64,000 nucleotides of DNA from Aquiluna sp. KACHI24 (GTDB taxonomy: Bacteria; Actinomycetota; Actinomycetes; Actinomycetales; Microbacteriaceae), in the NCBI RefSeq assembly GCF_025997915.1, contig NZ_AP026677.1, positions 310,001-374,000 on the forward strand, given 5' to 3'. Shown piece by piece: positions 1-64,000 of this stretch (its first letter is position 1; each line of letters opens with the position of its first letter). Under the pieces are notes generated by a model that had not been told where the DNA came from, searched no databases, and was given only the letters and a program-made list of their open reading frames with translations. A program made the position numbers and the translations under genes.

Positions 1-993
1 CTCAAGATCAAGAGCTAGGGTCGTCCCACCCTTGAGCATTTGTCTCTTTGCTAACTGCTGCTGAGGGTGAGAGTCCAAGAATGGGTGGTGCACCTTGGCA
101 ATTCCTTTTGCACCGGAGAGCGCCTTCGCAATCTCAAAAGCGGAATCAGCCATCTTGTGAACTCGCATCTCCATGGTCTCAAGCGACTTCAGTAGCACCC
201 AGGCGTTGAAAGGCGAAAGAGATGGTCCGGTGTGACGGGTGAATGGCTTTAGGTGTTGGTCGATGTATTCCTTGGAGCCCAGTAGCGCTCCACCCAATAC
301 CCGGCCCTGACCATCGATGTGTTTGGTTGCCGAATACATCACGACATCGGCACCAAACTCCAATGGCTTTTGAAGCACCGGTGATGCCATGACGTTGTCA
401 ACGATCAAGAGTGCCCCCGCTGAGTGAGAGAGCTTTGCGACCATAGCGATGTCGACAATCTCCATCAGTGGGTTTGAAGGAGTCTCGATAAAGACCGCCT
501 TCGCCTTTTTACTGAGTGCCCTCTCCCAAGCGTCCTGGGTGTTTTCGATAACTACCTCAACCTCGACGCCCCAGCGCGGCAAGATCTCGGTTAGGACTAC
601 ATAGCAGGAGGAGAACATAGCGCCGGATGCCACTACTCGATCGCCGGCGGAAACCAAGCAGGCCACAGAGGCAAACATCGCACTCATCCCACTACCGGTT
701 GCGTGTGCGGCTTCCGCACCTTCAATTAGAGCTAGACGCTCCTCAAACATTTGGACAGTTGGGTTTGAAAACCTGGAGTAGAGGTGGTGCTCTTCGGTTT
801 CAGCGAAGCTGGCCTCTGCCTGTTCTGCGCTGTCGTAGGTGAATCCTGAGTTGAGAAATAGCGCCTCGGAGGTCTCTTGAAAACCCGTTCTGGTCAGGCC
901 GCCGCGGACCGCGATGGTGTCCGGGTGCAGCTCACGTGAGGTAGGTGTTGAGCTGTTTGGGTTATAGCCCCAGGGTCGATTGCGCTTTGTCAT
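1..993 (-). CDS. metZ: O-succinylhomoserine sulfhydrylase, partial at left edge
   Basis: PLP-dependent Cys/Met-metabolism enzyme that should form homocysteine from an activated homoserine and sulfide. The first 331 residues are present and the C-terminus lies outside the window. The PLP lysine is K224 in SATKHIDGQGR; this GQGR sequence, and the VDNVMASPVLQKP stretch just before it, are typical of MetZ rather than of cystathionine gamma-synthase, though MetY/MetB cannot be fully excluded without the end of the gene. Translation begins at ATG 993, 39 bases from the divergent SprT-like gene. A TATGTT hexamer lies 8 bases upstream of the start, so the mRNA may be nearly leaderless. Confidence 0.85.
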   Translation of the reverse strand, partial: MTKRNRPWGYNPNSSTPTSRELHPDTIAVRGGLTRTGFQETSEALFLNSGFTYDSAEQAEASFAETEEHHLYSRFSNPTVQMFEERLALIEGAEAAHATGSGMSAMFASVACLVSAGDRVVASGAMFSSCYVVLTEILPRWGVEVEVVIENTQDAWERALSKKAKAVFIETPSNPLMEIVDIAMVAKLSHSAGALLIVDNVMASPVLQKPLEFGADVVMYSATKHIDGQGRVLGGALLGSKEYIDQHLKPFTRHTGPSLSPFNAWVLLKSLETMEMRVHKMADSAFEIAKALSGAKGIAKVHHPFLDSHPQQQLAKRQMLKGGTTLALDLE

Positions 994-1019
994 TGCCCAA
1001 AAACATACCCGCAAACCCA

Positions 1020-1025
1020 TAGTCT
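1020..1025 (+). promoter_or_regulatory. Leaderless -10 box of SprT-like gene
   Basis: TAGTCT ends 7 bases before the GTG at 1033, with no Shine-Dalgarno in between. This fits the TANNNT-plus-6-or-7 pattern seen repeatedly in this window. Confidence 0.55.
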
Positions 1026-1032
1026 TTGCAGC

Positions 1033-1476
1033 GTGGAAACCAAAGTCATCGCTTTAGCGACCGAGCTTTTTCAAAAGCACGGCATCGTGAACTACTCCTT
1101 CGGATTCGATAGAGCGATTCGCAGGGCTGGGTTATGCGACTACACCAAGCGCCGAATAACCATTTCTAAGCACCTCTTGGCTGCTGCTGACATGGATCAA
1201 ATTGAACAGGTGCTGCTGCATGAGATTGCCCATGCATTGGTCGGTAAGAGCGCAGGTCACGGCAAGATCTGGCGACAGAAGGCCAGTGAGATCGGCTATC
1301 GCCACGAGAGGATCGACGGGTCATCGCTGGCCTCTGAAGTTGCAAAGTGGCGGGGAAGTTGTCCCCAAGATCACGAGCACTACCGCTCGAGAAAACCGCA
1401 GCGGCCACTGTCTTGCAAACTTTGTGCGCCGAGTTTTTCTAGGCGCTACCTGATTAGCTGGGTTGAGGTCCGATGA
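1033..1476 (+). CDS. SprT-like zinc metallopeptidase domain protein
   Basis: 147-residue protein of the SprT/Spartan-like family. The zinc-protease signature HEIAH is at residues 63-67, followed by GHGKIWR about 10 residues later, where the family places its third ligand region. The C-terminus carries a small Cys/His cluster (SCPQDHEH and CKLC), consistent with the zinc ribbon that follows SprT domains. Substrate unknown; the eukaryotic relatives degrade DNA-protein crosslinks, but that role is only an analogy here. GTG start fixed by the -10 box just upstream. The last 23 bases overlap the 3' end of the convergent carotenoid elongase gene. Confidence 0.8.
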   Translation: METKVIALATELFQKHGIVNYSFGFDRAIRRAGLCDYTKRRITISKHLLAAADMDQIEQVLLHEIAHALVGKSAGHGKIWRQKASEIGYRHERIDGSSLASEVAKWRGSCPQDHEHYRSRKPQRPLSCKLCAPSFSRRYLISWVEVR

Positions 1477-2311
1477 TTACGGCACTGACGATCGCGCCTG
1501 CCAAAAAGTTCAAATAGATAAATCGTCTCCATCCACGATTCGCTACCTCGCAGTTTTCATCCGTTATGCCCCATTCGCGACCAACCACGAATAGGTATGG
1601 AAGAGCTGCCAGCGCAGCCTGCGGATAGCGATCACCAAGGAACAGGGTGACCACCCCCGCTACCAAATACATGAAAAATGCGATTCGAACGGTCGCCTTG
1701 GCCCCCAATACGGTGGCAATCGACGCGATACCGGCCTCTCGGTCGGCTCTAATGTCTTGCACCGCCCCGAAAGCATGCGAAGCCATGCCCCAGAGGGTGA
1801 AGCTAAAGGTGATTAGCCAGATCCTTTGATCAAAGCTCGCTCCTGCAAGAGTGAGACCAAAGAGCATGGGGCCAACAAAGTGCATGGCTGAGGTGAAGGA
1901 ATCAAGAAACGGAATCTCTTTGAATCGAAGGCCACCGAGGCTGTAAGCGACTACCGAAAACAAAACCACCATCAGGACCACCGAGCTGAGCAGGTCCCCA
2001 ACCAGCAACAGGTAGATCACAAATGGGATTGTTAAGCCGAAGGAAATCAAAAGGGTGGGCCGGTGATACTTGGGCTCTAAGAGGCCACCCTCGATGCCAC
2101 CTTTTCTTGGGTTACGCAGATCTGAGGGGTAATCAAATACGTCATTCACCCCATACATCAAAAGGTTGTAGGGGATCAGAAAAAACAAACTGCCAATTAG
2201 CAGGTTGGTATCTAGCTCTCCCGTCGCCAAGAAATAGGCTGCGGCAAATGGGAAAGCGGTATTGATCCAAGAGATTGGACGAGATGAGATGAAGAGCTTT
2301 TTCAGCATCAA
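1454..2311 (-). CDS. crtEb: UbiA-family prenyltransferase, probable lycopene elongase
   Basis: 285-residue integral membrane prenyltransferase with the two Asp-rich metal/pyrophosphate motifs: NDVFDYPSD at 56-64 and DIRAD at 186-190, and several hydrophobic segments between. Its place as last gene of an operon with crtB, crtI and the two small lycopene cyclase subunits points to CrtEb/LbtB-type lycopene elongase, which adds C5 dimethylallyl units to both ends of lycopene to give C50 flavuxanthin-like products. The start overlaps the stop of the upstream cyclase gene (ATGA, 2308-2311). Another UbiA-type role (menaquinone, heme O) is less likely in this context. Confidence 0.82.
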   Translation of the reverse strand: MMLKKLFISSRPISWINTAFPFAAAYFLATGELDTNLLIGSLFFLIPYNLLMYGVNDVFDYPSDLRNPRKGGIEGGLLEPKYHRPTLLISFGLTIPFVIYLLLVGDLLSSVVLMVVLFSVVAYSLGGLRFKEIPFLDSFTSAMHFVGPMLFGLTLAGASFDQRIWLITFSFTLWGMASHAFGAVQDIRADREAGIASIATVLGAKATVRIAFFMYLVAGVVTLFLGDRYPQAALAALPYLFVVGREWGITDENCEVANRGWRRFIYLNFLAGAIVSAVIIGPQPS

Positions 2312-2592
2312 CCTCTCCTAAAGAATTCATATAGCGATGGGGTCAGCACCAGAGCCACCAGAGTGTAGGCAAAGTCCTCGATGGGTGCATAGCCAAGCAT
2401 GATGCCTAGGAGCTTCTCTTGGTCGTATGCCACTATCCCGGTTCCGATGATCACGTTATCGAAGATCAGCGTCAGAGTCAGCATCACCAAGCTCGTGATG
2501 ATGACCGGCCTCGCTCGTAGCTGCTTGCGAACCAAGACTGTGTAGAGAGCGAAAATACCCAACACCAAGGCCGTCAACTCTGGATAGCTCAT
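2308..2592 (-). CDS. crtYf: C50 carotenoid cyclase subunit (lycopene cyclase domain)
   Basis: 94-residue membrane protein, about three transmembrane helices, with the PIED motif at residues 70-73 typical of one subunit of heterodimeric lycopene-type cyclases (CrtYf/LbtC/CrtYd). I place the start at ATG 2592, which overlaps the stop of the preceding subunit as ATGA; a longer reading frame to 2631 would overlap that gene by 43 bases. With its partner it should cyclize the C50 chain ends made by the elongase, giving a decaprenoxanthin- or sarcinaxanthin-like pigment. Ring type (epsilon or gamma) cannot be read from sequence alone. Confidence 0.85.
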   Translation of the reverse strand: MSYPELTALVLGIFALYTVLVRKQLRARPVIITSLVMLTLTLIFDNVIIGTGIVAYDQEKLLGIMLGYAPIEDFAYTLVALVLTPSLYEFFRRG

Positions 2593-2903
2593 TTGGACGC
2601 CCACCTGTAAACCACGAGGGTGTTGTAGCAAAGAAGCGTGAGGAAGAAAACCTCTTCAAGCGGAAGTTCGGGGGCGAGCAGGATGCCACTTAGGTGTGGC
2701 GCATCACCGCGGAAGAAGATGCCGTTGATTATCCCGACGATGTCCCAGGCCAAAAACACTGCCACCGAGATGGTAACTGCGAGCAAGGTTGCCCGGGCGT
2801 CAACGAACAGAGCCAGCTTGTGGGTGAAGTCCAAAAGCCCAACTCCCAAGATGGAGAGGATCAGTGCGATCAGGTAAAGGTAGGGGACTACCTCCTGAAT
2901 CAC
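2589..2903 (-). CDS. crtYe: C50 carotenoid cyclase subunit (lycopene cyclase domain)
   Basis: 104-residue membrane protein with three predicted helices and the PLEE motif at residues 81-84, the signature of the first subunit of heterodimeric carotenoid cyclases (CrtYe/LbtA/CrtYc). It starts at GTG 2903, whose GTGA overlaps the crtI stop codon, and its own stop overlaps the next start by ATGA, so translation of the two subunits is probably coupled. Works as a membrane heterodimer with the product of the next gene on the elongated lycopene backbone. Confidence 0.85.
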   Translation of the reverse strand: MIQEVVPYLYLIALILSILGVGLLDFTHKLALFVDARATLLAVTISVAVFLAWDIVGIINGIFFRGDAPHLSGILLAPELPLEEVFFLTLLCYNTLVVYRWASK

Positions 2904-4477
2904 TGCAGGCCTCTCCAGCTCTTGACTGGGGATAGCTCACCCTTGGTTGGGCCGGCACTGCGGTCATCGATCAGGTGCTTATAAACCAACTCTGCTCCGA
3001 TTAGACACATCGGTAGGCCAATGCCTGGGATGGTGTTGTGACCTGTGTAGAGCAGGTTCTTGACCTTCTTGGACTTATTGGATGGTCTAAAGAATGCGCT
3101 CTGGGTGAGGGTGTGAGCCATGCCCAGTGCGGTTCCGCTCCAGGCGTTTAGCTCAGACTCAAAGTTCGCAGGACCAACTGTCCTTCGCACCACAATGCGC
3201 TCCTTAAGGTCTGGGATGTCACACCACTGGGCAATTTGATCAATGATGCGATCCGCCTCAGCCTCAAACTCTGGGTCGCCCGAGCCATTTATGCCACCGC
3301 GACCAATGGCAGGATCGGCTGCAATCGGAACTAGGACAAACAGGTTCTCATGATCCTGAGGGGCAACGCTGGAATCGGTCTTTGATGGCATGCAGAGGTA
3401 GAGCGATGCAGGTGACGGCACCTTGCTCTTGCCATCGGCCTTTCTGAAGACCTCTTTGAAGTTCGATGCCCAGTCCTTGGTATAGAGCAGTGTGTGATGA
3501 TCCAGCTGAGAAATCTTGCCCTTGATGCCCAGGTAAATCAAAAGTGCTGATGGACCTGGGACCTTCTTGTCCCAAAAGCGCTGCGGATAGGTCTGGTGCT
3601 TTTCATCTAGCAGCTTGGTCTCGACGTGGTGCAAATCGGCGCTTGCCACAACAACATCGGCCCGAATCTCAGACTCTCCAACCTTGACTCCAACAGCCTT
3701 GCCGTTCTCGACCAGGATTTTCTGAACCGGTGAGGAGGTGTGAATCTCAACGCCTTGCTTTTTCGCAAGGCGCTCGATGGATTCGATGATTGTGTAGATG
3801 CCACCGCGTGGGTAGAAGACTCCCTGATTCATGTCAACGTGAGTCATCAGGTGATACATGCTCGGGGTGTCATAGGGCGATGCACCAAGAAATACCGCTG
3901 GGAAGTTCAGCATCTTCTTCAGGCGTTCGTCTCTTACAAACTTCCCAGAGAAGGTCCAAAGTGGTGTCACTAGGAGCTTCAGGAATTCACCGAGTCTCGC
4001 AAGCACCTCTGGGTGGAAGAAGCTTCGTGGGTCTCGGAAGTTTGTGTAGAGGAAGTGTTTGATTGAGAGCTTGTAGGCATCTTCGGCACTGTCGAGGTAG
4101 CGCTGCAAGGCAGCTCCTGCTCCAGGCTCGATGGACTCAAACATGGACTTGATCTCGTCTACGTTCTCGCTCATCAGAAGCTTGTCGCCCTCACCCTCAT
4201 TGCGCGTTTGGTAGGCGGGGGAGAGTCGGACTAGATCGAGCTCGGCGCTCGCGGTGGTTCCCATTAGGTTGTAAAACTGCTCGAAAGCATCTGGCATCAG
4301 GTACCAGCTTGGTCCCATGTCAAAACGGAAGCCATCCTTCTCCCAGAGGTAGGCGCGTCCACCTAGGGACTCCTTTGCCTCATAGAGGGTCACCTTCATG
4401 CCAGCCTTGGCCAATAGGGCGGCAGAGGAAAGTCCGGCGATGCCGCCACCGATTACGATGGCAGTTTTTTGACTCAT
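2900..4477 (-). CDS. crtI: Phytoene desaturase
   Basis: 525-residue CrtI-type FAD enzyme that converts phytoene stepwise to lycopene at the membrane. The N-terminal dinucleotide fold GGGIAG is at residues 8-13, followed by the acidic end of beta-2 (YEAKESLGG), and the C-terminal FAD/substrate signature ending GIGLPMCLIGAE lies near residue 485. Length is normal for the family. Overlaps crtB upstream (ATGA at 4474-4477) and crtYe downstream (GTGA at 2900-2903), so it belongs to a tightly coupled five-gene carotenoid operon. Confidence 0.95.
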   Translation of the reverse strand: MSQKTAIVIGGGIAGLSSAALLAKAGMKVTLYEAKESLGGRAYLWEKDGFRFDMGPSWYLMPDAFEQFYNLMGTTASAELDLVRLSPAYQTRNEGEGDKLLMSENVDEIKSMFESIEPGAGAALQRYLDSAEDAYKLSIKHFLYTNFRDPRSFFHPEVLARLGEFLKLLVTPLWTFSGKFVRDERLKKMLNFPAVFLGASPYDTPSMYHLMTHVDMNQGVFYPRGGIYTIIESIERLAKKQGVEIHTSSPVQKILVENGKAVGVKVGESEIRADVVVASADLHHVETKLLDEKHQTYPQRFWDKKVPGPSALLIYLGIKGKISQLDHHTLLYTKDWASNFKEVFRKADGKSKVPSPASLYLCMPSKTDSSVAPQDHENLFVLVPIAADPAIGRGGINGSGDPEFEAEADRIIDQIAQWCDIPDLKERIVVRRTVGPANFESELNAWSGTALGMAHTLTQSAFFRPSNKSKKVKNLLYTGHNTIPGIGLPMCLIGAELVYKHLIDDRSAGPTKGELSPVKSWRGLQ

Positions 4478-5367
4478 GGCTTAGCTCCTAAAAACGCGCG
4501 GGCGACCAAGATCAACTTCTTGAAATTGCTCACGCTGATACGGGTGTTAATCAAATCCTTGGCCGATGTGTTTCCGATTTTGCGATTTAGTTCGGCAAAC
4601 AAAAGCTGAGCGGCGGTAACGGCGACTCTCGCAGAGGTTGGAAGAAGCGGTAGCGATTGGGCGCTGATACTCAAGTCATTGTCGATGTCTTGAACCAATC
4701 GCTCTTTGGTTGCCTCATCAAAGTTGTTGACGTTGACACCTGGGAAGTAGGAGCGACCTAGCCGTCCAAAGTCTGCAGCGAGGTCTCTAAGAAAGTTCAC
4801 CTTTTGGAATGCGCTGCCAAGCGCTCTGGCACCCTTGACTAGCTGAACTTTTTGCTCTTGGGTGTAGCTCTGACCCTGCACGAACGCCGCAAGGCACATC
4901 AAACCAACCACCTCGGCAGAGCCATAGACATAGCGTTCAAATGATTCTTGATCATGCTCGGACTCAGTCAGGTCCTGGCGCATCGAATAGAAAAACGGCT
5001 CAACAATGTCTTTGGCAATGCCGACTTCGCGCGCGGTTACTGCAAAAGAGTGCAGAATCAGGTTGGTTGAAAAACCTCGCTCCATTGCCCGGTAGGTCTC
5101 GGCTTCAAAGGCGTCGAGCTCTAGAGCGGGATCGAGGTTCGCCGCATTTAGAGCCGCCTGCTGAGCGGAACCGTCGACGATCTCATCCGCAACCCGCACC
5201 ATCGCGTAGATGTTTTCGATGTGATGACGAAGTGACTTTGGCAGCAGTTTGGTGGCAGCACCAAAGGAAGTTGAGTAGCTGTAAATCACCTCGGCACTCG
5301 CCCGATGAGCGGCCTCGGTGTAAAGCGCTAGACCAGTAGGCACTTTGGTGGTGTCTTGGGATTCCAC
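4474..5367 (-). CDS. crtB: Phytoene synthase
   Basis: 297-residue squalene/phytoene synthase-family protein that condenses two geranylgeranyl diphosphates to phytoene. The two Asp-rich substrate motifs are visible: DEIVD at residues 61-65 and DLAAD at 195-199, the latter followed by GRSYFP. First gene of the carotenoid operon. GTG start at 5367 is supported by a leaderless-type -10 box (TAGCCT) ending 6 bases upstream. No geranylgeranyl diphosphate synthase (crtE) or isopentenyl diphosphate isomerase gene is in this cluster, so the C20 precursor must come from elsewhere in the genome. Confidence 0.93.
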   Translation of the reverse strand: MESQDTTKVPTGLALYTEAAHRASAEVIYSYSTSFGAATKLLPKSLRHHIENIYAMVRVADEIVDGSAQQAALNAANLDPALELDAFEAETYRAMERGFSTNLILHSFAVTAREVGIAKDIVEPFFYSMRQDLTESEHDQESFERYVYGSAEVVGLMCLAAFVQGQSYTQEQKVQLVKGARALGSAFQKVNFLRDLAADFGRLGRSYFPGVNVNNFDEATKERLVQDIDNDLSISAQSLPLLPTSARVAVTAAQLLFAELNRKIGNTSAKDLINTRISVSNFKKLILVARAFLGAKP

Positions 5368-5373
5368 TCACCT

Positions 5374-5402
5374 AGGCTACCCCCTTTATTGGTGGCTAAG
5401 AT
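5374..5402. promoter_or_regulatory. Divergent leaderless promoters of crtB and ilvD
   Basis: On the minus strand TAGCCT (5379-5374) ends 6 bases before the crtB GTG; on the plus strand TAAGAT (5397-5402) ends 6 bases before the ilvD ATG. Neither start has a well-spaced Shine-Dalgarno. No leader peptide or attenuator fits in the 41-base gap, so ilvD is not controlled by classical attenuation here. Confidence 0.65.
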
Positions 5403-5408
5403 TGGTTT

Positions 5409-7100
5409 ATGCCAAGCCCAATGAAACCTCGTAGTCACGTTGTAACGGATGGAATTGAAAGGGCTGCCGCGCGCGGAATGCTGCGGGCAGTCGGAATGGG
5501 TGACGAGGACTGGGAAAAGCCGCAAATCGGTGTGGCGTCGTCATGGAACGAAGTAACCCCATGCAACCTCTCACTGGATCGGCTGGCCGATGCCGCCAAG
5601 ATGGGTGTGCACGCAGCCAAGGGCTACCCACTTGAGTTCGGAACCATTTCGGTTTCTGACGGTATCTCAATGGGTCACGAGGGTATGCACTTCTCGCTTG
5701 TCTCTCGTGAGGTAATCGCGGACTCGGTTGAGACCGTTATGCAGGCTGAGCGTTTGGATGGTTCAGTCCTTTTGGCCGGCTGTGACAAGTCCCTACCTGG
5801 CATGTTGATGGCAGCTGCTCGTTTGGATTTGGCATCGGTATTTCTCTATGCCGGATCGATTGCTCCGGGCTGGGTAAAGCTTTCTGATGGCACCGAAAAA
5901 GAGGTCACTATCATCGACGCCTTCGAGGCAGTCGGTGCTTGCAAGGCCGGCAAGATGAGTCTTGAGGATTTGGACCGCATCGAGCGTGCGATCTGTCCGG
6001 GTGAAGGCGCATGTGGCGGTATGTACACCGCTAACACGATGGCTTCGATCGGTGAAGCGCTCGGCATGAGCCTTCCTGGTTCCGCGTCACCACCCTCTGC
6101 AGACCGTCGTCGCGATGCCTGGGCTCACCGCTCGGGTGAGGCCGTTGTCAACCTGATTGCTAAGGGCATCACTGCACGTCAGATCCTGACCAAGAAGGCA
6201 TTTGAAAACGCAATCGCTGTCTTGATGGCCTTTGGTGGTTCGACAAACGCTGTGCTGCACCTCCTAGCAATCGCCCGTGAGGCCGAGGTTGACCTTCAAC
6301 TTTCCGACTTCAACCGAATTGCCGACAAGGTGCCACACCTTGGAGACCTAAAGCCATTCGGTCAGTTTGTAATGAACGATGTCGACCGCGTCGGTGGTGT
6401 GCCGGTTGTAATGAAGGCCCTGCTTGATGCCGGTCTCATTCACGGTGACTGCCTAACCGTTACCGGTAAGACCGTTGCCGAAAACTTGGCAGACATTAAC
6501 CCACCAGACCCAGACGGCAAGATCATCCGTGCGATGAACAACCCAATCCACAAGACCGGCGGTATCACCGTCCTTCACGGCACCATCGCTCCTGAGGGCG
6601 CAGTTGTAAAGACTGCAGGGTTTGACCTCGAGTTCTTCGAGGGTCCAGCTCGCGTTTTTGATCGTGAGCAGGGAGCCATGGATGCACTCTCCCGCGGCGA
6701 GATCAGCGCCGGTGACGTAGTGGTAATTCGCTACGAGGGTCCAAAGGGTGGGCCTGGTATGCGCGAGATGCTCGCCATCACTGGAGCAATCAAGGGTGCA
6801 GGATTGGGCAAGGATGTCCTACTATTGACAGACGGACGATTCTCAGGCGGCACAACCGGCCTGTGCATCGGACACATAGCACCAGAAGCAACCGATGGCG
6901 GACCTATTGCCCTGGTGCGCGATGGAGACCTAATTAGGGTCGACATTGCAGCTCGTTCTCTTGACTTACTGGTCGACGAAGAAGAGCTGGCTGCCCGCAG
7001 ACAGAACTGGCAGCCGCTTCCCCCGCGCTACACCCGCGGTGTTCTAGGGAAGTACTCCAAGCTATTCAGATCTGCCGCAGAAGGTGCTTTCTGCGGTTAA
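5409..7100 (+). CDS. ilvD: Dihydroxy-acid dehydratase
   Basis: 563-residue enzyme of valine/isoleucine (and pantothenate) synthesis; dehydrates dihydroxy acids to 2-keto acids. Three conserved Cys sites are visible at C52 (TPCNLS), C125 (GCDKS) and C202 ([10 protein letters not shown]), the pattern of [2Fe-2S] IlvD enzymes. Length is standard. First gene of ilvD-ilvB-ilvN-ilvC; its ATG directly follows a leaderless-type -10 box. The gap to ilvB is only 22 bases, so read-through transcription into the rest of the operon is expected. Confidence 0.96.
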
Positions 7101-7122
7101 TACCGACTTGATAAGGAATTCG

Positions 7123-8877
7123 ATGGCTACCGAAACCCTCACCGGAGCGCAAGCAATCATTCGCTCTTTGGAGATGCTGGGTGTCGACACCGTCTTTGGT
7201 TTGCCCGGTGGCGCAATTCTGCCCACCTACGACCCACTGATGGACTCCAGCAAGATTCGTCACATTTTGGTGCGTCACGAGCAGGGCGCAGGCCACGCAG
7301 CAGAAGGCTATGCGGCAGCCAGCGGGAAGCTCGGAGTTTGCATCGCAACCAGCGGACCAGGAGCAACTAACCTGGTGACCCCAATCATGGACGCGATGAT
7401 GGACTCGGTGCCCATGCTTGCAATCACCGGTCAGGTGAACTCGCACGCCATCGGAACTGATGCTTTCCAGGAGGCCGACATTGTCGGCATCACAATGCCA
7501 ATCACCAAGCACAGTTTCTTGGTTACAAAGGCAGAAGATATCCCGGCGACCATGGCAGCTGCTTACGAGCTTGCAACCACCGGTCGCCCAGGACCAGTCT
7601 TGGTTGACGTTGCCAAGGATGCTCAAAACGCAAAGTTTGAATTCAACTGGCCACCAAAGGTTGACCTACCTGGTTATAAGCCAGTTACCGACCCGCATGG
7701 CAAGCAGGTAACTGCTGCAGCAGAGCTGATTCTGGCTTCGAAGAAGCCAATCCTTTACGTTGGTGGCGGTGTGATCAGAGCTGGCGCTCACCGGGAGCTT
7801 CTCAAGCTTGCCGAGCTCATCAACGCTCCAGTGACCACCACCTTGATGGCGCGCGGTGCTTTCCCTGACTCGCACCCTAATCACCTTGGTATGCCAGGTA
7901 TGCACGGAACCGTGCCAGCGGTGACCGGACTTCAGAAATCGGATCTCCTGATCACTCTGGGTGCCCGTTTCGATGACCGCGTGACCGGAGACGTAAAGAG
8001 CTTTGCCCGAGAGGCAAAGGTCATTCACGTTGACATTGACCCAGCCGAGATTGGCAAGATTCGTCACGCCGATGTCCCAATTGTTGGTGATGCCAAGGTC
8101 GTAATTTCGATGTTGATTGCTGAGCTTGAAAAGCAGCTCGGTGGCACCAAGCCCGATTATTCGGCATGGTGGCAGTTCCTCAATGGGCTCAAGGAGCGCT
8201 ACCCACTTGGTTATGTCGATCTCGATGACGGCAAGCTCGCTCCGCAAACCGTTATCAAGCGAATCGGTGAGCTTTCCGGACCTGAGGCGATCTACTGCGC
8301 CGGTGTTGGTCAACATCAGATGTGGGCGGCACAGTTCATTAACTACGAGCGTCCAAACTCCTGGGTTAACTCAGGTGGAGCCGGAACTATGGGTTACTCG
8401 GTTCCAGCCGCGATGGGTGCCAAGGTTGCTCAGCCGGATCGTTTGGTTTGGTCAATCGACGGCGATGGCTGCTTCCAAATGACCAACCAGGAGTTGGCGA
8501 CCTGCGCGATCAACAACATTCCAATCAAGGTTGCGATCATCAATAACTCGTCCTTGGGAATGGTCCGTCAGTGGCAGACCCTGTTCTACAACGAGCGCTA
8601 CTCCAACACTGATTTGCACACCGGAACTGACACCCTGATGATCCCCGACTTCGTCAAGCTCGCTGAAGCCTACGGCTGCCTAGCGATTCGCGTGGAGAAG
8701 GAAGAGGAGATCGACCCAGCCATCAAGTTGGCCATGGAAACCAACGACCGCCCAGTGGTGATCGACTTCATCGTTGGTCGAGATGCGATGGTGTGGCCAA
8801 TGGTCCCCGCCGGAGTCTCCAACGACGCCGTGCAGTACGCCCGCGATGCCAGACCGATCTGGGAAGGGGACGAGTAA
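7123..8877 (+). CDS. ilvB: Acetolactate synthase, large (catalytic) subunit
   Basis: 584-residue ThDP-dependent enzyme, first committed step of branched-chain amino acid synthesis. The catalytic Glu that activates ThDP is E53 in [14 protein letters not shown], and the metal/ThDP motif GDG...NN is in the C-terminal third (GDGCFQM then INNSSLGMV). I choose ATG 7123 because AAGGA lies 5 bases upstream and the sequence preceding it is not family-like. The next gene starts on the base after its stop, so the regulatory subunit is translationally coupled. Confidence 0.96.
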
Positions 8878-9384
8878 ATGAGTCAGCACGTACTCTCACT
8901 ACTGGTTGAAGATAAGCCAGGTATTTTGACCCGCGTCGCCGCACTGTTTGCGCGTCGTGGTTTCAACATCGAGTCTTTGGCCGTTGGAACCACCGAGGTT
9001 GAGGGTGTTTCAAGAATCACCGCCGTGGTAAGTCTTGACGGACAACCACTCGAGCAGGTAACCAAGCAGTTGAACAAGCTTGTCAACGTTCTGAAGATCG
9101 TTGAGCTCGAGCAGGACAATTCGGTGGCCCGCGATCACATGTTGATTAAGGTCAAAACCGATGCCGCCACTCGCTCTCAGGTGCTCGAAGCCGTTACGCT
9201 GTTTCGTGCCCGAGTTATTGACGTGGTCAGCGACTCGGTTGTTATCGAGGTCACCGGCGACACCGCTAAGTGCAAGGCATTTCTGAAGGTGCTCGAACCA
9301 TTCGGCATTAAAGAACTCGTTCAGTCTGGAGCAATCGCGATCTCTCGCGGCTCTAAGTCAATGAGCGAAAAAGTGCTTCGCTAA
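8878..9384 (+). CDS. ilvN: Acetolactate synthase, small (regulatory) subunit
   Basis: 168-residue regulatory subunit (IlvN/IlvH type) with an N-terminal ACT domain (about residues 4-75, beginning HVLSLLVEDKPGILTRV) and a C-terminal ALS_ss_C domain. It binds valine and confers feedback inhibition on the catalytic subunit. ATG immediately follows the ilvB stop codon without its own clear Shine-Dalgarno, which supports coupled translation and a fixed subunit ratio. Confidence 0.95.
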   Translation: MSQHVLSLLVEDKPGILTRVAALFARRGFNIESLAVGTTEVEGVSRITAVVSLDGQPLEQVTKQLNKLVNVLKIVELEQDNSVARDHMLIKVKTDAATRSQVLEAVTLFRARVIDVVSDSVVIEVTGDTAKCKAFLKVLEPFGIKELVQSGAIAISRGSKSMSEKVLR

Positions 9385-9414
9385 GAAATAGATCTACCAA
9401 ACAAGGAGAAATAA

Positions 9415-10443
<1,029 letters not shown>

Positions 10444-10453
10444 TTTCCAGTCC

Positions 10454-10484
10454 AAACCCCCGAGAGCAAACTCTCGGGGGTTTT
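10454..10484 (+). terminator. Intrinsic terminator after ilvC
   Basis: Perfect 13-base stem AAACCCCCGAGAG / CTCTCGGGGGTTT around a CAAA loop, running into a T tract. Its end is only 4 bases from the -10 box of the next gene. Confidence 0.93.
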
Positions 10485-10487
10485 GGC

Positions 10488-10493
10488 TATTCT
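10488..10493 (+). promoter_or_regulatory. Leaderless -10 box of RibD-like reductase gene
   Basis: TATTCT ends 6 bases before ATG 10500 and directly follows the ilvC terminator, so terminator and new promoter are packed within 50 bases. Confidence 0.65.
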
Positions 10494-10499
10494 GGGCAA

Positions 10500-11036
10500 A
10501 TGTCTAAAGTCATCTTTTACGGAGTGATGTCCCTCGACGGCTATATTGCTGGTGAAAACGATGACATGGGTTGGGCTGAAAAATATCTCAGCCCCCAAGA
10601 GGACTTCGGCTGGATGGAGCTGATTCAGAGCTGTGGTGCAGTCTTGATGGGTCGCAAGACGTTTGAGTTTGAACTCAAGAATGCCCCAGAGCTAGATCGA
10701 ATCCTTCCCACCTACGTGGTAACCGAACAGCCGCTTCGATTCGATGGTGTCCATACCCAGAATCTCTACTTCATTGGCGGCGATCTGCGTGAGGTGGTCG
10801 AGAGCATCAAGGCCAAGCATCAGGGCAACCTATTTGTTGGTGGCGGTGCGATGCTATTGGACACCATGTTGGTGATGGGCTTGGTCGACGAGCTTCGACT
10901 GTTCCTGGCACCTGACCTCTTAGGTGGCGGGACCAAATTATTCAAGGGTTCCCAAATCAAGGCGCAATTTAGCCTGACCCAGACCGAACAATACGAGTCT
11001 GGGCTTGTGGAAATGCGTTTGGAAAGAAAGCTCTAG
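10500..11036 (+). CDS. RibD C-terminal / dihydrofolate reductase-like protein
   Basis: 178-residue stand-alone member of the RibD_C/DHFR-fold family (YyaP/YwjB-like), starting with the family hallmark VMSLDGYIAG and containing a MGRKTFE segment and a nucleotide-binding FVGGGAML. Predicted NADPH-dependent reductase of unknown substrate. It is too short for full RibD (no deaminase domain), and no folate or riboflavin genes are adjacent, so I do not assign a pathway. Expressed from its own leaderless promoter; a CsoR/CstR-type operator lies one base after its stop codon. Confidence 0.8.
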   Translation: MSKVIFYGVMSLDGYIAGENDDMGWAEKYLSPQEDFGWMELIQSCGAVLMGRKTFEFELKNAPELDRILPTYVVTEQPLRFDGVHTQNLYFIGGDLREVVESIKAKHQGNLFVGGGAMLLDTMLVMGLVDELRLFLAPDLLGGGTKLFKGSQIKAQFSLTQTEQYESGLVEMRLERKL

Positions 11037-11037
11037 C

Positions 11038-11055
11038 TATACCCATGGGGGTATA
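11038..11055. promoter_or_regulatory. CsoR/CstR-type operator overlapping a -10 box
   Basis: TATACCCATGGGGGTATA: a perfect inverted repeat TATACCC-N4-GGGTATA, the G/C-flanked geometry of CsoR-family operators. Its right end overlaps a good -10 hexamer, TATACT (11052-11057), so a bound repressor would block the promoter of the following 40-residue protein gene. The same core, ATACCC-N4-GGGTAT, recurs at 15521-15536 beside the repressor gene. Confidence 0.75.
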
Positions 11056-11090
11056 CTGAAAAGGTAGATCAGAAACAAAGGAATCTAGAT

Positions 11091-11213
11091 ATGTGCTCAC
11101 AAGTTATGTGCCACGACTGCTCAAAGCCAACCTGGCAGGGTTGCGGACAACACATTGAGGATGCCCTAGAGGGCATCGCCGAGGCGGACCGCTGCCAGTG
11201 CCCGAGGGACTAA
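11091..11213 (+). CDS. 40-residue six-cysteine protein, putative sulfane-sulfur regulon member
   Basis: Short gene: ATG 11091, TAA 11211-11213, with AAAGGA 8 bases upstream. The 40-residue product begins MCSQVMCHDC and has Cys at 2, 7, 10, 18, 35 and 37, with CHDC (7-10), QGCGQH (17-21) and CQCP near the end, plus an acidic middle. It resembles small unnamed Cys-rich proteins I recall next to CsoR-family genes in other actinobacteria; I know of no established function. It could bind a metal or carry persulfide. The operator just upstream suggests control by the CstR-like repressor at 15224-15493. Confidence 0.75.
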   Translation: MCSQVMCHDCSKPTWQGCGQHIEDALEGIAEADRCQCPRD

Positions 11214-11279
11214 TCAGCTTTTCCTCGCTAAACTAACGCTGTTCCCCCCTTCATTGTCGAGTAGACGTTAGGTCAGCCA

Positions 11280-12875
11280 TTGTCTAAGCCAGTAGTTCTA
11301 ATTGCCGAGGAGCTTTCGCCTGCCACCCTTGAGGCGCTCGGACCTGATTTTGAAATCCGCAACGTAGATGGCGCTGATCGCTCCGCTTTGCTGCCAGCTT
11401 TGGCCGAGGCGAACGCGGTGCTGATTCGCTCCGCCACCAAGATGGACGCGGAGGCCATTGCTGCCGCACCAAAACTGAAGGTGATTGCCAGAGCTGGCGT
11501 TGGTCTAGACAACGTTGACATCAAGGCAGCAACCAATGCCGGTGTCATGGTCGTAAATGCTCCGACTTCGAACATAATTTCCGCGGCTGAGCTCGCGATT
11601 GCTCAGATCATGGGTCTTGCCCGTCACATCCCAGATGCCAATGCATCGCTCAAGGCAGGGGAGTGGAAGCGCAGCAAGTACACCGGTGTCGAGCTGTATG
11701 AAAAGACAATCGGAATCATCGGTCTTGGCCGAATCGGAACTTTGGTTGCTCAGCGCCTAGCTGGGTTTGGAACCACCTTGATCGGTTATGACCCTTACGT
11801 GACCCAGGCTCGTGCCGAGCAGATGGGTGTCGAATTGGTTTCAATCGAAGAGCTCATGAAGCGAAGTGACTTCATCACCATCCATATCCCAAAGACCCCT
11901 GAGACCACGGGCATGATTTCCACCGCTCAGTTCTCAATCGCGAAGCCGAACCTCAGAATCGTCAACTGCTCACGCGGTGGCATCATCGATGAGGCAGCCC
12001 TCTACGAGGCACTGAGCTCCGGTCAGATTGCTGGCGCTGGATTGGACGTATTCGTCAACGAACCACCAAAGGATTCACCTCTGTTGGGCCTTCCAAACAT
12101 TTTGGTTACCCCTCACCTCGGTGCTTCTACTGACGAGGCTCAGGAGAAGGCTGGTATCTCGGTTGCAAAGTCAGTCCGACTGGCACTGGCCGGCGACCTC
12201 GTCCCAGACGCGGTCAACGTCGCCGGAGGTGTCATCGACGCTTCTGTGAAGCCAGGCATCCCACTGGCCGAGAAGCTTGGTCAGATCGTCGCCGGTCTTG
12301 CTCACACCTCAATCGTTTCGGTTGAGTTTGAGGCACGCGGTGAGATTGCCGCTCACGATGTGACCGTGTTGAAGTTGGCTGCTCTCAAGGGGCTGTTCCA
12401 GACCATGGTCACCGAGCAGGTTTCCTATGTAAACGCCCCACTGATGGCCGAGCAGCGCGGTGTTGAGGTTCGCCTCACTCAGGACACCAAGAGTGACGAG
12501 TATCGCAATGTCACCACTTTGAAGGCAGTGCTCTCCGATGGCAGCAGCGTTTCCGCTGGCGGAACCGTCATTGGACCGAAGCACCAGCAAAAGGTAGTTT
12601 CCATCAACGGATATGACGTCGAGCTTTCGATGGCCGAGCACCTAGTGGTTATGGTTTACCAGGACCGCCCAGGTATCGTGGCGATCTACGGCAAGGCATT
12701 CGCAGAGGCCGGTATCAACATCGCCGCGATGACCATTGCTCGCCAGCAAAAGGGTGGCAAGGCCCTCAGCGTTATCACGGTTGACTCTCCAGTGGCTCCA
12801 GCCCTTCTTGACAAGCTCAAGGTTGAGATTCAGGCCGACAGCATGCGAGCCATCTCGCTGGTAGACGAGTACTAA
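11280..12875 (+). CDS. serA: D-3-phosphoglycerate dehydrogenase
   Basis: 531-residue long-form PGDH, first step of serine synthesis. Domain order: substrate-binding N-terminus, NAD Rossmann fold (GLGRIG near residue 150), the intervening allosteric substrate-binding domain found in mycobacterial-type enzymes, and a C-terminal ACT domain (VVMVYQDRPGIVAIYG, about 457 onward) for serine inhibition. TTG start at 11280; the reading frame has no closer ATG that keeps the family N-terminus. No clear Shine-Dalgarno is present. Followed by a strong terminator shared with the convergent operon. Confidence 0.94.
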   Translation: MSKPVVLIAEELSPATLEALGPDFEIRNVDGADRSALLPALAEANAVLIRSATKMDAEAIAAAPKLKVIARAGVGLDNVDIKAATNAGVMVVNAPTSNIISAAELAIAQIMGLARHIPDANASLKAGEWKRSKYTGVELYEKTIGIIGLGRIGTLVAQRLAGFGTTLIGYDPYVTQARAEQMGVELVSIEELMKRSDFITIHIPKTPETTGMISTAQFSIAKPNLRIVNCSRGGIIDEAALYEALSSGQIAGAGLDVFVNEPPKDSPLLGLPNILVTPHLGASTDEAQEKAGISVAKSVRLALAGDLVPDAVNVAGGVIDASVKPGIPLAEKLGQIVAGLAHTSIVSVEFEARGEIAAHDVTVLKLAALKGLFQTMVTEQVSYVNAPLMAEQRGVEVRLTQDTKSDEYRNVTTLKAVLSDGSSVSAGGTVIGPKHQQKVVSINGYDVELSMAEHLVVMVYQDRPGIVAIYGKAFAEAGINIAAMTIARQQKGGKALSVITVDSPVAPALLDKLKVEIQADSMRAISLVDEY

Positions 12876-12900
12876 AAAAGGGCCCCTCGGGGCCCTTTTT
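12875..12900. terminator. Bidirectional intrinsic terminator (serA / persulfide reductase operon)
   Basis: AAAAAGGGCCCC / GGGGCCCTTTTT hairpin with A tract on the left and T tract on the right, so it can end transcription from both converging operons. Confidence 0.9.
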
Positions 12901-12909
12901 CAATTGTGA

Positions 12910-14550
12910 CTATTTCGCGCGCTCCAGTGCATCCATGCCGGTTCGCCAAGTGGTGTAGCCGCCATCGAGGTTTCTAGCTTTGATGCCGTGCTGACGAAGG
13001 ATCTGAGTTGCGGTGTGACCACGCTGACCAACTGCACAGGTGACAATTACTTCCTTGCCCCGAAGTTCTTCAACCCGCTCACGAAGTGTGTCGATGGGGA
13101 TTAGGACGGTGTTTGGGATGTTGCCATTTTGGTGTTCATCTTCGGTTCTGACATCGACAACTAAGGCTCCGCTTTCCTGCGCAGCCCGGACCTCATGCCA
13201 CTGGATGTTTGGAGACTTGCCAGTTCTGACATTGTTTCCGACGTAACCAGTCTGGTTGATGGCGTCTTTGGCGGATCCAAAGGCCGGCGCATAAGCAAGC
13301 TCCAGGTTCATCAGATCATCAATGGTTAGACCCGCGTAGATTGCGGTTGCAATCACATCGATGCGCTTATCGACCCCATCGCGTCCAATACCTTGAGCTC
13401 CCAAGATCTTGCCGGTCTCAGGATCAAACAACACCTTTAGTGACACGCGTTCGGCACCTGGGTAGTAACCGGCGTGGGAACCTGGGTGAAGGTGAATCAC
13501 CTGATGCTTGATACCCATTCGCTTGGCAAGCCCCTCGGTCAAACCAGTTAGTGCTGCGGCCATGCCGTAGGCACCGATGATGCCGGTTCCAATCGAAGGT
13601 CTAGCGGCCACCTTTTCTCCGGATATGACATCGGCAACTAGTCGACCGTGACGGTTGGCCAGGTTCGCAAGCCAAATCATTTGATTGGCTCCAGTCAGCA
13701 GACTGGTCTTCTCGGCGGCATCGCCCACGGCATAAATGTGCGGGTCAGACGTCTGCATCTGGTCGTTGACCCAAATGCCACCGGCCTCACCAATCTTTAG
13801 TCCTGCCTCAACCGCGAGCTGGTGATCTGCCACCACGCCGATGGCGGCAACAACTAGGTCGGCTGGAACAACCCGGCCGTCCTTCAGCTTCAGCGAGTCC
13901 TCGAGCACAGCTTCGGTTTCGGCGCGAAGTGCGAGCTTGATGCCGTGCTTTATAAGCTCTGCCTGCATCGGTTCGATCATCTCTGGGTCGAACTGGGGGA
14001 GGATCGTGTCCCTGAACTCGACAATGGTGGTTTCGATACCCCGGTGGTTTAGGTTCTCGGCCAACTCAACGCCGATAAAACCTGCTCCGATGATGGCAGC
14101 GGTCTTGATCCTCTTTTGATCCACGAGCTCCTTGATAGCGATCGCATCCGGGACATCTCGCAATACATGAGCGCGCTCGAGTCCGGGGATCGGAACCATT
14201 CTCGGCTTGGCACCGGTCGAGAGAATCAGTGCGTCATAGCTCTCGGTGTAGCTCTCGCCGGTCTCAAGGTTTTTCACCTCAACGGTTTTCTCCGTGGGGT
14301 TTAGCTTGGTGACTCGGTTGCGCACTCGAACGTCGAGTCTGAAGCGGTCATGAAGCGATTTTGGGGTTTGTAGGAGCAGGTCCTTTTGTTCTGGAATCAC
14401 CTCACCAATGTGATAGGGCAGGCCGCAGTTTGCGTATGAAACGTGAGGACCCTGTTCAAAGACGATGATCTCGGCATTCTCTTGTAATCTGCGCAGTCTT
14501 GTGGCCGCTGACATGCCACCGGCTACACCGCCAACAATTAGAACCTTCAA
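12910..14550 (-). CDS. CoA-disulfide / NADH-persulfide reductase fused to rhodanese
   Basis: 546-residue flavoprotein: FAD fold (GGVAGG, residues 7-12), the CoA-disulfide reductase active-site Cys C42 in YANCGLPYHIG, a central NAD(P) fold (GAGFIGVE, about 155-162), dimerization domain, then a C-terminal rhodanese domain with active-site C505 in CAVGQRGH. This is the architecture of CoADR-RHD enzymes, including NADH-dependent persulfide reductases that split persulfides to thiol and sulfide. TTG start at 14550 directly abuts the stop of the upstream rhodanese gene. Last gene of the cstR-rhodanese-rhodanese-reductase operon. Confidence 0.88.
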   Translation of the reverse strand: MKVLIVGGVAGGMSAATRLRRLQENAEIIVFEQGPHVSYANCGLPYHIGEVIPEQKDLLLQTPKSLHDRFRLDVRVRNRVTKLNPTEKTVEVKNLETGESYTESYDALILSTGAKPRMVPIPGLERAHVLRDVPDAIAIKELVDQKRIKTAAIIGAGFIGVELAENLNHRGIETTIVEFRDTILPQFDPEMIEPMQAELIKHGIKLALRAETEAVLEDSLKLKDGRVVPADLVVAAIGVVADHQLAVEAGLKIGEAGGIWVNDQMQTSDPHIYAVGDAAEKTSLLTGANQMIWLANLANRHGRLVADVISGEKVAARPSIGTGIIGAYGMAAALTGLTEGLAKRMGIKHQVIHLHPGSHAGYYPGAERVSLKVLFDPETGKILGAQGIGRDGVDKRIDVIATAIYAGLTIDDLMNLELAYAPAFGSAKDAINQTGYVGNNVRTGKSPNIQWHEVRAAQESGALVVDVRTEDEHQNGNIPNTVLIPIDTLRERVEELRGKEVIVTCAVGQRGHTATQILRQHGIKARNLDGGYTTWRTGMDALERAK

Positions 14551-14883
14551 TTACTTCACGACCTTCAGGCCAGCTCGCTGCCAGCCGATAATTCCACCCG
14601 AAACATTTAGGACTTGGTATCCGTTGCGAGAGAGTATCTCTGCGGCGCGCTGGGAGCGCGTTCCAGATTGACACATCACCACAATCTGGCGCTCCTTAGG
14701 GATCTCGCTCAGTCGACGCTCGATTACCTGCACCGAGATGTGTCTTGCGCCTGGAGCGTGACCAGATCGGTATTCACTGGACTCACGCACATCGATCAAC
14801 ATCGCGCCCAAGTCCTGAGCCTCCCTAGCCTTGGCTGGAGAGACGGTCTCGTACTTCTTCTTGAGAAAACTAAAAAGCCCCAC
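14551..14883 (-). CDS. Single-domain rhodanese
   Basis: 110-residue rhodanese-fold sulfurtransferase. The catalytic loop is CQSGTRS (Cys near residue 71) and the usual DVR and GHAPGA motifs precede it. No signal peptide; the N-terminus is short and basic (FSFLKKKYE). The GTG start directly follows the TAA of the upstream rhodanese gene and the stop directly precedes the reductase gene, so all three are translated as one unit. Likely passes sulfane sulfur between low-molecular-weight persulfides, the reductase and acceptors. Confidence 0.88.
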   Translation of the reverse strand: MGLFSFLKKKYETVSPAKAREAQDLGAMLIDVRESSEYRSGHAPGARHISVQVIERRLSEIPKERQIVVMCQSGTRSQRAAEILSRNGYQVLNVSGGIIGWQRAGLKVVK

Positions 14884-15201
14884 TTACTTGCTGGGCTCCA
14901 TCGAGACAGCGCGGCCAGAAGCCACCCAGCCATCTGTGCCACCGGCAACCGAAACCACATCGAAGCCTTGGGCTTCAAGGTAGTCACAAGCGCGCATGGA
15001 ACGACCGCCGGACTTACAAACCAGCCAAACCTGTTGGTCTCTTGGAATGCGATCAAGTGCCTCTGGAATCTCATTCAGGGGAATGTGGTGAGCGTTTGGG
15101 ACGTGACCCATCTCAAACTCATCGTTTTCGCGGACATCTACTACGTGAGCTCCGGCTGCAATCGCAGCCTCTAGCTCATTCAAAGTAACTTCTCTACCCA
15201 T
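14884..15201 (-). CDS. Single-domain rhodanese
   Basis: 105-residue rhodanese with catalytic loop CKSGGRS (Cys near residue 62), DVREN and GHVPNA motifs. Shine-Dalgarno AAAGGA lies 8 bases upstream of ATG 15201. Second gene of the operon, 22 bases after the repressor gene. Sequence clearly different from the neighbouring rhodanese, so the pair is not a recent tandem duplication; the two active-site loops suggest different partners. Confidence 0.88.
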   Translation of the reverse strand: MGREVTLNELEAAIAAGAHVVDVRENDEFEMGHVPNAHHIPLNEIPEALDRIPRDQQVWLVCKSGGRSMRACDYLEAQGFDVVSVAGGTDGWVASGRAVSMEPSK

Positions 15202-15223
15202 TTCTTTTTCCTTTCGAGGTGCT

Positions 15224-15493
15224 TTAGCTCAGTGATAAAAATGCTTTCTCCAACTTGGCCCGATCGGCCAAGCCGTTGGCGTCGGTACCGCAGTTTGCGA
15301 TGCCGCTCGCAATCAGTGAAAAAGCGGCCTTGGAAACTGCTGCCTGCGCTGCGGCTAGCTGAGTGAGGATTTCGGCACAGTCACGACCCTCTTCAACCAT
15401 CTTGATGATGCCGCCGAGCTGGCCTTGAGCGCGCGACAAGCGCTTTTTCACCGCATCCAGGTCTTCCTTGGGAATGTCCAAAGTTCGCTCCAA
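15224..15493 (-). CDS. cstR: CsoR-family repressor, CstR-like (persulfide-sensing type)
   Basis: 89-residue all-helical repressor of the CsoR/RcnR family (PF02583-type): VKKRLSRAQGQLGGI is the family core. Copper sensors need Cys, then His-x3-Cys. Here C39 and C68 are kept 29 residues apart, but the position four before C68 is Gly (G64) instead of His. That is the CstR pattern, in which two Cys sense persulfide or polysulfide. The gene heads a rhodanese/persulfide reductase operon, which agrees. TTG start at 15493; no better start is visible. An inverted-repeat operator lies 28 bases upstream, so it is probably autoregulated. Confidence 0.82.
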   Translation of the reverse strand: MERTLDIPKEDLDAVKKRLSRAQGQLGGIIKMVEEGRDCAEILTQLAAAQAAVSKAAFSLIASGIANCGTDANGLADRAKLEKAFLSLS

Positions 15494-15520
15494 TCAACTT
15501 GACTGACTCAAATGTATCAC

Positions 15521-15536
15521 ATACCCTAGGGGGTAT
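15521..15536. promoter_or_regulatory. CsoR/CstR-type operator between repressor and rhodanese lipoprotein
   Basis: ATACCCTAGGGGGTAT, a perfect ATACCC-N4-GGGTAT inverted repeat, sits in the 59-base divergent gap. A -10-like TACATT (15516-15511, minus strand) for the repressor gene lies immediately beside it, so one bound repressor could shut both directions. Confidence 0.75.
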
Positions 15537-15552
15537 CTCGAAAGGACAGAGA

Positions 15553-15924
15553 ATGAACATTTTGAAGTTTGTGGTTGGTGCACTGATTGCTGTATTCGCA
15601 ACCACCTCGTTAACCGCCTGCGCGACCGAGACCTATGACCCAACCGCGTACGCGGCAATTATCGACGTCCGCACCCCTGAGGAGTGGGCAGAGGGTCACC
15701 TACAGGGTGCAGTTCGCATGGGTATTGCTGACAGCGACTTTGCTAGCCAATTAGCAACTTTGGATCCAGCCAAGGACTACTACATTTACTGCCGAAGTGG
15801 TAACCGCGCTGGACAGGCCATCGATTACATGCGCTCAGTTGGTTTCACCGGGGAGCTAATCAATGGTGGTGCAGTTGCAAATGCCGCTACCCAGCTGGGG
15901 CTTGAGGTTGTAACTGGGGAGTAG
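15553..15924 (+). CDS. Rhodanese-domain lipoprotein
   Basis: 123-residue protein with a lipoprotein signal peptide (hydrophobic segment then LTAC lipobox, Cys about residue 22) followed by a rhodanese domain whose catalytic loop is CRSGNRA. The sulfurtransferase should therefore sit on the outer face of the membrane. ATG 15553 chosen because AAAGGA is 6 bases upstream; a longer frame from 15499 would run through the operator. Divergent from the CstR-like repressor and probably controlled by it. Followed by a clear terminator. Confidence 0.88.
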
Positions 15925-15940
15925 CAAGAGATTGTTTGAA

Positions 15941-15973
15941 GGGGCCGGGATTACCGGCCCCTTTCTCTTTTTT
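15941..15973 (+). terminator. Intrinsic terminator after rhodanese lipoprotein
   Basis: GGGGCCGG / CCGGCCCC stem with a 5-base loop, then a T-rich tail (TTTCTCTTTTTT). It lies upstream of the leuB start, which argues against longer leuB reading frames. Confidence 0.93.
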
Positions 15974-16030
15974 GCGGCTGGCTCAACCCAAAACCAAATA
16001 AGGTTGTCTCAAACGACTCGTGAGGCTCAA

Positions 16031-17062
16031 TTGAAGCGAATTAACCTTGCTGTGATTGCCGGAGATGGCATCGGACCCGAGGTCACCTCGGTGGGCTTAG
16101 CTGCCCTGGATAAGGCTCTAGCCGGTCAGGCTGAACTTGAGATCACCAACTACGACCTTGGATCCGATCGTTATCTCGCCACGGGCGAAGCACTGACCGA
16201 TGATGATCTGGCTCAGCTAAAACAACACGATGCGATTCTGCTTGGCGCTATTGGCGACCCACGTGTTCCATCCGGAGTCCTAGAGCGCGGTCTACTTCTC
16301 AAGCTTCGATTTGCCTTTGACCACCACATCAACCTAAGACCTTCAAGGCTTTTCCCCGGCGTTGAGTCCGTGCTGCGCGGTGAGCCAAGCGTCGACTTTG
16401 TTGTTGTCCGCGAGGGCACCGAAGGTCCATATGTGGGAAACGGTGGTGCGATTCGAGTTGGTACCGAACACGAAATCGCAAATGAGGTTTCGGTCAACAC
16501 TGCCTTCGGTGTTCGCCGCGCGGTTGAGTATGCCTTCGAGTTAGCCTCAGGGCGAGAGCGAAAGCACGTGACCCTTGTGCACAAGACAAACGTACTGGTG
16601 CACGCTGGCAAGATTTGGCTGCGCATGGTGGATGAGGTTGCCGCGAGGTACCCACAGGTAACCCATGACTACATGCACATCGATGCAGCAACTATCCACA
16701 TGGTGCAGTCTCCGCAGCGCTTCGATGTCATTGTGACTGACAACCTTTTCGGTGACATCATCACCGACTTGGCTGCCGCTATCACCGGTGGCATTGGTCT
16801 GGCGGCATCGGCTAACCTAAATCCAACTGGTGCATACCCATCCATGTTCGAACCCGTTCATGGTTCTGCACCAGACATCGCCGGAAAAAACCTGGCTGAT
16901 CCAACTGCGGCAATCCTTTCCGCGGCTCTTCTATCAAAAACCCTTGGATTCACTCAGTCCGCTGAGCGTATCGAGCGCGCCGTTGCGCAAGATTTGCTCA
17001 GTCGTGGAGCCGCAAAGCGCTCCACTGACGAGGTGGCTCAAAGCATCCTGAACCTGATTTGA
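16031..17062 (+). CDS. leuB: 3-isopropylmalate dehydrogenase
   Basis: 343-residue NAD-dependent enzyme of leucine synthesis (isocitrate/isopropylmalate dehydrogenase family): N-terminal [10 protein letters not shown] and C-terminal [11 protein letters not shown] plus [16 protein letters not shown] 16031 gives the expected family N-terminus ([12 protein letters not shown]) with GAGG 5 bases upstream; the open frame extends to 15932, but that part encodes the terminator hairpin and is rejected. Followed 10 bases later by ilvE, so a leuB-ilvE-FAH-gltX transcript is likely. Confidence 0.94.
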
Positions 17063-17072
17063 GGTAGCGAAA

Positions 17073-18158
17073 ATGCAGTTTGAAGTAACTAGGAACCCAA
17101 ACCCAGTTCCCGATGCCGAGCGTGAGGCAATCATTGCCAACCCAACCTTCGGCACCCACTTCACCGATCACCAAGTGGTCGTGGTTTGGGAGAAGGACAA
17201 GGGCTGGCACTCCGCTCAGGTGATCCCTTACGGCCCGATCATGATGGACCCATCCGCGGCGGTATTGCACTATGGCCAGGAGATCTTCGAGGGCATCAAG
17301 GCCTATCGTCACGAGGATGGCTCCATATGGACCTTCAGGCCAGAGGCCAACGCCCGTCGCCTGCAGCGTTCGGCCTATCGAATGGCGCTTCCAGAGCTAC
17401 CCGTCGATGTCTTTGTGGACTCGCTTCGGGAGCTAATTGCGGTTGATGGTGCCTGGGTGCCATCGCCAGAGGGTGAAAAGACCTTGTACTTCAGACCGTT
17501 CGAGATCGCTGCCGAAAACTTTTTGGGTGTTAGAGCTGCTCAGCGAGCTGAGTACCGAGTAATCGCATCCCCGGTTGGTCCTTACTTCACCGGCGGCATC
17601 AAGCCCGTCTCAATCTGGATTGCACTTGACTCCTCGCGTGCCGGTAAGCACGGCACCGGTGAGGCTAAGACCGGTGGAAACTACGCCGCATCCTTGTTGG
17701 CTCAGCAAAAGGGTTATGAAAATGGCTGCAGCCAGGTGATGTTCCTGGATGCTGAGACCGCAACCTACATCGAAGAGCTCGGTGGCATGAACCTGTTCTT
17801 TGTCTACAAGGACGGCCACATCGCTACCCCATCCCTAGATGGCACCATCTTGCACGGCATCACTCGTGATTCAATCATCACGCTGCTCGAGGACCGTGGC
17901 CTGTCAGTTGAGCAGCGCCGCATTTCGCTTGATGAGGTTCGTGAGGGTGTCTCAACGGGCGAGATCGTAGAGGTATTTGCCTGCGGCACCGCGGCCGTTG
18001 TCACCCCGGTCGGTGTTCTCAAATCCGAACGAGAAGAGATCGTCATCGGCGGAAATGAACCTGGTGCCCTGACAGTTGATATCCGTACCGAGCTCACCGG
18101 AATTCAGTATGGACGCGTTGCAGATCGTCACAACTGGTTGGTAAAGCTGGCAGACTAG
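17073..18158 (+). CDS. ilvE: Branched-chain amino acid aminotransferase
   Basis: 361-residue fold-type IV PLP enzyme (class II BCAT, mycobacterial type). The PLP lysine is in GEAKTGGNYAAS; EELGGMNLFFV and GTILHGITRDS are further family signatures. It performs the final transamination of valine, leucine and isoleucine synthesis. ATG 17073 preceded by GAGG. Sits between leuB and a fumarylacetoacetase-family gene, six bases from the latter. Confidence 0.95.
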   Translation: MQFEVTRNPNPVPDAEREAIIANPTFGTHFTDHQVVVVWEKDKGWHSAQVIPYGPIMMDPSAAVLHYGQEIFEGIKAYRHEDGSIWTFRPEANARRLQRSAYRMALPELPVDVFVDSLRELIAVDGAWVPSPEGEKTLYFRPFEIAAENFLGVRAAQRAEYRVIASPVGPYFTGGIKPVSIWIALDSSRAGKHGTGEAKTGGNYAASLLAQQKGYENGCSQVMFLDAETATYIEELGGMNLFFVYKDGHIATPSLDGTILHGITRDSIITLLEDRGLSVEQRRISLDEVREGVSTGEIVEVFACGTAAVVTPVGVLKSEREEIVIGGNEPGALTVDIRTELTGIQYGRVADRHNWLVKLAD

Positions 18159-18164
18159 GGAGCT

Positions 18165-18917
18165 ATGCGAATTGCAAGATTCCAACACGAAGGCAAAGTC
18201 GCCTTCGGTGTTGTGGCGGGGGACCGCGTTCAGGTTTATTCAGGTTCACCGTTTGGGGATTTCCAGCCCACGCAGTTGACCGTAGCGCTGAGTGAGGTTG
18301 AGCTCTTAGCTCCAACCCAACCCAGCAAAATCGTTTGCATTGGTATGAACTACTCCGCTCACGCCGCTGAGATTGCGCAAGATGTCCCAGATGAGCCGCT
18401 GATGTTCTTCAAGCCATCCAGTGCGATTCAAGATCCAGGCAAGCCAATAGAACTGCCATGGCAGTCCGAGCAGGTCGAGCTCGAGGGCGAGATGGCAATC
18501 GTGGTTGGAAAGACTGCAAAGAACGTCCCAATCGAGCAGGTTGATGACTACATCCTTGGTTTCACCATCGGTAACGATGTGACCGCCAGAGATCTTCAGT
18601 TCACCGATCTGCAGTGGGCTAGGTCTAAGGGCTTTGATACCTTCTGTCCGCTTGGCCCCTGGATCGAGACTGAGTTTGACTACGAGGGTGCCTTGCTGGA
18701 GGCGCGCATCAACGGTCAGGTCAGGCAGCACGCCTTCTCAACCGATATGAACTTCGGGGTGCGAGAAATCCTGAGCTATGTCAGTCAGAACGTGACCTTG
18801 AACCCAGGTGATGTGATTTTGACCGGCTCTCCTGCGGGTATCTCAAAGATTGAAAAGGGCGATTTCGTGGAGTGCGAAATCAAGGGGATTGGTGTTTTAG
18901 CTAATCCTGTGGCCTAG
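18165..18917 (+). CDS. Fumarylacetoacetate hydrolase-family protein
   Basis: 250-residue FAH-family protein. The metal-binding acidic residues typical of the fold are visible in [13 protein letters not shown] and [10 protein letters not shown], and the C-terminal LTGSPAGI is present. Members hydrolyse or decarboxylate 2-keto acids (for example acylpyruvate hydrolase or oxaloacetate decarboxylase activity), and the substrate cannot be told here. ATG 18165 preceded by GGGAG six bases after ilvE stops; co-transcribed with ilvE and followed by gltX after 14 bases. Confidence 0.85.
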
Positions 18918-18931
18918 GCTTTTGGATTGCT

Positions 18932-20437
18932 ATGTCGCTAATTACTGCCCCCACAACTTCTGCAACCGGATCTGATATCAAGGTTCGTTTTTGCCCATCG
19001 CCTACTGGTACCCCACACGTCGGACTAGTGCGCACCGCGCTGTTCAACTGGGCGTATGCTCGCAACACCGGTGGCAAGTTTGTGTTTCGAATCGAAGACA
19101 CCGATGCCGCTAGGGACTCTGAGGAGAGCTACCACCAGATTGTCGATGCGCTCCGCTGGCTGGGCATGGACTGGGATGAAGGAATCGATGTAGGTGGACC
19201 AAACGAGCCCTACCGCCAGTCCCAGCGCACCGGGATTTATCAGGATGTTGTAGAGAAGCTAAAGGCCTCAGGACACATCTATGAGAGCTACCTCACGGCA
19301 GAGGAGATCGAGGCCCGTAACGTTGCAAACGGCAGGGCTGTGCAGCTTGGCTATGACAACTCTGAGCGTGAACTCAGTGACGAAGACCGTGCTCGTTACC
19401 AAGCCGAGGGTCGTCAGCCAGCACTGCGACTGAGAGTCCCAGATCAGGACATCAGCTTCACCGACCTGGTTCGTGGCGAGATTACTTTCCCAGCAGGCTC
19501 ATTCCCTGACTTTGTCGTGGTTCGCCCAGGCGGTCAGCCGCTTTACACCCTGGTGAATCCGGTTGACGATGCCCTAATGGGCATTACTCACGTCTTGCGC
19601 GGCGAGGACCTACTGTCCTCTACCCCACGTCAGATCGCGCTCTACAACGCGATGTATGAGGCAGGCATTGCAAAGTTCATCCCTAGATTTGGACATTTAC
19701 CGTTTGTGATGGGTGAGGGCAATAAGAAGCTCTCTAAGCGCAACCCCGAAAGCAACCTGTTCCTGCACCGCGATCGCGGCTTCATCCCTGAGGGTCTTCT
19801 CAACTACCTCGCTCTGCTGGGCTGGTCAATCTCAGCCGATCGAGACATCTTCTCCATGCAGGAACTTTGCGAGAACTTTGATGTCAAGGATGTGAATCCA
19901 AACCCGGCCCGCTTTGATCAAAAGAAGGCAGACGCCATCAACGCTTCCCAGATCAGGCTTTTGGATCCGGCAGATTTCAAGTCTCGACTCATTCCATACC
20001 TGCAATCCGCGGGAGTAATGGGTAAGACTCCAACTGACCGTGAGCGCCAGATTTTGGATGCCTCCGCACCTTTGGTTCAGGAACGCATCACGGTGCTATC
20101 TGAGGCAGTGGGCATGCTTGGATTCTTGTTTGAGAATCTCGATCAAATCCACTTCGAGCCAGAAGCGCTAAGTGGATTGCCCGAAAACGCAGCGGCAATC
20201 GTAACCGCCGCTCTCGAGGCCATTCGCGGACTCGAAGACTTCACCACCGAAAGTATTCAAGCGGCATTGAGCGCCGCTTTGGTTGAGGGTCTTGGCGAGA
20301 AGCCAAGAAATGCGTTCGGACCAGTTCGAGTGGCAATCTCAGGAAGAAGAGTTACTCCACCGCTGTTTGAGTCGATGGAGATTTTGGGCAAGGCCGAGGT
20401 CGAAAAGCGACTAGAGGCATTCGCACAATCCCGCTAA
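18932..20437 (+). CDS. gltX: Glutamyl-tRNA synthetase
   Basis: 501-residue class I aminoacyl-tRNA synthetase. The HIGH-type site is [10 protein letters not shown] (residues 22-31) and the KMSKS-type loop is KLSKR near residue 266. Actinobacteria generally lack GlnRS, so this enzyme probably also charges tRNA-Gln with Glu for later amidation by GatCAB (family knowledge). A tRNA-Gln gene lies 29 bases downstream, and tRNA-Glu 2.1 kb away. Confidence 0.95.
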
Positions 20438-20466
20438 GATAGTCCCTCGGACCTAGGTCCAACCCT

Positions 20467-20538
20467 TGGGGTATGGTGTAATTGGCAACACGAAGGTTTC
20501 TGGTTCCTTTGTTCTTGGTTCGAGTCCAGGTACCCCAG
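20467..20538 (+). tRNA. tRNA-Gln (CTG anticodon)
   Basis: Cloverleaf: acceptor TGGGGTA/TACCCCA with G73, D arm, anticodon arm AAGG-T TTCTGGT T-CCTT with CTG at 34-36, and T arm CTTGG TTCGAGT CCAGG. The 31-39 pair is T-T. CCA is not encoded. A -10-like TAAGAT overlaps the gltX stop codon (20435-20440). Confidence 0.92.
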
Positions 20539-20557
20539 CAAGTGGCCGGAGGAAAAG

Positions 20558-20941
20558 ATGATTGAGTCTTTTGCCTCCGGTTTTCTAGTTTTTGCCTACT
20601 TCGCAACCGCTCTGTTTCAGCTTGCAATAGCGCTGGGTGCACCACTGGGTGAGTATGCCTACGGAGGTCAGCGAGAGGGCAAGCTTCCAACTCCCTATCG
20701 CGTTGCCAGTGGCATCTCGTTTTTGGTCATGATCGCAATCTCAGGACACTACCTAGCTCAAACTGGAATCCTCACCCCGCTGCTGTCGGCACAGCAGAAC
20801 GCGATTGTGAACTGGGTGTTGGTTGGGTTCGCAAGTCTGGCCGCATTGATGAACAACATCACGAAGTCTCAAAAAGAGAAAAGACTCTGGGGTAGCACCA
20901 CTCTGGCGATGCTGCTAAGTGCCGTTTTAGTGGCCCTCTAG
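20558..20941 (+). CDS. Small integral membrane protein, unknown function
   Basis: 127-residue protein with four predicted transmembrane helices separated by a short loop rich in Gly and charged residues (GAPLGEYAYGGQREGKLP). I recognise this as a recurring uncharacterised bacterial membrane family, not a named one. Shine-Dalgarno GGAGG precedes ATG 20558. Its TAG stop shares the tetramer CTAG with the stop of the convergent hydrolase gene. Confidence 0.7.
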   Translation: MIESFASGFLVFAYFATALFQLAIALGAPLGEYAYGGQREGKLPTPYRVASGISFLVMIAISGHYLAQTGILTPLLSAQQNAIVNWVLVGFASLAALMNNITKSQKEKRLWGSTTLAMLLSAVLVAL

Positions 20942-21567
20942 CTCCAGCTTTCGCCAGGCAACAGATAGCGGAATTCGCCACCGTGTTTTTCCACGAATTC
21001 TTTGATGCGATTGTTTTGCAGCACATTTCCAAAATCACTCAGAATCGCGTTGTGGGTGGGAAAGGCCGCTTTTGGCCTAAGTTCTTCTAAATAGTCAATT
21101 AGGTCCGAGATCTTCATCCACGGGGCTGCGGACGGGCAGGCCAAAATCTCAAAGCTGTGCTCTGGGAACACGTAGGCGTCGCCGGGGTAAAAGAGCTCTC
21201 GATTCACGGTCACGCCGACGTTTTGGACTAGTGGAATCGATCGGTGGATCTCCTGGTGAAGATCTCCCGAGAATTCCAACTCAAAGGGGCCGACTTTTAC
21301 GAAGTCGCCGTGGGCAACCACCTGGATGTCAATCTCAGATAGCTTTGCCGCCACGTCCTTTGGCCCAAGAAACTGCACGCCAGGAAGCTGCGCTAAGGCC
21401 TTTGCGTGCGGCGCAAAGGAGTGGTCATCGTGCAGGTGGGTGAAGACCACCGCTACCACGTTCTCAAGCTCGGGCAAATCGGTTTGATACATTCCCGGGT
21501 CAATGACCAGGGTCTTGTCCTCGTTGACTAGTTCCAACATGGCGTGGTGGTGTTTAGTGATTCGCAT
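20938..21567 (-). CDS. Metallo-beta-lactamase-fold hydrolase
   Basis: 209-residue MBL-fold protein with the metal motif HLHDDH at residues 44-49 and later His/Asp positions (GDAY, PTHN). UlaG-like subfamily (broad MBL hydrolase); substrate unknown. Shine-Dalgarno AAGGAG is 4 bases before ATG 21567, and a -10-like TAGACT lies further upstream. Divergent from the lipid kinase gene, 52 bases away. Confidence 0.82.
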   Translation of the reverse strand: MRITKHHHAMLELVNEDKTLVIDPGMYQTDLPELENVVAVVFTHLHDDHSFAPHAKALAQLPGVQFLGPKDVAAKLSEIDIQVVAHGDFVKVGPFELEFSGDLHQEIHRSIPLVQNVGVTVNRELFYPGDAYVFPEHSFEILACPSAAPWMKISDLIDYLEELRPKAAFPTHNAILSDFGNVLQNNRIKEFVEKHGGEFRYLLPGESWS

Positions 21568-21619
21568 CGCGCTCCTTGCTGGAAAAGTCTATGTTTGTCT
21601 CACTGAGAGAGGGCGGGCA

Positions 21620-22513
21620 ATGAAGCCAATCGGAGTTTTGGTCAATCCAGCTGCGAACCGCGGTCGCGGAAATGATGTCGGAGCTAAGGTCTTTAGTCTT
21701 TTGAAGGCAGCTGGTATTGAGACTGTCTCTTTGACCAGCGAAAGCGCGGCGCTGGCCAAGGCTAAGGCTGAGAAGTTGATCTCCGATCAGATGCTTGGTG
21801 GAGTCATTGCAGTCGGAGGCGATGGCACTTTCCAACTCGGGGTAAACATCTGCGTTCCAAATCAAGTGCCGCTTGGATTGGTTCCCGCAGGAAGCGGCAA
21901 TGATCAGGCTCGTGAACTTTCCATCCCGCTTGGTAACCCGGAAGCGGCGGTTGCAAACATTGTGAATAGCCTCGCCTCACCTAGGCGAGTGGATGTGATG
22001 AAGGTCAAGACCTCGCAGCGAGAGTTTTGGTCCCTTGGTTCGGTCTCAGCTGGCTTCGATGCGCTCTGCGCAAAGCGGGCCAATTCATTGAAGTGGCCAA
22101 AAGGCCCCAACTCCTATGTGGCAGCCATGCTGCTAGAGCTTCCGAAGTTCAAACCAATCAAGTATCAGATCGAAGCCGATGGTGAAAAGCGGGAGATCAG
22201 CGCAATGCTATGTGGAGTTGCAAACGTAAAGAACTTTGGCGGCGGAATGCGAATCTCCCCGCAGAGCGATGTCACCGACGGTTATCTCGAAGTCTTCATT
22301 CTTCACGAGGTATCAAGACCCAAGCTCCTAAAGATCTTTCCAACCGTTTACCAGGGTGAGCACATCAAGTTTCCCGAGGTGGAAATCTTCAAAGCAAAGT
22401 CCGTGAAAATCTCAAATGACCACTTCCCAATTTCCTGTGATGGCGAGCTTGTGGGGGAGGCGCCCTTCAGCGTTGACCTTCACCCAGGGGGCCTGCAGGT
22501 TTTTAGCGCTTAG
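21620..22513 (+). CDS. Diacylglycerol kinase-family lipid kinase
   Basis: 298-residue LCB5/YegS/DgkB-type lipid kinase. Motifs: NPAANRGRG (9-17), GGDGTF (66-71) and GSGNDQAR near 93-100, the nucleotide-binding core. Probably phosphorylates diacylglycerol or a related lipid. I place the start at ATG 21620 (GAGGG upstream); the open frame reaches 21503 but the extra residues are not family-like and overlap the divergent gene. Confidence 0.88.
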   Translation: MKPIGVLVNPAANRGRGNDVGAKVFSLLKAAGIETVSLTSESAALAKAKAEKLISDQMLGGVIAVGGDGTFQLGVNICVPNQVPLGLVPAGSGNDQARELSIPLGNPEAAVANIVNSLASPRRVDVMKVKTSQREFWSLGSVSAGFDALCAKRANSLKWPKGPNSYVAAMLLELPKFKPIKYQIEADGEKREISAMLCGVANVKNFGGGMRISPQSDVTDGYLEVFILHEVSRPKLLKIFPTVYQGEHIKFPEVEIFKAKSVKISNDHFPISCDGELVGEAPFSVDLHPGGLQVFSA

Positions 22514-22559
22514 ATTGCTAAGCCTTGGATTTTGTGGCAAACTTCTCGGGTTGCTTTAC

Positions 22560-22632
22560 GGCCCCATCGTTTAGCGGCCTAGGACGCTGCCCTCTCACGG
22601 CAGTAGCGCGGGTTCAAATCCCGCTGGGGTCA
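22560..22632 (+). tRNA. tRNA-Glu (CTC anticodon)
   Basis: Acceptor GGCCCCA/TGGGGTC with A73, anticodon arm CTGCC CTCTCAC GGCAG with CTC at 34-36, and T arm GCGGG TTCAAAT CCCGC. CCA is not encoded. Followed at once by a terminator. Confidence 0.95.
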
Positions 22633-22635
22633 CTT

Positions 22636-22676
22636 ATCTCGCTCTCGATGACAAAATCTCGGGAGCGAGATTTTTT
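22636..22676. terminator. Intrinsic terminator after tRNA-Glu
   Basis: ATCTCGCTC / GAGCGAGAT stem followed by TTTTTT. A second, inner TCTCG/CGAGA pairing is possible. The arm also covers the end of the convergent MFS gene. Confidence 0.85.
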
Positions 22677-23910
22677 ATGCCCAGCGGCGTGAAAACGTGG
22701 TGGCAAAAACGATGAGCAAGACTGGCATCAGCGCAGCGGCATTGAGCCCACTGAAGCTATAGAGGCTGAGGATGGTGCCAGACACCGCCCCACCAAATGC
22801 TCCCGAGAGATTCATCAAGGTGTCGCTGAAACCCTGAACTTTCGTCTTGTTGTCGGTTGACAGCGACTGTGACAGCAGTGCCGAACCTGCGACCGTCGAC
22901 GCCGACCAGCCAAGACCCAAAAGAAATAGTCCAATTACGATCGTCGTGAAGGTCTCGGAGCCAAGCCCTGCGAAACCTAGCGCAGTCAGGAAAATTAGTT
23001 GGCCTAGCACGATCGTGACCCTTGGGCTGGTCTTATCGGTTAGCCAGCCGAATATCGGCGAGAACGCATACATGCCAGCGATGTGAAGTGAGATTGTGAA
23101 CCCAACATCGGCAAGCGAGTGATTGGTTGCCGAGAGGTGGGCGGGGGTCATGCTCATGACCGAAACCATGATCATGTGGCTAAGTGCAATTGTTAGAACC
23201 GAGTAGCCAGCTACTGGAAACTCTCGAATTACCTCGATTGCAGCTTTCATGCCAGGTCGCTTCCGGTTCGGATTCAACCCAGCCAAATCCCTGGCAACAA
23301 TCAGCGGGTCTGGTCTTAGACCGAACCAGAACACCATGGTGGATCCGATTTGAGCTGCGATGGTGAAGAGAAATGGTCCGGCAAGGTGAGGTAGTCCAAG
23401 GCTTAGCCCGAGGCTCTCACCTGGCGCAATCAAATTCGGCCCGATTACCGCACCAACTGTGGTTGCCCAGACCACGAGCGAGAGGTCTTTAGCCTTGGGT
23501 CTCTCGAGCGGCAGGTCGACCGCTGCAAATCTTGCTTGCAGGCCAACTGCAGAACCCGCTCCGAGCAAGAACAATGCGACTAATTCAACTGGGAACGAAC
23601 GCAAGATGGTCGCCAGGATCATGCCCGTCGCACCCAAGATGGCCAGAGCAGCACCAAATCCCAGGGCAACTCTGCGTCCCTTTCGATAGGCGAGATTGGC
23701 AAGTGGAATTGCCGAGAAAGCGCTACCCAGAGTACTTAGCGTTGCGGCAGCTCCGGACCAAGCCGTGCTTCCAGAGAGTTCAACGGCCATGATGGCACCA
23801 ACAGAGAGGGTTGAACCTAGACCAAAGCCTCCCAGGGCCTGCCCAAAAATCAGGGTTCTCACTGTCTTTCTTTGAAGACGTTCTAGGTCGAGCTGATTAT
23901 TTGGAGCCAC
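22675..23910 (-). CDS. MFS transporter
   Basis: 411-residue major facilitator with about 12 hydrophobic segments, the loop 2-3 motif in the AYRKGRRVALGFGA region, and a second-half counterpart (WLTDKTSPRV). No substrate can be read from it. GTG start at 23910 is supported by a TAGATT box ending exactly 6 bases upstream (leaderless). Divergent from leuC. Confidence 0.87.
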   Translation of the reverse strand: MAPNNQLDLERLQRKTVRTLIFGQALGGFGLGSTLSVGAIMAVELSGSTAWSGAAATLSTLGSAFSAIPLANLAYRKGRRVALGFGAALAILGATGMILATILRSFPVELVALFLLGAGSAVGLQARFAAVDLPLERPKAKDLSLVVWATTVGAVIGPNLIAPGESLGLSLGLPHLAGPFLFTIAAQIGSTMVFWFGLRPDPLIVARDLAGLNPNRKRPGMKAAIEVIREFPVAGYSVLTIALSHMIMVSVMSMTPAHLSATNHSLADVGFTISLHIAGMYAFSPIFGWLTDKTSPRVTIVLGQLIFLTALGFAGLGSETFTTIVIGLFLLGLGWSASTVAGSALLSQSLSTDNKTKVQGFSDTLMNLSGAFGGAVSGTILSLYSFSGLNAAALMPVLLIVFATTFSRRWA

Positions 23911-23916
23911 TCCAAC

Positions 23917-23937
23917 AATCTAGTGCTCCGCTAAACT
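23917..23937. promoter_or_regulatory. Divergent promoters: MFS gene (leaderless) and leuC
   Basis: Minus strand TAGATT (23922-23917) ends 6 bases before the MFS GTG. Plus strand TAAACT (23932-23937) would start a leuC transcript near 23944 with a short leader carrying GAGGAG. Confidence 0.6.
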
Positions 23938-23966
23938 TTGCTTAGTCACCACACCCGAGGAGAATC

Positions 23967-25382
23967 ATGACTCCGAAGCCCCTCACGCTTGCTGAGAAAC
24001 TCTGGAATGACCACCTGGTGGTCAAGGGTGAAAACGGCGCTCCAGACCTTCTCTACATTGATCTCCATCTAATTCACGAGGTAACCAGCCCGCAAGCGTT
24101 CGATGGCCTGCGATTGGCAGGACGAGACATCAGACGCAAAGACCTCACCATCGCCACCGAGGATCACAACACTCCAACCCTCGACATTCACCTTCCTATC
24201 GCCGAGCCAACCTCGCGCGCTCAAGTTCAGGCCCTGCGCGATAACACCAAAGAGTTCGGGGTTCGAATCCACTCGCTTGGAGACAAGAACCAGGGCATCG
24301 TTCACGTTGTCGGTCCGCAGCTTGGTCTGACCATGCCAGGGCTAACAATTGTGTGCGGTGACTCCCACACCTCGACCCACGGTGCCTTTGGTTCCCTTGC
24401 AATGGGGATCGGAACCAGTGAGGTTGAGCACGTACTCGCTACCCAAACTTTGCCGCTGAAGCCTTTCAAAACGATGGCCATCAACGTTGAGGGAACTCTT
24501 CGCCCCGGGGTATCCGCCAAAGACATCATCCTTGCGGTAATCGCCAAGATTTCAACCGGTGGCGGTCAGGGCTACGTTTTGGAATACCGTGGCAGTGCGA
24601 TTCGATCCCTTTCGATGGAGGGCAGAATGACTATCTGCAACATGTCTATCGAGGCCGGCGCTCGCGCCGGAATGGTTGCCCCAGATGAGATCACATTTGA
24701 ATACCTGAAGGGTCGTCCGCACGCCCCAGAGGGTGAGGACTGGGATAAGGCAGTCGAGTACTGGAAGACCCTGAAGACCGACGAGGGTGCAGTGTTCGAC
24801 GCCGAGGTATTCATCGATGCCAACACCCTTGACCCGTTTGTCACTTGGGGCACTAACCCGGGTCAGGGCGTTTCACTGTTGGACACCGTTCCTAATCCGA
24901 GCGAGATCGAAGATCCAAACGAGCGTGCTGCTGCCGAGCGTGCGCTGGAATACATGAATCTCCAGCCTGGCACCAAGATGAAAGACATCGCGGTGAACAC
25001 TGTCTTCCTGGGCTCCTGCACCAATGCTCGAATCGAAGACCTGCGTGCAGCAGCAGAAATCATCAAGGGTCGCAAGAAGGCCGATGGGGTCCGCATGATG
25101 GTTGTGCCAGGATCTCAAAAGGTGAGACTGCAGGCCGAGGAAGAGGGCCTGGACAAGGTCTTCAAGGAGTTCGGAGCGGAGTGGCGGTTCGCCGGTTGCT
25201 CAATGTGTTTGGGTATGAACCCCGATCAACTTGCTCCAGGTGAGCGAGCAGCTTCTACCTCGAACCGAAACTTTGAGGGTCGTCAGGGTAAGGGTGCTCG
25301 CACTCACCTGGTATCACCGGTGGTGGCAGCTGCGACTGCCGTGCGCGGCACCCTGTCCGCTCCGGCAGATTTGGAGAACTAA
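23967..25382 (+). CDS. leuC: 3-isopropylmalate dehydratase, large subunit
   Basis: 471-residue aconitase-family [4Fe-4S] subunit that isomerizes 2- to 3-isopropylmalate. The three cluster Cys are in [11 protein letters not shown] and [10 protein letters not shown], and [12 protein letters not shown] is the substrate signature. ATG 23967 has GAGGAG 5 bases upstream. leuD begins on the base after its stop. First gene of leuC-leuD-murA-plsC-gpsA-ddl. Confidence 0.96.
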
Positions 25383-25988
25383 ATGGAGAAGATCTCTACC
25401 TTCGAAGGTGTTGCCGCACCCCTAAAGCGAAGCAACGTCGACACCGATCAAATCATCCCTGCGGTCTACCTCAAGCGCATCACCAAGACGGGCTTTGAGG
25501 ACGGTCTTTTCGCTAACTGGCGTCAGCAGGATCCTGAGTTCGTGCTGAACCAGCCGACTTATCAAAACGCGCAGATTTTGATTGCGGGTCCAGATTTCGG
25601 AACTGGTTCCTCACGAGAGCACGCCGTATGGGCTCTGCGTGACTTTGGTTTCAAGGCGGTTTTCAGCTCCAAGTTTGCAGACATCTTCCGCGGCAACTCT
25701 GGAAAACAGGGTTTGGTGACCGGTGTCATCACCGATGAGGAAACCGAGGCGATCTGGTCTGTATTGGAGTCGAATCCTGGGATTTCGGCAAAGGTTGATT
25801 TGCCAGCTCAGACCCTGAGCGTGGGCGAAATAACGGTCAAATTCGACATCGACGAATACACTAAGTGGCGTCTTATGGAGGGCCTTGATGACATTGGCAT
25901 CACTCTTCAAAACGAAGCAGCGATAGCCGCTTATGAGGCAAAAAGAGAGTCTTGGAAACCTAGGACCCTCCCAGCCAAAGGAGTCTGA
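25383..25988 (+). CDS. leuD: 3-isopropylmalate dehydratase, small subunit
   Basis: 201-residue swivel-domain partner of LeuC. Signatures: [12 protein letters not shown] near the N-terminus and [17 protein letters not shown] in the middle. ATG directly follows the leuC stop, and murA starts directly after its own stop; both junctions leave no spacer. Confidence 0.96.
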
Positions 25989-27305
25989 TTGAGCCAAATC
26001 ACCATTCGCGGTGGCAAGCCACTAGTTGGTCGAATCGAGCTCAAAGGCGCGAAGAACCTAGTTACAAAAGCCATGGTGGCTGCGCTATTAGGTGAAACCC
26101 CATCAGTTCTCAAGGACGTCCCTTTTATCTCCGATGTTGAGGTGGTTGCAAGACTCCTTCAGCTCCACGGCGTATCGATTTCGCATGACCCGGTTACCGG
26201 TGACATGCAGCTTGATCCATCAAATGTTGAGCAGGCTCGCATGGTCGACATCGACGCTCATGCTGGATCATCACGAATCCCAATCCTGTTCTGCGGACCG
26301 CTGCTTCACCGTCTGGGCGAGGCTTTCATCCCCGGTCTTGGCGGCTGCGAGATCGGTGACCGCCCTGTTGATTTCCATTTCGATGTGCTCCGAAGCTTCG
26401 GTGCTGTCATCGAGAAGCTCCCAACCGGTACTCGACTTAGTGCACCAGACGGGCTTCGCGGTGCCAAGATTTCACTTCCATACCCATCGGTTGGTGCCAC
26501 CGAGCAGGTGCTGCTATCAGCTTGCATCGCAGAGGGTAAGACTGAACTATCGGGCGCTGCGATTGAACCTGAGATCATCGACCTAATCAGCATCTTGCAA
26601 AAAATGGGTGCAATCATCTCAGTTGACACTGATCGAGTGATTCGCATCGAGGGAGTCAAGCGCCTTGAGGGATTCACTCACTCCGCGCTGTTCGATCGTA
26701 ATGAGGCAGCCTCTTGGGCTGCCGCAGCACTTGCAACCGGCGGCGACATTTTCGTTGGTGGTGCTCGCCAGGTTGAGATGATGACCTTCTTGAACGTCTT
26801 CCGAAAGGTTGGTGGAGCGTTCGAGATTCACCCTGATGGCATTCGTTTCTATCACCCTGGCACCGAGCTGCAATCGGTGGTTATTGAGACAGACGTGCAC
26901 CCGGGATTTATGACCGACTGGCAGCAGCCTCTCGTTGTTGCACTGACTCAAGCACAGGGTCTGTCGATTGTGCACGAGACCGTTTACGAAAATCGATTCG
27001 GATTCACCGAAGCGCTGCGTCAGATGGGTGCCCAAATTCAGATCTACAAGGAGTGCTTGGGCGGACACCCATGTCGCTTCGGACAGCGCAACTACAATCA
27101 CTCGGCGGTAATCTCTGGACCGGTTGAACTTAAGGCCGCTGACATTCGAGTCCCAGACCTCCGCGGTGGCTTCTCGCACGTGGTTGCGGCTTTGGCTGCA
27201 AAGGGCACATCGAAGGTCACCAACGTTCAGCTGATCTCACGCGGTTACGAGCACTTCATCGAAAAGCTCGAATCCCTCGGCGCAGACTTCGAGTTCGAGG
27301 CCTAA
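25989..27305 (+). CDS. murA: UDP-N-acetylglucosamine 1-carboxyvinyltransferase
   Basis: 438-residue EPSP synthase-fold enzyme, first committed step of peptidoglycan synthesis. The substrate Lys/Asn motif is LKGAKN (18-23). The catalytic loop reads GGCEIGDRPVDFH with Cys at residue 120, the fosfomycin-reactive Cys form, unlike the Asp found in mycobacterial MurA. TTG start directly abuts the leuD stop. Confidence 0.95.
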   Translation: MSQITIRGGKPLVGRIELKGAKNLVTKAMVAALLGETPSVLKDVPFISDVEVVARLLQLHGVSISHDPVTGDMQLDPSNVEQARMVDIDAHAGSSRIPILFCGPLLHRLGEAFIPGLGGCEIGDRPVDFHFDVLRSFGAVIEKLPTGTRLSAPDGLRGAKISLPYPSVGATEQVLLSACIAEGKTELSGAAIEPEIIDLISILQKMGAIISVDTDRVIRIEGVKRLEGFTHSALFDRNEAASWAAAALATGGDIFVGGARQVEMMTFLNVFRKVGGAFEIHPDGIRFYHPGTELQSVVIETDVHPGFMTDWQQPLVVALTQAQGLSIVHETVYENRFGFTEALRQMGAQIQIYKECLGGHPCRFGQRNYNHSAVISGPVELKAADIRVPDLRGGFSHVVAALAAKGTSKVTNVQLISRGYEHFIEKLESLGADFEFEA

Positions 27306-27307
27306 TC

Positions 27308-28072
27308 GTGGCTGAGGTTCGAGTCCCCAAGGTTCCAAAGCGTGAAAAGACCTGGGCTTTCAGAATTGTGGCCTCGATTCTGGCTCCGCTTGTTCGACTT
27401 CTATTCAATGTCAAAACCACAGGCCTCGAGAATCTGCCCAAAGGCGGATACATCCTGGTTGGAAACCACCTCTCCTACCTAGATCCCATGGCTTTCGCCT
27501 ATTCGGTCTACTTTCATATGAAACGAGCCCCGCACTACCTCGCCAAGGAGGGACTGTTCCGAGTTCCAGTGCTGGGATGGATCCTGCCAAAGGTGGGGCA
27601 GATACCTGTCTATCGTTCAGGTCGCGGCAACGAAGAGCCGATGCGAGCTGCCAAAGAGCTTCTCAAGGCTGGCCAGGTTGTCGTGATTTTCCCTGAGGGA
27701 ACTCTGACTAGAGACCCTGACCTGTGGCCGATGCGCGGTAAGTCAGGGGCGGTCAGACTGGCAGTTGAACTTGGCTTGCCGATTGTTCCGGCTGCCCACT
27801 GGGGTGTTGAGAAGGTGCTGGCCAATTACACCAAGAAGTTCAAGCCCAACCCTCTTCACATGGTTAGGGTCAAGATTGGTAAGCCCATTCGTTTTGATCA
27901 CCTAAACGCTGAAACTATGACCACCGAACAGCTTTCCAAGGCAACGGCACAGGTGATGCACGAGGTGGCAGCAATCGTGGGTGAACTTCGTGGCGAGACG
28001 CCACCGAAGGAGCTTTGGGACCCAACGCAAAAGGGTCAGACCGAGATCGGCAACTTTAGGAAAAAGAAGTGA
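27308..28072 (+). CDS. plsC: 1-acyl-sn-glycerol-3-phosphate acyltransferase
   Basis: 254-residue PlsC-family acyltransferase of phospholipid synthesis. The catalytic H-x4-D is NHLSYLD (H54, D59) and the glycerol-phosphate motif is FPEGTLTRD near 134. A hydrophobic N-terminal stretch suggests membrane association. GTG start two bases after murA. Its end overlaps the gpsA start as GTGA, which pairs two phospholipid-precursor genes. Confidence 0.93.
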   Translation: MAEVRVPKVPKREKTWAFRIVASILAPLVRLLFNVKTTGLENLPKGGYILVGNHLSYLDPMAFAYSVYFHMKRAPHYLAKEGLFRVPVLGWILPKVGQIPVYRSGRGNEEPMRAAKELLKAGQVVVIFPEGTLTRDPDLWPMRGKSGAVRLAVELGLPIVPAAHWGVEKVLANYTKKFKPNPLHMVRVKIGKPIRFDHLNAETMTTEQLSKATAQVMHEVAAIVGELRGETPPKELWDPTQKGQTEIGNFRKKK

Positions 28073-29067
28073 GCCGAATCGTTGTCCTCGGCGCAGGTAG
28101 CTGGGGAACCACGATTGCCAAGGTGATCGCCGACGGTGGCACTGAGGTGACGCTATGGTCTCGCCGTGAGGACCTAGCCGCTGAGATTAACCACTCTCAT
28201 CGAAACGGTGACTACCTACCAGGCATCAACCTCCCAGAGAAACTCGTTGCAACCAGCGACATTGAGTCAGCGCTTTCGGAGGCAGAGCAGATCTATTTGG
28301 CTGTCCCAGCGCAGAGCCTGCGAGAAAACCTAGCGAACTGGGCTGCCTTGATTCCCAAAGACGCCATCGTCATCAGCTTGATGAAGGGTGTTGAGCAGGG
28401 CACCGGGCTTCGAATGAGTGAGGTCATCGAGCAGGTCACTTCATTGCCAAAGACCAGAATTGCGGTTATCTCAGGACCAAACCTTGCCCTTGAGATTGCC
28501 AAGGGAGAGCCGGCCGCGGCGGTGTGCGCATGTGCCGATGCAGAGCGTGCCGCGAGTGTTGCGCAGGTTTGCAGTTCCGACTACTTCACGGTTTTCACCA
28601 ACACCGATGTCATTGGCACTGAACTCGGTGGTGTCTTGAAGAACCTAATCGCCGTTGCCATTGGAATCGTAAGCGGTCTTGGCTATGGGCAAAACACGAA
28701 GGCCTCAATCATGACCAGGGGTCTGGCGGAAATTACTAAGTTCGCTGTTGTTCACGGCGCCAAGCGCAAGACCTTGTTTGGCTTGGCAGGACTTGGTGAT
28801 CTGATTGCCACCAGCGAGTCTTCGCTCTCTCGCAACTTTCGCGCTGGAGAGATGCTGGGTCAGGGTTTTTCCAAGGGTGAGGTGGTCAGGAAACTGCAAC
28901 AGACCGCAGAGGGCCTAACCTCGGTGGCTCCAGTTTTAGAGTTGGCACTTCAACACGGCATTGAGATGCCGATTGTTACTCAGGTTGCGGATGTGCTGGA
29001 GGGTCGGATGAAGCCAAGTGAGTTTGGTCGACAGCTCAACCTGCAAGATGCCGTGGAGGTGGAGTGA
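28069..29067 (+). CDS. gpsA: Glycerol-3-phosphate dehydrogenase [NAD(P)+]
   Basis: 332-residue GpsA; makes sn-glycerol 3-phosphate for phospholipids. N-terminal GAGSWGTT (residues 7-14) is the nucleotide fold, and the catalytic Lys lies in GVLKNLIAVAIG; GLAGLGDLIAT is the C-terminal signature. GTG start overlaps the plsC stop by four bases. Confidence 0.95.
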   Translation: MSRIVVLGAGSWGTTIAKVIADGGTEVTLWSRREDLAAEINHSHRNGDYLPGINLPEKLVATSDIESALSEAEQIYLAVPAQSLRENLANWAALIPKDAIVISLMKGVEQGTGLRMSEVIEQVTSLPKTRIAVISGPNLALEIAKGEPAAAVCACADAERAASVAQVCSSDYFTVFTNTDVIGTELGGVLKNLIAVAIGIVSGLGYGQNTKASIMTRGLAEITKFAVVHGAKRKTLFGLAGLGDLIATSESSLSRNFRAGEMLGQGFSKGEVVRKLQQTAEGLTSVAPVLELALQHGIEMPIVTQVADVLEGRMKPSEFGRQLNLQDAVEVE

Positions 29068-30125
29068 TGAAAACCATCGGACTTCTATACGGGGGAGCCT
29101 CTACTGAGCACTCGGTCTCCTGTGTCACTGCACTCGGGGTCTACTCTGCGATCGATAGGGCTAAGTACCGCGTAATTCCAATTGGAATCACCCAATCGGG
29201 TCGGTTTGTCCATCACCCAATTGACCCAAATTGGAAATTGGCTGACCTGCCAACTGTGCCGGAAGATGCTCCCTCAATAGCCCTGACGCCTGGGTCAAGG
29301 GTGGTCACTGTCGGCGGCAACGATGTTGAGCTTGACCTAGTTTTCCCGCTGCTTCATGGACCAAACGGTGAGGACGGGTCGGTTCAAGGTTTGATTCAGT
29401 TACTGGGTCTTCCATACGTCGGCAACGGTGTTCTGGCCTCTGCTTTGGCGATGGAGAAGTCCAAGGCCAAGGGTGTGTTCCGGGATGCTGGCCTAGCCGT
29501 TGCACCTGAAATAGTTATTGAGCGCACCAACTACTCACTTGATCCTGACCGTGAGCTTCTGAGGGCGCAACAGTTCATGCAGGGCGATGTCTTTGTGAAG
29601 CCCTCTCGCTCGGGCTCCTCGGTTGGAGTCACTTTGGTAAAAGAACAGAGCGAACTGAAGGCTGCCATTGAGCTTGCTCTTTCGCTTGATCAAACTGCGC
29701 TGGTGGAACAGCGAATTTACGGCCGTGAGGTTGAATGCGCCGTATTGGAGGAGCCAAGCGGTGAGCTTCGACTATCGCTAGCGGGAGAGATTGTTGTCAC
29801 CGGTCGCGAGTTCTATGACTTTGAAGCTAAATATCTCGACGGCGGTGCGGATCTCTTGGTGCCTACCAACCTGAGTTCTGAACAGCTAGCTCAAATGCAC
29901 CAGCTCGCTATCAAGGCCTTCAGGGCTCTTGGTTGTTCAGGTTTAGCGAGAACTGACTTCTTCCTTACCGATTCCGGCTTTGTCCTAACCGAGGTCAACA
30001 CAATGCCTGGATTCACGCCCATCTCGATGTATCCATCGCTGTTTGCCGCAACCGGAGTCAGCTACGGCGAATTGGTCGAAACCTTGATTGCAACCGGTTT
30101 GGCCCGCGGAACCGATCCGCGCTAA
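29067..30125 (+). CDS. ddl: D-alanine--D-alanine ligase
   Basis: 352-residue ATP-grasp ligase of peptidoglycan synthesis. Signatures: LHGPNGEDGSVQG near residue 92, FVKPSRSGSSVGVT in the ATP-grasp region, and EVNTMPGFT at the metal site. I choose ATG 29067 (TGATG overlap with gpsA, GGAGG 7 bases upstream) over the GTG three bases earlier. Its TAA shares CTAA with the stop of the convergent DUF3515 gene. Confidence 0.95.
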   Translation: MKTIGLLYGGASTEHSVSCVTALGVYSAIDRAKYRVIPIGITQSGRFVHHPIDPNWKLADLPTVPEDAPSIALTPGSRVVTVGGNDVELDLVFPLLHGPNGEDGSVQGLIQLLGLPYVGNGVLASALAMEKSKAKGVFRDAGLAVAPEIVIERTNYSLDPDRELLRAQQFMQGDVFVKPSRSGSSVGVTLVKEQSELKAAIELALSLDQTALVEQRIYGREVECAVLEEPSGELRLSLAGEIVVTGREFYDFEAKYLDGGADLLVPTNLSSEQLAQMHQLAIKAFRALGCSGLARTDFFLTDSGFVLTEVNTMPGFTPISMYPSLFAATGVSYGELVETLIATGLARGTDPR

Positions 30126-30562
30126 CCCTGGATGTTGCTGCAGGCCTTGGTTGCAGGAATCTGCGACACCGCTTGCGATAACCCCTCTAGAGCGCTCACT
30201 CCGCTGGCGAGTGTTGAGTCAACGATGACCTCGACTGCTGGGAATCGGGCGTAGCTAATGAATCTGTACGTCGGTGCCTCTGAGTCATCGACCAGCCAGT
30301 CGACCTCGCCGGCCGTGACACACGGCAGGGTCGATACCTCGACACCCTCCAAACCACAGCGCATTAGAACTGCAGTTGGTTCACCCCAGGCAGCTGTGGC
30401 CTGGGAGTTGGTCTCGCGTTTTTCAAGCTCTCCGAGCGTGTCCGGTACGCGCACAGAAACCTCGGCGCAGAGCGGGTTGTTGGCATCTTCCGCGGCTTGG
30501 AGATTAACCACCGGAGCGCAACCAGCTAGCAGCAGAACCGGGATAATGAACAATTTTCGCAT
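30122..30562 (-). CDS. DUF3515 lipoprotein
   Basis: 146-residue lipoprotein: signal peptide with LLAGC lipobox (Cys about 15), then a compact extracellular domain with four Cys (PLC, RCG, LPC, KAC) that could form two disulfides. Matches the actinobacterial DUF3515 family, often found between ddl and thiL as here. Function unknown. ATG start has a TAGCCT box ending 7 bases upstream. Confidence 0.85.
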   Translation of the reverse strand: MRKLFIIPVLLLAGCAPVVNLQAAEDANNPLCAEVSVRVPDTLGELEKRETNSQATAAWGEPTAVLMRCGLEGVEVSTLPCVTAGEVDWLVDDSEAPTYRFISYARFPAVEVIVDSTLASGVSALEGLSQAVSQIPATKACSNIQG

Positions 30563-30569
30563 CGGTTAC

Positions 30570-30579
30570 AGGCTAGCGT
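30570..30579. promoter_or_regulatory. Overlapping divergent -10 boxes of DUF3515 gene and thiL
   Basis: Minus strand TAGCCT (30575-30570, gap 7 to ATG) and plus strand TAGCGT (30574-30579, gap 6 to GTG) overlap by two bases. RNA polymerase cannot open both at once. Confidence 0.6.
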
Positions 30580-30585
30580 TATCGG

Positions 30586-31572
30586 GTGAGTGTTTCTGAC
30601 CCAACGATCTTTGAACTCGGTGAGAGTGAGGCGCTTAGGCGCGCCATTTCACACTTCAAGCCCGGTTCCCACACCCTGGTCCCATCAGGCGATGATGCTG
30701 CGGTGATTCGGTCTGAGGGTAAATATGTTGTAACCACTGACACCATGGTGCAGGGACGGGACTTTCGTCTGGATCTCTCATCCGCCAGGCAGCTCGGGAT
30801 GAAAGCGGTAGCTACGAACCTTGCCGACGTTGTTGCTATGGGAGCAAAACCAACCGCGATTGTGGTGGCGCTAGTGGTGCCAGAAAGCACCAAGGTTTCT
30901 TGGCTCGAGGAGTTTGCCCAAGGGTTGCAATCGGGAATTGATTCACTTTTTCCGGGATGTGAGGTTGTGGGTGGTGATTTGGCTGCCGGTGATCAAGTTG
31001 TCATTGCGGTCACTGCGCACGGTGAGCTCGAGGCTGATCCAGTGTTGCGCTCGGGTGCAAGGGTTGGCGATCAGGTTGTGGTTGCCGGAACTCTGGGTCG
31101 TGCCGCAGCTGGTCTAGATCTTCTCCTGGCTCCAGATCCAACATTGGCAGCTGCATACCCAGAGTGGGTATCCATTCAATTGGCACCGAACCCTCCGCTG
31201 CAGACCGGACTTGAGCTTGCGGCCCTGGCGAGCTCCATGCTCGATATTTCTGATGGGTTATCCACTGACGCTGCCAGGATTGCCAAGGCCTCTGGTGTCA
31301 CGCTCAAGCTGCGCTCCAGCTCGCTCCTGGGTTATGAAGCAGTGTTAGAGCTGGCTGCCCAATCGATGACTGCTCGCGGATTTTCAGCCAATGAGCGCGA
31401 TTGGGTCCTAAATGGCGGTGAGGATCACTCGTTCTTAGCAACCGTCCCTGCTGGCACCAAGCTCCCGGTTGGCTGCAAGGTGATTGGTGAAGTGGTTGCA
31501 CAGGAAACAAGTGCTGTGCTTTTGGATGATCAGCCGCTTAGCCCAAAGGGCTGGGACTCGATTCGGTCCTAG
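30586..31572 (+). CDS. thiL: Thiamine-monophosphate kinase
   Basis: 328-residue ThiL of the PurM/AIR-synthase fold; phosphorylates ThMP to the active cofactor ThDP. Signatures: SGDDAAVI near 36-43, [20 protein letters not shown] and [18 protein letters not shown] 30586 is set by the leaderless box and gives the family-like [12 protein letters not shown]-terminus. Stop shares CTAG with the convergent dapD stop. Confidence 0.94.
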
Positions 31573-32519
31573 CCGTGTAGCTGGGCGTTGAGCTCAATAC
31601 CTTTGCCGTCTCGTGCGATTGCCTCGATTGCTCCGTTTAGAGAGTTGCGACGGAATAGCAATCCGGGAAGTCCAGAGAGCTCTGCTGCCTTCACGACCTG
31701 CGTCCTACCATCCAGATGCAGGGTGACCTTAGAGCCCGCGGTCAGGTAGAGACCCGCCTCCACGACTGAGTCATCGCCAATTGAAATGCCGATTCCAGAG
31801 TTGGCTCCAAGCAAAGCGCGCTGACCAATTTCAACGCGGTGCTTACCGCCACCGGAGAGGGTGCCCATTATTGATGCGCCACCACCGATGTCAGAGCCAT
31901 CACCGACTACAACACCCTGCGAGATACGACCCTCAACCATGGATGCACCCAAGGTTCCAGCATTGAAGTTCACAAAACCCTCGTGCATGATCGTGGTGCC
32001 AGGGGAGAGGTATGCACCAAGACGGACGCGGTTCGCATCGGCGATGCGAACTCGCTCAGGAGTCACGTAGTCAACGAGTCTTGGAAACTTATCAATCGAG
32101 TGAGCGACTACGCCGGCCTTGCGCAAAGTCATGGTGCGAGAGCGGAAGTCATCGAGTGACATCGCTCCACGATTGGTGAAAGCAACAATCGGAAGGTTGG
32201 GAATAAGGCCCTCGAGGTTGATGGTGTTTGGCCTAACCAAAAGGTGTGAGAGCAGGTGAAGACGCAAGTAGGCGTCTTGGGTTGAGGCCACGGGAGCATC
32301 GAGGTCGATTTCAACACGGATTACCTCGGTGCGGACATTGCGGACCTCGTCTTGACCGACCATCTCATCAAGTTCACGCGGGGCAAACCACTGCAAATCG
32401 GACTTTGGAGCAGCCCCCAACTCGGGGCTTGGAAACCAGACATCCAACAAAATGCCATCCATTGAAACGGTGGCTAATCCGTGGCCCCAGGCCTTCTCAG
32501 TTAGGTAGTTATCGCTCAT
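31569..32519 (-). CDS. dapD: Tetrahydrodipicolinate N-succinyltransferase
   Basis: 316-residue DapD of the actinobacterial type, with an N-terminal alpha/beta domain and a left-handed beta-helix of hexapeptide repeats (about 170-290: [43 protein letters not shown]). It succinylates tetrahydrodipicolinate in lysine/diaminopimelate synthesis. Divergent from dapE, the enzyme acting two steps later, across a 30-base promoter region. Confidence 0.93.
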
Positions 32520-32526
32520 TGACCCA

Positions 32527-32542
32527 AGAATACAGGTAGCCT
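32527..32542. promoter_or_regulatory. Back-to-back leaderless promoters of dapD and dapE
   Basis: Minus strand TATTCT (32532-32527) ends 7 bases before dapD ATG; plus strand TAGCCT (32537-32542) ends 7 bases before dapE ATG 32550. The -10 boxes are only 4 bases apart, so the two lysine-pathway genes share one regulatory point. Confidence 0.6.
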
Positions 32543-32549
32543 TTTGGCT

Positions 32550-33620
32550 ATGGCGCTTGAGATTTCAACCAACCTGACCGAGCTAACAATGGCTGTTTGC
32601 AACATTGAATCGGTCTCCGGAAACGAGTCTCAGCTGGCGGATGCGGTAGAGAATGCGTTGGCCGCCTATTCCCATCTCGAGATCATCAGAGACGGTAATG
32701 CGGTTGTCGCGAAGACCAACCTGGGTCGAGAGCAACGAGTAGTTATTGCCGGCCACCTAGACACCGTCCCAGTGGCAAATAACCTCCCTGCAACCCTTCA
32801 TCACTTCGAACGTGAGCAAGTGATTATTGGCCGCGGCACCGTCGACATGAAGGGCGGCATCGCTGTCATGCTCAAGCTAGCCGCTGAGCTTCATGAACCC
32901 AAGTACGACATCACTTGGGTCTTCTATGACAACGAAGAGGTCGCCAGTGACCTCAATGGCCTTGGGCGTATTGCAAGAAACCGTCCAGATCTGATCCAGG
33001 GTGACTTTGCCGTGCTGTGTGAACCAACCAGTGCACTGATCGAGGGTGGCTGCAATGGCACAATTCGAATTGAGGTAAAGGCCAAGGGCGTCAAAGCCCA
33101 CTCCGCCAGACCTTGGATGGGAAAAAATGCAATACACGAGCTCACTGATGCTCTGGTGACGCTAAAGAACTTTGAGCCTGAGACCGTAACCGTTGATGGT
33201 TTGGACTATCGCGAGAGCCTCAATGCCGTTCTCGCCAGTGCCGGAATCGCCACCAACGTGATCCCTGATGCCGCAACCCTAACGGTCAACTATCGCTTCG
33301 CGCCATCTAGGACTGCAGCTGAGGTTGAGCAAAAACTTCGTAATTTGTTTGCTGGTTACGAAGTGGAGGTCACCGATCTCGCACTTGGTGCGAGGCCGGG
33401 CTTGGATTTAGGTCTGGCCCAAGGGTTTGCCGCCAGCGTAGGTTCTGAACCCAGACCCAAATACGGTTGGACAGATGTCGCGAGATTTTCAGAGCTTGGA
33501 ATTCCTGCGGTCAACTTTGGCCCCGGAGACCCATCTTTAGCCCACGCAGATAATGAAAATGTTCCCGTCGGACACCTAATCGATGTCCATAAAGCCCTGG
33601 GGGAGTGGCTGCGCGGATAA
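32550..33620 (+). CDS. dapE: Succinyl-diaminopimelate desuccinylase
   Basis: 356-residue M20-family zinc hydrolase of the diaminopimelate route. Metal and catalytic motifs: GHLDTVP near residue 72, [10 protein letters not shown], and YDNEEV about 130, then the dimerization domain with [12 protein letters not shown] 32550 preferred over an in-frame TTG six bases earlier because of the -10 spacing. Confidence 0.93.
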
Positions 33621-33690
33621 TCGGGTTGGCTATCTGAGGCTAATTTTGGTTTAATTGTGGCTTCAGCGCTTTTTCCTAGGAGTTTTTCTC

Positions 33691-33864
33691 ATGGCAGCTA
33701 TGAAGCCACGCACCGGAGACGGTCCAATGGAGGCCGAGCGTGAACCGCGCGGACTCATTGTCCTTCGTGTACCGCTAGAAGGTGGGGGTCGCCTGGTCGT
33801 ATCAATCAATGATGCAGAAGCCAAAGCACTTCACGCCGTTCTAGATGGCGTCATCAAGAAGTAG
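33691..33864 (+). CDS. DUF3117 protein
   Basis: 57-residue protein beginning MAAMKPRTGDGP, the hallmark of actinobacterial DUF3117, with a small beta-rich middle (GLIVLRVPLEGGGRLVVS) and a C-terminal helix. Function unknown. ATG 33691 has AGGAG 8 bases upstream; the frame is open further but only non-family residues precede it. Three bases separate its stop from the convergent methyltransferase stop. Confidence 0.9.
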   Translation: MAAMKPRTGDGPMEAEREPRGLIVLRVPLEGGGRLVVSINDAEAKALHAVLDGVIKK

Positions 33865-33867
33865 CGC

Positions 33868-34515
33868 TCAGCGCTTTACAACAAACAACAATCCATCGCC
33901 TGCAAGCGAGATGGTTGATAGAAAATCTTCTGAGCCGTCGAACGCCTTCAGAACGTTTCTCACGGCTACGGTTTCGTCATCGCGCAGTGTCGGGTTCGGA
34001 ACTCGATCTCTAAACAGAGCGTGTGCAATCACGAGTGCTCCGCCAGGCTTGAGAAGCGAAACCGCAGTTGGTAGCAGGCCTTCGACGTCTTCGGCATCAA
34101 TATCGATGAAAACCAGATCGTATGCCGACTCCGCCATGTTTCCCATAACCGCGGCAGCTTTGCCAGTGATCGTTCGAAGCCTCGAGGCTGGAATGCTAGC
34201 TTGCTTGAAGTTCTCTTTCGCCACGTTTTGATATTCAGGCTCTGAGTCAATCGTGGTGAGAATGCTGTCTGCTGAGGCAGAGAGCAACCAGAGACCGGAT
34301 ACACCAGCGCCGGTGCCGACCTCAACCATGTTCTTAGCTTTTCCAACTGCTGCTAGTAGCGCCAGCTGCGAGCCGGTTGCTGGCGTGATTGACTCGACGC
34401 CCAGCTCATCGGCGTGACGTCTTGCGACACGGATGTGCTCTGGCTCGAGGGGGTAATCCTCGGCGAATTTCCAACTCGAAATTTTGTCAATCATGTTGCG
34501 CTCAAGCTTAGGCAT
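33868..34515 (-). CDS. O-methyltransferase family 3 (SAM-dependent)
   Basis: 215-residue class I methyltransferase of the caffeoyl-CoA/catechol OMT type (PF01596-like). SAM site: VEVGTGAGVSGLWL about 61-74; DSEPEYQ binds the ribose; DLVFIDIDAED holds the metal-binding Asp residues. Substrate unknown. A start at ATG 34494 is possible. Divergent from tatB, a pairing common in actinobacteria. Confidence 0.88.
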   Translation of the reverse strand: MPKLERNMIDKISSWKFAEDYPLEPEHIRVARRHADELGVESITPATGSQLALLAAVGKAKNMVEVGTGAGVSGLWLLSASADSILTTIDSEPEYQNVAKENFKQASIPASRLRTITGKAAAVMGNMAESAYDLVFIDIDAEDVEGLLPTAVSLLKPGGALVIAHALFRDRVPNPTLRDDETVAVRNVLKAFDGSEDFLSTISLAGDGLLFVVKR

Positions 34516-34547
34516 GCTGCGCGTGAAAACACGGTATTCACTAGGAG

Positions 34548-34553
34548 TAAACT
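34548..34553 (+). promoter_or_regulatory. Leaderless -10 box of tatB
   Basis: TAAACT ends 6 bases before ATG 34560. Confidence 0.65.
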
Positions 34554-34559
34554 CTTGGC

Positions 34560-34916
34560 ATGTTCGGTCTTAGCGCGGAGAAGTTCTTGCTCCTTGTGGT
34601 GCTGGCCGTAATTATTCTGGGGCCAGATCGACTCCCCTACTACGCCAAGAAGCTAGGCGAGCTCGTCCGTAAAGCCAAGCGCATGATTGACGGCGCGCAG
34701 GAGCAGATGAAAACCGAGCTTGGTGGCGACTTCGAGGACATGGACTGGAAAAAGCTTGATCCTCGTCAATACGACCCAAGACGAATCGTTCGAGAAGCCC
34801 TGCTTGAGGAAAAGCGTGAACAGCGCAACATCGCACAGCAGCTAAACCGCCCTAAGCCGGTGCACAAACCACTTGAGATTGGTGAAGCCGCGCCGTTTGA
34901 CGCAGACGCTACCTAG
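34560..34916 (+). CDS. tatB: Sec-independent protein translocase subunit TatB
   Basis: 118-residue Tat component: one N-terminal helix (about 6-21) ending in GPDRLP, then an amphipathic helix and a charged tail. The conserved Gly-Pro hinge and the position beside mrp and the methyltransferase match tatB in other actinobacteria. It should recognise twin-arginine precursors with TatC, which is not in this window. Stop shares CTAG with the convergent aldehyde dehydrogenase. Confidence 0.88.
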   Translation: MFGLSAEKFLLLVVLAVIILGPDRLPYYAKKLGELVRKAKRMIDGAQEQMKTELGGDFEDMDWKKLDPRQYDPRRIVREALLEEKREQRNIAQQLNRPKPVHKPLEIGEAAPFDADAT

Positions 34917-36388
34917 ATCTTTCCCATCACCTTGGCCAGCGCTGTCATTAGCGGAGCCATCTTCTTGAAGTCTTTTGCACGGTTCGGCAAACCAATCGGA
35001 AGCTTGTTTGCCACACCAATGGTTCGAGTTTCGGTGTAGCGCAACAGCCCGCCAGGTCCGGAGCGTCGACCCATGCCAGATTGCTTCATGCCGCCCATCG
35101 GTGCTGCCATCGATGCCATGGTTGCGCGGTAACCCTCGTTGATGTTCACAGAACCTGCCATCAACCTAGAGGCCAGTTTCAAAGCCGCTCGCTGGTCTCC
35201 AACAATCGAGGCATTTAGGCCAAACTCGGTGGCATTGGCAAGCTCAACCGCTTCATCCAATGAGTCATAGCCCACCAGTGCTATGACTGGACCAAAGACC
35301 TCTTTGTGAAGAATCTCGGCGCCCAGCGGCAAATCCGTCAGAACCGTTGGGCGATAGAAGGTCGGGCCAATCTCACCGGCTGGTTCACCACCTGTAAGGA
35401 TTCGCGCACCTTCAGCTACCGCTCGTTTGATGAAACCGTCGACGCGCTCGATCTGGGTCTTTGAAGTCAGTGCGCCAAGGTCGTATTCAAACGCATTCGA
35501 GGTTCCCAGCGTGAGGCTCTCAACCCTGCGCTTTAGGACTTCTTCAAACTTTTTGAGTGCGTGATTCGGAACGTAGAGTCGTTCGATGGAAACGCATAGC
35601 TGACCCGCATTTCCAAAGGCGCTGCCAATCGCAATCTCGGCCGCTTTTTCAAGATCAGCACCCGGCATCACGATCATCGGGTTTTTGCCACCTAGTTCAA
35701 GCGAGTAGCCAATCAGGCGCTTCGCAGCTCGCTCGGCAACCAATTTGCCGGTCGGGGTTGAACCCGTGAAGGCCACGTAGTCGGCATTGTCGGTGATGGC
35801 GTTTCCAACCTCCGCTGGATCTCCATAGACCACTCGCCAAACGCCCTTTGGCACACCGGCTCTTTCAGCCAAATCACGCAGGGCTAGCACGGTGTGGCTG
35901 GTTTGGTTATCTGCCTTTTGAACCACCGTGTTCCCGGCCATCAAAGCCGGAATAACATCCATCAACGTGAGTGCTAAAGGGTAGTTCCAGGGGGTAATGA
36001 TTCCCACCACGCCAACCGGAGCTGGCTCAACATATGCGGTCAGCATAAGTGGGACTCCAGCGCGCACCTTCTTGCGTCGAAGAAGTTTTGGAGAAACCTT
36101 GGCGTAGTAGGAGATGGCCGCGAGGCCGCCGGTGATCTCCTCGAATGCGTGTGATCGACTCTTGCCAGTCTCAAGCTGCAACTGATCCATCAGCGAATCT
36201 TGGTTCTCAATAACTAGGTCGGCGTAATTGGCGGCAATCTTGGCGCGCGCCTTGGCACCCAGGGCATTCCAGCTCGGTTGTAACTTTTTTGCCTCAACAA
36301 ACTCGAGCGCAACATCGGTTGCCGAGTAAGGCTTGAGGGAGTGAATGACTTCGCCGGATACGGGATTTACAACGCTGATGGAATCCAT
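34913..36388 (-). CDS. NAD(P)-dependent aldehyde dehydrogenase (GabD2-like)
   Basis: 491-residue ALDH. Catalytic Glu in LELGGKNPMI and nucleophile Cys in GNAGQLC; ITPWNYPL and FTGSTPTGK bind the cofactor. Most like the actinobacterial succinate-semialdehyde dehydrogenase GabD2 group, but no GABA genes are near, so the substrate is tentative. Starts 7 bases after mrp ends, so both are probably co-transcribed. Confidence 0.85.
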   Translation of the reverse strand: MDSISVVNPVSGEVIHSLKPYSATDVALEFVEAKKLQPSWNALGAKARAKIAANYADLVIENQDSLMDQLQLETGKSRSHAFEEITGGLAAISYYAKVSPKLLRRKKVRAGVPLMLTAYVEPAPVGVVGIITPWNYPLALTLMDVIPALMAGNTVVQKADNQTSHTVLALRDLAERAGVPKGVWRVVYGDPAEVGNAITDNADYVAFTGSTPTGKLVAERAAKRLIGYSLELGGKNPMIVMPGADLEKAAEIAIGSAFGNAGQLCVSIERLYVPNHALKKFEEVLKRRVESLTLGTSNAFEYDLGALTSKTQIERVDGFIKRAVAEGARILTGGEPAGEIGPTFYRPTVLTDLPLGAEILHKEVFGPVIALVGYDSLDEAVELANATEFGLNASIVGDQRAALKLASRLMAGSVNINEGYRATMASMAAPMGGMKQSGMGRRSGPGGLLRYTETRTIGVANKLPIGLPNRAKDFKKMAPLMTALAKVMGKI

Positions 36389-36395
36389 AGCTCTA

Positions 36396-37493
36396 TTAAC
36401 TCAGAGAAATGTCTAAACGCTTCCCCGCTAGACCTCTTGGGGTGCGAGAAATCTTTTGAGCCAGCTCAAGAATCAACATGGAAACCGGGTCATCAGAGTT
36501 AGAAATCACCAAAGGTAGGCCAGCGTCAGATGCAGCGCGCAACTCAGTTGAAATGGGTAGTTGACTAAGAAGCGGCACCGCTTTACCAGTTTTTCGCTCA
36601 AGCGCTCTAGCTACAGAATCGCCACCACCTGAGCCAAAGATCTCCATGCGTCCGTTAGAGGTATCCAGGTAGCTCATGTTTTCAATCACACCCAGTACCT
36701 CACCGCCCACCTGACCTGAAATGGAACCTGAGCGCTCAGCAACCTGAGCAGCCGCAGCCTGTGGGGTAGTCACTACCAGGGACTTAGCCCCCGGGAGCAA
36801 TTGCCCGAGACTGATAGCGACATCCCCAGTTCCAGGCGGTAGGTCAACAACTAGATAGTCAAGGTCTCCCCAGTAGACATCGGTTAGAAACTGCTCAATG
36901 GCTCGGTGCAGCATTGGCCCTCGCCAAGCAATTGGTTGATTGTCCTGAACAAAGAATCCAATCGACATCACTCTGACATCAAACGCAATTGGTGGCAGCA
37001 TCAGCTCATCCACCTTGGTTGGTCCCGTTGTGATGCCCAGCTGACCCGGGATGGAGTATCCAAAGATGTCGGCATCCAAAAGCCCCACCTTGTGGCCAAG
37101 TTTTGCCAGCGCCACCGCCAGGTTTGCAGTCAGGGTGGATTTGCCGACCCCACCCTTACCGCTGCCGACAAAGATCACCTGAGTGAGATTGCCAGCCTGA
37201 GCAAACGGGTTGAAGCGTGCTGGCTTACCACCGCGAAGTTTTTCCTTTAGAGCATCGCGCTCTTGCTGCGACATTGTGCTCATCTCGAGTTTCACCTCGG
37301 AAAAGCTGGAGAGTGCACTTCGAGCATCGCGCTCAATCTTTTGAGCAGCCGGGCAACCCACGATGGTCAGCTTGATCTTTAGATCCACCGACGAGTCTTG
37401 CTCAGTCAGAATTTCAACCATCCCGAGCTCGGTGATGGGTGCTCTGAGTTCGGGGTCAATCACCGAAGCCAGCAGTGAAAAAGCCTTGGACAC
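36396..37493 (-). CDS. mrp: Mrp/ApbC iron-sulfur carrier ATPase
   Basis: 365-residue P-loop ATPase: N-terminal MIP18 (DUF59)-type domain (about 1-75), Walker A SGKGGVGKST at 111-120, and the VVDLPPGTGD switch region. Loads or transfers Fe-S clusters. The C-terminal CxxC that bridges a cluster in many Mrp proteins is absent (the equivalent stretch reads ENMSYLDTSNG). GTG start with AGAGGG just upstream. Confidence 0.92.
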   Translation of the reverse strand: MSKAFSLLASVIDPELRAPITELGMVEILTEQDSSVDLKIKLTIVGCPAAQKIERDARSALSSFSEVKLEMSTMSQQERDALKEKLRGGKPARFNPFAQAGNLTQVIFVGSGKGGVGKSTLTANLAVALAKLGHKVGLLDADIFGYSIPGQLGITTGPTKVDELMLPPIAFDVRVMSIGFFVQDNQPIAWRGPMLHRAIEQFLTDVYWGDLDYLVVDLPPGTGDVAISLGQLLPGAKSLVVTTPQAAAAQVAERSGSISGQVGGEVLGVIENMSYLDTSNGRMEIFGSGGGDSVARALERKTGKAVPLLSQLPISTELRAASDAGLPLVISNSDDPVSMLILELAQKISRTPRGLAGKRLDISLS

Positions 37494-37548
37494 TTACCCT
37501 CTTTTGTTTGCTCTGAGAGATAACCCTATTTGCTCGGCGCATTCGTGG

Positions 37549-37554
37549 CACAAT
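37549..37554 (+). promoter_or_regulatory. Probable leaderless -10 box (CACAAT)
   Basis: CACAAT ends 6 bases before GTG 37561. It departs from TANNNT at the first base, so it is weaker evidence than the other boxes. Confidence 0.45.
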
Positions 37555-37560
37555 CATGCA

Positions 37561-38061
37561 GTGGCAGATACAGCTAAGCGAAATCTAGGTCCCCAGATTC
37601 CAACCGGGCACGTCCTCGGGGAATTCTCTTCATACCAGGATGCAATCGCAATGGTTGACCGATTGGTTGCTGCCGACTTTGCCGCCAATCGAATCAGCAT
37701 CATTGGACTTGACCCGGTGTTGGTTGAAAAGGTGCGATCGAAGCTCGGCTACGGCCGAGTCGTGCTCTCGGGAGCCATCACCGGCTTTTGGCTCGGAATC
37801 CTACTTTCGCTGCTTCTTGGGGTTGGCATCGAAACCACTGCGGACGGTCAGCTCAGCTACAACCCGCAACAATTTGCCGCGGTGCTGGTCGTGTCAGCTG
37901 GAATTGGAATGCTGATCAATATCATTCGCTTTGCAGTTACTAAAAATAAGCGCGGCTTCCTCTCAACTCAGATGCCGGTGGCATCTAAGTATCGAGTGCT
38001 AGTTCCGGACATGGATGCTGCGGCAGCTCTCAAGGCGCTATCAGCCGGCGGAACCGAGTAG
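37561..38061 (+). CDS. General stress protein 17M-like membrane protein
   Basis: 166-residue protein: N-terminal general-stress-17M-like domain (HVLGEFSSYQDAIAMVDRLVA...), two transmembrane helices (about 63-84 and 100-122), and a short C-terminal ferredoxin-like part (SKYRVLVPD). Found beside mrp in many actinobacteria; function unknown. GTG 37561 is chosen by family N-terminus and promoter spacing, although the frame is open to 37363. Last 21 bases overlap the convergent pepP. Confidence 0.82.
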   Translation: MADTAKRNLGPQIPTGHVLGEFSSYQDAIAMVDRLVAADFAANRISIIGLDPVLVEKVRSKLGYGRVVLSGAITGFWLGILLSLLLGVGIETTADGQLSYNPQQFAAVLVVSAGIGMLINIIRFAVTKNKRGFLSTQMPVASKYRVLVPDMDAAAALKALSAGGTE

Positions 38062-39435
38062 CTGCTCCTGATACCAAGCCTCGATTCCTGCAACGGTTCT
38101 AGGTAGTGCTCCACTGAGATTCTCAACACCGGTCTCGGTTACCAAAACATCGTCTTCGATTCGAACACCAATGCCTCGGAGTTCCTCGGGGACGAGCAAA
38201 TCGTCTTTGTGGAAGTAAAGACCTGGCTCAATGGTGAAAATCATGCCCGGCTCCAAGATGCCATCCTGATAAAGCTCACGCCTTGCTTGGGCGCAGTCGT
38301 GCACATCGAGACCTAGGTGGTGGCTGGTGCCGTGGACCATGTAACGGCGGTGGTGCTGTCGCTCGGGATCCAAGGCCTCTTCTGCAGTCACTGGGATCAA
38401 GCCGAATTCAGCAACCTTTCTTGCGATCACCTGCATCGCGGCGTTGTGAATGTCTCGGAACTTGATTCCTGGTTTGGCAATCGCAAAGGCTGCATCTGCT
38501 GCCTCAAGCACAGCCTCATAAACCTTGCGTTGCGCTTCGGTGAACTTGCCGTTGACTGGGATGGTCCGCGTTACATCGGCGGTATAGAGAGATTCCAACT
38601 CCACACCAGCGTCAACCAAAATAAGGTCACCGTTTTTGACCTCACCATCGTTTCGAGTCCAGTGCAGCGTGCAGGCATTTGGACCGCTCGCTGCAATGGT
38701 CTCGTAGCCGAGGTCATAGCCCTCGACGCGAGCGCGAGAAAAGAATGCGGTTTCAACTACACGCTCACCCCTTGGCTTTCGGGTCGCAAGCGGCAGCGCT
38801 CTGGCGACATCGCCAAAGCCGCTTATGGTGACAGCGACTGCCTTGCGCATCTCGGCAATTTCAAACTCATCCTTCACAAACCGCATGCTCGATACCGCTT
38901 CAGCTAATTTGGCATCTGAGAGAGTGAGGTACTTGCCTAGCTTCTTCAAGGCCTTTGGGAGCTTGGCTAAGTCCTTAGTGGCAAGTCCCAGCTGTGCCTG
39001 AACCTCGCTGAGGTTTGGCCTGCTACCCACCCAAAACTCACCAATCATTGGGTTAGCAAAAAACTCATCGCTGTCTCGTCCAGCGGTTGGGCGGAAGAAA
39101 AGCGTCGACTGCGTGTTTCCTGAGGTGGCATCAATCACCAAAACTGAGTCCGGCACTGTGGCGGTCCCCCAGCCGGTGAGGTAGTGGAATGCGGTGTGCG
39201 GGCGATAGCGATACTCGGTGTCGTTGGATCGAGTCTTCATGCCACCGGCTTCAATGACCAAGACCTTGCCCTTGAACTTTTTAGCCAGAGCGGCTCTGCG
39301 CTTGGCCGCATACTGCGCCACTTCCCACTGCGGCACCTCGCTCCTAGGAGCGTCAGCCCAGTTCTCCGAGATGAACTTTAGGAACTCCGCCGACTGAGGA
39401 GTGCGGGAGCGGTTACTTTTCTGCTTCGATGCCAT
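38041..39435 (-). CDS. pepP: Xaa-Pro aminopeptidase (aminopeptidase P)
   Basis: 464-residue M24B metallopeptidase; cleaves N-terminal residues followed by proline. Metal ligands are visible in DAGVE, DVTRTIPV, HGTSHHLGLDVHD, EPGLYF and RIEDDVLV. N-terminal AMP_N domain present. I place the start at ATG 39435, because the frame upstream to 39483 overlaps the divergent PHP gene and lacks family sequence; CAGAAT ends 7 bases upstream. Confidence 0.92.
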   Translation of the reverse strand: MASKQKSNRSRTPQSAEFLKFISENWADAPRSEVPQWEVAQYAAKRRAALAKKFKGKVLVIEAGGMKTRSNDTEYRYRPHTAFHYLTGWGTATVPDSVLVIDATSGNTQSTLFFRPTAGRDSDEFFANPMIGEFWVGSRPNLSEVQAQLGLATKDLAKLPKALKKLGKYLTLSDAKLAEAVSSMRFVKDEFEIAEMRKAVAVTISGFGDVARALPLATRKPRGERVVETAFFSRARVEGYDLGYETIAASGPNACTLHWTRNDGEVKNGDLILVDAGVELESLYTADVTRTIPVNGKFTEAQRKVYEAVLEAADAAFAIAKPGIKFRDIHNAAMQVIARKVAEFGLIPVTAEEALDPERQHHRRYMVHGTSHHLGLDVHDCAQARRELYQDGILEPGMIFTIEPGLYFHKDDLLVPEELRGIGVRIEDDVLVTETGVENLSGALPRTVAGIEAWYQEQLLGSAG

Positions 39436-39441
39436 AGCGAC

Positions 39442-39448
39442 TATTCTG
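39442..39448. promoter_or_regulatory. Nearly coincident divergent -10 boxes of pepP and PHP gene
   Basis: Plus strand TATTCT (39442-39447, gap 6 to GTG 39454) and minus strand CAGAAT (39448-39443, gap 7 to ATG 39435) use the same five base pairs, because ATTCT read backwards is AGAAT. The inferred start points are 18 bases apart. Confidence 0.6.
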
Positions 39449-39453
39449 CTCCT

Positions 39454-40323
39454 GTGATCGACCTTCATGCACATTCCAATCACTCAGACGGCATTGATTC
39501 ACCGAGTGAACTGGTGCAGAACGCCAAATCGGCAGGCGTCACAGTTTTGGCAATCACCGATCACGACACCGTCTCAGGCTGGGAGGAGGCGATTGCTGCG
39601 GCTGAAAGTGCCGGTATCGGTCTAGTTCCAGGAATTGAAATCTCCACTCGCGCGCAACTCGATACCGAACGCGGCATCTCTGTCCACCTGCTTGCATACC
39701 TACCCGATCCAAGTTTTAGACCCCTGATGGATCGGCTCGAAGATGTTCGAAACTCTCGAGTATCAAGAGCGATGCAAATGGTTGAGCGCTTGGCTGAGGA
39801 TTACCCCATCAGCTGGGAGGAGATCATGCAGCACGTCAAACCAGGATCTACGATCGGTCGCCCTGCGCTTGCGGATGCCTTGGTTCGCGCTGGCGCAGTC
39901 CCTGATCGCTCCAGTGCATTTGAATCGATTTTGCACCGCAGGTCCAAGTACTACGTTTCAGAGCGAACGCTTCCTACCGAAGAGGCGATTGAACTGGTCC
40001 GCAGAGCGGGTGGAGTTCCTGTGATGGCGCACCCGTTGATTGACTTTCCGGCCGGCGCATCCGAGCTTGACCTCCCATCTGATCACTTTGAGAAGTTCAT
40101 TCAGGCCGGCATTATGGGTTTTGAAGTCGATCACAGAGCGGTTCCCGAGGTAGCGAAGCCGTGGCTTAGAAACCTTGCGCTAAAACACAACTTGATCATT
40201 ACCGGCTCCAGCGACTATCACGGCGTGGGTGGTAAAGACAACAAGCTCGGTGAGAATCAAACCTCTGAGCAAATGCTTGAACGAATTATCGATCAGGCCT
40301 TTGGTTCTGAGGCGTTTTTATAG
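39454..40323 (+). CDS. PHP-domain phosphoesterase
   Basis: 289-residue PHP phosphoesterase of the YciV/TrpH type. Metal motifs: DLHAHSNHSDG (3-13), ITDHDT (34-39), GIEIS (about 61), MAHP, and GSSDYHG near the end. Relatives remove phosphate from 3',5'-bisphosphonucleotides or trim 5' ends of RNA; the activity here is inferred. GTG start set by a leaderless box. Last 31 bases overlap the convergent helicase gene. Confidence 0.88.
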   Translation: MIDLHAHSNHSDGIDSPSELVQNAKSAGVTVLAITDHDTVSGWEEAIAAAESAGIGLVPGIEISTRAQLDTERGISVHLLAYLPDPSFRPLMDRLEDVRNSRVSRAMQMVERLAEDYPISWEEIMQHVKPGSTIGRPALADALVRAGAVPDRSSAFESILHRRSKYYVSERTLPTEEAIELVRRAGGVPVMAHPLIDFPAGASELDLPSDHFEKFIQAGIMGFEVDHRAVPEVAKPWLRNLALKHNLIITGSSDYHGVGGKDNKLGENQTSEQMLERIIDQAFGSEAFL

Positions 40324-41618
40324 TTTCTGCGGCGCTCGCGATTGCGTTTTGGGGCGGCGGACTTGGACTCCTGAAGCTTTTCAGCTCTTGATCTTTCAGA
40401 ACTGACTTTCTCGCCAGCAGGCTTATCGACTCTTGGCTTTGCGATGCGACCCTTGGTTCCCTCTGGAATTCCAAGATCGGTATAGATGTGCTTAGAAGAC
40501 GAATAGGTCTCAACTGGTTCTGGGGTTCCAAGATCAAGTTCACGGTTGATGTGAACCCAACGAGCCATGTCTTCCCAGTCCACGAAAGTGACTGCAACTC
40601 CAAGCTTTCCAGCTCGGCCAGTTCTGCCGACGCGGTGCAGGTATGCCTTCTCATCCTCTGGAACCGAGTAGTTGATCACATGGGTTACGTCATCGACATC
40701 GATGCCTCGAGCTGCCACCTCAGTCGCAACCAAGATTTCTTTTTTTCCAGTTCGGAACGCGATCATTGACTTCTCGCGCGCTTCCTGGCTCATGTCGCCG
40801 TGCAAGGCGGTAGCGCGGAAACCGCGATCAATCAACTCTTCGGTCAACTTAGCACTCGCGCGCTTGGTCTTGACGAAAATTACAGTCTTGCCACGACCCT
40901 CAGCTTGCAGAATTCGACCGACAACCTCATCCTTGTCTAGCGCGTGAGCGCGATAGATGAACTGCTTGATGTCAGCCTTGGTCTTGCCTTCTTCAGGATC
41001 CTGGATTCTGATGTGGATGGGCTTGTTCTGATACTTGCGCGCCAGGTTCAAAATTGCTGCTGGCATGGTCGCCGAGAACAACATGGTCTGTCGCTCCGCC
41101 GGTGTGTAGGCAAAGAGCTTCTCAACATCAGGCAAAAAGCCGAGGTCGAGCATCTCATCCGCTTCATCCAAAACCATGAACTTGATCTTTGATAGGTCAA
41201 GTAGCTTCTGCTTCGAAAGGTCAATTAGACGACCAGGAGTTCCGACTACAACCTGAGCACCTCGCTTTAGCGCGGCAACCTGTCCCTCGTAGGCCTTGCC
41301 ACCGTAGATAGCAACAACCTCAGTAACACGGTTGCTGCAGGCAATCTCCAAGTCGGAGGCGACCTGGATGGCTAGCTCTCTGGTTGGCACCACGACGAGT
41401 GCTTGAACACCCTGACCTGGTTCGAGTCCTAGTGACTGTATCAGTGGCAAACCAAAGCCCAGAGTCTTACCGGTTCCGGTCTTGGCCTGACCGATGACAT
41501 CAGTACCAGATAACGCAATTGGAATGGCTTGCTGCTGAATTGGGAATGGAGTCGTGATTCCTCTGGAATCTAAGGCATCACAAATGTCTTGGTCGATGCC
41601 TAGTTGTTGAAAAGTCAA
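40293..41618 (-). CDS. rhlE: DEAD-box RNA helicase
   Basis: 441-residue DEAD-box helicase: Q motif, Walker A AKTGTGKT (about 42-49), PTRELA, DEAD (about 153), SAT, and motif VI HRVGRTGRAG. The C-terminal tail is basic and Lys/Arg-rich (KRNRERRRNYK), fit for RNA binding. Acts in RNA remodelling or ribosome assembly. TTG start at 41618 with GGAGAG upstream. Synteny with mycobacterial rhlE next to a ferritin-like gene supports the name. Confidence 0.9.
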   Translation of the reverse strand: MTFQQLGIDQDICDALDSRGITTPFPIQQQAIPIALSGTDVIGQAKTGTGKTLGFGLPLIQSLGLEPGQGVQALVVVPTRELAIQVASDLEIACSNRVTEVVAIYGGKAYEGQVAALKRGAQVVVGTPGRLIDLSKQKLLDLSKIKFMVLDEADEMLDLGFLPDVEKLFAYTPAERQTMLFSATMPAAILNLARKYQNKPIHIRIQDPEEGKTKADIKQFIYRAHALDKDEVVGRILQAEGRGKTVIFVKTKRASAKLTEELIDRGFRATALHGDMSQEAREKSMIAFRTGKKEILVATEVAARGIDVDDVTHVINYSVPEDEKAYLHRVGRTGRAGKLGVAVTFVDWEDMARWVHINRELDLGTPEPVETYSSSKHIYTDLGIPEGTKGRIAKPRVDKPAGEKVSSERSRAEKLQESKSAAPKRNRERRRNYKNASEPKA

Positions 41619-41671
41619 AAATCTCTCCGATGATTGTTTGAGCGAGCTCCGAATGAGCGTCGGCTCAGCTA

Positions 41672-41677
41672 TAAGCT
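41672..41677 (+). promoter_or_regulatory. Leaderless -10 box of ferritin-like gene
   Basis: TAAGCT ends 6 bases before GTG 41684. Confidence 0.6.
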
Positions 41678-41683
41678 TTTGGT

Positions 41684-42430
41684 GTGCTGGATTGGTTCCG
41701 AAGAATACGTAAGGTTTCTCAGAAACTTACGCTTCCGTCTCGCGACGCCTCGATGGGGCGCAGTCAAGTCCAGCTCAACCCTCAAAAGCTTACTCCCAGA
41801 CCTGAGATTTATCTGGGACAACTTTCTTATCTCACGCTTCGTGCAAGTGAACTGTTGGAGCATGACTCCTACTTCGCTCCCTCAAAGGCCCTAAAGGAGA
41901 GACAGTCCAAACTCTCCAAGCTTTATAAAGCACGCCACAAAGAGCTCTCTCACCTGCTAGTTAGTCTCGGGGGAGCGGTGGACCTCGAGGACCACCACGC
42001 CACTCGCATCGATGACATGATTCGTTTTACTCAGGGCGTTGGTTGGCACGAGTCAACAATTCGTTTTTATTTGCTGTGGGGAATGCTCGAGCAATCCGCA
42101 AAGGCAGTAGCCAAAGGACTTCCAGCCAGTCTTCGGTCGAAGGTCACTGCTCAACTTGGTTCGGAGCTAGAGCAGTTCTGCTTTGAGGCATTGAGCAGCG
42201 AACTTCAAAGACGACCAGATCTGGCATCAGTCTTGGCAATGTATGGCAGATCGGTTGTTGCCGATGGGCTGTTGGAGGTCAGAAACTCGGTGGATATCTC
42301 CAAGTTGACTATTCAGCAGGGTTCAAACGAAGACCCAGCCTCATTCGCTTTTAGAGCTATTGAGCCTTTTGTATCAGAGCTGGTGGCATCTCACTCGGCA
42401 AGAATGGATCGACTAGGCCTTACTGCCTAG
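41684..42430 (+). CDS. Ferritin-like (MiaE-type) helical protein
   Basis: 248-residue mostly helical protein matching the actinobacterial ferritin-like family annotated as tRNA-(ms2io6A)-hydroxylase-like. Candidate metal ligands are Glu in ELLEHD, the ExxH of KELSHLL, and Glu in GWHESTIRF and MLEQSAK. True MiaE hydroxylation is not shown, and the identity rests mainly on gene order (rhlE neighbour). GTG start fixed by the -10 box. Last 18 bases overlap the convergent membrane protein gene. Confidence 0.7.
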   Translation: MLDWFRRIRKVSQKLTLPSRDASMGRSQVQLNPQKLTPRPEIYLGQLSYLTLRASELLEHDSYFAPSKALKERQSKLSKLYKARHKELSHLLVSLGGAVDLEDHHATRIDDMIRFTQGVGWHESTIRFYLLWGMLEQSAKAVAKGLPASLRSKVTAQLGSELEQFCFEALSSELQRRPDLASVLAMYGRSVVADGLLEVRNSVDISKLTIQQGSNEDPASFAFRAIEPFVSELVASHSARMDRLGLTA

Positions 42431-42712
42431 GCGGATGCGTTCTAGCTCGGCGCTTTCTTCGCTCTCGCGCTTTGAGTCGAGGTAGCGAACCGCAAAGAAA
42501 GTAGCAGCCGGCATTCCCAGCATCACGATGAACCAGATCCAGGCCTCTTCGTAGCGGAAACCAAACCAGGTCAGGATGAGCCATAGTGCTGAGCCGACCA
42601 CGACTGAAACACCCAGCGGTACTAGCTTTCCTAGGCGACCCGAAGGTGGCATTACAAAAGGGGTAACCAGGGCCAGGATGCCCGCGTAAATTGCGATAAC
42701 TAAAAGTTCCAT
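42413..42712 (-). CDS. Small membrane protein, unknown
   Basis: 99-residue protein with three hydrophobic segments (about 3-20, 31-50, 57-77) and a charged C-terminal tail rich in Glu and Arg. No recognised family beyond a common actinobacterial hypothetical. Its ATG shares one base with the TAA of the DUF3107 gene, so the two form an operon. Confidence 0.7.
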   Translation of the reverse strand: MELLVIAIYAGILALVTPFVMPPSGRLGKLVPLGVSVVVGSALWLILTWFGFRYEEAWIWFIVMLGMPAATFFAVRYLDSKRESEESAELERIRLGSKA

Positions 42713-42936
42713 TAGGCGATGAACCCCACTGGTCTGGCCTTCTCGGCACCGATCTCAACGAATGCAATCTGGGAGGTCGGGATCAAGATCGTTTTCCCCT
42801 TTTCATCCTGCAAGCTAATTAGCGGCTGCCCGGACTCAACTGCCTTGGCAATCGACGCAGTGAGCTCTGCTGCCGATTGCTTGGACTCGAAACTAAGGTC
42901 TCGAGGAGATTGGGTAATGCCGATGCGAACTTCCAT
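42712..42936 (-). CDS. DUF3107 protein
   Basis: 74-residue protein with the DUF3107 pattern: MEVRIGITQSPRDL at the N-terminus and a C-terminal IAFVEIG followed by VGF. The mycobacterial homologue (Rv3208A, TB9.4) sits in the same neighbourhood. Function unknown. Good Shine-Dalgarno (GGAGG, 5 bases before ATG). Confidence 0.85.
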   Translation of the reverse strand: MEVRIGITQSPRDLSFESKQSAAELTASIAKAVESGQPLISLQDEKGKTILIPTSQIAFVEIGAEKARPVGFIA

Positions 42937-42986
42937 GATTTCCTCCAGCCATAAGGTTACGACAAGAAATTGTCACCCTCTGCACA

Positions 42987-42992
42987 TAGATT
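42987..42992 (+). promoter_or_regulatory. Leaderless -10 box of adnA
   Basis: TAGATT ends 6 bases before GTG 42999. Confidence 0.65.
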
Positions 42993-42998
42993 GTCAGG

Positions 42999-45827
42999 GT
43001 GCAAAAAATCCTTCGCCCGACTCTCGCTGACCTAACCGGTCTCGAGCGCGGTGAGGGCTACTGCATAGTCGGTGCGCCGGGAACAGGCAAAACCTCCACT
43101 CTGATTGAGCTGGTTTTGGAACTAGAGAAGATTCACCCTCCAGAGCAGATTTTGGTGTTAACCGCATCAAGACAACAGGCTTCAAGGCTGAGGGATCAGA
43201 TTGGAATCGCAAGCAAGCGGGCCAGCTCGAAACCCAGGGCTCAATCAGTGACCGGTTTTGCATTTGCTGGGCTCCAAGACTCTGGCCAAGATCACAAACT
43301 ACTCACCGGCGCAATGCAGGAGCGGATTCTCCGCCGCCTAGTTTCTGAGAATGAGCAGGCACTGCGCCAGGTCGGGCTGAACTCCAAATCAACCCAACTA
43401 GCTGCTTTTATCCAGGAGCTTCGAGATCTTTTGCAGGTGGTGTTGGATTTCGAATTGAAAACACAGGATTTGGTGCAATTGCAGACCGAGTTTCCAAAGC
43501 TAAAGCTCGGGGCGCTGCTGGTTATTTTTGAAAAATACCTTGAGGTTCTTGAGGCTGAAAACCTGGTTGATCCCAGCACCCTTCTCACTCGTGCCGCACA
43601 GCTTCCGGCTTCACATTCGATTGTGCTAGTAGACGACGCTCAAGAGTTTTCAACTGCCGGTCTAAAGCTTCTGCGGCAACTTATTGACATCACTGGTGGG
43701 GTAATTTTCGGAGACCCAGACTCGGGAACGCAAGGGTATCGAGCGGCGGAGCCGGGCAGCTTCCTGGCTTTAGGTCAAAACCGCATTTATCTCTCAGAAC
43801 TCAGAACAGAGCTGGCCAACACAGGCCTAATGCAAAAACTGAGTTCGAGATTGCCCGCCACTGGCGCTGGCCCCCAGCGCGCCGTTTTCAACTCAGGCTC
43901 GGAAACAAGTGCCCTGATCTTTGAAGGAACTTCGGCTGAGGCAGACTATTTGGCCACGCAGCTTCGTCGCATGCGACTTGAGGATAAGGTGCCATTTTCG
44001 GAAATGGCCGTGGTCGTCAGAACTCGATCTCAGGTCGAGCAGTTGGCCAAAGATTTGGCACTTCGGAATGTGCCAATCTCAGTCCAGGGTCTGGATGAGC
44101 CGCTATCCAAAAACCAACTCAGCAGAGCCATTCTCGACGTCGCCTCCTTGATAAATCAGACTCCGAATCGAGAGACACTGACCTCGATACTGCAATCGAG
44201 CCTGTTCTCCCTCAATCCAATCCAGACAAAACGCCTTGACCGACTTTTGGTGCACCACTTCGGACTCAGGGTAGAGGCCGCTTGGTCGGAGGCATTTGAG
44301 CTGGGGGTGGAGCTCGACAGTTTTGAGGCGCGAGCCCTGAATCGACTGGTCGACTTGGTTCATAAGCTCCGCGGGTTGCACTCAAGTTCCGCTCATGAGG
44401 TGATGAGTGAGATTTTCAACCTGGCTCCAAAGTCCCTGAGTGAGCAATCCAGGTCAAGGGCAGCGGTTGCGGCTGCAGCAAATAGAGATCTAGATGCTGT
44501 GATGCGACTATTCGCAGCGGCTATCCGATTCGATCAACAGGGTGGTCAGGTCAGTGACTTCGTCGCGGAGCAACTTGATCAAAGGGTGGTAGAGGATGCG
44601 CTGTTCTCGCGGGCAAGCGCCGATGCCGTGAGCATTTTGACCCCAAGTGCTCTCACGGGGCAGCGCTTTGACGTGGTAGCGCTTCCTAGGCTTCAGGATG
44701 GGATTTGGCCCAACCTAAAACTGCGTAATTCCATGCTGGGAGCTGGTTCGATCCGTAGCTATCTAGCCGGTCGACTTGCGACCCCAACAGAGTCCGTGCG
44801 CTCCGAACTCGCAGATGAGCTAAGGCTTCTTTACAAAGCCGTGGGTGCTGCCAGATCCCGCCTCTTGCTGAGTGCAATGCAGTCAGAGGACGAACAGCCA
44901 TCTCAGTTTCTGACGATGGCAGCGGCGGATCTCAGCCAGTTCGAAGGCACCATTGAGTTTGACTTGCGAAAACTCGTTGGGCGACTTCGACAGCGGCTCG
45001 CGGCGGGGGACCAAAGCGCAGCGGGCACCTTGGCCCTGATGGCCCTGGCTGATGTTCCGGGCTCGCATCCATCTAATTGGCATGGCATTTTGGAGCCGTC
45101 CTCTACCGAGCCCATTTTCCGCGAGGACGAGGATGTCACCCTGAATGCCTCGTCTTTGGATGCCTTCGAGAAATGCCCGGTTCATTGGTTCGTGCAGACC
45201 TTTGCAGTTGGCCGTAAGAGTTTCCAGGCCAGTATCGGAACTCTTCTTCACAAGGCACTAGAACTTGCAACTTCACCGGGCGATATCCAGACCTACGTTG
45301 AGTCCAACTGGCACGAACTTGAGTTTGAAATGGGGTGGCAGGAACGCTCGGAGAGGCAAAGAGCCATGGAAATGGCCGCTCTGCTGGCCGAATATCTGGC
45401 CTCTGCGCTAACCCTGGTATCCGCCGAGGAGGGCTTCGAAATCGAAGTGGGCCGACTCAGAATCAGAGGAAAGATCGATCGAGTTGAAGCAACAGAAGAC
45501 GGGCTGGAGGTGGCCGATCTGAAGACCGGTAAGAGTCTGCCTGATGCCAAGTCCAGTAAGCAGTTGGCGGTTTATCAACTAGCGGTAAGCAAGAAGCATC
45601 CGGATAAGACGGTGTTGGGAGCAAAGCTGGTTTCGATCGGAACCGGAAAACTAAAGGTCTCTAAACAGGCTCAGCTGGATGAAACGACACTGTCTGAACT
45701 GCAGGTTTCTTTCTCTGAATTCGAGTCAGCGACTTCTGCTGACCGGTTAATCGCTAGGGTTTCTGAGCACTGCAGCGCCGATGCGGACTGCTCTATTTTG
45801 TTAGCCAAGGCGGTAAACGATGGCTAA
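42999..45827 (+). CDS. adnA: AdnA-like helicase-nuclease subunit
   Basis: 942-residue UvrD-like protein with a C-terminal RecB-type nuclease domain, matching the AdnA subunit of the actinobacterial double-strand-break resection machine. Walker A is GAPGTGKTS (25-33). Motif II reads VDDAQE, with Asp where active UvrD motors have Glu, and motif III GDPDSG lacks the usual Gln. The nuclease motif is VADLKTG; a CP-x-HWF and a final HCSADADC resemble, but do not complete, the AddB iron-sulfur Cys set. Overlaps adnB by 8 bases. Likely regulatory or weak-motor half of the dimer. Confidence 0.86.
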   Translation: MQKILRPTLADLTGLERGEGYCIVGAPGTGKTSTLIELVLELEKIHPPEQILVLTASRQQASRLRDQIGIASKRASSKPRAQSVTGFAFAGLQDSGQDHKLLTGAMQERILRRLVSENEQALRQVGLNSKSTQLAAFIQELRDLLQVVLDFELKTQDLVQLQTEFPKLKLGALLVIFEKYLEVLEAENLVDPSTLLTRAAQLPASHSIVLVDDAQEFSTAGLKLLRQLIDITGGVIFGDPDSGTQGYRAAEPGSFLALGQNRIYLSELRTELANTGLMQKLSSRLPATGAGPQRAVFNSGSETSALIFEGTSAEADYLATQLRRMRLEDKVPFSEMAVVVRTRSQVEQLAKDLALRNVPISVQGLDEPLSKNQLSRAILDVASLINQTPNRETLTSILQSSLFSLNPIQTKRLDRLLVHHFGLRVEAAWSEAFELGVELDSFEARALNRLVDLVHKLRGLHSSSAHEVMSEIFNLAPKSLSEQSRSRAAVAAAANRDLDAVMRLFAAAIRFDQQGGQVSDFVAEQLDQRVVEDALFSRASADAVSILTPSALTGQRFDVVALPRLQDGIWPNLKLRNSMLGAGSIRSYLAGRLATPTESVRSELADELRLLYKAVGAARSRLLLSAMQSEDEQPSQFLTMAAADLSQFEGTIEFDLRKLVGRLRQRLAAGDQSAAGTLALMALADVPGSHPSNWHGILEPSSTEPIFREDEDVTLNASSLDAFEKCPVHWFVQTFAVGRKSFQASIGTLLHKALELATSPGDIQTYVESNWHELEFEMGWQERSERQRAMEMAALLAEYLASALTLVSAEEGFEIEVGRLRIRGKIDRVEATEDGLEVADLKTGKSLPDAKSSKQLAVYQLAVSKKHPDKTVLGAKLVSIGTGKLKVSKQAQLDETTLSELQVSFSEFESATSADRLIARVSEHCSADADCSILLAKAVNDG

Positions 45828-48800
45828 GTATTCCGCCCAGCAGGTCTATTCAGTTCTTGGAGATCACACCCTGACTCCTGAGCAGGTGAGAGCCGTAGCG
45901 GGAGCATCAACTCAAGACCCAACCTTAGTGATCGCGGGTGCGGGAAGCGGAAAGACTGAACTGATGTCAGTTCGGATCCTCTACCTGGTTGCTAACCAAC
46001 TTGCTTTGCCAGAGGAGATTCTCGGACTGACCTTTACCAAGAAGGCAGCGAGCGAGCTCTCTGCGAGAGTGCTGAAGGCGCTATATCGACTTCGCGAGAG
46101 TGATATGTGGCCGCAGGACTTGGAACAAGATTTCTTGCCACCAAAGATCGCCACCTATAACTCTTTCGGCAACGAGGTGTTTAGACAGTTCGCTTTAGAT
46201 GTTGGCCTTGAACCGGATGCTCAGGTGCTTGGGGCATCAAGTGCCGTCGGGTTGGCCAGGGAGCTGTTGAGGCGACTCAATCTTGATGATCATCCTGAAC
46301 TAGGGGACTGGGACAAGACCGCTGGTTATCTCACCGAGAAGCTTTTGTCGATGGTCCAGGAGATTACTGATAATCAGGCTTCCTCGCAGGCTGTGAGGCA
46401 GGAGCTCGCCGCCTTTGAAAAACACGTCGCAGCGTTACCAAAGAGCGAGGGCGGGTCGATGGAACGCTTTGCTTACACCCAGGGATTCCTATCCGATGCT
46501 GCCGTAAATCAGCTTCTTGCTGGGTTGGCGGAGCGATTTATAGAGCTGAAGAAAGAACGAAATCTCGTGGACTACGCGGATCAAGTTTCATTGGCGCTCG
46601 AGGCTACAACTAGGTCAGAGATCGAGCTGCCATACAAGTTCGTGATGTTGGATGAGTATCAAGACACCTCAGCAATTCAAGTTCGATTCCTAGCGGAGCT
46701 ATTCAGGGGTAAGCCAGTGATGGCGGTGGGTGACCCGAATCAAGCAATTTACGGATTCCGAGGAGCAAGCGCCGCAAACCTCAGCAGCTTTTTTGAGGAC
46801 TTTGGTTCTGGGGAGACTCTGTCACTAAGCACCTGCTGGCGATCAACCGAGCAAATCGTTGAGGTGGCAAATTTCACTGCTTCATCCCTAACCAGCCCCG
46901 GCCTCGATCAAATTAAACTTCGTGCCATCAAGTCTGGGAACGGCGTTTCGGCAGTATTTCATCAGGACCTTTTCGCGGAGGCCCAGGCCGCCGCTAGCTA
47001 CTTTGCTGAAAATTTGAAGGACCAATCAGGAGCACTGCTAACCAGAACCAAATCACAAATGGGAATCTTCGTAGCTGCTTTAGAGCAGCACGGCGTGCCA
47101 GTTGAGGTGAGTGGACTCTCGGGCTTGATTGAAATCCCCGAGGTGGTTGATCTGATCGCGCTTCTCAAGGTGCTCTCGAGCGCTGAGGCATCGGTTGAGC
47201 TCATCCGGCTTTTGACATCCGCGAAGTGGCGAATCGGTCTGAGAGACATTGCAAAGCTCGGTGAGCTAGCTAAGCGACTTACCAGAATTAGGCCAGAAGC
47301 AGATTTTGCAAGTGAAGTCACCCTGATTGAAGCGCTGGACTCACTTCGTTTTGAGGGAGCTCACAAGCAAAGCGAAATCAGCGAGTCGGGACTTTCCAGA
47401 ATGCGGCAGGCCGCATTGCTGCTGCACAAGTTGCGCAGCACACCATCCCTCTCGATTACTGAATTGGCTTGGCTAGGGGTTCGGGAGCTTGAAATAGACA
47501 TCGAGCTCTACGCCAAATCTAAGGCGGCCAACCCACTCAGGCACCTTGAGCAGTTCATAGAACGCCTGAGTGAATATGAGGCTGCGACTGTGCGCCCCAG
47601 CCTGAGTGGTTTGATGCAGTGGCTCGAATACGCCCTTGAGCGCGACAGTTTTGAACTTCCAAAGAGTGGTTCAAAAAAGGGAGTAGTTCAAGTCATGTCG
47701 GTTCACGCCTCCAAGGGTCTGGAGTGGGATCTGGTCTGGGTGGCCCAATTGGTCCAGGGGGCATTTCCTATTGATGGCAAGGACTCCAAGGGCTGGCTTG
47801 CAGCAGGGAAAATCCCCTACTCGCTGAGGGCTGACTCCAAAGTGCTCCCTGAGTTCGACTATCAAACGGCTAAGTCTCAAAAGCAGTTGAATGAGCAGTT
47901 CTCCGATTTCAAGGATGCCGTCAAGGCTAGAGCTTTGCTGGAGGAGCGCCGCTTAGCTTATGTGGCGTTCACTAGGGCTGCCAAAGAGCTGACCCTTAGT
48001 GGCTCCTACTACAAACCCGGTGCCCAAAACCCCAAACCGCCATCGCCGTTTTTGCTGGAACTCAAAGAAGCTGGCCTGGTTGAATTTGAGCTAACCGAGC
48101 CATTGGAGAGTAACCCTCTGGATGCTGTCGCAGAAGTTGCGAGCTGGCCGGCATTTGACTCCAATGCAGAGTTATTGCAGTTGGCTGATTTAGTTTCGTC
48201 CAATCCCGATACGGCGCCTTCTCATGAGCTCGCCCTGCTCTTTGAAGAGCGCGAGCGAAATCGGACCACTCCAGAGCCTTGGCTTCCAAGCAGAATCTCG
48301 GTTTCTAACCTGGTTCGCTTCTTGGAGAATCCAGAAGCATTTTTAGCGGAGCTGTCCCGCCCGATGCCGCCGATGTATTCCGATCATGCGCAGCGGGGAA
48401 CTGATTTTCACTCAGCGATTGAATCGATTCTGTTAGACCAGGATGTAGCACTATTTGATGCTGACGTAACGTCTTTGGTAGACGGGTTCAAGAATTCTCG
48501 ATTCGCAACCTTGCAGCCTAAATTTGTTGAACAGTCGATTGAGTTCGTCCTGGCTGGCCATGTGGTGGTCTGCAAGTTGGATGCCGTCTTCTTTGATGGC
48601 CATCTCTATGAAATTGTCGACTGGAAGTCTGGGTCAAAGCCAAGCGGCGAGGACCTGGAGTCCAGAAAAGTTCAGCTAGCGCTCTACCGGATCGCATTGT
48701 CACAGTGGCTCGGAGTTCCACCTGAGCGCATCAGGGCAAGTTTCTATTACGCAGCAGATGATGTGGAGTTAGCTCCAGACAACCTACCCTCGCGCATGGA

Positions 48801-48846
48801 GCTAGAGGCGCGAATAGCTGACCTTAGAAAAGCTCGTCAGGGTTAG
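45820..48846 (+). CDS. adnB: AdnB-like helicase-nuclease subunit
   Basis: 1008-residue partner with canonical SF1 motor motifs: Walker A GAGSGKTE, motif II LDEYQDTS, motif III GDPNQAIYGFRGA, HASKGLEWDLVWV, and motif VI YVAFTRA. The C-terminal nuclease has VDWKSGS and QLALY. This should be the active motor of AdnAB, which resects DNA ends for recombination, the actinobacterial counterpart of RecBCD/AddAB. ATG lies inside the end of adnA. Last 23 bases overlap a convergent gene. Confidence 0.9.
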   Translation: MAKYSAQQVYSVLGDHTLTPEQVRAVAGASTQDPTLVIAGAGSGKTELMSVRILYLVANQLALPEEILGLTFTKKAASELSARVLKALYRLRESDMWPQDLEQDFLPPKIATYNSFGNEVFRQFALDVGLEPDAQVLGASSAVGLARELLRRLNLDDHPELGDWDKTAGYLTEKLLSMVQEITDNQASSQAVRQELAAFEKHVAALPKSEGGSMERFAYTQGFLSDAAVNQLLAGLAERFIELKKERNLVDYADQVSLALEATTRSEIELPYKFVMLDEYQDTSAIQVRFLAELFRGKPVMAVGDPNQAIYGFRGASAANLSSFFEDFGSGETLSLSTCWRSTEQIVEVANFTASSLTSPGLDQIKLRAIKSGNGVSAVFHQDLFAEAQAAASYFAENLKDQSGALLTRTKSQMGIFVAALEQHGVPVEVSGLSGLIEIPEVVDLIALLKVLSSAEASVELIRLLTSAKWRIGLRDIAKLGELAKRLTRIRPEADFASEVTLIEALDSLRFEGAHKQSEISESGLSRMRQAALLLHKLRSTPSLSITELAWLGVRELEIDIELYAKSKAANPLRHLEQFIERLSEYEAATVRPSLSGLMQWLEYALERDSFELPKSGSKKGVVQVMSVHASKGLEWDLVWVAQLVQGAFPIDGKDSKGWLAAGKIPYSLRADSKVLPEFDYQTAKSQKQLNEQFSDFKDAVKARALLEERRLAYVAFTRAAKELTLSGSYYKPGAQNPKPPSPFLLELKEAGLVEFELTEPLESNPLDAVAEVASWPAFDSNAELLQLADLVSSNPDTAPSHELALLFEERERNRTTPEPWLPSRISVSNLVRFLENPEAFLAELSRPMPPMYSDHAQRGTDFHSAIESILLDQDVALFDADVTSLVDGFKNSRFATLQPKFVEQSIEFVLAGHVVVCKLDAVFFDGHLYEIVDWKSGSKPSGEDLESRKVQLALYRIALSQWLGVPPERIRASFYYAADDVELAPDNLPSRMELEARIADLRKARQG

Positions 48847-49981
48847 GCTCTTTGGATTCCTCGGCTACCTCAATCGCTTCAGTCGTGAGGCCAAGCTCCT
48901 CCAGCGAAGACTCTTCTTCGACGCCGCCCGCGAGGAACTCGACCTCGGTAATGGACGCTTCAACCTCAACCTCAACTGCTTCGACATCACTGCTCACCTG
49001 TTGAATCGGAGTGGTGATCTCGGCGATTAGAGCAGTGCCAGCTGCAATCCCAGCGAAACTCGATGCCCGCAGGTCCTTGAGTGTTCCGGAATCCTGCTGC
49101 TCACGAAGTTCTTCGATTAGCTCTTCGGCTTGCTTGATCAGTGCCTCATCACCCTGCTCTAGGCAGTAGACGAGCCAGCTACCCAGTTCGAGTTCAGAGT
49201 AGAGGGCGGCACGTTGCATCAAGTTTTCATCAGCAGCTGGCCTCGCAGCGCGGTAATGCAAAAGGGTGTCCTCAACCGTAGAGGCAAGTCCGCCACCGAC
49301 AATCCAAGCCAGATCCTCGGCGGGGTCCGAAACCTTGAGGTCAAAATCTGTCATACCGACCACTCGCTGCCCATCCAGCAAAACGGCATCCTTTGAAATG
49401 CCTCCGTGGATCACGGTTGGGTGGAAGCGGAATAGCGATACATCCTCGAGTGCTTGCTCCCAGCGAGTTAGGAGCGAAGCCGGAACTTTCCCGGTTGAAG
49501 CAATCTTGTCCAGCTCAGCTACCTTGCTGTGGAGGATCTCTGGTGCCGTGTATTCGGGGAGTCCCGCGCTACGAACCACGTTGGGATCGAGCTGGTGAAT
49601 CGCGGCTAGGGCATCTGCCAGAGTCTTGGAGAAGCCGCCGGGGGCAAGCTTTGCGAGATCAGGTTCGTTGCCTGAGATGGTGGTGAAGAGAGCTCCAGTC
49701 AGACCTTGGTCATCCTTGGTAATGCCAATCTCTTCTCGAACCTCGAACGGAAGCTGACTGCTGTTTCCGTTGAGGGCCCGGACTACCGCACGCTCTAGGG
49801 CGAGGTTTGCCTCAAATTGCGACTTCGAGGGCATCTTGAAGATAAATCCGAACCCTAGATCGTCTCGAAGTTCGAGCTGTTCTATACCGTTTCGAGTTTC
49901 AAGTTTCTTGTATGCACGGAAGTTTTTTCCAGGCGCAGCGTCGGCTGCCAGCGCAGCTAAAATCAAAGCAGGTCTACCCAC
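48824..49981 (-). CDS. Aminoglycoside phosphotransferase-fold protein, probably inactive
   Basis: 385-residue protein with an APH-like kinase fold. Where active members have HGDxxxxN, this reads HGGISKDAVL, so both the catalytic Asp and the metal-binding Asn are missing; the later Asp (MTDFD) and the DPAEDLAW motif remain. A long acidic C-terminal tail (Glu-rich, about 330-385) follows. Relatives lie beside adnB in other Microbacteriaceae, hinting at a link to DNA repair rather than antibiotic resistance. GTG start set by a leaderless box (TAACCT). Confidence 0.75.
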   Translation of the reverse strand: MGRPALILAALAADAAPGKNFRAYKKLETRNGIEQLELRDDLGFGFIFKMPSKSQFEANLALERAVVRALNGNSSQLPFEVREEIGITKDDQGLTGALFTTISGNEPDLAKLAPGGFSKTLADALAAIHQLDPNVVRSAGLPEYTAPEILHSKVAELDKIASTGKVPASLLTRWEQALEDVSLFRFHPTVIHGGISKDAVLLDGQRVVGMTDFDLKVSDPAEDLAWIVGGGLASTVEDTLLHYRAARPAADENLMQRAALYSELELGSWLVYCLEQGDEALIKQAEELIEELREQQDSGTLKDLRASSFAGIAAGTALIAEITTPIQQVSSDVEAVEVEVEASITEVEFLAGGVEEESSLEELGLTTEAIEVAEESKEPNPDELF

Positions 49982-49987
49982 TTGATT

Positions 49988-49993
49988 AGGTTA
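49988..49993 (-). promoter_or_regulatory. Leaderless -10 box of APH-like gene
   Basis: On the minus strand TAACCT ends 6 bases before the GTG at 49981. Confidence 0.6.
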
Positions 49994-50044
49994 GACATTT
50001 CCGGTCCAACAACATCGGAACGCCACGCACCCCTAGGGAAGTCA

Positions 50045-51652
50045 ATGGATGATTCAGCTCGGCACCCATTGCTAGATTCCCTCGATGAGGACCAGCGCGA
50101 AGTGGCCCAGCAACTTCGCGGTCCAGTCGCTGTAATTGCCGGGCCGGGGTCTGGAAAAACTCGAGTTATCAGCCACCGAATTGCCTATGGGGTGGCGATG
50201 GGGGTTTACGATCCCGCCAAAGTCCTGGCGGTCACCTATACAAACAAGGCGGCGGCAGAGCTTCGCACCAGAATGCGCGCCCTTGGAGTCCCAAATGTTT
50301 CGGTGCGAACCTTTCACGCCGCTGCGCTTAGCCAGCTGCAGTTTTTCTGGCCTCAACTCACCGGAGCGCAATCACCTCGGTTGGTGCCATCAAAACTTGC
50401 TCTTCTGCGCGAGTCGGCAGAGTCGCTGAGAATTCGACTGGATCAAGATCAACTGTTCAGCCTTCAGTCTCGGTTGGAGTACTACCGCTACACGCTGACG
50501 GATCCATCAGGTGAAAACTTTGTCCCCGCCGGATCGGTTCAGTTTGAACAGTTTCTTGCCCTGAGTGATGCGTATCAGGCACTCAAGCGCGAGCGAAAGC
50601 TGATCGACTGGGAGGATGCGGTTTCTCTGGCAGCGGGCATGTTTAGATCGGAACCGCAGCTGCTCGAGCAGTTTCGACAGCAGTATCGGTTCTTTACGGT
50701 TGATGAGTACCAGGACATTTCTGCTTTGCAACAGGCGCTGTTGGAAACTTGGCTGGATGATCGAGAAGATGTCTGTGTAGTTGGTGATCCGCGTCAAACC
50801 ATCTATAGCTTCGCTGGCGCAAACCCTGATTTCCTGTTGCGATTCTCCGATCGGTTTCCGGCTGCGGATGTGTTTGAGCTAAATCGCAATTACCGGTCAT
50901 CTCAGGAGATTGTGGAGTACGCAAACCGAATCTTGGGACCGGATCAAATTGCGCAGCGTGCGCTGAGCTCCAAGCCGCGGTTTGTGGAATATCCAACTGC
51001 GCTGGCTGAGGCGCAAGCGATATCACTTCGAGTGAGTTCTCTAATGAGAGAGGGTGTTGAGCCTGGTGAGATCGCTGTTTTGGTCAGGTCAAATCACCAA
51101 ATTGAGGCAATCGAGGTCGAACTAGCGGAGCAGGGAATACCAACTCAGGTCCGTGGGGCTGGAAGATTCTTTGCAAAGCCTGAGGTGGTTCAGGCGATGC
51201 ATGCCCTTCGAGCGCTCACTGTTACAGACCTGGAGAAACCCACCTTTGCCGCGGTGTCTGATGTGTTGCGCTCACTGGGCTGGAGAACCGAAGGTTCAGG
51301 AGAGAGCTGGGAGAGTCTCAACTGGTTTATCACCGTGCTAGATGAACTCGGCGGCAATCCCGCAATCGCCGAATACGTTCGTGAACTTCAAGAGCGCGAG
51401 CGCTCCGGCCACGAACCAGCGAGAAATGCTGTGACATTGGCCACCATTCACTCAACTAAAGGTTTGGAGTGGAAGTGCGTCTTCGTGGCCTCGGTTAGCG
51501 ATTCGGTTTTTCCGCCATCGCGGTCAGCCCAAGAGCAATTCTCGGAGGAGCGCAGGCTTTACTTCGTGGCCATCACCAGAGCTCAGGAACTGCTGGAAAT
51601 CTCATTCACCTCGGATCGAGGTCGCTCCCCACTACTCGGCAGCCACAGTTAG
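50045..51652 (+). CDS. uvrD2: UvrD2-like SF1 helicase, short form
   Basis: 535-residue UvrD/PcrA-family helicase. Motifs: GPGSGKTRV (about 36), VDEYQDIS, GDPRQTIYSFAGA, HSTKGLEWKCVFV and YFVAITRAQE. It stops soon after motif VI, lacking the HRDC domain and the four-Cys zinc element of mycobacterial UvrD2 (about 700 residues). ATG 50045 has AGGGAAG just upstream; the frame is open to 49982 but that would overlap the divergent promoter. Convergent 47-base overlap with the ThiF-like gene. Confidence 0.85.
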   Translation: MDDSARHPLLDSLDEDQREVAQQLRGPVAVIAGPGSGKTRVISHRIAYGVAMGVYDPAKVLAVTYTNKAAAELRTRMRALGVPNVSVRTFHAAALSQLQFFWPQLTGAQSPRLVPSKLALLRESAESLRIRLDQDQLFSLQSRLEYYRYTLTDPSGENFVPAGSVQFEQFLALSDAYQALKRERKLIDWEDAVSLAAGMFRSEPQLLEQFRQQYRFFTVDEYQDISALQQALLETWLDDREDVCVVGDPRQTIYSFAGANPDFLLRFSDRFPAADVFELNRNYRSSQEIVEYANRILGPDQIAQRALSSKPRFVEYPTALAEAQAISLRVSSLMREGVEPGEIAVLVRSNHQIEAIEVELAEQGIPTQVRGAGRFFAKPEVVQAMHALRALTVTDLEKPTFAAVSDVLRSLGWRTEGSGESWESLNWFITVLDELGGNPAIAEYVRELQERERSGHEPARNAVTLATIHSTKGLEWKCVFVASVSDSVFPPSRSAQEQFSEERRLYFVAITRAQELLEISFTSDRGRSPLLGSHS

Positions 51653-52628
51653 CATTTGGCACCGCGGCCTCCTCTACTGACATGGACTGACGGTCCAGCT
51701 GAAAGATTCGGTTCTCTCGTGGTTGTCGGTCAATCAGTGAATTAGCTAAAGATGTCGCGATAGAGACCGCAAAAAACATCGATGCGGAGTCACCAAGGTC
51801 GCGATCTAAGAAACTCAACTGGGTTGCCGTTGCAATCCAGTTGGGATCTTGCTGCGCCCTGGCGACTTCGAGGCAGCCAAGGCAAGGGGTAATCCCTGGG
51901 ATTACCAGGTGCGATACCCAACAGCCGAGCTCTGTGAAAACGATTGCGAGATGAGGGGTATCGCGTGCCATCCAGGTCTGGTAACTAGCTGGCGCAATCA
52001 CATCATTGGCAATCAAGACCGCGAGGCTGATGCGATCGAGGGTGGCCGTGATTCTAGAGTGCTGGATAACCTCGGCACTTGCCAAAAGCATTTCTTTTGC
52101 CGAACGAGCTCGCGCTTTACCAATGCTTTCCTGGAAATGACCAAGTGCTCCAGTGTCAGACTCTGCCACTCGAGTCTGATCCAGCGTATGAAATTTGCGA
52201 AAGCCCGCTCCTGACATCCCCCTCGCGACGGCCAATCCAGTTTTTGAGAACGCCTCTACAAAGACCTCAGCGTTGGCTCGACCCCTAAGAGCCAAAATCG
52301 GGTCAAGACCCTCAGTGAGATAAAGCCGCATCAATTCTGCGAACCGCTGATCCACATCCAGCTGGGTTAGCTCTGGGCCTAGAGCGCTTGAGTGTCTTAC
52401 CAAACTGCCAAGTCGAGTCAGCAGATCCGAAACTTCCGGTTGTGTTGTGCTGGCCAATTTGGCAAGGCTATTCATTTGGTTATCCGGCAGACCTTCTTCC
52501 AGGATTTCTAGCGCTCGCTGTTGCCCGGGTGAATTAACTCTTACCTCGACGCTCCGCTCGGATCCATACCTTCTTGTTAGATCAAGCGAGTAAAGCCTTG
52601 CAAGAGCTGGATTGATTTGCCTGACCAT
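51606..52628 (-). CDS. ThiF/E1-like protein with four-Cys zinc site
   Basis: 340-residue protein resembling the E1-like cyclodehydratase-partner (TOMM/ThiF) family found next to uvrD2 in actinobacteria. Two CxxC-type pairs, PCLGC (about 250) and NCGC near the C-terminus, should bind zinc. The region that would form the ATP-binding loop (EAFSKTGLAVARGMSGAGF) lacks the GxGxxG signature, so adenylating activity is doubtful. No peptide substrate, YcaO or protease gene accompanies it. Function unknown. Confidence 0.65.
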   Translation of the reverse strand: MVRQINPALARLYSLDLTRRYGSERSVEVRVNSPGQQRALEILEEGLPDNQMNSLAKLASTTQPEVSDLLTRLGSLVRHSSALGPELTQLDVDQRFAELMRLYLTEGLDPILALRGRANAEVFVEAFSKTGLAVARGMSGAGFRKFHTLDQTRVAESDTGALGHFQESIGKARARSAKEMLLASAEVIQHSRITATLDRISLAVLIANDVIAPASYQTWMARDTPHLAIVFTELGCWVSHLVIPGITPCLGCLEVARAQQDPNWIATATQLSFLDRDLGDSASMFFAVSIATSLANSLIDRQPRENRIFQLDRQSMSVEEAAVPNANCGCRVVGSDLDPR

Positions 52629-52679
52629 GTTCCGATGTTGGCAGGAATCTGAAAACCGCGGACTTGGTTCTCCACAGCT

Positions 52680-53948
52680 CTATTCGCCCAGCAGGTTCCT
52701 TAGCTGCGAGTCAAAGTCGTCATCCGATTCAAGACGAGCGATCAGCTTTTCCGGATCCCTAATTTCTTCGATGCTGGGAAGTTGGTCCGGGTGGGCCAGA
52801 AGGCTATCGCGAACCTCTGTGCCGAACCTCTCTGCTACCAACGACAGAGCTGCCGCAGCCTCTCTCACAAGGCGTGGCGTTAGCTCTAGCCCCAGCAGCA
52901 CGGCAAAGGTCTTTTGGCCTACTCCTGAAGCGGAGCGAAGACGGCGATATAGCTCCTGCAGTGCTTCGGCAGAGGGAAGTCGTCTCGCAGCCGCAAGGCT
53001 CACGCTGTCCACCCAGCCCTCAATCAAAGCGAGGGTGGTCTCAATCCGCTCAAGCGCAATTTCCTGGTCTTCAGTTCTCGCCACCAAAGCGGATCCGAGC
53101 TCAATCACTGTCTGCATTTCTTGCCCAGATTCAAGTTGCTCTGCGAGCTGTTGAATCGAACTCGTGTCCACCTTCAACTCGGACGCAAACTGCCGTATCT
53201 GGGCGATGATTTGCTCGCGAAGGTAGGGATTGGCGGCGAATAGCGCGGCTCCCGCAAGCTCTCGAATCGCCAAGTAGATAAGTAGTTCATTTCTTGGAGT
53301 CTCGAGATCCTTGAAAAGCTCCGCAAGATTCTGAGTTACCAACGCGGGTCGATCGTGAAGCGGAATTCCGATCTCTGAACCGGTCAAAACCTGCTTAGAC
53401 AGACCTCCAGCAGCTTGACCCAGCTGCATAGCAAAAAGCGTCGCACCGGCATTTCCCAAGAAGTTCGATGCACTGCCGAGTGCGCTTTTCAGCTCCTCAG
53501 GCATTGATTCGGAAAGGGACTCGTTCAAAGCCTTTGCCATGCTGATTGCAATGGGCTCACTCAGCTGCTTGAACAGCGGCATGGCGTCTTGAGCCCACAT
53601 CGATCTGGTCAGGATTTTGGGCTGCTGAAAATTCTCAAACCCAGTCTCTTCACTAAGCCAAAGCTTCGCAATTTCAAACGCGTTAGGCACTTCCTGTGCA
53701 ATCGCCACATCGACTGAGGTTTCGCTTGAACGGGCGATTGATGCGGCCTGAGAGAGCGCTAAATCCCAGTTCACGGCATCGCTGTTTCCAGAGAACATTG
53801 TTTGGAAGTTTGACATCAGGTTCTGCAGTAGACCCGGACTTGAAATCAGGCCACTGACTTTCTCGAGCATGGCAGGATCGATCTTGCCTGACTGCATCAT
53901 CTCGCGAATCAATCGCTCGAGTTCATTCGGATCCGGTTGCTCGTTCAC
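52680..53948 (-). CDS. DUF2342 zincin-like protein, metal site altered
   Basis: 422-residue protein of the actinobacterial DUF2342/zincin-like family (often called zinc-dependent metalloprotease). The family's REAAH-type motif appears here as IRELAGAAL, with Gly in place of the metal-binding His, while the downstream IEGWVDSV motif is kept. It may be catalytically dead. GTG 53948 chosen because GAGAGG lies 7 bases upstream; a TTG at 53963 is an alternative. Divergent from the PDZ/Lon protease gene. Confidence 0.75.
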   Translation of the reverse strand: MNEQPDPNELERLIREMMQSGKIDPAMLEKVSGLISSPGLLQNLMSNFQTMFSGNSDAVNWDLALSQAASIARSSETSVDVAIAQEVPNAFEIAKLWLSEETGFENFQQPKILTRSMWAQDAMPLFKQLSEPIAISMAKALNESLSESMPEELKSALGSASNFLGNAGATLFAMQLGQAAGGLSKQVLTGSEIGIPLHDRPALVTQNLAELFKDLETPRNELLIYLAIRELAGAALFAANPYLREQIIAQIRQFASELKVDTSSIQQLAEQLESGQEMQTVIELGSALVARTEDQEIALERIETTLALIEGWVDSVSLAAARRLPSAEALQELYRRLRSASGVGQKTFAVLLGLELTPRLVREAAAALSLVAERFGTEVRDSLLAHPDQLPSIEEIRDPEKLIARLESDDDFDSQLRNLLGE

Positions 53949-54058
53949 TGTCCTGCCTCTCAAAGTAAACGCTAATAGCTAAAACTTTGAGCGGTGAGTT
54001 TTCGAACGCTGTTCGCCCTAGGCGTCACAGTGCTGGCGCCAATGTCAGCGGGGGAATC

Positions 54059-54064
54059 TAACAT
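54059..54064 (+). promoter_or_regulatory. Leaderless -10 box of PDZ/Lon protease gene
   Basis: TAACAT ends 7 bases before ATG 54072, supporting this start over GTG 53994. Confidence 0.5.
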
Positions 54065-54071
54065 TTATTCG

Positions 54072-55133
54072 ATGACGTTCTTTAGATCCGGTCGACCCCC
54101 CAGAAGACCTCGCAGCTGGGCCATCACTGGTCTGCTGGTGCTGGCACTAATTTCGCTTGCCGCAGTTCCCAGTGGTTACGTGATTCAACGACCCGGCGCT
54201 GTGTTCGACGTCATGGCTGAGGTGGAGGGGGAGCCGGTTATCACCTCTTCAGACCTCAAGACCTATGAGTCCGAGTCTCGCTTTGACGTCACCACAATTT
54301 CCCTTCTTGGAAACCGCGAGTCAAATCCAAACTGGATTCAGGTGCTTTTTGCCTGGGCAGATCCAGACCAGGTGGTTCTTCCACTGGATGAAGTTTTCCC
54401 ACCAAGCAAAACCACTGCGGAGGTGCGGGCAGAGAGCACTGCACAAATGGAGATTTCGCAACAGGACGCTATCGCCGTCGCTCTGGGTCACTTGGGCTAT
54501 GAAGTGCCTAGGAGGCTGTATGTGAATGCCGTGGTCGCCGACACCCCAGCATCTGGTTTGGTCATTGCCGGTGACTTTGTGATCTCGGCCGGCGGCGTGA
54601 AAGTTCAAACCTTCGAAGAGTTGCGTGAGCAAATCACCAAGACTGAGGGTGCGGAGATGGAACTAACGGTTGAGAGAGATGGCAGGTTGGTGCAGCTAAA
54701 ACTCGCACCCCAGCCACGCGACGACAGCTATTACATCGGGGCCATGGTTGGCTACACCTACCAGTTCCCCAAGAAGGTGGAGCTTCAGCTTGGAGACGTT
54801 GGTGGTCCCAGTGGAGGGCTTATGTTCACGCTTGGAATCGTTGACCGGTTCACGCCGGGCTCGCTGGCCAAAGACAACCATGTTGCTGGAACCGGAACCA
54901 TTTCCGGAGAGGGCAATGTGGGCCCAATCGGAGGCATCCGCTTGAAGATGATTGCTGCAAATCGAGCCGGCGCGGACCTCTTCCTGGTGCCAGAGGGAAA
55001 CTGTGAAGAAGCTGAAGGTTTTGTGCCAGAGGGGCTAGCAGCGGTTTCCGTGGCAAACTTTGAGGAAGCAATTCAGGCAGTTGAGAATTTAAATGCTGGA
55101 AAGACATTTCCAGCTTTGAGCTGCAAAAACTAA
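54072..55133 (+). CDS. YlbL-type PDZ and Lon-domain membrane protease
   Basis: 353-residue membrane-anchored protease: basic N-terminus, one transmembrane helix (about 17-37), a PDZ domain (about 150-220), and a C-terminal Lon-type proteolytic domain with Ser in GGPSGGLMF (about 246) and Lys in GGIRLKMIAA (about 291), the Ser-Lys dyad. Active site predicted outside the cell. ATG 54072 preferred: the earlier GTG (53994) adds residues that do not belong to the family. Followed 12 bases later by the UPF0182 gene. Confidence 0.87.
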   Translation: MTFFRSGRPPRRPRSWAITGLLVLALISLAAVPSGYVIQRPGAVFDVMAEVEGEPVITSSDLKTYESESRFDVTTISLLGNRESNPNWIQVLFAWADPDQVVLPLDEVFPPSKTTAEVRAESTAQMEISQQDAIAVALGHLGYEVPRRLYVNAVVADTPASGLVIAGDFVISAGGVKVQTFEELREQITKTEGAEMELTVERDGRLVQLKLAPQPRDDSYYIGAMVGYTYQFPKKVELQLGDVGGPSGGLMFTLGIVDRFTPGSLAKDNHVAGTGTISGEGNVGPIGGIRLKMIAANRAGADLFLVPEGNCEEAEGFVPEGLAAVSVANFEEAIQAVENLNAGKTFPALSCKN

Positions 55134-55145
55134 CTAGGAGCGTCT

Positions 55146-58016
55146 GTGACCTTTCCTGCACCCGCCCAACGCAAAGTCTCACCACTTTCCATTGCATTGG
55201 GAATTCTGGCCGCCATCGCTTTCGCACTCTTCAGCGCTGCCGGCGTTTACACCGACTGGCTCTGGTTCAACCAGCTTGGATACGAGGGCGTATTTCTGAA
55301 CCAGATTCTTGGACAGATCGCGGCCTTCAGCGCTGGCTTTGTCGTCATGGCAATTTCGGTAGGGATAGCACTGGGTGTGGCATGGAAGACCAGACCGGTC
55401 TACGTGCGAATGCCAGGGGAGTCACCTTTTGAGGCCTATCAACAGATGATTGAGGGCCTGAGAAAAGTCGTCATGTTTGGCCTACCAATAGCGCTCGGAA
55501 TCTTTGGAGGTCTGATTCTTTCTCGCGAATGGGAGAGTGCGGCCCTGTTTTTGACTTCGGGTGAGTTTGGTGTCACGGAGGAGCAGTTTGGCCTTGACGC
55601 ATCGTTCTACGTCTTCCAGCTTCCTTTCCTTCAGCTTTTGGTCGGCTACCTGTCCGGTGCCATTTTGATGGCCGGCATTGTCAGTGTGGCTGTGCACGTG
55701 ATTTACGGTTCCGTTCGTTTCACCGGGCGTGATGTTCAGGTTTCCAAATCCGCCCGAGTGCAAATTGCAATTTTGGTCGCAGGCTATCTATTGGTTCAGG
55801 GTGCGAGCCTTTGGCTCGATCAATACTCGACCGTGACGACCCCTGGATCTTTGTTTACCGGCGCTAACTACACCGATGCGAACGCGGTGATTCCGGGTCT
55901 TCAGATTCTGGCAATGATCTCTGCGGTCGTGGCGCTAGCCTTCCTATTCACTGCATTCATTGGCAAGTGGCGCATCTCCATCATCGCGACCGCACTTATG
56001 ATTGTCAGCTCTCTGGTTCTATCGGGTCTTTATCCCTGGTTGGTGCAAACCTTCCAAGTGGTTCCAAATGAGCGCACCTTGGAGAGCAAGTTCTTGCAAC
56101 GCAATATCGATGCAACCAGAGCTGCTTTCGGCCTAGACGCTGTTGAGGTGGTGGACTACGACGCCAAGGTGGTGGCTGAACCTGGAGCGTTGAAGAATGA
56201 CGCCAAGACGACCGCCTCAATCCGAATCCTAGATCCGGCTCTGGTCAGCGATGCCTTCAGACAGCTTGAGCAGTATCGTCAGTACTACAGTTTCCCCAAC
56301 CGTCTGCACGTAGATAGATACTCAATCAACGGTCAGACTCAGGACACCGTAGTCGCTGTTCGCGAACTGAACCAGGCTGGTCTCGGAGAGTCCCAATCCT
56401 GGTACAACTCCACCATCGTCTACACCCACGGATTTGGTTTAGTGGCTGCTTACGGAAACAAGCGTGACAGCGACGGAAAACCACTGTTCTTGCACTCCGG
56501 AATCCCTCCAGTTGGGGAACTAGGCGAATTCGAGCCTCGGGTTTACTTCAGCCCAAACGCTCCGCTGTACTCGATTGTTGGCGCCCCTGAGGGAGCGGAG
56601 CCACTTGAGTTTGACTACCCAGCCGGTGAGGACGGTCAGCGCGAGACCTACACGACCTTCTCTGGCGAGGGTGGCCCGGCAATCGGTGACCTGTTGACAA
56701 GAGTCGCATACGCACTCAAGTTCCAGAGCGAGCAAATCTTGCTTTCGGATGCCATCAACGCGAACTCGCAGATTCTTTACAACCGCGACCCAGCTCAGCG
56801 CGTTCAAGAGGTAGCCCCTTACTTGACCCTTGACAGCGAGGTTTACCCAGCAATCGTTGATGGGCGCATCAAGTGGATTGTTGATGGCTATACCCTCAGC
56901 AACAAGTTCCCCTACTCCAACCTGGAGAATTTTGGACAGTCTGTGCTCGACTCAGCTTCTGAGGGTTTCCGCGGCGGTATTGGTTCGGTGAACTACATCC
57001 GCAACTCGGTCAAGGCAACCGTTGATGCCTACGACGGTTCGGTGGATCTTTACCAGTGGGACGAGAAGGACCCGATTCTCAGCGCCTGGATGAAGGTATA
57101 CCCCAACACCGTTCAGCCGAAGTCTGAGATGAGTGCCGAGCTGATGTCTCACGTGCGCTACCCATCGGACCTGTTCAAAATGCAGCGTTCAGTGCTGGGT
57201 CGCTACCACGTAACTGAGGCCGGTGCGTTTTACTCTCAGCAGGATGCTTGGATGACCCCGAATGATCCGGTCGGAACCAACAGCCTGGGTACTTTGCAGC
57301 CTCCTTACTACCTGACCATGCAGACTCCAGGTCAAACCCAGAGTGCGTTCTCGCTCTACTCGACCTTCATTCCGAAGTCGACTGGAGAGACCACCAGGAA
57401 CGTCTTGACTGGTTACCTGCTAGCTAACTCTGACGCCGGCTCGAAGGCGGGAGAGGTGAGCTCAAACTTTGGCAAGCTGACGCTGCTCAACCTCCCAAGA
57501 GAAACCATCGTTCCAGGACCTGGTCAGGTGCAGAACAACTTCAACGCGGACAGCAATGTCTCCTCGCTGCTGAACCTGCTTCGTCAAGGTTCAACTCGAG
57601 TGTTGAATGGAAACTTGCTAACTCTCCCTGTCGGAGGTGGACTGCTTTATGTCCAGCCGGTTTATGTTGAGTCAACCGGTGAAACCAGCTACCCGCTGCT
57701 GCAAAAGATTTTGGTCGCCTTCGGAGATCAAATTGCGTTTGAGGACACTCTGGACGAGGCCCTGGATGAACTGTTTGGTGGCGACGCGGGTGTCGACCCA
57801 ACTCCTTCTGATCCAACTCCAAATACCGAGTCGCCAAGCGTTGACCCGGGCTCTGGTTCGGGTGACAATCCAGCCTTAAGTGCAGCCCTCGAGCGAGCCA
57901 ACAAGGCCTTGCAAGAGAAGCAAGCCGCTCTTGCAGCTGGAGATTGGACCGCATTTGGAGAGGCAGATGAGCGTCTTGCCAAGGCAATCGAGGATGCTCT
58001 AGCCGCGCTGGACTAA
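55146..58016 (+). CDS. UPF0182 family membrane protein
   Basis: 956-residue protein with about seven transmembrane helices in the first 310 residues, then a large extracellular domain, and a low-complexity Pro/Ser/Asp linker (about 880-905) before a helical C-terminal tail. Matches UPF0182 (mycobacterial Rv3193c), whose function is unknown. GTG start with AGGAG 5 bases upstream. Gene order with the PDZ/Lon protease is conserved in actinobacteria. Confidence 0.92.
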   Translation: MTFPAPAQRKVSPLSIALGILAAIAFALFSAAGVYTDWLWFNQLGYEGVFLNQILGQIAAFSAGFVVMAISVGIALGVAWKTRPVYVRMPGESPFEAYQQMIEGLRKVVMFGLPIALGIFGGLILSREWESAALFLTSGEFGVTEEQFGLDASFYVFQLPFLQLLVGYLSGAILMAGIVSVAVHVIYGSVRFTGRDVQVSKSARVQIAILVAGYLLVQGASLWLDQYSTVTTPGSLFTGANYTDANAVIPGLQILAMISAVVALAFLFTAFIGKWRISIIATALMIVSSLVLSGLYPWLVQTFQVVPNERTLESKFLQRNIDATRAAFGLDAVEVVDYDAKVVAEPGALKNDAKTTASIRILDPALVSDAFRQLEQYRQYYSFPNRLHVDRYSINGQTQDTVVAVRELNQAGLGESQSWYNSTIVYTHGFGLVAAYGNKRDSDGKPLFLHSGIPPVGELGEFEPRVYFSPNAPLYSIVGAPEGAEPLEFDYPAGEDGQRETYTTFSGEGGPAIGDLLTRVAYALKFQSEQILLSDAINANSQILYNRDPAQRVQEVAPYLTLDSEVYPAIVDGRIKWIVDGYTLSNKFPYSNLENFGQSVLDSASEGFRGGIGSVNYIRNSVKATVDAYDGSVDLYQWDEKDPILSAWMKVYPNTVQPKSEMSAELMSHVRYPSDLFKMQRSVLGRYHVTEAGAFYSQQDAWMTPNDPVGTNSLGTLQPPYYLTMQTPGQTQSAFSLYSTFIPKSTGETTRNVLTGYLLANSDAGSKAGEVSSNFGKLTLLNLPRETIVPGPGQVQNNFNADSNVSSLLNLLRQGSTRVLNGNLLTLPVGGGLLYVQPVYVESTGETSYPLLQKILVAFGDQIAFEDTLDEALDELFGGDAGVDPTPSDPTPNTESPSVDPGSGSGDNPALSAALERANKALQEKQAALAAGDWTAFGEADERLAKAIEDALAALD

Positions 58017-58048
58017 TTCCAGAACAGCTGGTAGCATTTGAACTTCGC

Positions 58049-58125
58049 CGCGGGGTGGAGCAGTTCGGTAGCTCGCCGGGCTCATAACCCGGAGGTCGTA
58101 GGTTCAAATCCTGCCCCCGCAACCA
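58049..58125 (+). tRNA. Initiator tRNA-fMet (CAT anticodon)
   Basis: Acceptor CGCGGGG/CCCCGCA leaves the C1-A72 mismatch that marks bacterial initiator tRNA, and the anticodon stem CCGGG CTCATAA CCCGG has the three consecutive G-C pairs also required for initiation. T arm GTAGG TTCAAAT CCTGC. The 3' CCA is encoded, unlike in the other two tRNAs here. A TAGCAT box at 58032-58037 is a plausible -10. Confidence 0.95.
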
Positions 58126-58130
58126 ATTAG

Positions 58131-58160
58131 AGACAGCCCCTTCGGGGGCTGTTTTCTTTT
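58131..58160 (+). terminator. Intrinsic terminator after tRNA-fMet
   Basis: ACAGCCCC / GGGGCTGT stem with a TTCG tetraloop, then TTTCTTTT. Confidence 0.93.
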
Positions 58161-58197
58161 ATGTGGATAACTGAAACCACAAAATGCCAAGTGCACA

Positions 58198-58203
58198 TAG
58201 TCT
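58198..58203 (+). promoter_or_regulatory. Leaderless -10 box of lipoprotein gene
   Basis: TAGTCT ends 6 bases before ATG 58210. Confidence 0.65.
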
Positions 58204-58209
58204 GCGCTT

Positions 58210-58605
58210 ATGCCGATTTTGGTTCTACTGCTCCTCGCATCGCTCGCTGGGTGTGCACCAACATCCCAAGAACATCAACTCGCCAAATACTTAGAGGACT
58301 CGGCTGCTGGCGCTATCTCTGACGAGCTCAGTGGCGCAGCTCGAGATGCCCAACTCATGGCACTAAGGCTGCTCACTGAGCTGGGCTGGAGCCAGTCTGG
58401 AACTGCCAAATATTCGGACTTTGAAATCCTCGATGACTCTCATTTTGAATTCTGCCTTGACGTCTCCGACATCCATTTCACAGATAAAAGCATGAAGCGG
58501 GTAGAGCTAGAGCGAGTAGAGCAAAGGCTTCTGATGCAGGCGAAGACCGAGCAGATTTCCGGGTTCTCGAAGATCACAGATTTAAAAGAGGTGGGTACTT
58601 GTTAG
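58210..58605 (+). CDS. Small lipoprotein, unknown
   Basis: 131-residue lipoprotein with an unusually short signal peptide: hydrophobic ILVLLLLASLAGC, lipobox SLAGC with Cys at about 15. The mature part is largely helical and acidic (ALRLLTELGWSQSG..., RVELERVEQRLL) with Cys in EFCLD and as the final residue. I recognise no family. ATG set by a leaderless box. Its stop overlaps the start of the next gene, so they are coupled. Confidence 0.72.
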   Translation: MPILVLLLLASLAGCAPTSQEHQLAKYLEDSAAGAISDELSGAARDAQLMALRLLTELGWSQSGTAKYSDFEILDDSHFEFCLDVSDIHFTDKSMKRVELERVEQRLLMQAKTEQISGFSKITDLKEVGTC

Positions 58606-59321
58606 TAGAGATGATCTTTCTTTCGGGGGTCCTCGGCAGTTCATGCGACGTCACACTCGCAGCTTTAGGCATTTGCAGCTCGCAATGTGATTCTGCGGCA
58701 CTTGCCACTGGAGAGTTTTCGCTTTGTGCAAAGAAGGAGGAGACTAAGCACACTGGATCGGCTTCGCCAACTCCAATGCGAGAGTGCAAGTATTACGTGA
58801 ACGGAACTATAGACGTTCCGACGCAAACCATCATCACTGCTTGGGTCGAGGTTGGGTCCAGGCTCTGCATCGGTGATAAACCCGTCGAATCAAAACCGGT
58901 CTATCGCTCGGTCACAGAGCAACTCGACGACATTTTTTCCGCCAAGGCACAACCCCCAGTCGCTTACCGAGAGTCTCGAGAGAAACCGGAGCCTTTTGAG
59001 GCAATCCATTTCTATGCTGAGTCGAGCGCCCAGAGGCAAACCGGTTCGCTTTTTGGCGAACCAGCCCAAATCAGATTCCGCCCAGTTGGCTACAGGTGGA
59101 AGTTTTCAGATGGTGCGACCGGCTACGGTCGATCAAACACCAGAAGTTTTGACGGGGAAGGCAATTTCTCGGCTCAGGTGTTCGTCAGGTTCGAGGTGGA
59201 CTATGAAACGGGAGGGATCTGGCATCAAGATGCTGCCCAATTCACGCTCGGAAGCAACGTGGTTTCAGTTCGAATCGTGGATCCACCAAGGCGAACAGTT
59301 TTGGTTGACGGGCAAGGCTAA
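58599..59321 (+). CDS. Secreted or surface protein with PKD-like segment, unknown
   Basis: 240-residue protein, TTG start at 58599 with GAGGTGG upstream, overlapping the preceding lipoprotein by 7 bases. The N-terminal third is Cys-rich (about seven Cys before residue 65); the C-terminal half has GYRWKFSDGATGYG, resembling the core of a PKD fold (WxFGDG), then a beta-rich stretch. No clear signal peptide: the first residues are only moderately hydrophobic, so either the start is wrong or export differs. Function unknown. Confidence 0.6.
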   Translation: MLVEMIFLSGVLGSSCDVTLAALGICSSQCDSAALATGEFSLCAKKEETKHTGSASPTPMRECKYYVNGTIDVPTQTIITAWVEVGSRLCIGDKPVESKPVYRSVTEQLDDIFSAKAQPPVAYRESREKPEPFEAIHFYAESSAQRQTGSLFGEPAQIRFRPVGYRWKFSDGATGYGRSNTRSFDGEGNFSAQVFVRFEVDYETGGIWHQDAAQFTLGSNVVSVRIVDPPRRTVLVDGQG

Positions 59322-59396
59322 GGAAGTCTTCAGGAATAATCCATAAAATCTCCAGAGTTGCTGGTTCATAATCAAGAGCAACGAAAGGCGATGTCG

Positions 59397-60602
59397 ATGT
59401 CTAATCAATGGAATCGTTCCTCCGACGCTCAGTTCTTAGTGAGTCCGGCTTACCAAGCCCCTCGGGCCCCAAAGCCCAAGCGCGCTGCCAGCAAGGTCTT
59501 TCGCCCTCTGGGTATAGCGGCCCTTGCGCTGAGTACCGCTACCGTCGGCGGCATCATCGCATCTAGCGCATTCACGCTTTCATACTTGACTCTGAGCCAG
59601 CCCGCACCCGTAGTTGTGAACAACGCTCAGGCAGTTAACTGGGTAACCGGCGCAGCCGCTGCGGCTGCCCCCTCGGTGGTCACGCTTTCCGTTGAATCTG
59701 ACACATCTTCTGGTTCCGGTTCCGGAGTCATCTTGACCGAGGATGGCTACATCCTCACCAACGCACATGTTGTGACCCTGAGTGGTCTGACTGAAGATGC
59801 CAGGATCGCAGTGCAGCTCTCCACCGGCGAGGTTTATCGAGCGAAGTTGGTCGGGTTTGACCCGGTCTATGACCTGGCGGTAATCAAGATTTCTGAGAGC
59901 GGCCTGAAGCCAATCGTCTTTACCGACTCAGACAAGTTGAACGTTGGTCAGGATGTTGTGGCGATTGGTGCCCCGCTTGGTTTGGCATCAACTGTAACTC
60001 AGGGAATTGTTTCAGCTCTGGACCGCACCATTCAGGTTGCAAGCTCTGAGGTCAACGGCGATAGCAGTCTGCAGTTCTGGACTGGATCCGGTGGTGCCCC
60101 AATCAGCCTCCAGGTAATTCAGACTGATGCTGCGATTAACCCAGGAAACTCAGGTGGTGCGCTGGTAAACAACACCGGTGAACTAATCGGCATCAACGTT
60201 GCCATCGCAACCGCAGGTGGTGGCGAGGCGGGCAGCATCGGTGTCGGTTTCGCGATCCCTTCGAACACCGCTCAGCGCATTGCTCAAGAGATCGTTGACA
60301 CCGGTGAAGCTTCGCACGGACTACTCGGCGCATTGGTGAGAGATAACTCCGAGGCCGATTCTTCATTTTCAACCGGAGCGCTTGTCGAAGATTTGACTGA
60401 GGGTGGCGCTGCCGAAAAGGCCGGAGTGAGAATCGGTGACGTGGTTGTGAAGTTCGCCGGTAAGCGAGTCAATGGCGCATCTGATCTCACCGCACTTGTT
60501 CGAGCCCAACCAGCTGGGGCCAAGGTTCAGGTTGATGTATTGCGTGATGGTGCAGTCATCTCCCTGACCGCCACCCTGGGTGATGCCTCAGACCTAAAAT
60601 AG
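59397..60602 (+). CDS. HtrA/DegP-like trypsin-PDZ serine protease
   Basis: 401-residue membrane-anchored protease: cytoplasmic basic N-terminus, one transmembrane helix (about 35-60), trypsin-like domain with catalytic His in LTNAHVV, Asp in VYDLAVIK and Ser in PGNSGGAL, then a PDZ domain (about 300-400). Handles misfolded extracytoplasmic proteins. ATG 59397 chosen because GAAAGG is 8 bases upstream; the ATG six bases earlier has poor spacing. Confidence 0.9.
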   Translation: MSNQWNRSSDAQFLVSPAYQAPRAPKPKRAASKVFRPLGIAALALSTATVGGIIASSAFTLSYLTLSQPAPVVVNNAQAVNWVTGAAAAAAPSVVTLSVESDTSSGSGSGVILTEDGYILTNAHVVTLSGLTEDARIAVQLSTGEVYRAKLVGFDPVYDLAVIKISESGLKPIVFTDSDKLNVGQDVVAIGAPLGLASTVTQGIVSALDRTIQVASSEVNGDSSLQFWTGSGGAPISLQVIQTDAAINPGNSGGALVNNTGELIGINVAIATAGGGEAGSIGVGFAIPSNTAQRIAQEIVDTGEASHGLLGALVRDNSEADSSFSTGALVEDLTEGGAAEKAGVRIGDVVVKFAGKRVNGASDLTALVRAQPAGAKVQVDVLRDGAVISLTATLGDASDLK

Positions 60603-60607
60603 GCGCC

Positions 60608-60841
60608 ATGGAAACCCAGCACGGTTCAAGCACTCTTGAGAAAGAGCAAGTCGAGATCGACAATGGCGATCACGAGCGTTACTCGCACTATGTAAACAAG
60701 AACAAAATCGTTGAGTCGGCAGTCATGGGAAGTGCCGTGGTTGCACTGTGCGGCAAAGTCTGGGTGCCATCGAGGGATCCTCAGAAGTTTCCTGTTTGCC
60801 CAACCTGCAAAGAAATCTACGAAGGCCTTCTCAAGGACTAA
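60608..60841 (+). CDS. DUF3039 protein
   Basis: 77-residue actinobacterial DUF3039 protein. ALCGKVWVP and VCPTCKEIYEGL give a Cys plus CxxC set, with an upstream HYVNK that may add a His ligand, so a small zinc site is likely. Function unknown. Stop shares CTAA with the stop of the convergent nicotinate phosphoribosyltransferase. Confidence 0.87.
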   Translation: METQHGSSTLEKEQVEIDNGDHERYSHYVNKNKIVESAVMGSAVVALCGKVWVPSRDPQKFPVCPTCKEIYEGLLKD

Positions 60842-62097
60842 TTGAATTCAGTAGGTATGGCGGCTTCTCCTCTGGAAAGACGCAATGCTTCGACTGGTAG
60901 CTCAGACAGCGCAAGTTGGTGGTGAGTCCTGGATTCACTCAGCTCAGGCTTGAAGACCAGGTCACCATTTTTGATGTAGCTCACCTGAAGCTCTCTTCCG
61001 GAGGCATCATCCGAGATCAGTTCTAGAACTGCCTTGCCACCTTGTGTTTGGCGCACAGCTCGCTTCTTGCCTCCGCGCGAGGCCTTGTTAGCTGACTTCT
61101 TGGCCATCGCCACCCAGTTCTCACCATCAAAGTGAGAGACCAGTTTGTAAACGAAGCCAGCGGTTGGAGAACCCGATCCGGTGACCAATGAGGTGCCAAC
61201 ACCGTAGTTATTGACTGGGGCCTGAGCCAGCGCGGCGATGGTGTACTCGTCGAGATCGCTGGTGACGGTGATCTGAGTCTCGTTAGCGCCGAGCTCGTCC
61301 AGCAGCTTACGCACCTCGATCGCTGACGCAACCAGGTCCCCAGAGTCAAGCCTCACGGCATGTAGCTTTCCATTTGAAAGCTCGACTGCTTTTCTCACCG
61401 CACGCTCAACATCGTAGGTGTCGACTAGCAACGTGGTTGAGTTGCCCAGCGCGCTCAACTGCGATTCGAAAGCCTGGTCTTCAGTGTCATGCAGCAGGGT
61501 GAACGAGTGGGCGCTCGTTCCAAATGTCGGTATCCCGAAGCGCATGCCAGCTTCAAGGTTGCTGGTCCCGTCGAATCCGACGAGATAAGCAGCCCTTGCG
61601 GCTGCAACTGCAGCGGCCTCATGAACCCTTCGACCACCCATTTCGATCAGGCGTCGAGAGCCAGCGGCTGCGCGCATTCTGGCACCTGCAGATGCGACTG
61701 CTGAGTCAAAGTTCAGAATTGAGAGGATGACTGTCTCCAGTAGCACGGCATCCGCGAAACTGCCTTCTACGGTCAAGACGGGGGAGTGGGGGAAGTAAAT
61801 CTCGCCTTCCCGATATCCCCTGATGTCGCCCCTAAAGCGGTAGTTCGCTAGGAAATCAATGGTCTGGCTATTGACCACCTGTTGAGATGCCAAGAAGTCA
61901 AGTTGCTCTTGGTCGAAAGTGAAGTCTTTCACCGCATCCAACACTCGATCGATGCCGGCCAAGACGCCGAATCTTCGACCAGCTGGAAGGGATCGAGAGA
62001 ACACCTCAAATACGCACGGCCTTGATGCCTTGCCTGAATGCAAGGCTGCTTGAACCATGGTTAGTTCATAGCGATCGGTGTAAAGCGCGACAGACAC
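60838..62097 (-). CDS. pncB: Nicotinate phosphoribosyltransferase
   Basis: 419-residue NAPRTase of NAD salvage, converting nicotinate and PRPP to nicotinate mononucleotide. Signatures: YTDRYELTM at the N-terminus, the GTSNLEAG and GTSAHSF region with the active-site His, and LDSGDL for PRPP. The start should be the second of two tandem GTG codons (62097), because TAGGCT then ends exactly 6 bases upstream. Confidence 0.92.
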   Translation of the reverse strand: MSVALYTDRYELTMVQAALHSGKASRPCVFEVFSRSLPAGRRFGVLAGIDRVLDAVKDFTFDQEQLDFLASQQVVNSQTIDFLANYRFRGDIRGYREGEIYFPHSPVLTVEGSFADAVLLETVILSILNFDSAVASAGARMRAAAGSRRLIEMGGRRVHEAAAVAAARAAYLVGFDGTSNLEAGMRFGIPTFGTSAHSFTLLHDTEDQAFESQLSALGNSTTLLVDTYDVERAVRKAVELSNGKLHAVRLDSGDLVASAIEVRKLLDELGANETQITVTSDLDEYTIAALAQAPVNNYGVGTSLVTGSGSPTAGFVYKLVSHFDGENWVAMAKKSANKASRGGKKRAVRQTQGGKAVLELISDDASGRELQVSYIKNGDLVFKPELSESRTHHQLALSELPVEALRLSRGEAAIPTEFN

Positions 62098-62103
62098 CAC
62101 TAC

Positions 62104-62136
62104 AGCCTAATCAGGCGGGCACTACCGCTCTAGACT
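62104..62136. promoter_or_regulatory. Divergent leaderless promoters of pncB and murI
   Basis: Minus strand TAGGCT (62109-62104) ends 6 bases before GTG 62097; plus strand TAGACT (62131-62136) ends 6 bases before GTG 62143. Confidence 0.65.
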
Positions 62137-62142
62137 TACCGA

Positions 62143-62958
62143 GTGGATCCAAGACCAATTGGCGTGTTCGACTCTGGTGTCGGTGGCCTTACGGTAGCCC
62201 GCGCCATCATCGATCAGCTGCCGCATGAATCAATCGTTTACGTTGGCGATACTGCGCATGCCCCCTACGGGCCAAGGCCGATTTCTGAGGTACGAGAACT
62301 AGCCCTTGAAGTAATGGACGAACTGGTCGCATCTGGGGTCAAGATGCTTGTGATCGCATGCAATTCAGCATCCGCCGCTGTACTAAGAGATGCAAGAGAA
62401 CGCTACACAGCCGGCATGGGCGTTCCTGTAGTTGAGGTGATTCAGCCAGCGACAAGAAGAGCGGTGGCCACCTCGAGAAATCGCAAAGTAGGGGTGATTG
62501 GCACTACCGCGACAGTTACCTCTGGTGCATATGAAGATGCGTTTGCCGCGGCGGTAGATCTAGAAATCCACACCCAGGCCTGCCCAAGCTTTGTGGACTT
62601 TGTTGAACGCGGCATTACCTCAGGCCCAGAGGTCTTGGCAGCTGCCAAGGAATATCTCGAGCCGTTGAAACAGGTAGGGGTCGACACTCTGGTTTTGGGT
62701 TGCACTCACTATCCGTTGCTGCAAGCTGCCATCTCGTATGTCATGGGTGACAAGGTCACTCTGGTCTCTTCTGCAGACGAGACTGCGAAGGATGTATTTC
62801 GCACCCTGACAGAACACGATTTGCTTGCACCGGAAGGTGCGATTGCAGAGCACAAATTCATGGCCACCGGGGATGCGAGAGAGTTTGCAAAGCTCGCTCG
62901 TAGATTCCTCGGGCCAGAGGTTCAGAACGTTGAAAAACTTGAAAGCAGAGGAATCTAG
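62143..62958 (+). CDS. murI: Glutamate racemase
   Basis: 271-residue racemase that supplies D-Glu for peptidoglycan. The two catalytic Cys are in ACNSASAA (about residue 72) and GCTHYPLL (about 187), and [12 protein letters not shown] is the N-terminal signature. GTG start is leaderless. rph overlaps its stop by one base (TAGTG). Order murI-rph-rdgB is conserved in actinobacteria. Confidence 0.95.
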
Positions 62959-63683
62959 TGTCAAGACCAGCAGGCAGAGCGAACCACCAGTTGCGCCCGG
63001 TGAGCATTGAACGCAACTTCACAATTCATGCCGAGGGTTCAGTCCTGGTTAGTTTCGGAAACACAAAGGTGCTCTGCAACGCATCTTTTACTCCCGGAGT
63101 CCCAAGGTTCAAAAAAGACTCTGGTGAGGGCTGGGTAACTGCCGAGTACTCAATGTTGCCGAGAGCAACTCACGATCGCAGTGACCGAGAGGCGGTCAAG
63201 GGCAAGATCGGTGGGCGAACCCATGAAATCTCGAGGCTAATTGGACGCTCGCTCCGCGCCGTAATTGACTTCAAAGCATTGGGGGAGAACACCATAGTTA
63301 TCGACTGTGATGTGATTCAGGCAGACGGTGGGACCAGGACCGCCGCAATCACTGGCGCGTATGTAGCTTTAGTCGACGCCATTTCCTGGGCCAAGAAAAA
63401 CGGTTACATCGCCCAGTCTGCAAAGGCCATTATTGACTCGGTAGCTGCCGTTTCGGTAGGTGTTGTTGATGGTGTGCCAGTAACCGATTTGGAGTATGTC
63501 GAAGATGTCCGAGCTGAGACAGACATGAATGTTGTTATCACCGGGCGCGGTCTATTCGTAGAGGTGCAGGGAACTGCTGAGGGTGCTCCGTTTTCAAAAG
63601 AGGAACTGGATCAACTACTACAGCTAGCCGTCCAGGCAGGCGCAGAGCTTTCGGCTATTCAGACCAAGGCCCTGGAGCAGTAG
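62958..63683 (+). CDS. rph: Ribonuclease PH
   Basis: 241-residue phosphorolytic 3'-5' exoribonuclease that trims tRNA 3' ends. Signatures: [31 protein letters not shown] and the [17 protein letters not shown] active-site region. Translation coupled to murI through the TAGTG overlap. tRNAs here without encoded CCA would also need CCA-adding enzyme. Confidence 0.95.
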
Positions 63684-63685
63684 CC

Positions 63686-64000
63686 GTGAGGCTTATGTTC
63701 GCCACTGGCAATTCACACAAGCTCGGCGAGGCTCGGGCAATTCTGGGACCGGTTGGTATCGAAGTTGAGTCTTACTCCGGTCCGGAACCAAAAGAGACTG
63801 GCACCAGTTTTCTGGAGAACGCTCTAATCAAGGCAAGAGCCGCGTTTGAGGCCACTGGAGTGCCAGCATTTGCCGATGATTCTGGCATCTGCGTTGAAGT
63901 GATGGGTGGAGCTCCGGGGATTTTCTCGGCAATTTGGTCAGGTGGCCGTGACGACAAAACCAATCGCGATCTACTACTTGCTCAAATGCAAGACATTGCA
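63686..64000 (+). CDS. rdgB: XTP/dITP (non-canonical purine NTP) pyrophosphatase, partial
   Basis: First 105 residues of RdgB/HAM1; the gene runs off the right edge. FATGNSHKLGEARAIL at the N-terminus, TGTSFLENALIKARAA, and the metal/substrate motif ADDSGICVE are clear. It removes deaminated purine nucleotides. GTG 63686 two bases after rph; ATG 63695 in frame (LMFATGN) is an alternative start. Confidence 0.92.
   Translation, partial: MRLMFATGNSHKLGEARAILGPVGIEVESYSGPEPKETGTSFLENALIKARAAFEATGVPAFADDSGICVEVMGGAPGIFSAIWSGGRDDKTNRDLLLAQMQDIA

Follow-up and report, generated by a model that had tools for sequence, protein, structure and literature searches.

In S. coelicolor, the CsoR-like repressor ScCsoR (SCO0620) has been shown by experiment to sense sulfane sulfur and binds the sequence ATACCn6GGTAT (PMC7533328). 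It represses the genes for PDO, a rhodanese and a sulfite transporter, and polysulfide releases it via Cys37, with Cys66 involved (PMC7533328). The available text of that report describes the circuit as four genes (CsoR-like repressor, PDO, rhodanese and sulfite transporter) and mentions no mini-protein (PMC7533328). In E. faecalis, a cst-like operon encodes CstR, RhdA, RhdB and CoAPR (PMC9405070). The sulfur donors and acceptors of its rhodaneses are stated to be unknown, and the available text mentions no six-cysteine mini-protein (PMC9405070).

We analyzed a stretch of 64,000 nucleotides (the window), which is part of a single-contig genome of 1.46 Mb. The features of the locus are as follows.

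11039..11054, no strand: CsoR/CstR-type operator ATACCCATGGGGGTAT, a perfect 6+6 palindrome with a 4-base spacer, starting 52 bp upstream of the mini-protein
11052..11057, plus strand: TATACT, an inferred -10-like hexamer overlapping the right half-site of the operator at 11039
11077..11082, plus strand: Shine-Dalgarno sequence AAAGGA, 8 bases 5′ of the mini-protein ATG
11091..11213, plus strand: 40-aa Cys/His mini-protein (C2, C7, C10, C18, H21, C35, C37), from translation and family conservation
11280..12875, plus strand: serA, phosphoglycerate dehydrogenase, TTG start (2-Hacid_dh, PGDH_inter, ACT)
12910..14550, minus strand: CoA-disulfide-reductase-like flavoprotein with a C-terminal rhodanese domain (best NCBIfam model TIGR03385, 471 bits, below the cut-off of 579)
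14551..14883, minus strand: rhodanese, by domain match
14884..15201, minus strand: rhodanese, by domain match
15224..15493, minus strand: CsoR-family repressor of CstR type (PF02583), with two Cys, and Gly where Geobacillus CsoR has His
15521..15536, no strand: ATACCCTAGGGGGTAT, the other perfect operator, located between the divergent CstR-type and rhodanese genes
15553..15924, plus strand: rhodanese with an N-terminal lipobox-like sequence (LTAC); the start at 15553 was chosen by us

The window has parts like those of the E. faecalis operon: a CstR-type repressor, two rhodaneses and a CoA-disulfide reductase with a rhodanese domain (PMC9405070). The S. coelicolor circuit shares its operator form with the site at 11039, and both operator form and gene types with many loci of the mini-protein family (PMC7533328). 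As described in the available text, the published actinobacterial reactive-sulfur circuit consists of repressor, enzymes and transporter (PMC7533328), and the mini-protein would add a component to it.

A conserved 40-residue gene

The original prediction, made from the DNA alone, had claimed a 40-residue frame with Cys at 2, 7, 10, 18, 35 and 37, preceded by a good Shine-Dalgarno sequence. Translation of 11091-11213 (+) gave MCSQVMCHDCSKPTWQGCGQHIEDALEGIAEADRCQCPRD, in exact agreement, and AAAGGA is indeed present at 11077-11082. The prediction also hung on the reading frame and the Cys positions being kept in relatives. They are kept: C2, C7, C10 and C18 are found in all 125 curated copies.

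These copies came from a tblastn search with the mini-protein. Of the 198 genomes searched (the window's own and those of its genus, family and order), 97 had a match at E<=0.01, the window's own among them. The matches comprised 130 places. Regions were read in 120 of 121 cases, with genome G194 left out, and 129 places were extracted. After removal of four spurious ones, 125 copies in 95 genomes remained. In the co-occurrence tables, G194 was entered as a carrier on its tblastn match alone, which brings the genomes with the mini-protein to 96. Four weaker matching places were seen elsewhere in the window's own genome (E 0.017-0.32).

Among same-genus copies (55 pairs from 11 of the 12), mean pS was 0.65 and mean pN 0.21, which is purifying selection on the mini-protein. 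Because 97 of 198 genomes match and the same-genus copies are under purifying selection, ORF 11091-11213 is, on these comparative grounds, a genuine gene. The reading that the ORF is spurious or a leader peptide, with a functionless product and an operator that matters only for serA, is hardly credible. The frame is very short, and serA is the next gene, 66 bases after the stop codon, and stands directly downstream in all 12 same-genus copies mapped. However, the downstream genes vary between mini-protein copies, and the family is widespread, with 119 of 296 genomes of the class matching and 14 genomes from outside the class. The purifying selection and the invariant residues led us to reject a spurious ORF. 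The order of mini-protein and serA (11091-12875) raises the question of co-induction of serine/cysteine supply.

The figure for the class comes from a profile search. In a sample of the phylum, the same kind of search matched 19 of 198 genomes, including the 14 outside the class. A scan of a species-genome collection gave at least 584 confirmed stretches with the family. Among 80 of these, five metagenome-assembled records bear other names, three of them Chloroflexi or Limnocylindrus and two Acidobacteria; all other titles are actinobacterial. Since the pattern that selected the 80 loci requires C18 and H21, the ligand counts below were taken from the 125 copies. A set of 189 sequences mixes both samples and excludes non-ATG starts and lengths outside 36-70 residues. 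By sequence, the mini-protein falls into a large family without a name, of ~37-67 aa and mostly actinobacterial. Our literature search, which covered few subscription journals, found no paper on this family; its motif strings brought up only papers unrelated by title.

The 40-aa query had no match in Pfam or NCBIfam, and its matches in the PDB by sequence were at chance level. When 85 members were compared with Pfam and NCBIfam, weak matches were scattered and none was above cut-off; the largest groups were YyzF/TIGR04129 and HMA. Two AlphaFold2 models had moderate confidence (mean pLDDT 79.9 and 83.2, pTM 0.44 and 0.50) and contained two short strands and a short helix. A Foldseek/VIA search with these models gave no usable fold match in the PDB.

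Operators and the type of repressor

Perfect ATACCCN4GGGTAT sites occur only twice in the 1.46-Mb genome, at 11039-11054 and 15521-15536. With one mismatch allowed, the search of this genome gave 3 sites vs 4 in a reversed-pattern control. Since this was no better than the control, only perfect sites were used. Over the 198 genomes there are 240 perfect sites in 92 genomes, and the reversed pattern matched in two genomes. About a third of them (79/240) stand within 400 bp before copies of this unnamed mini-protein. The core TACCCN4GGGTA is found within 400 bp upstream of 71 of the 125 copies, where shuffles predict 0.06 and the reversed control gave 0. Most core sites (77/83) lie 35-91 bp before the mini-protein start.

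The half-site nearer the gene continues as TATANT/TANAAT in 36 of 83 sites, vs 7 of 83 for the far half. This run-on suggests that the repressor may cover the -10 box. A simple sigma-70 scan of 10900-11320 returned 0 promoters. The claim of a dedicated operator-promoter was thus upheld in its operator half, by the perfect palindrome and its presence before 71 of 125 copies; in the promoter half, a TATACT hexamer is seen but the scan found no promoter, so that the promoter is a putative one.

In CsoR, the His four residues before the second Cys is a copper ligand. We aligned the window repressor to Geobacillus CsoR (4m1p) and also to 7mq1. Compared with 4m1p, both Cys are kept and Gly replaces this His. 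We then used the window's repressor as query for CsoR-family proteins near the mini-protein copies, taking the first C-x28-C pair per ORF. In all 55 distinct neighbouring proteins the C-x28-C pair is present, and the residue four before its second Cys is A, G, S, T, C or P, never His. Among NCBIfam models, the window repressor scores best with that of the copper repressor RicR, but its 46 bits are far below the cut-off of 175. From these residues, the window regulator looks CstR-like, not copper-like.

Because the ScCsoR site resembles the operators of Geobacillus CsoR and M. tuberculosis RicR (PMC7533328), the operator by itself is compatible with copper. A copper regulon became less probable when none of the 55 neighbouring repressors kept the copper-ligand His.

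Neighbouring genes and co-occurrence

The original prediction had proposed tblastn followed by inspection of neighbours, and this bore it out in part. A sulfur-removal or CstR-type gene lies within ~4 kb of the mini-protein at 74 of 120 loci; of 40 control loci in the same genome set, 1 has such a gene. By type, the 120 loci have a CstR-like gene in 56 cases, CoA-disulfide reductase in 48, rhodanese in 32, persulfide dioxygenase in 11 and TauE in 11; the 40 control loci have 0, 0, 0, 1 and 0, respectively. Each type of neighbour was searched for with one reference sequence, which probably makes these counts too low and may have missed repressors unlike that of the window. An operator or such a sulfur neighbour is present at 108 of the 125 copies, and 17 copies have no operator and no sulfur gene within the stretches read. 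A CstR-like gene lies within 10 kb of 52 of the 130 places.

Three layouts recur. The first is operator-CstR-(rhodanese)-reductase-mini-protein, and the second is twin operators-long mini-protein-short mini-protein-dioxygenase-TauE-rhodanese with a divergent CstR gene. In the third, the operator is followed by the mini-protein alone. Among the 22 commonest clusters of neighbours, leaving aside the ilv/serA synteny of the window's own genus, the largest are those of CoA-disulfide-reductase type (34 loci), the CsoR family (19) and rhodanese (16). One further cluster, of 13 loci, is an apparent wrong-frame ORF. P-type ATPases, recognised by eye, stand near the mini-protein in 3 loci. The idea of a partner of the rhodaneses thus held in that rhodanese and persulfide genes are nearby in many relatives. 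Taken alone it is too narrow, because the gene sits with CoA-disulfide-reductase and persulfide-dioxygenase loci alike.

Across the 198 genomes, mini-protein and operator are both present in 80, the mini-protein only in 16, the operator only in 12 and neither in 90. With one genome per genus the same four counts are 52, 9, 8 and 61 (p ~3e-18, uncorrected for deeper ancestry). For mini-protein and CstR they are 41, 20, 6 and 63 (p ~1e-12, likewise uncorrected). A CstR-like gene without the mini-protein is found in 12 of 198 genomes, and in 28 of the 96 genomes that carry the mini-protein the CstR search found nothing at E<=1e-12. Since operator-only, CstR-only and CstR-less mini-protein genomes exist, the partnership of mini-protein, CstR and operator is not obligate. 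Within the genus (22 genomes), all 12 genomes with the mini-protein have the operator and 11 have a CstR match; of the 10 without it, 7 lack both a perfect operator and a CstR match.

We thus found a CsoR/CstR-type operator upstream of the gene, a CstR-type repressor encoded at the locus and co-localisation with sulfur genes above background. On this comparative evidence, the mini-protein very probably belongs to the CstR (sulfane-sulfur) regulon of many Actinomycetota.

Conserved residues and the Cys/His swap

Besides the four invariant Cys, G17 and G19 are present in 125/125 copies. H21 and C35 are each kept in 124 of 125 and W15 in 121. In the 189-sequence set, K12, T14 and W15 are kept in 180, 185 and 185 sequences, respectively. 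One copy (L160, in genome G026) is degenerate, the only such case: H21 is replaced by Arg and the frame ends after residue 30. That genome lacks a perfect operator, and the CstR search found nothing in it at E<=1e-12.

The sixth Cys behaves differently. At least one of C37, H38 and H39 is present in 124 of 125 copies, and exactly one in 123. C37 is the sole one in 52 copies, as is H38 in another 52 and H39 in 19; one copy has both C37 and H39, and one has none of the three. Parsimony gives ~21 Cys/His changes, on a weak tree of 35 residues. Metal ligands show just such an either-or use of Cys and His at shifting spacing, a thiol relay less so. That the sixth Cys swaps with His38 or His39 in this manner suggests a putative metal site formed by some, if not all, of the Cys/His set. 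The mini-protein probably has a metal-binding fold, as predicted from these residues.

Family members come in two lengths: a short one, to which the query belongs, and a longer one that is mostly His-type (74 of the 89 sequences of >=50 residues). Both types occur in 16 of the 24 multi-copy genomes. A hydrophobic/basic C-terminal tail, such as GFFARLFGR (L187, L174), was found with a loose pattern in 79 of 189 sequences and is absent from the query. In the long subfamily this tail is possibly a membrane or partner-docking motif. Two members stand side by side, a long His-type followed by a short Cys-type, at L203 (G102), L214 and L215 (G115), L176 (G069) and L161 (G031). Such pairs precede a persulfide dioxygenase gene in several loci.

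Several known families resemble the mini-protein in part. TIGR04129 and PF14116 (YyzF, "CxxH/CxxC protein") are likewise small, and the model name records an alternation of CxxC and CxxH. Weak matches were seen in 20 of 85 members for TIGR04129 (best E 0.0044) and in 18 of 85 for PF14116 (best E 0.024). TIGR04129 did not match the query and found no place in the window's own genome at E<=1. From these matches, the two models are possible distant relatives at best.

The stretch GC-x2-H-I-E-x-A-L of the mini-protein resembles the start of the HMA helix. The mini-protein is much shorter and has Trp15 where the HMA domain has its first Cys. An HMA domain (PF00403) is not supported, as the query matches no Pfam family, the best E among the 85 members was 0.086 and Trp takes the place of the first Cys. 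TusA-type sulfur carriers bear a CPxP motif. A carrier of this type is not supported either, since the 40 residues contain no CPxP and have no Pfam match.

MymT is a metallothionein under the CsoR paralogue RicR. MymT and the bacterial metallothioneins are likewise short, rich in Cys and under a CsoR-family repressor. In contrast to MymT, the regulator here is of CstR type without the copper-ligand His, and no metallothionein model was among the domain matches. A MymT-like copper metallothionein is made less probable: the copper-sensing Cys/His/Cys set is missing in the window repressor and in 55/55 neighbours.

Proposed role and rival explanations

Our preferred explanation is that the mini-protein is a metal-folded thiol protein of the CstR regulon that accepts or buffers sulfane sulfur. 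We give the whole of this explanation a probability of about 0.45. Within it, the proposal that the protein acts mainly as a sulfane-sulfur acceptor or buffer is tentative.

Rising persulfide or polysulfide would modify the Cys of the CstR-type repressor (15224-15493), which would then leave the operators at 11039 and 15521. Upon derepression, synthesis of the mini-protein would start along with that of the rhodaneses and of the CoA-disulfide-reductase/rhodanese protein. It would fold around a metal, most likely Zn(II), via the Cys/His set. Reactive thiolates, perhaps including Cys2, would take up sulfane sulfur, so that the mini-protein would serve as an abundant carrier or sink. Rhodanese and reductase, or persulfide dioxygenase in other species, would then empty the sulfur-loaded protein.

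Met-aminopeptidase removes the start Met before Cys. If this happens here, Cys2, present in 125/125 copies, would become N-terminal and thus an unusually reactive position. Because the gene often stands directly behind an operator, is very short and is found in reductive and oxidative loci, its arrangement suggests that it acts stoichiometrically, as carrier or sink, rather than as part of a single enzyme. The Cys/His swap counts against a carrier, since it favours metal ligation and leaves fewer Cys free for sulfur transfer.

The original prediction had offered a persulfide carrier and a metal-binding buffer side by side. The main rival to our reading is such a metal buffer, of metallothionein-like kind. 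Its induction by sulfane sulfur would answer the loss of Zn or Cu from proteins attacked by persulfide or sulfide; it would hold that metal and transfer no sulfur. This buffer fits the Cys/His swap equally well: the single ligand chosen at positions 37-39 and its repeated changes on the weak tree speak for it, as do the sub-threshold HMA-domain matches (12 of 85 members) and the MymT precedent. We nevertheless consider it unlikely, given that all 55 adjoining CsoR-family regulators lack the copper-ligand His and that the commonest neighbour clusters are of sulfur type, with P-type ATPases rare. Third comes an adaptor or regulatory zinc finger, which would bind to rhodanese, CoA-disulfide reductase or CstR and modulate its activity, for instance by resetting persulfidated CstR. 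The conserved residues that are not ligands (G17, G19, K12, T14 and W15) speak for it, the tail of the long subfamily could dock, and a CstR-like gene is often within 10 kb. However, the sets of possible partners differ between reductive and oxidative loci, some copies stand alone behind an operator and the query has no C-terminal tail, which makes the adaptor less likely still than the buffer.

The metal-folded acceptor or buffer of sulfane sulfur is thus the reading that we prefer. A stronger version would be a zinc-folded new class of sulfur carrier with an N-terminal Cys, the missing acceptor of CstR-controlled rhodaneses that feeds CoA-persulfide reductase or persulfide dioxygenase; this version is doubtful. 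The mini-protein would extend a known regulon by one new component and stands a fair chance of being a sulfur carrier of a new kind. The family is a small, easily made candidate acceptor for the CstR-controlled rhodaneses. It also offers a case where metal binding and sulfur handling may be separable, by C37/H38 on one side and C2 or C18 on the other.

Copies on viral contigs and plasmids

Among viral contigs, 14 stretches matched the mini-protein and 7 of these encode relatives (L342-L348). None of the 7 loci had a match to the sulfur reference proteins. The operator is present in two of them, and in L347 it lies ~80 bp before the mini-protein copy.

Matches were also found in 83 plasmid records, including 42 from Rhodococcus and 16 from Clavibacter. 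Among the 40 of these 83 records that were listed, the feature beneath the match was either none or "hypothetical protein", in a gene table that is incomplete; one of the 40 also had an overlapping methyltransferase annotated. Four plasmid loci were read. The fourth had neither sulfur genes nor operator. In the other three, rhodanese is found with TauE, CstR-type or reductase genes, and an operator stands ~50-65 bp before the mini-protein. L340 (Rhodococcus jostii RHA1 pRHL3), L338 and L339 are plasmid sulfur gene clusters with operators and a copy of the mini-protein. On pRHL3 the member is annotated as RHA1_RS51140 and lies among genes for rhodanese, a metal-sensitive regulator, an MBL-fold protein and TauE; the operator core matches five times within 10 kb of this plasmid.
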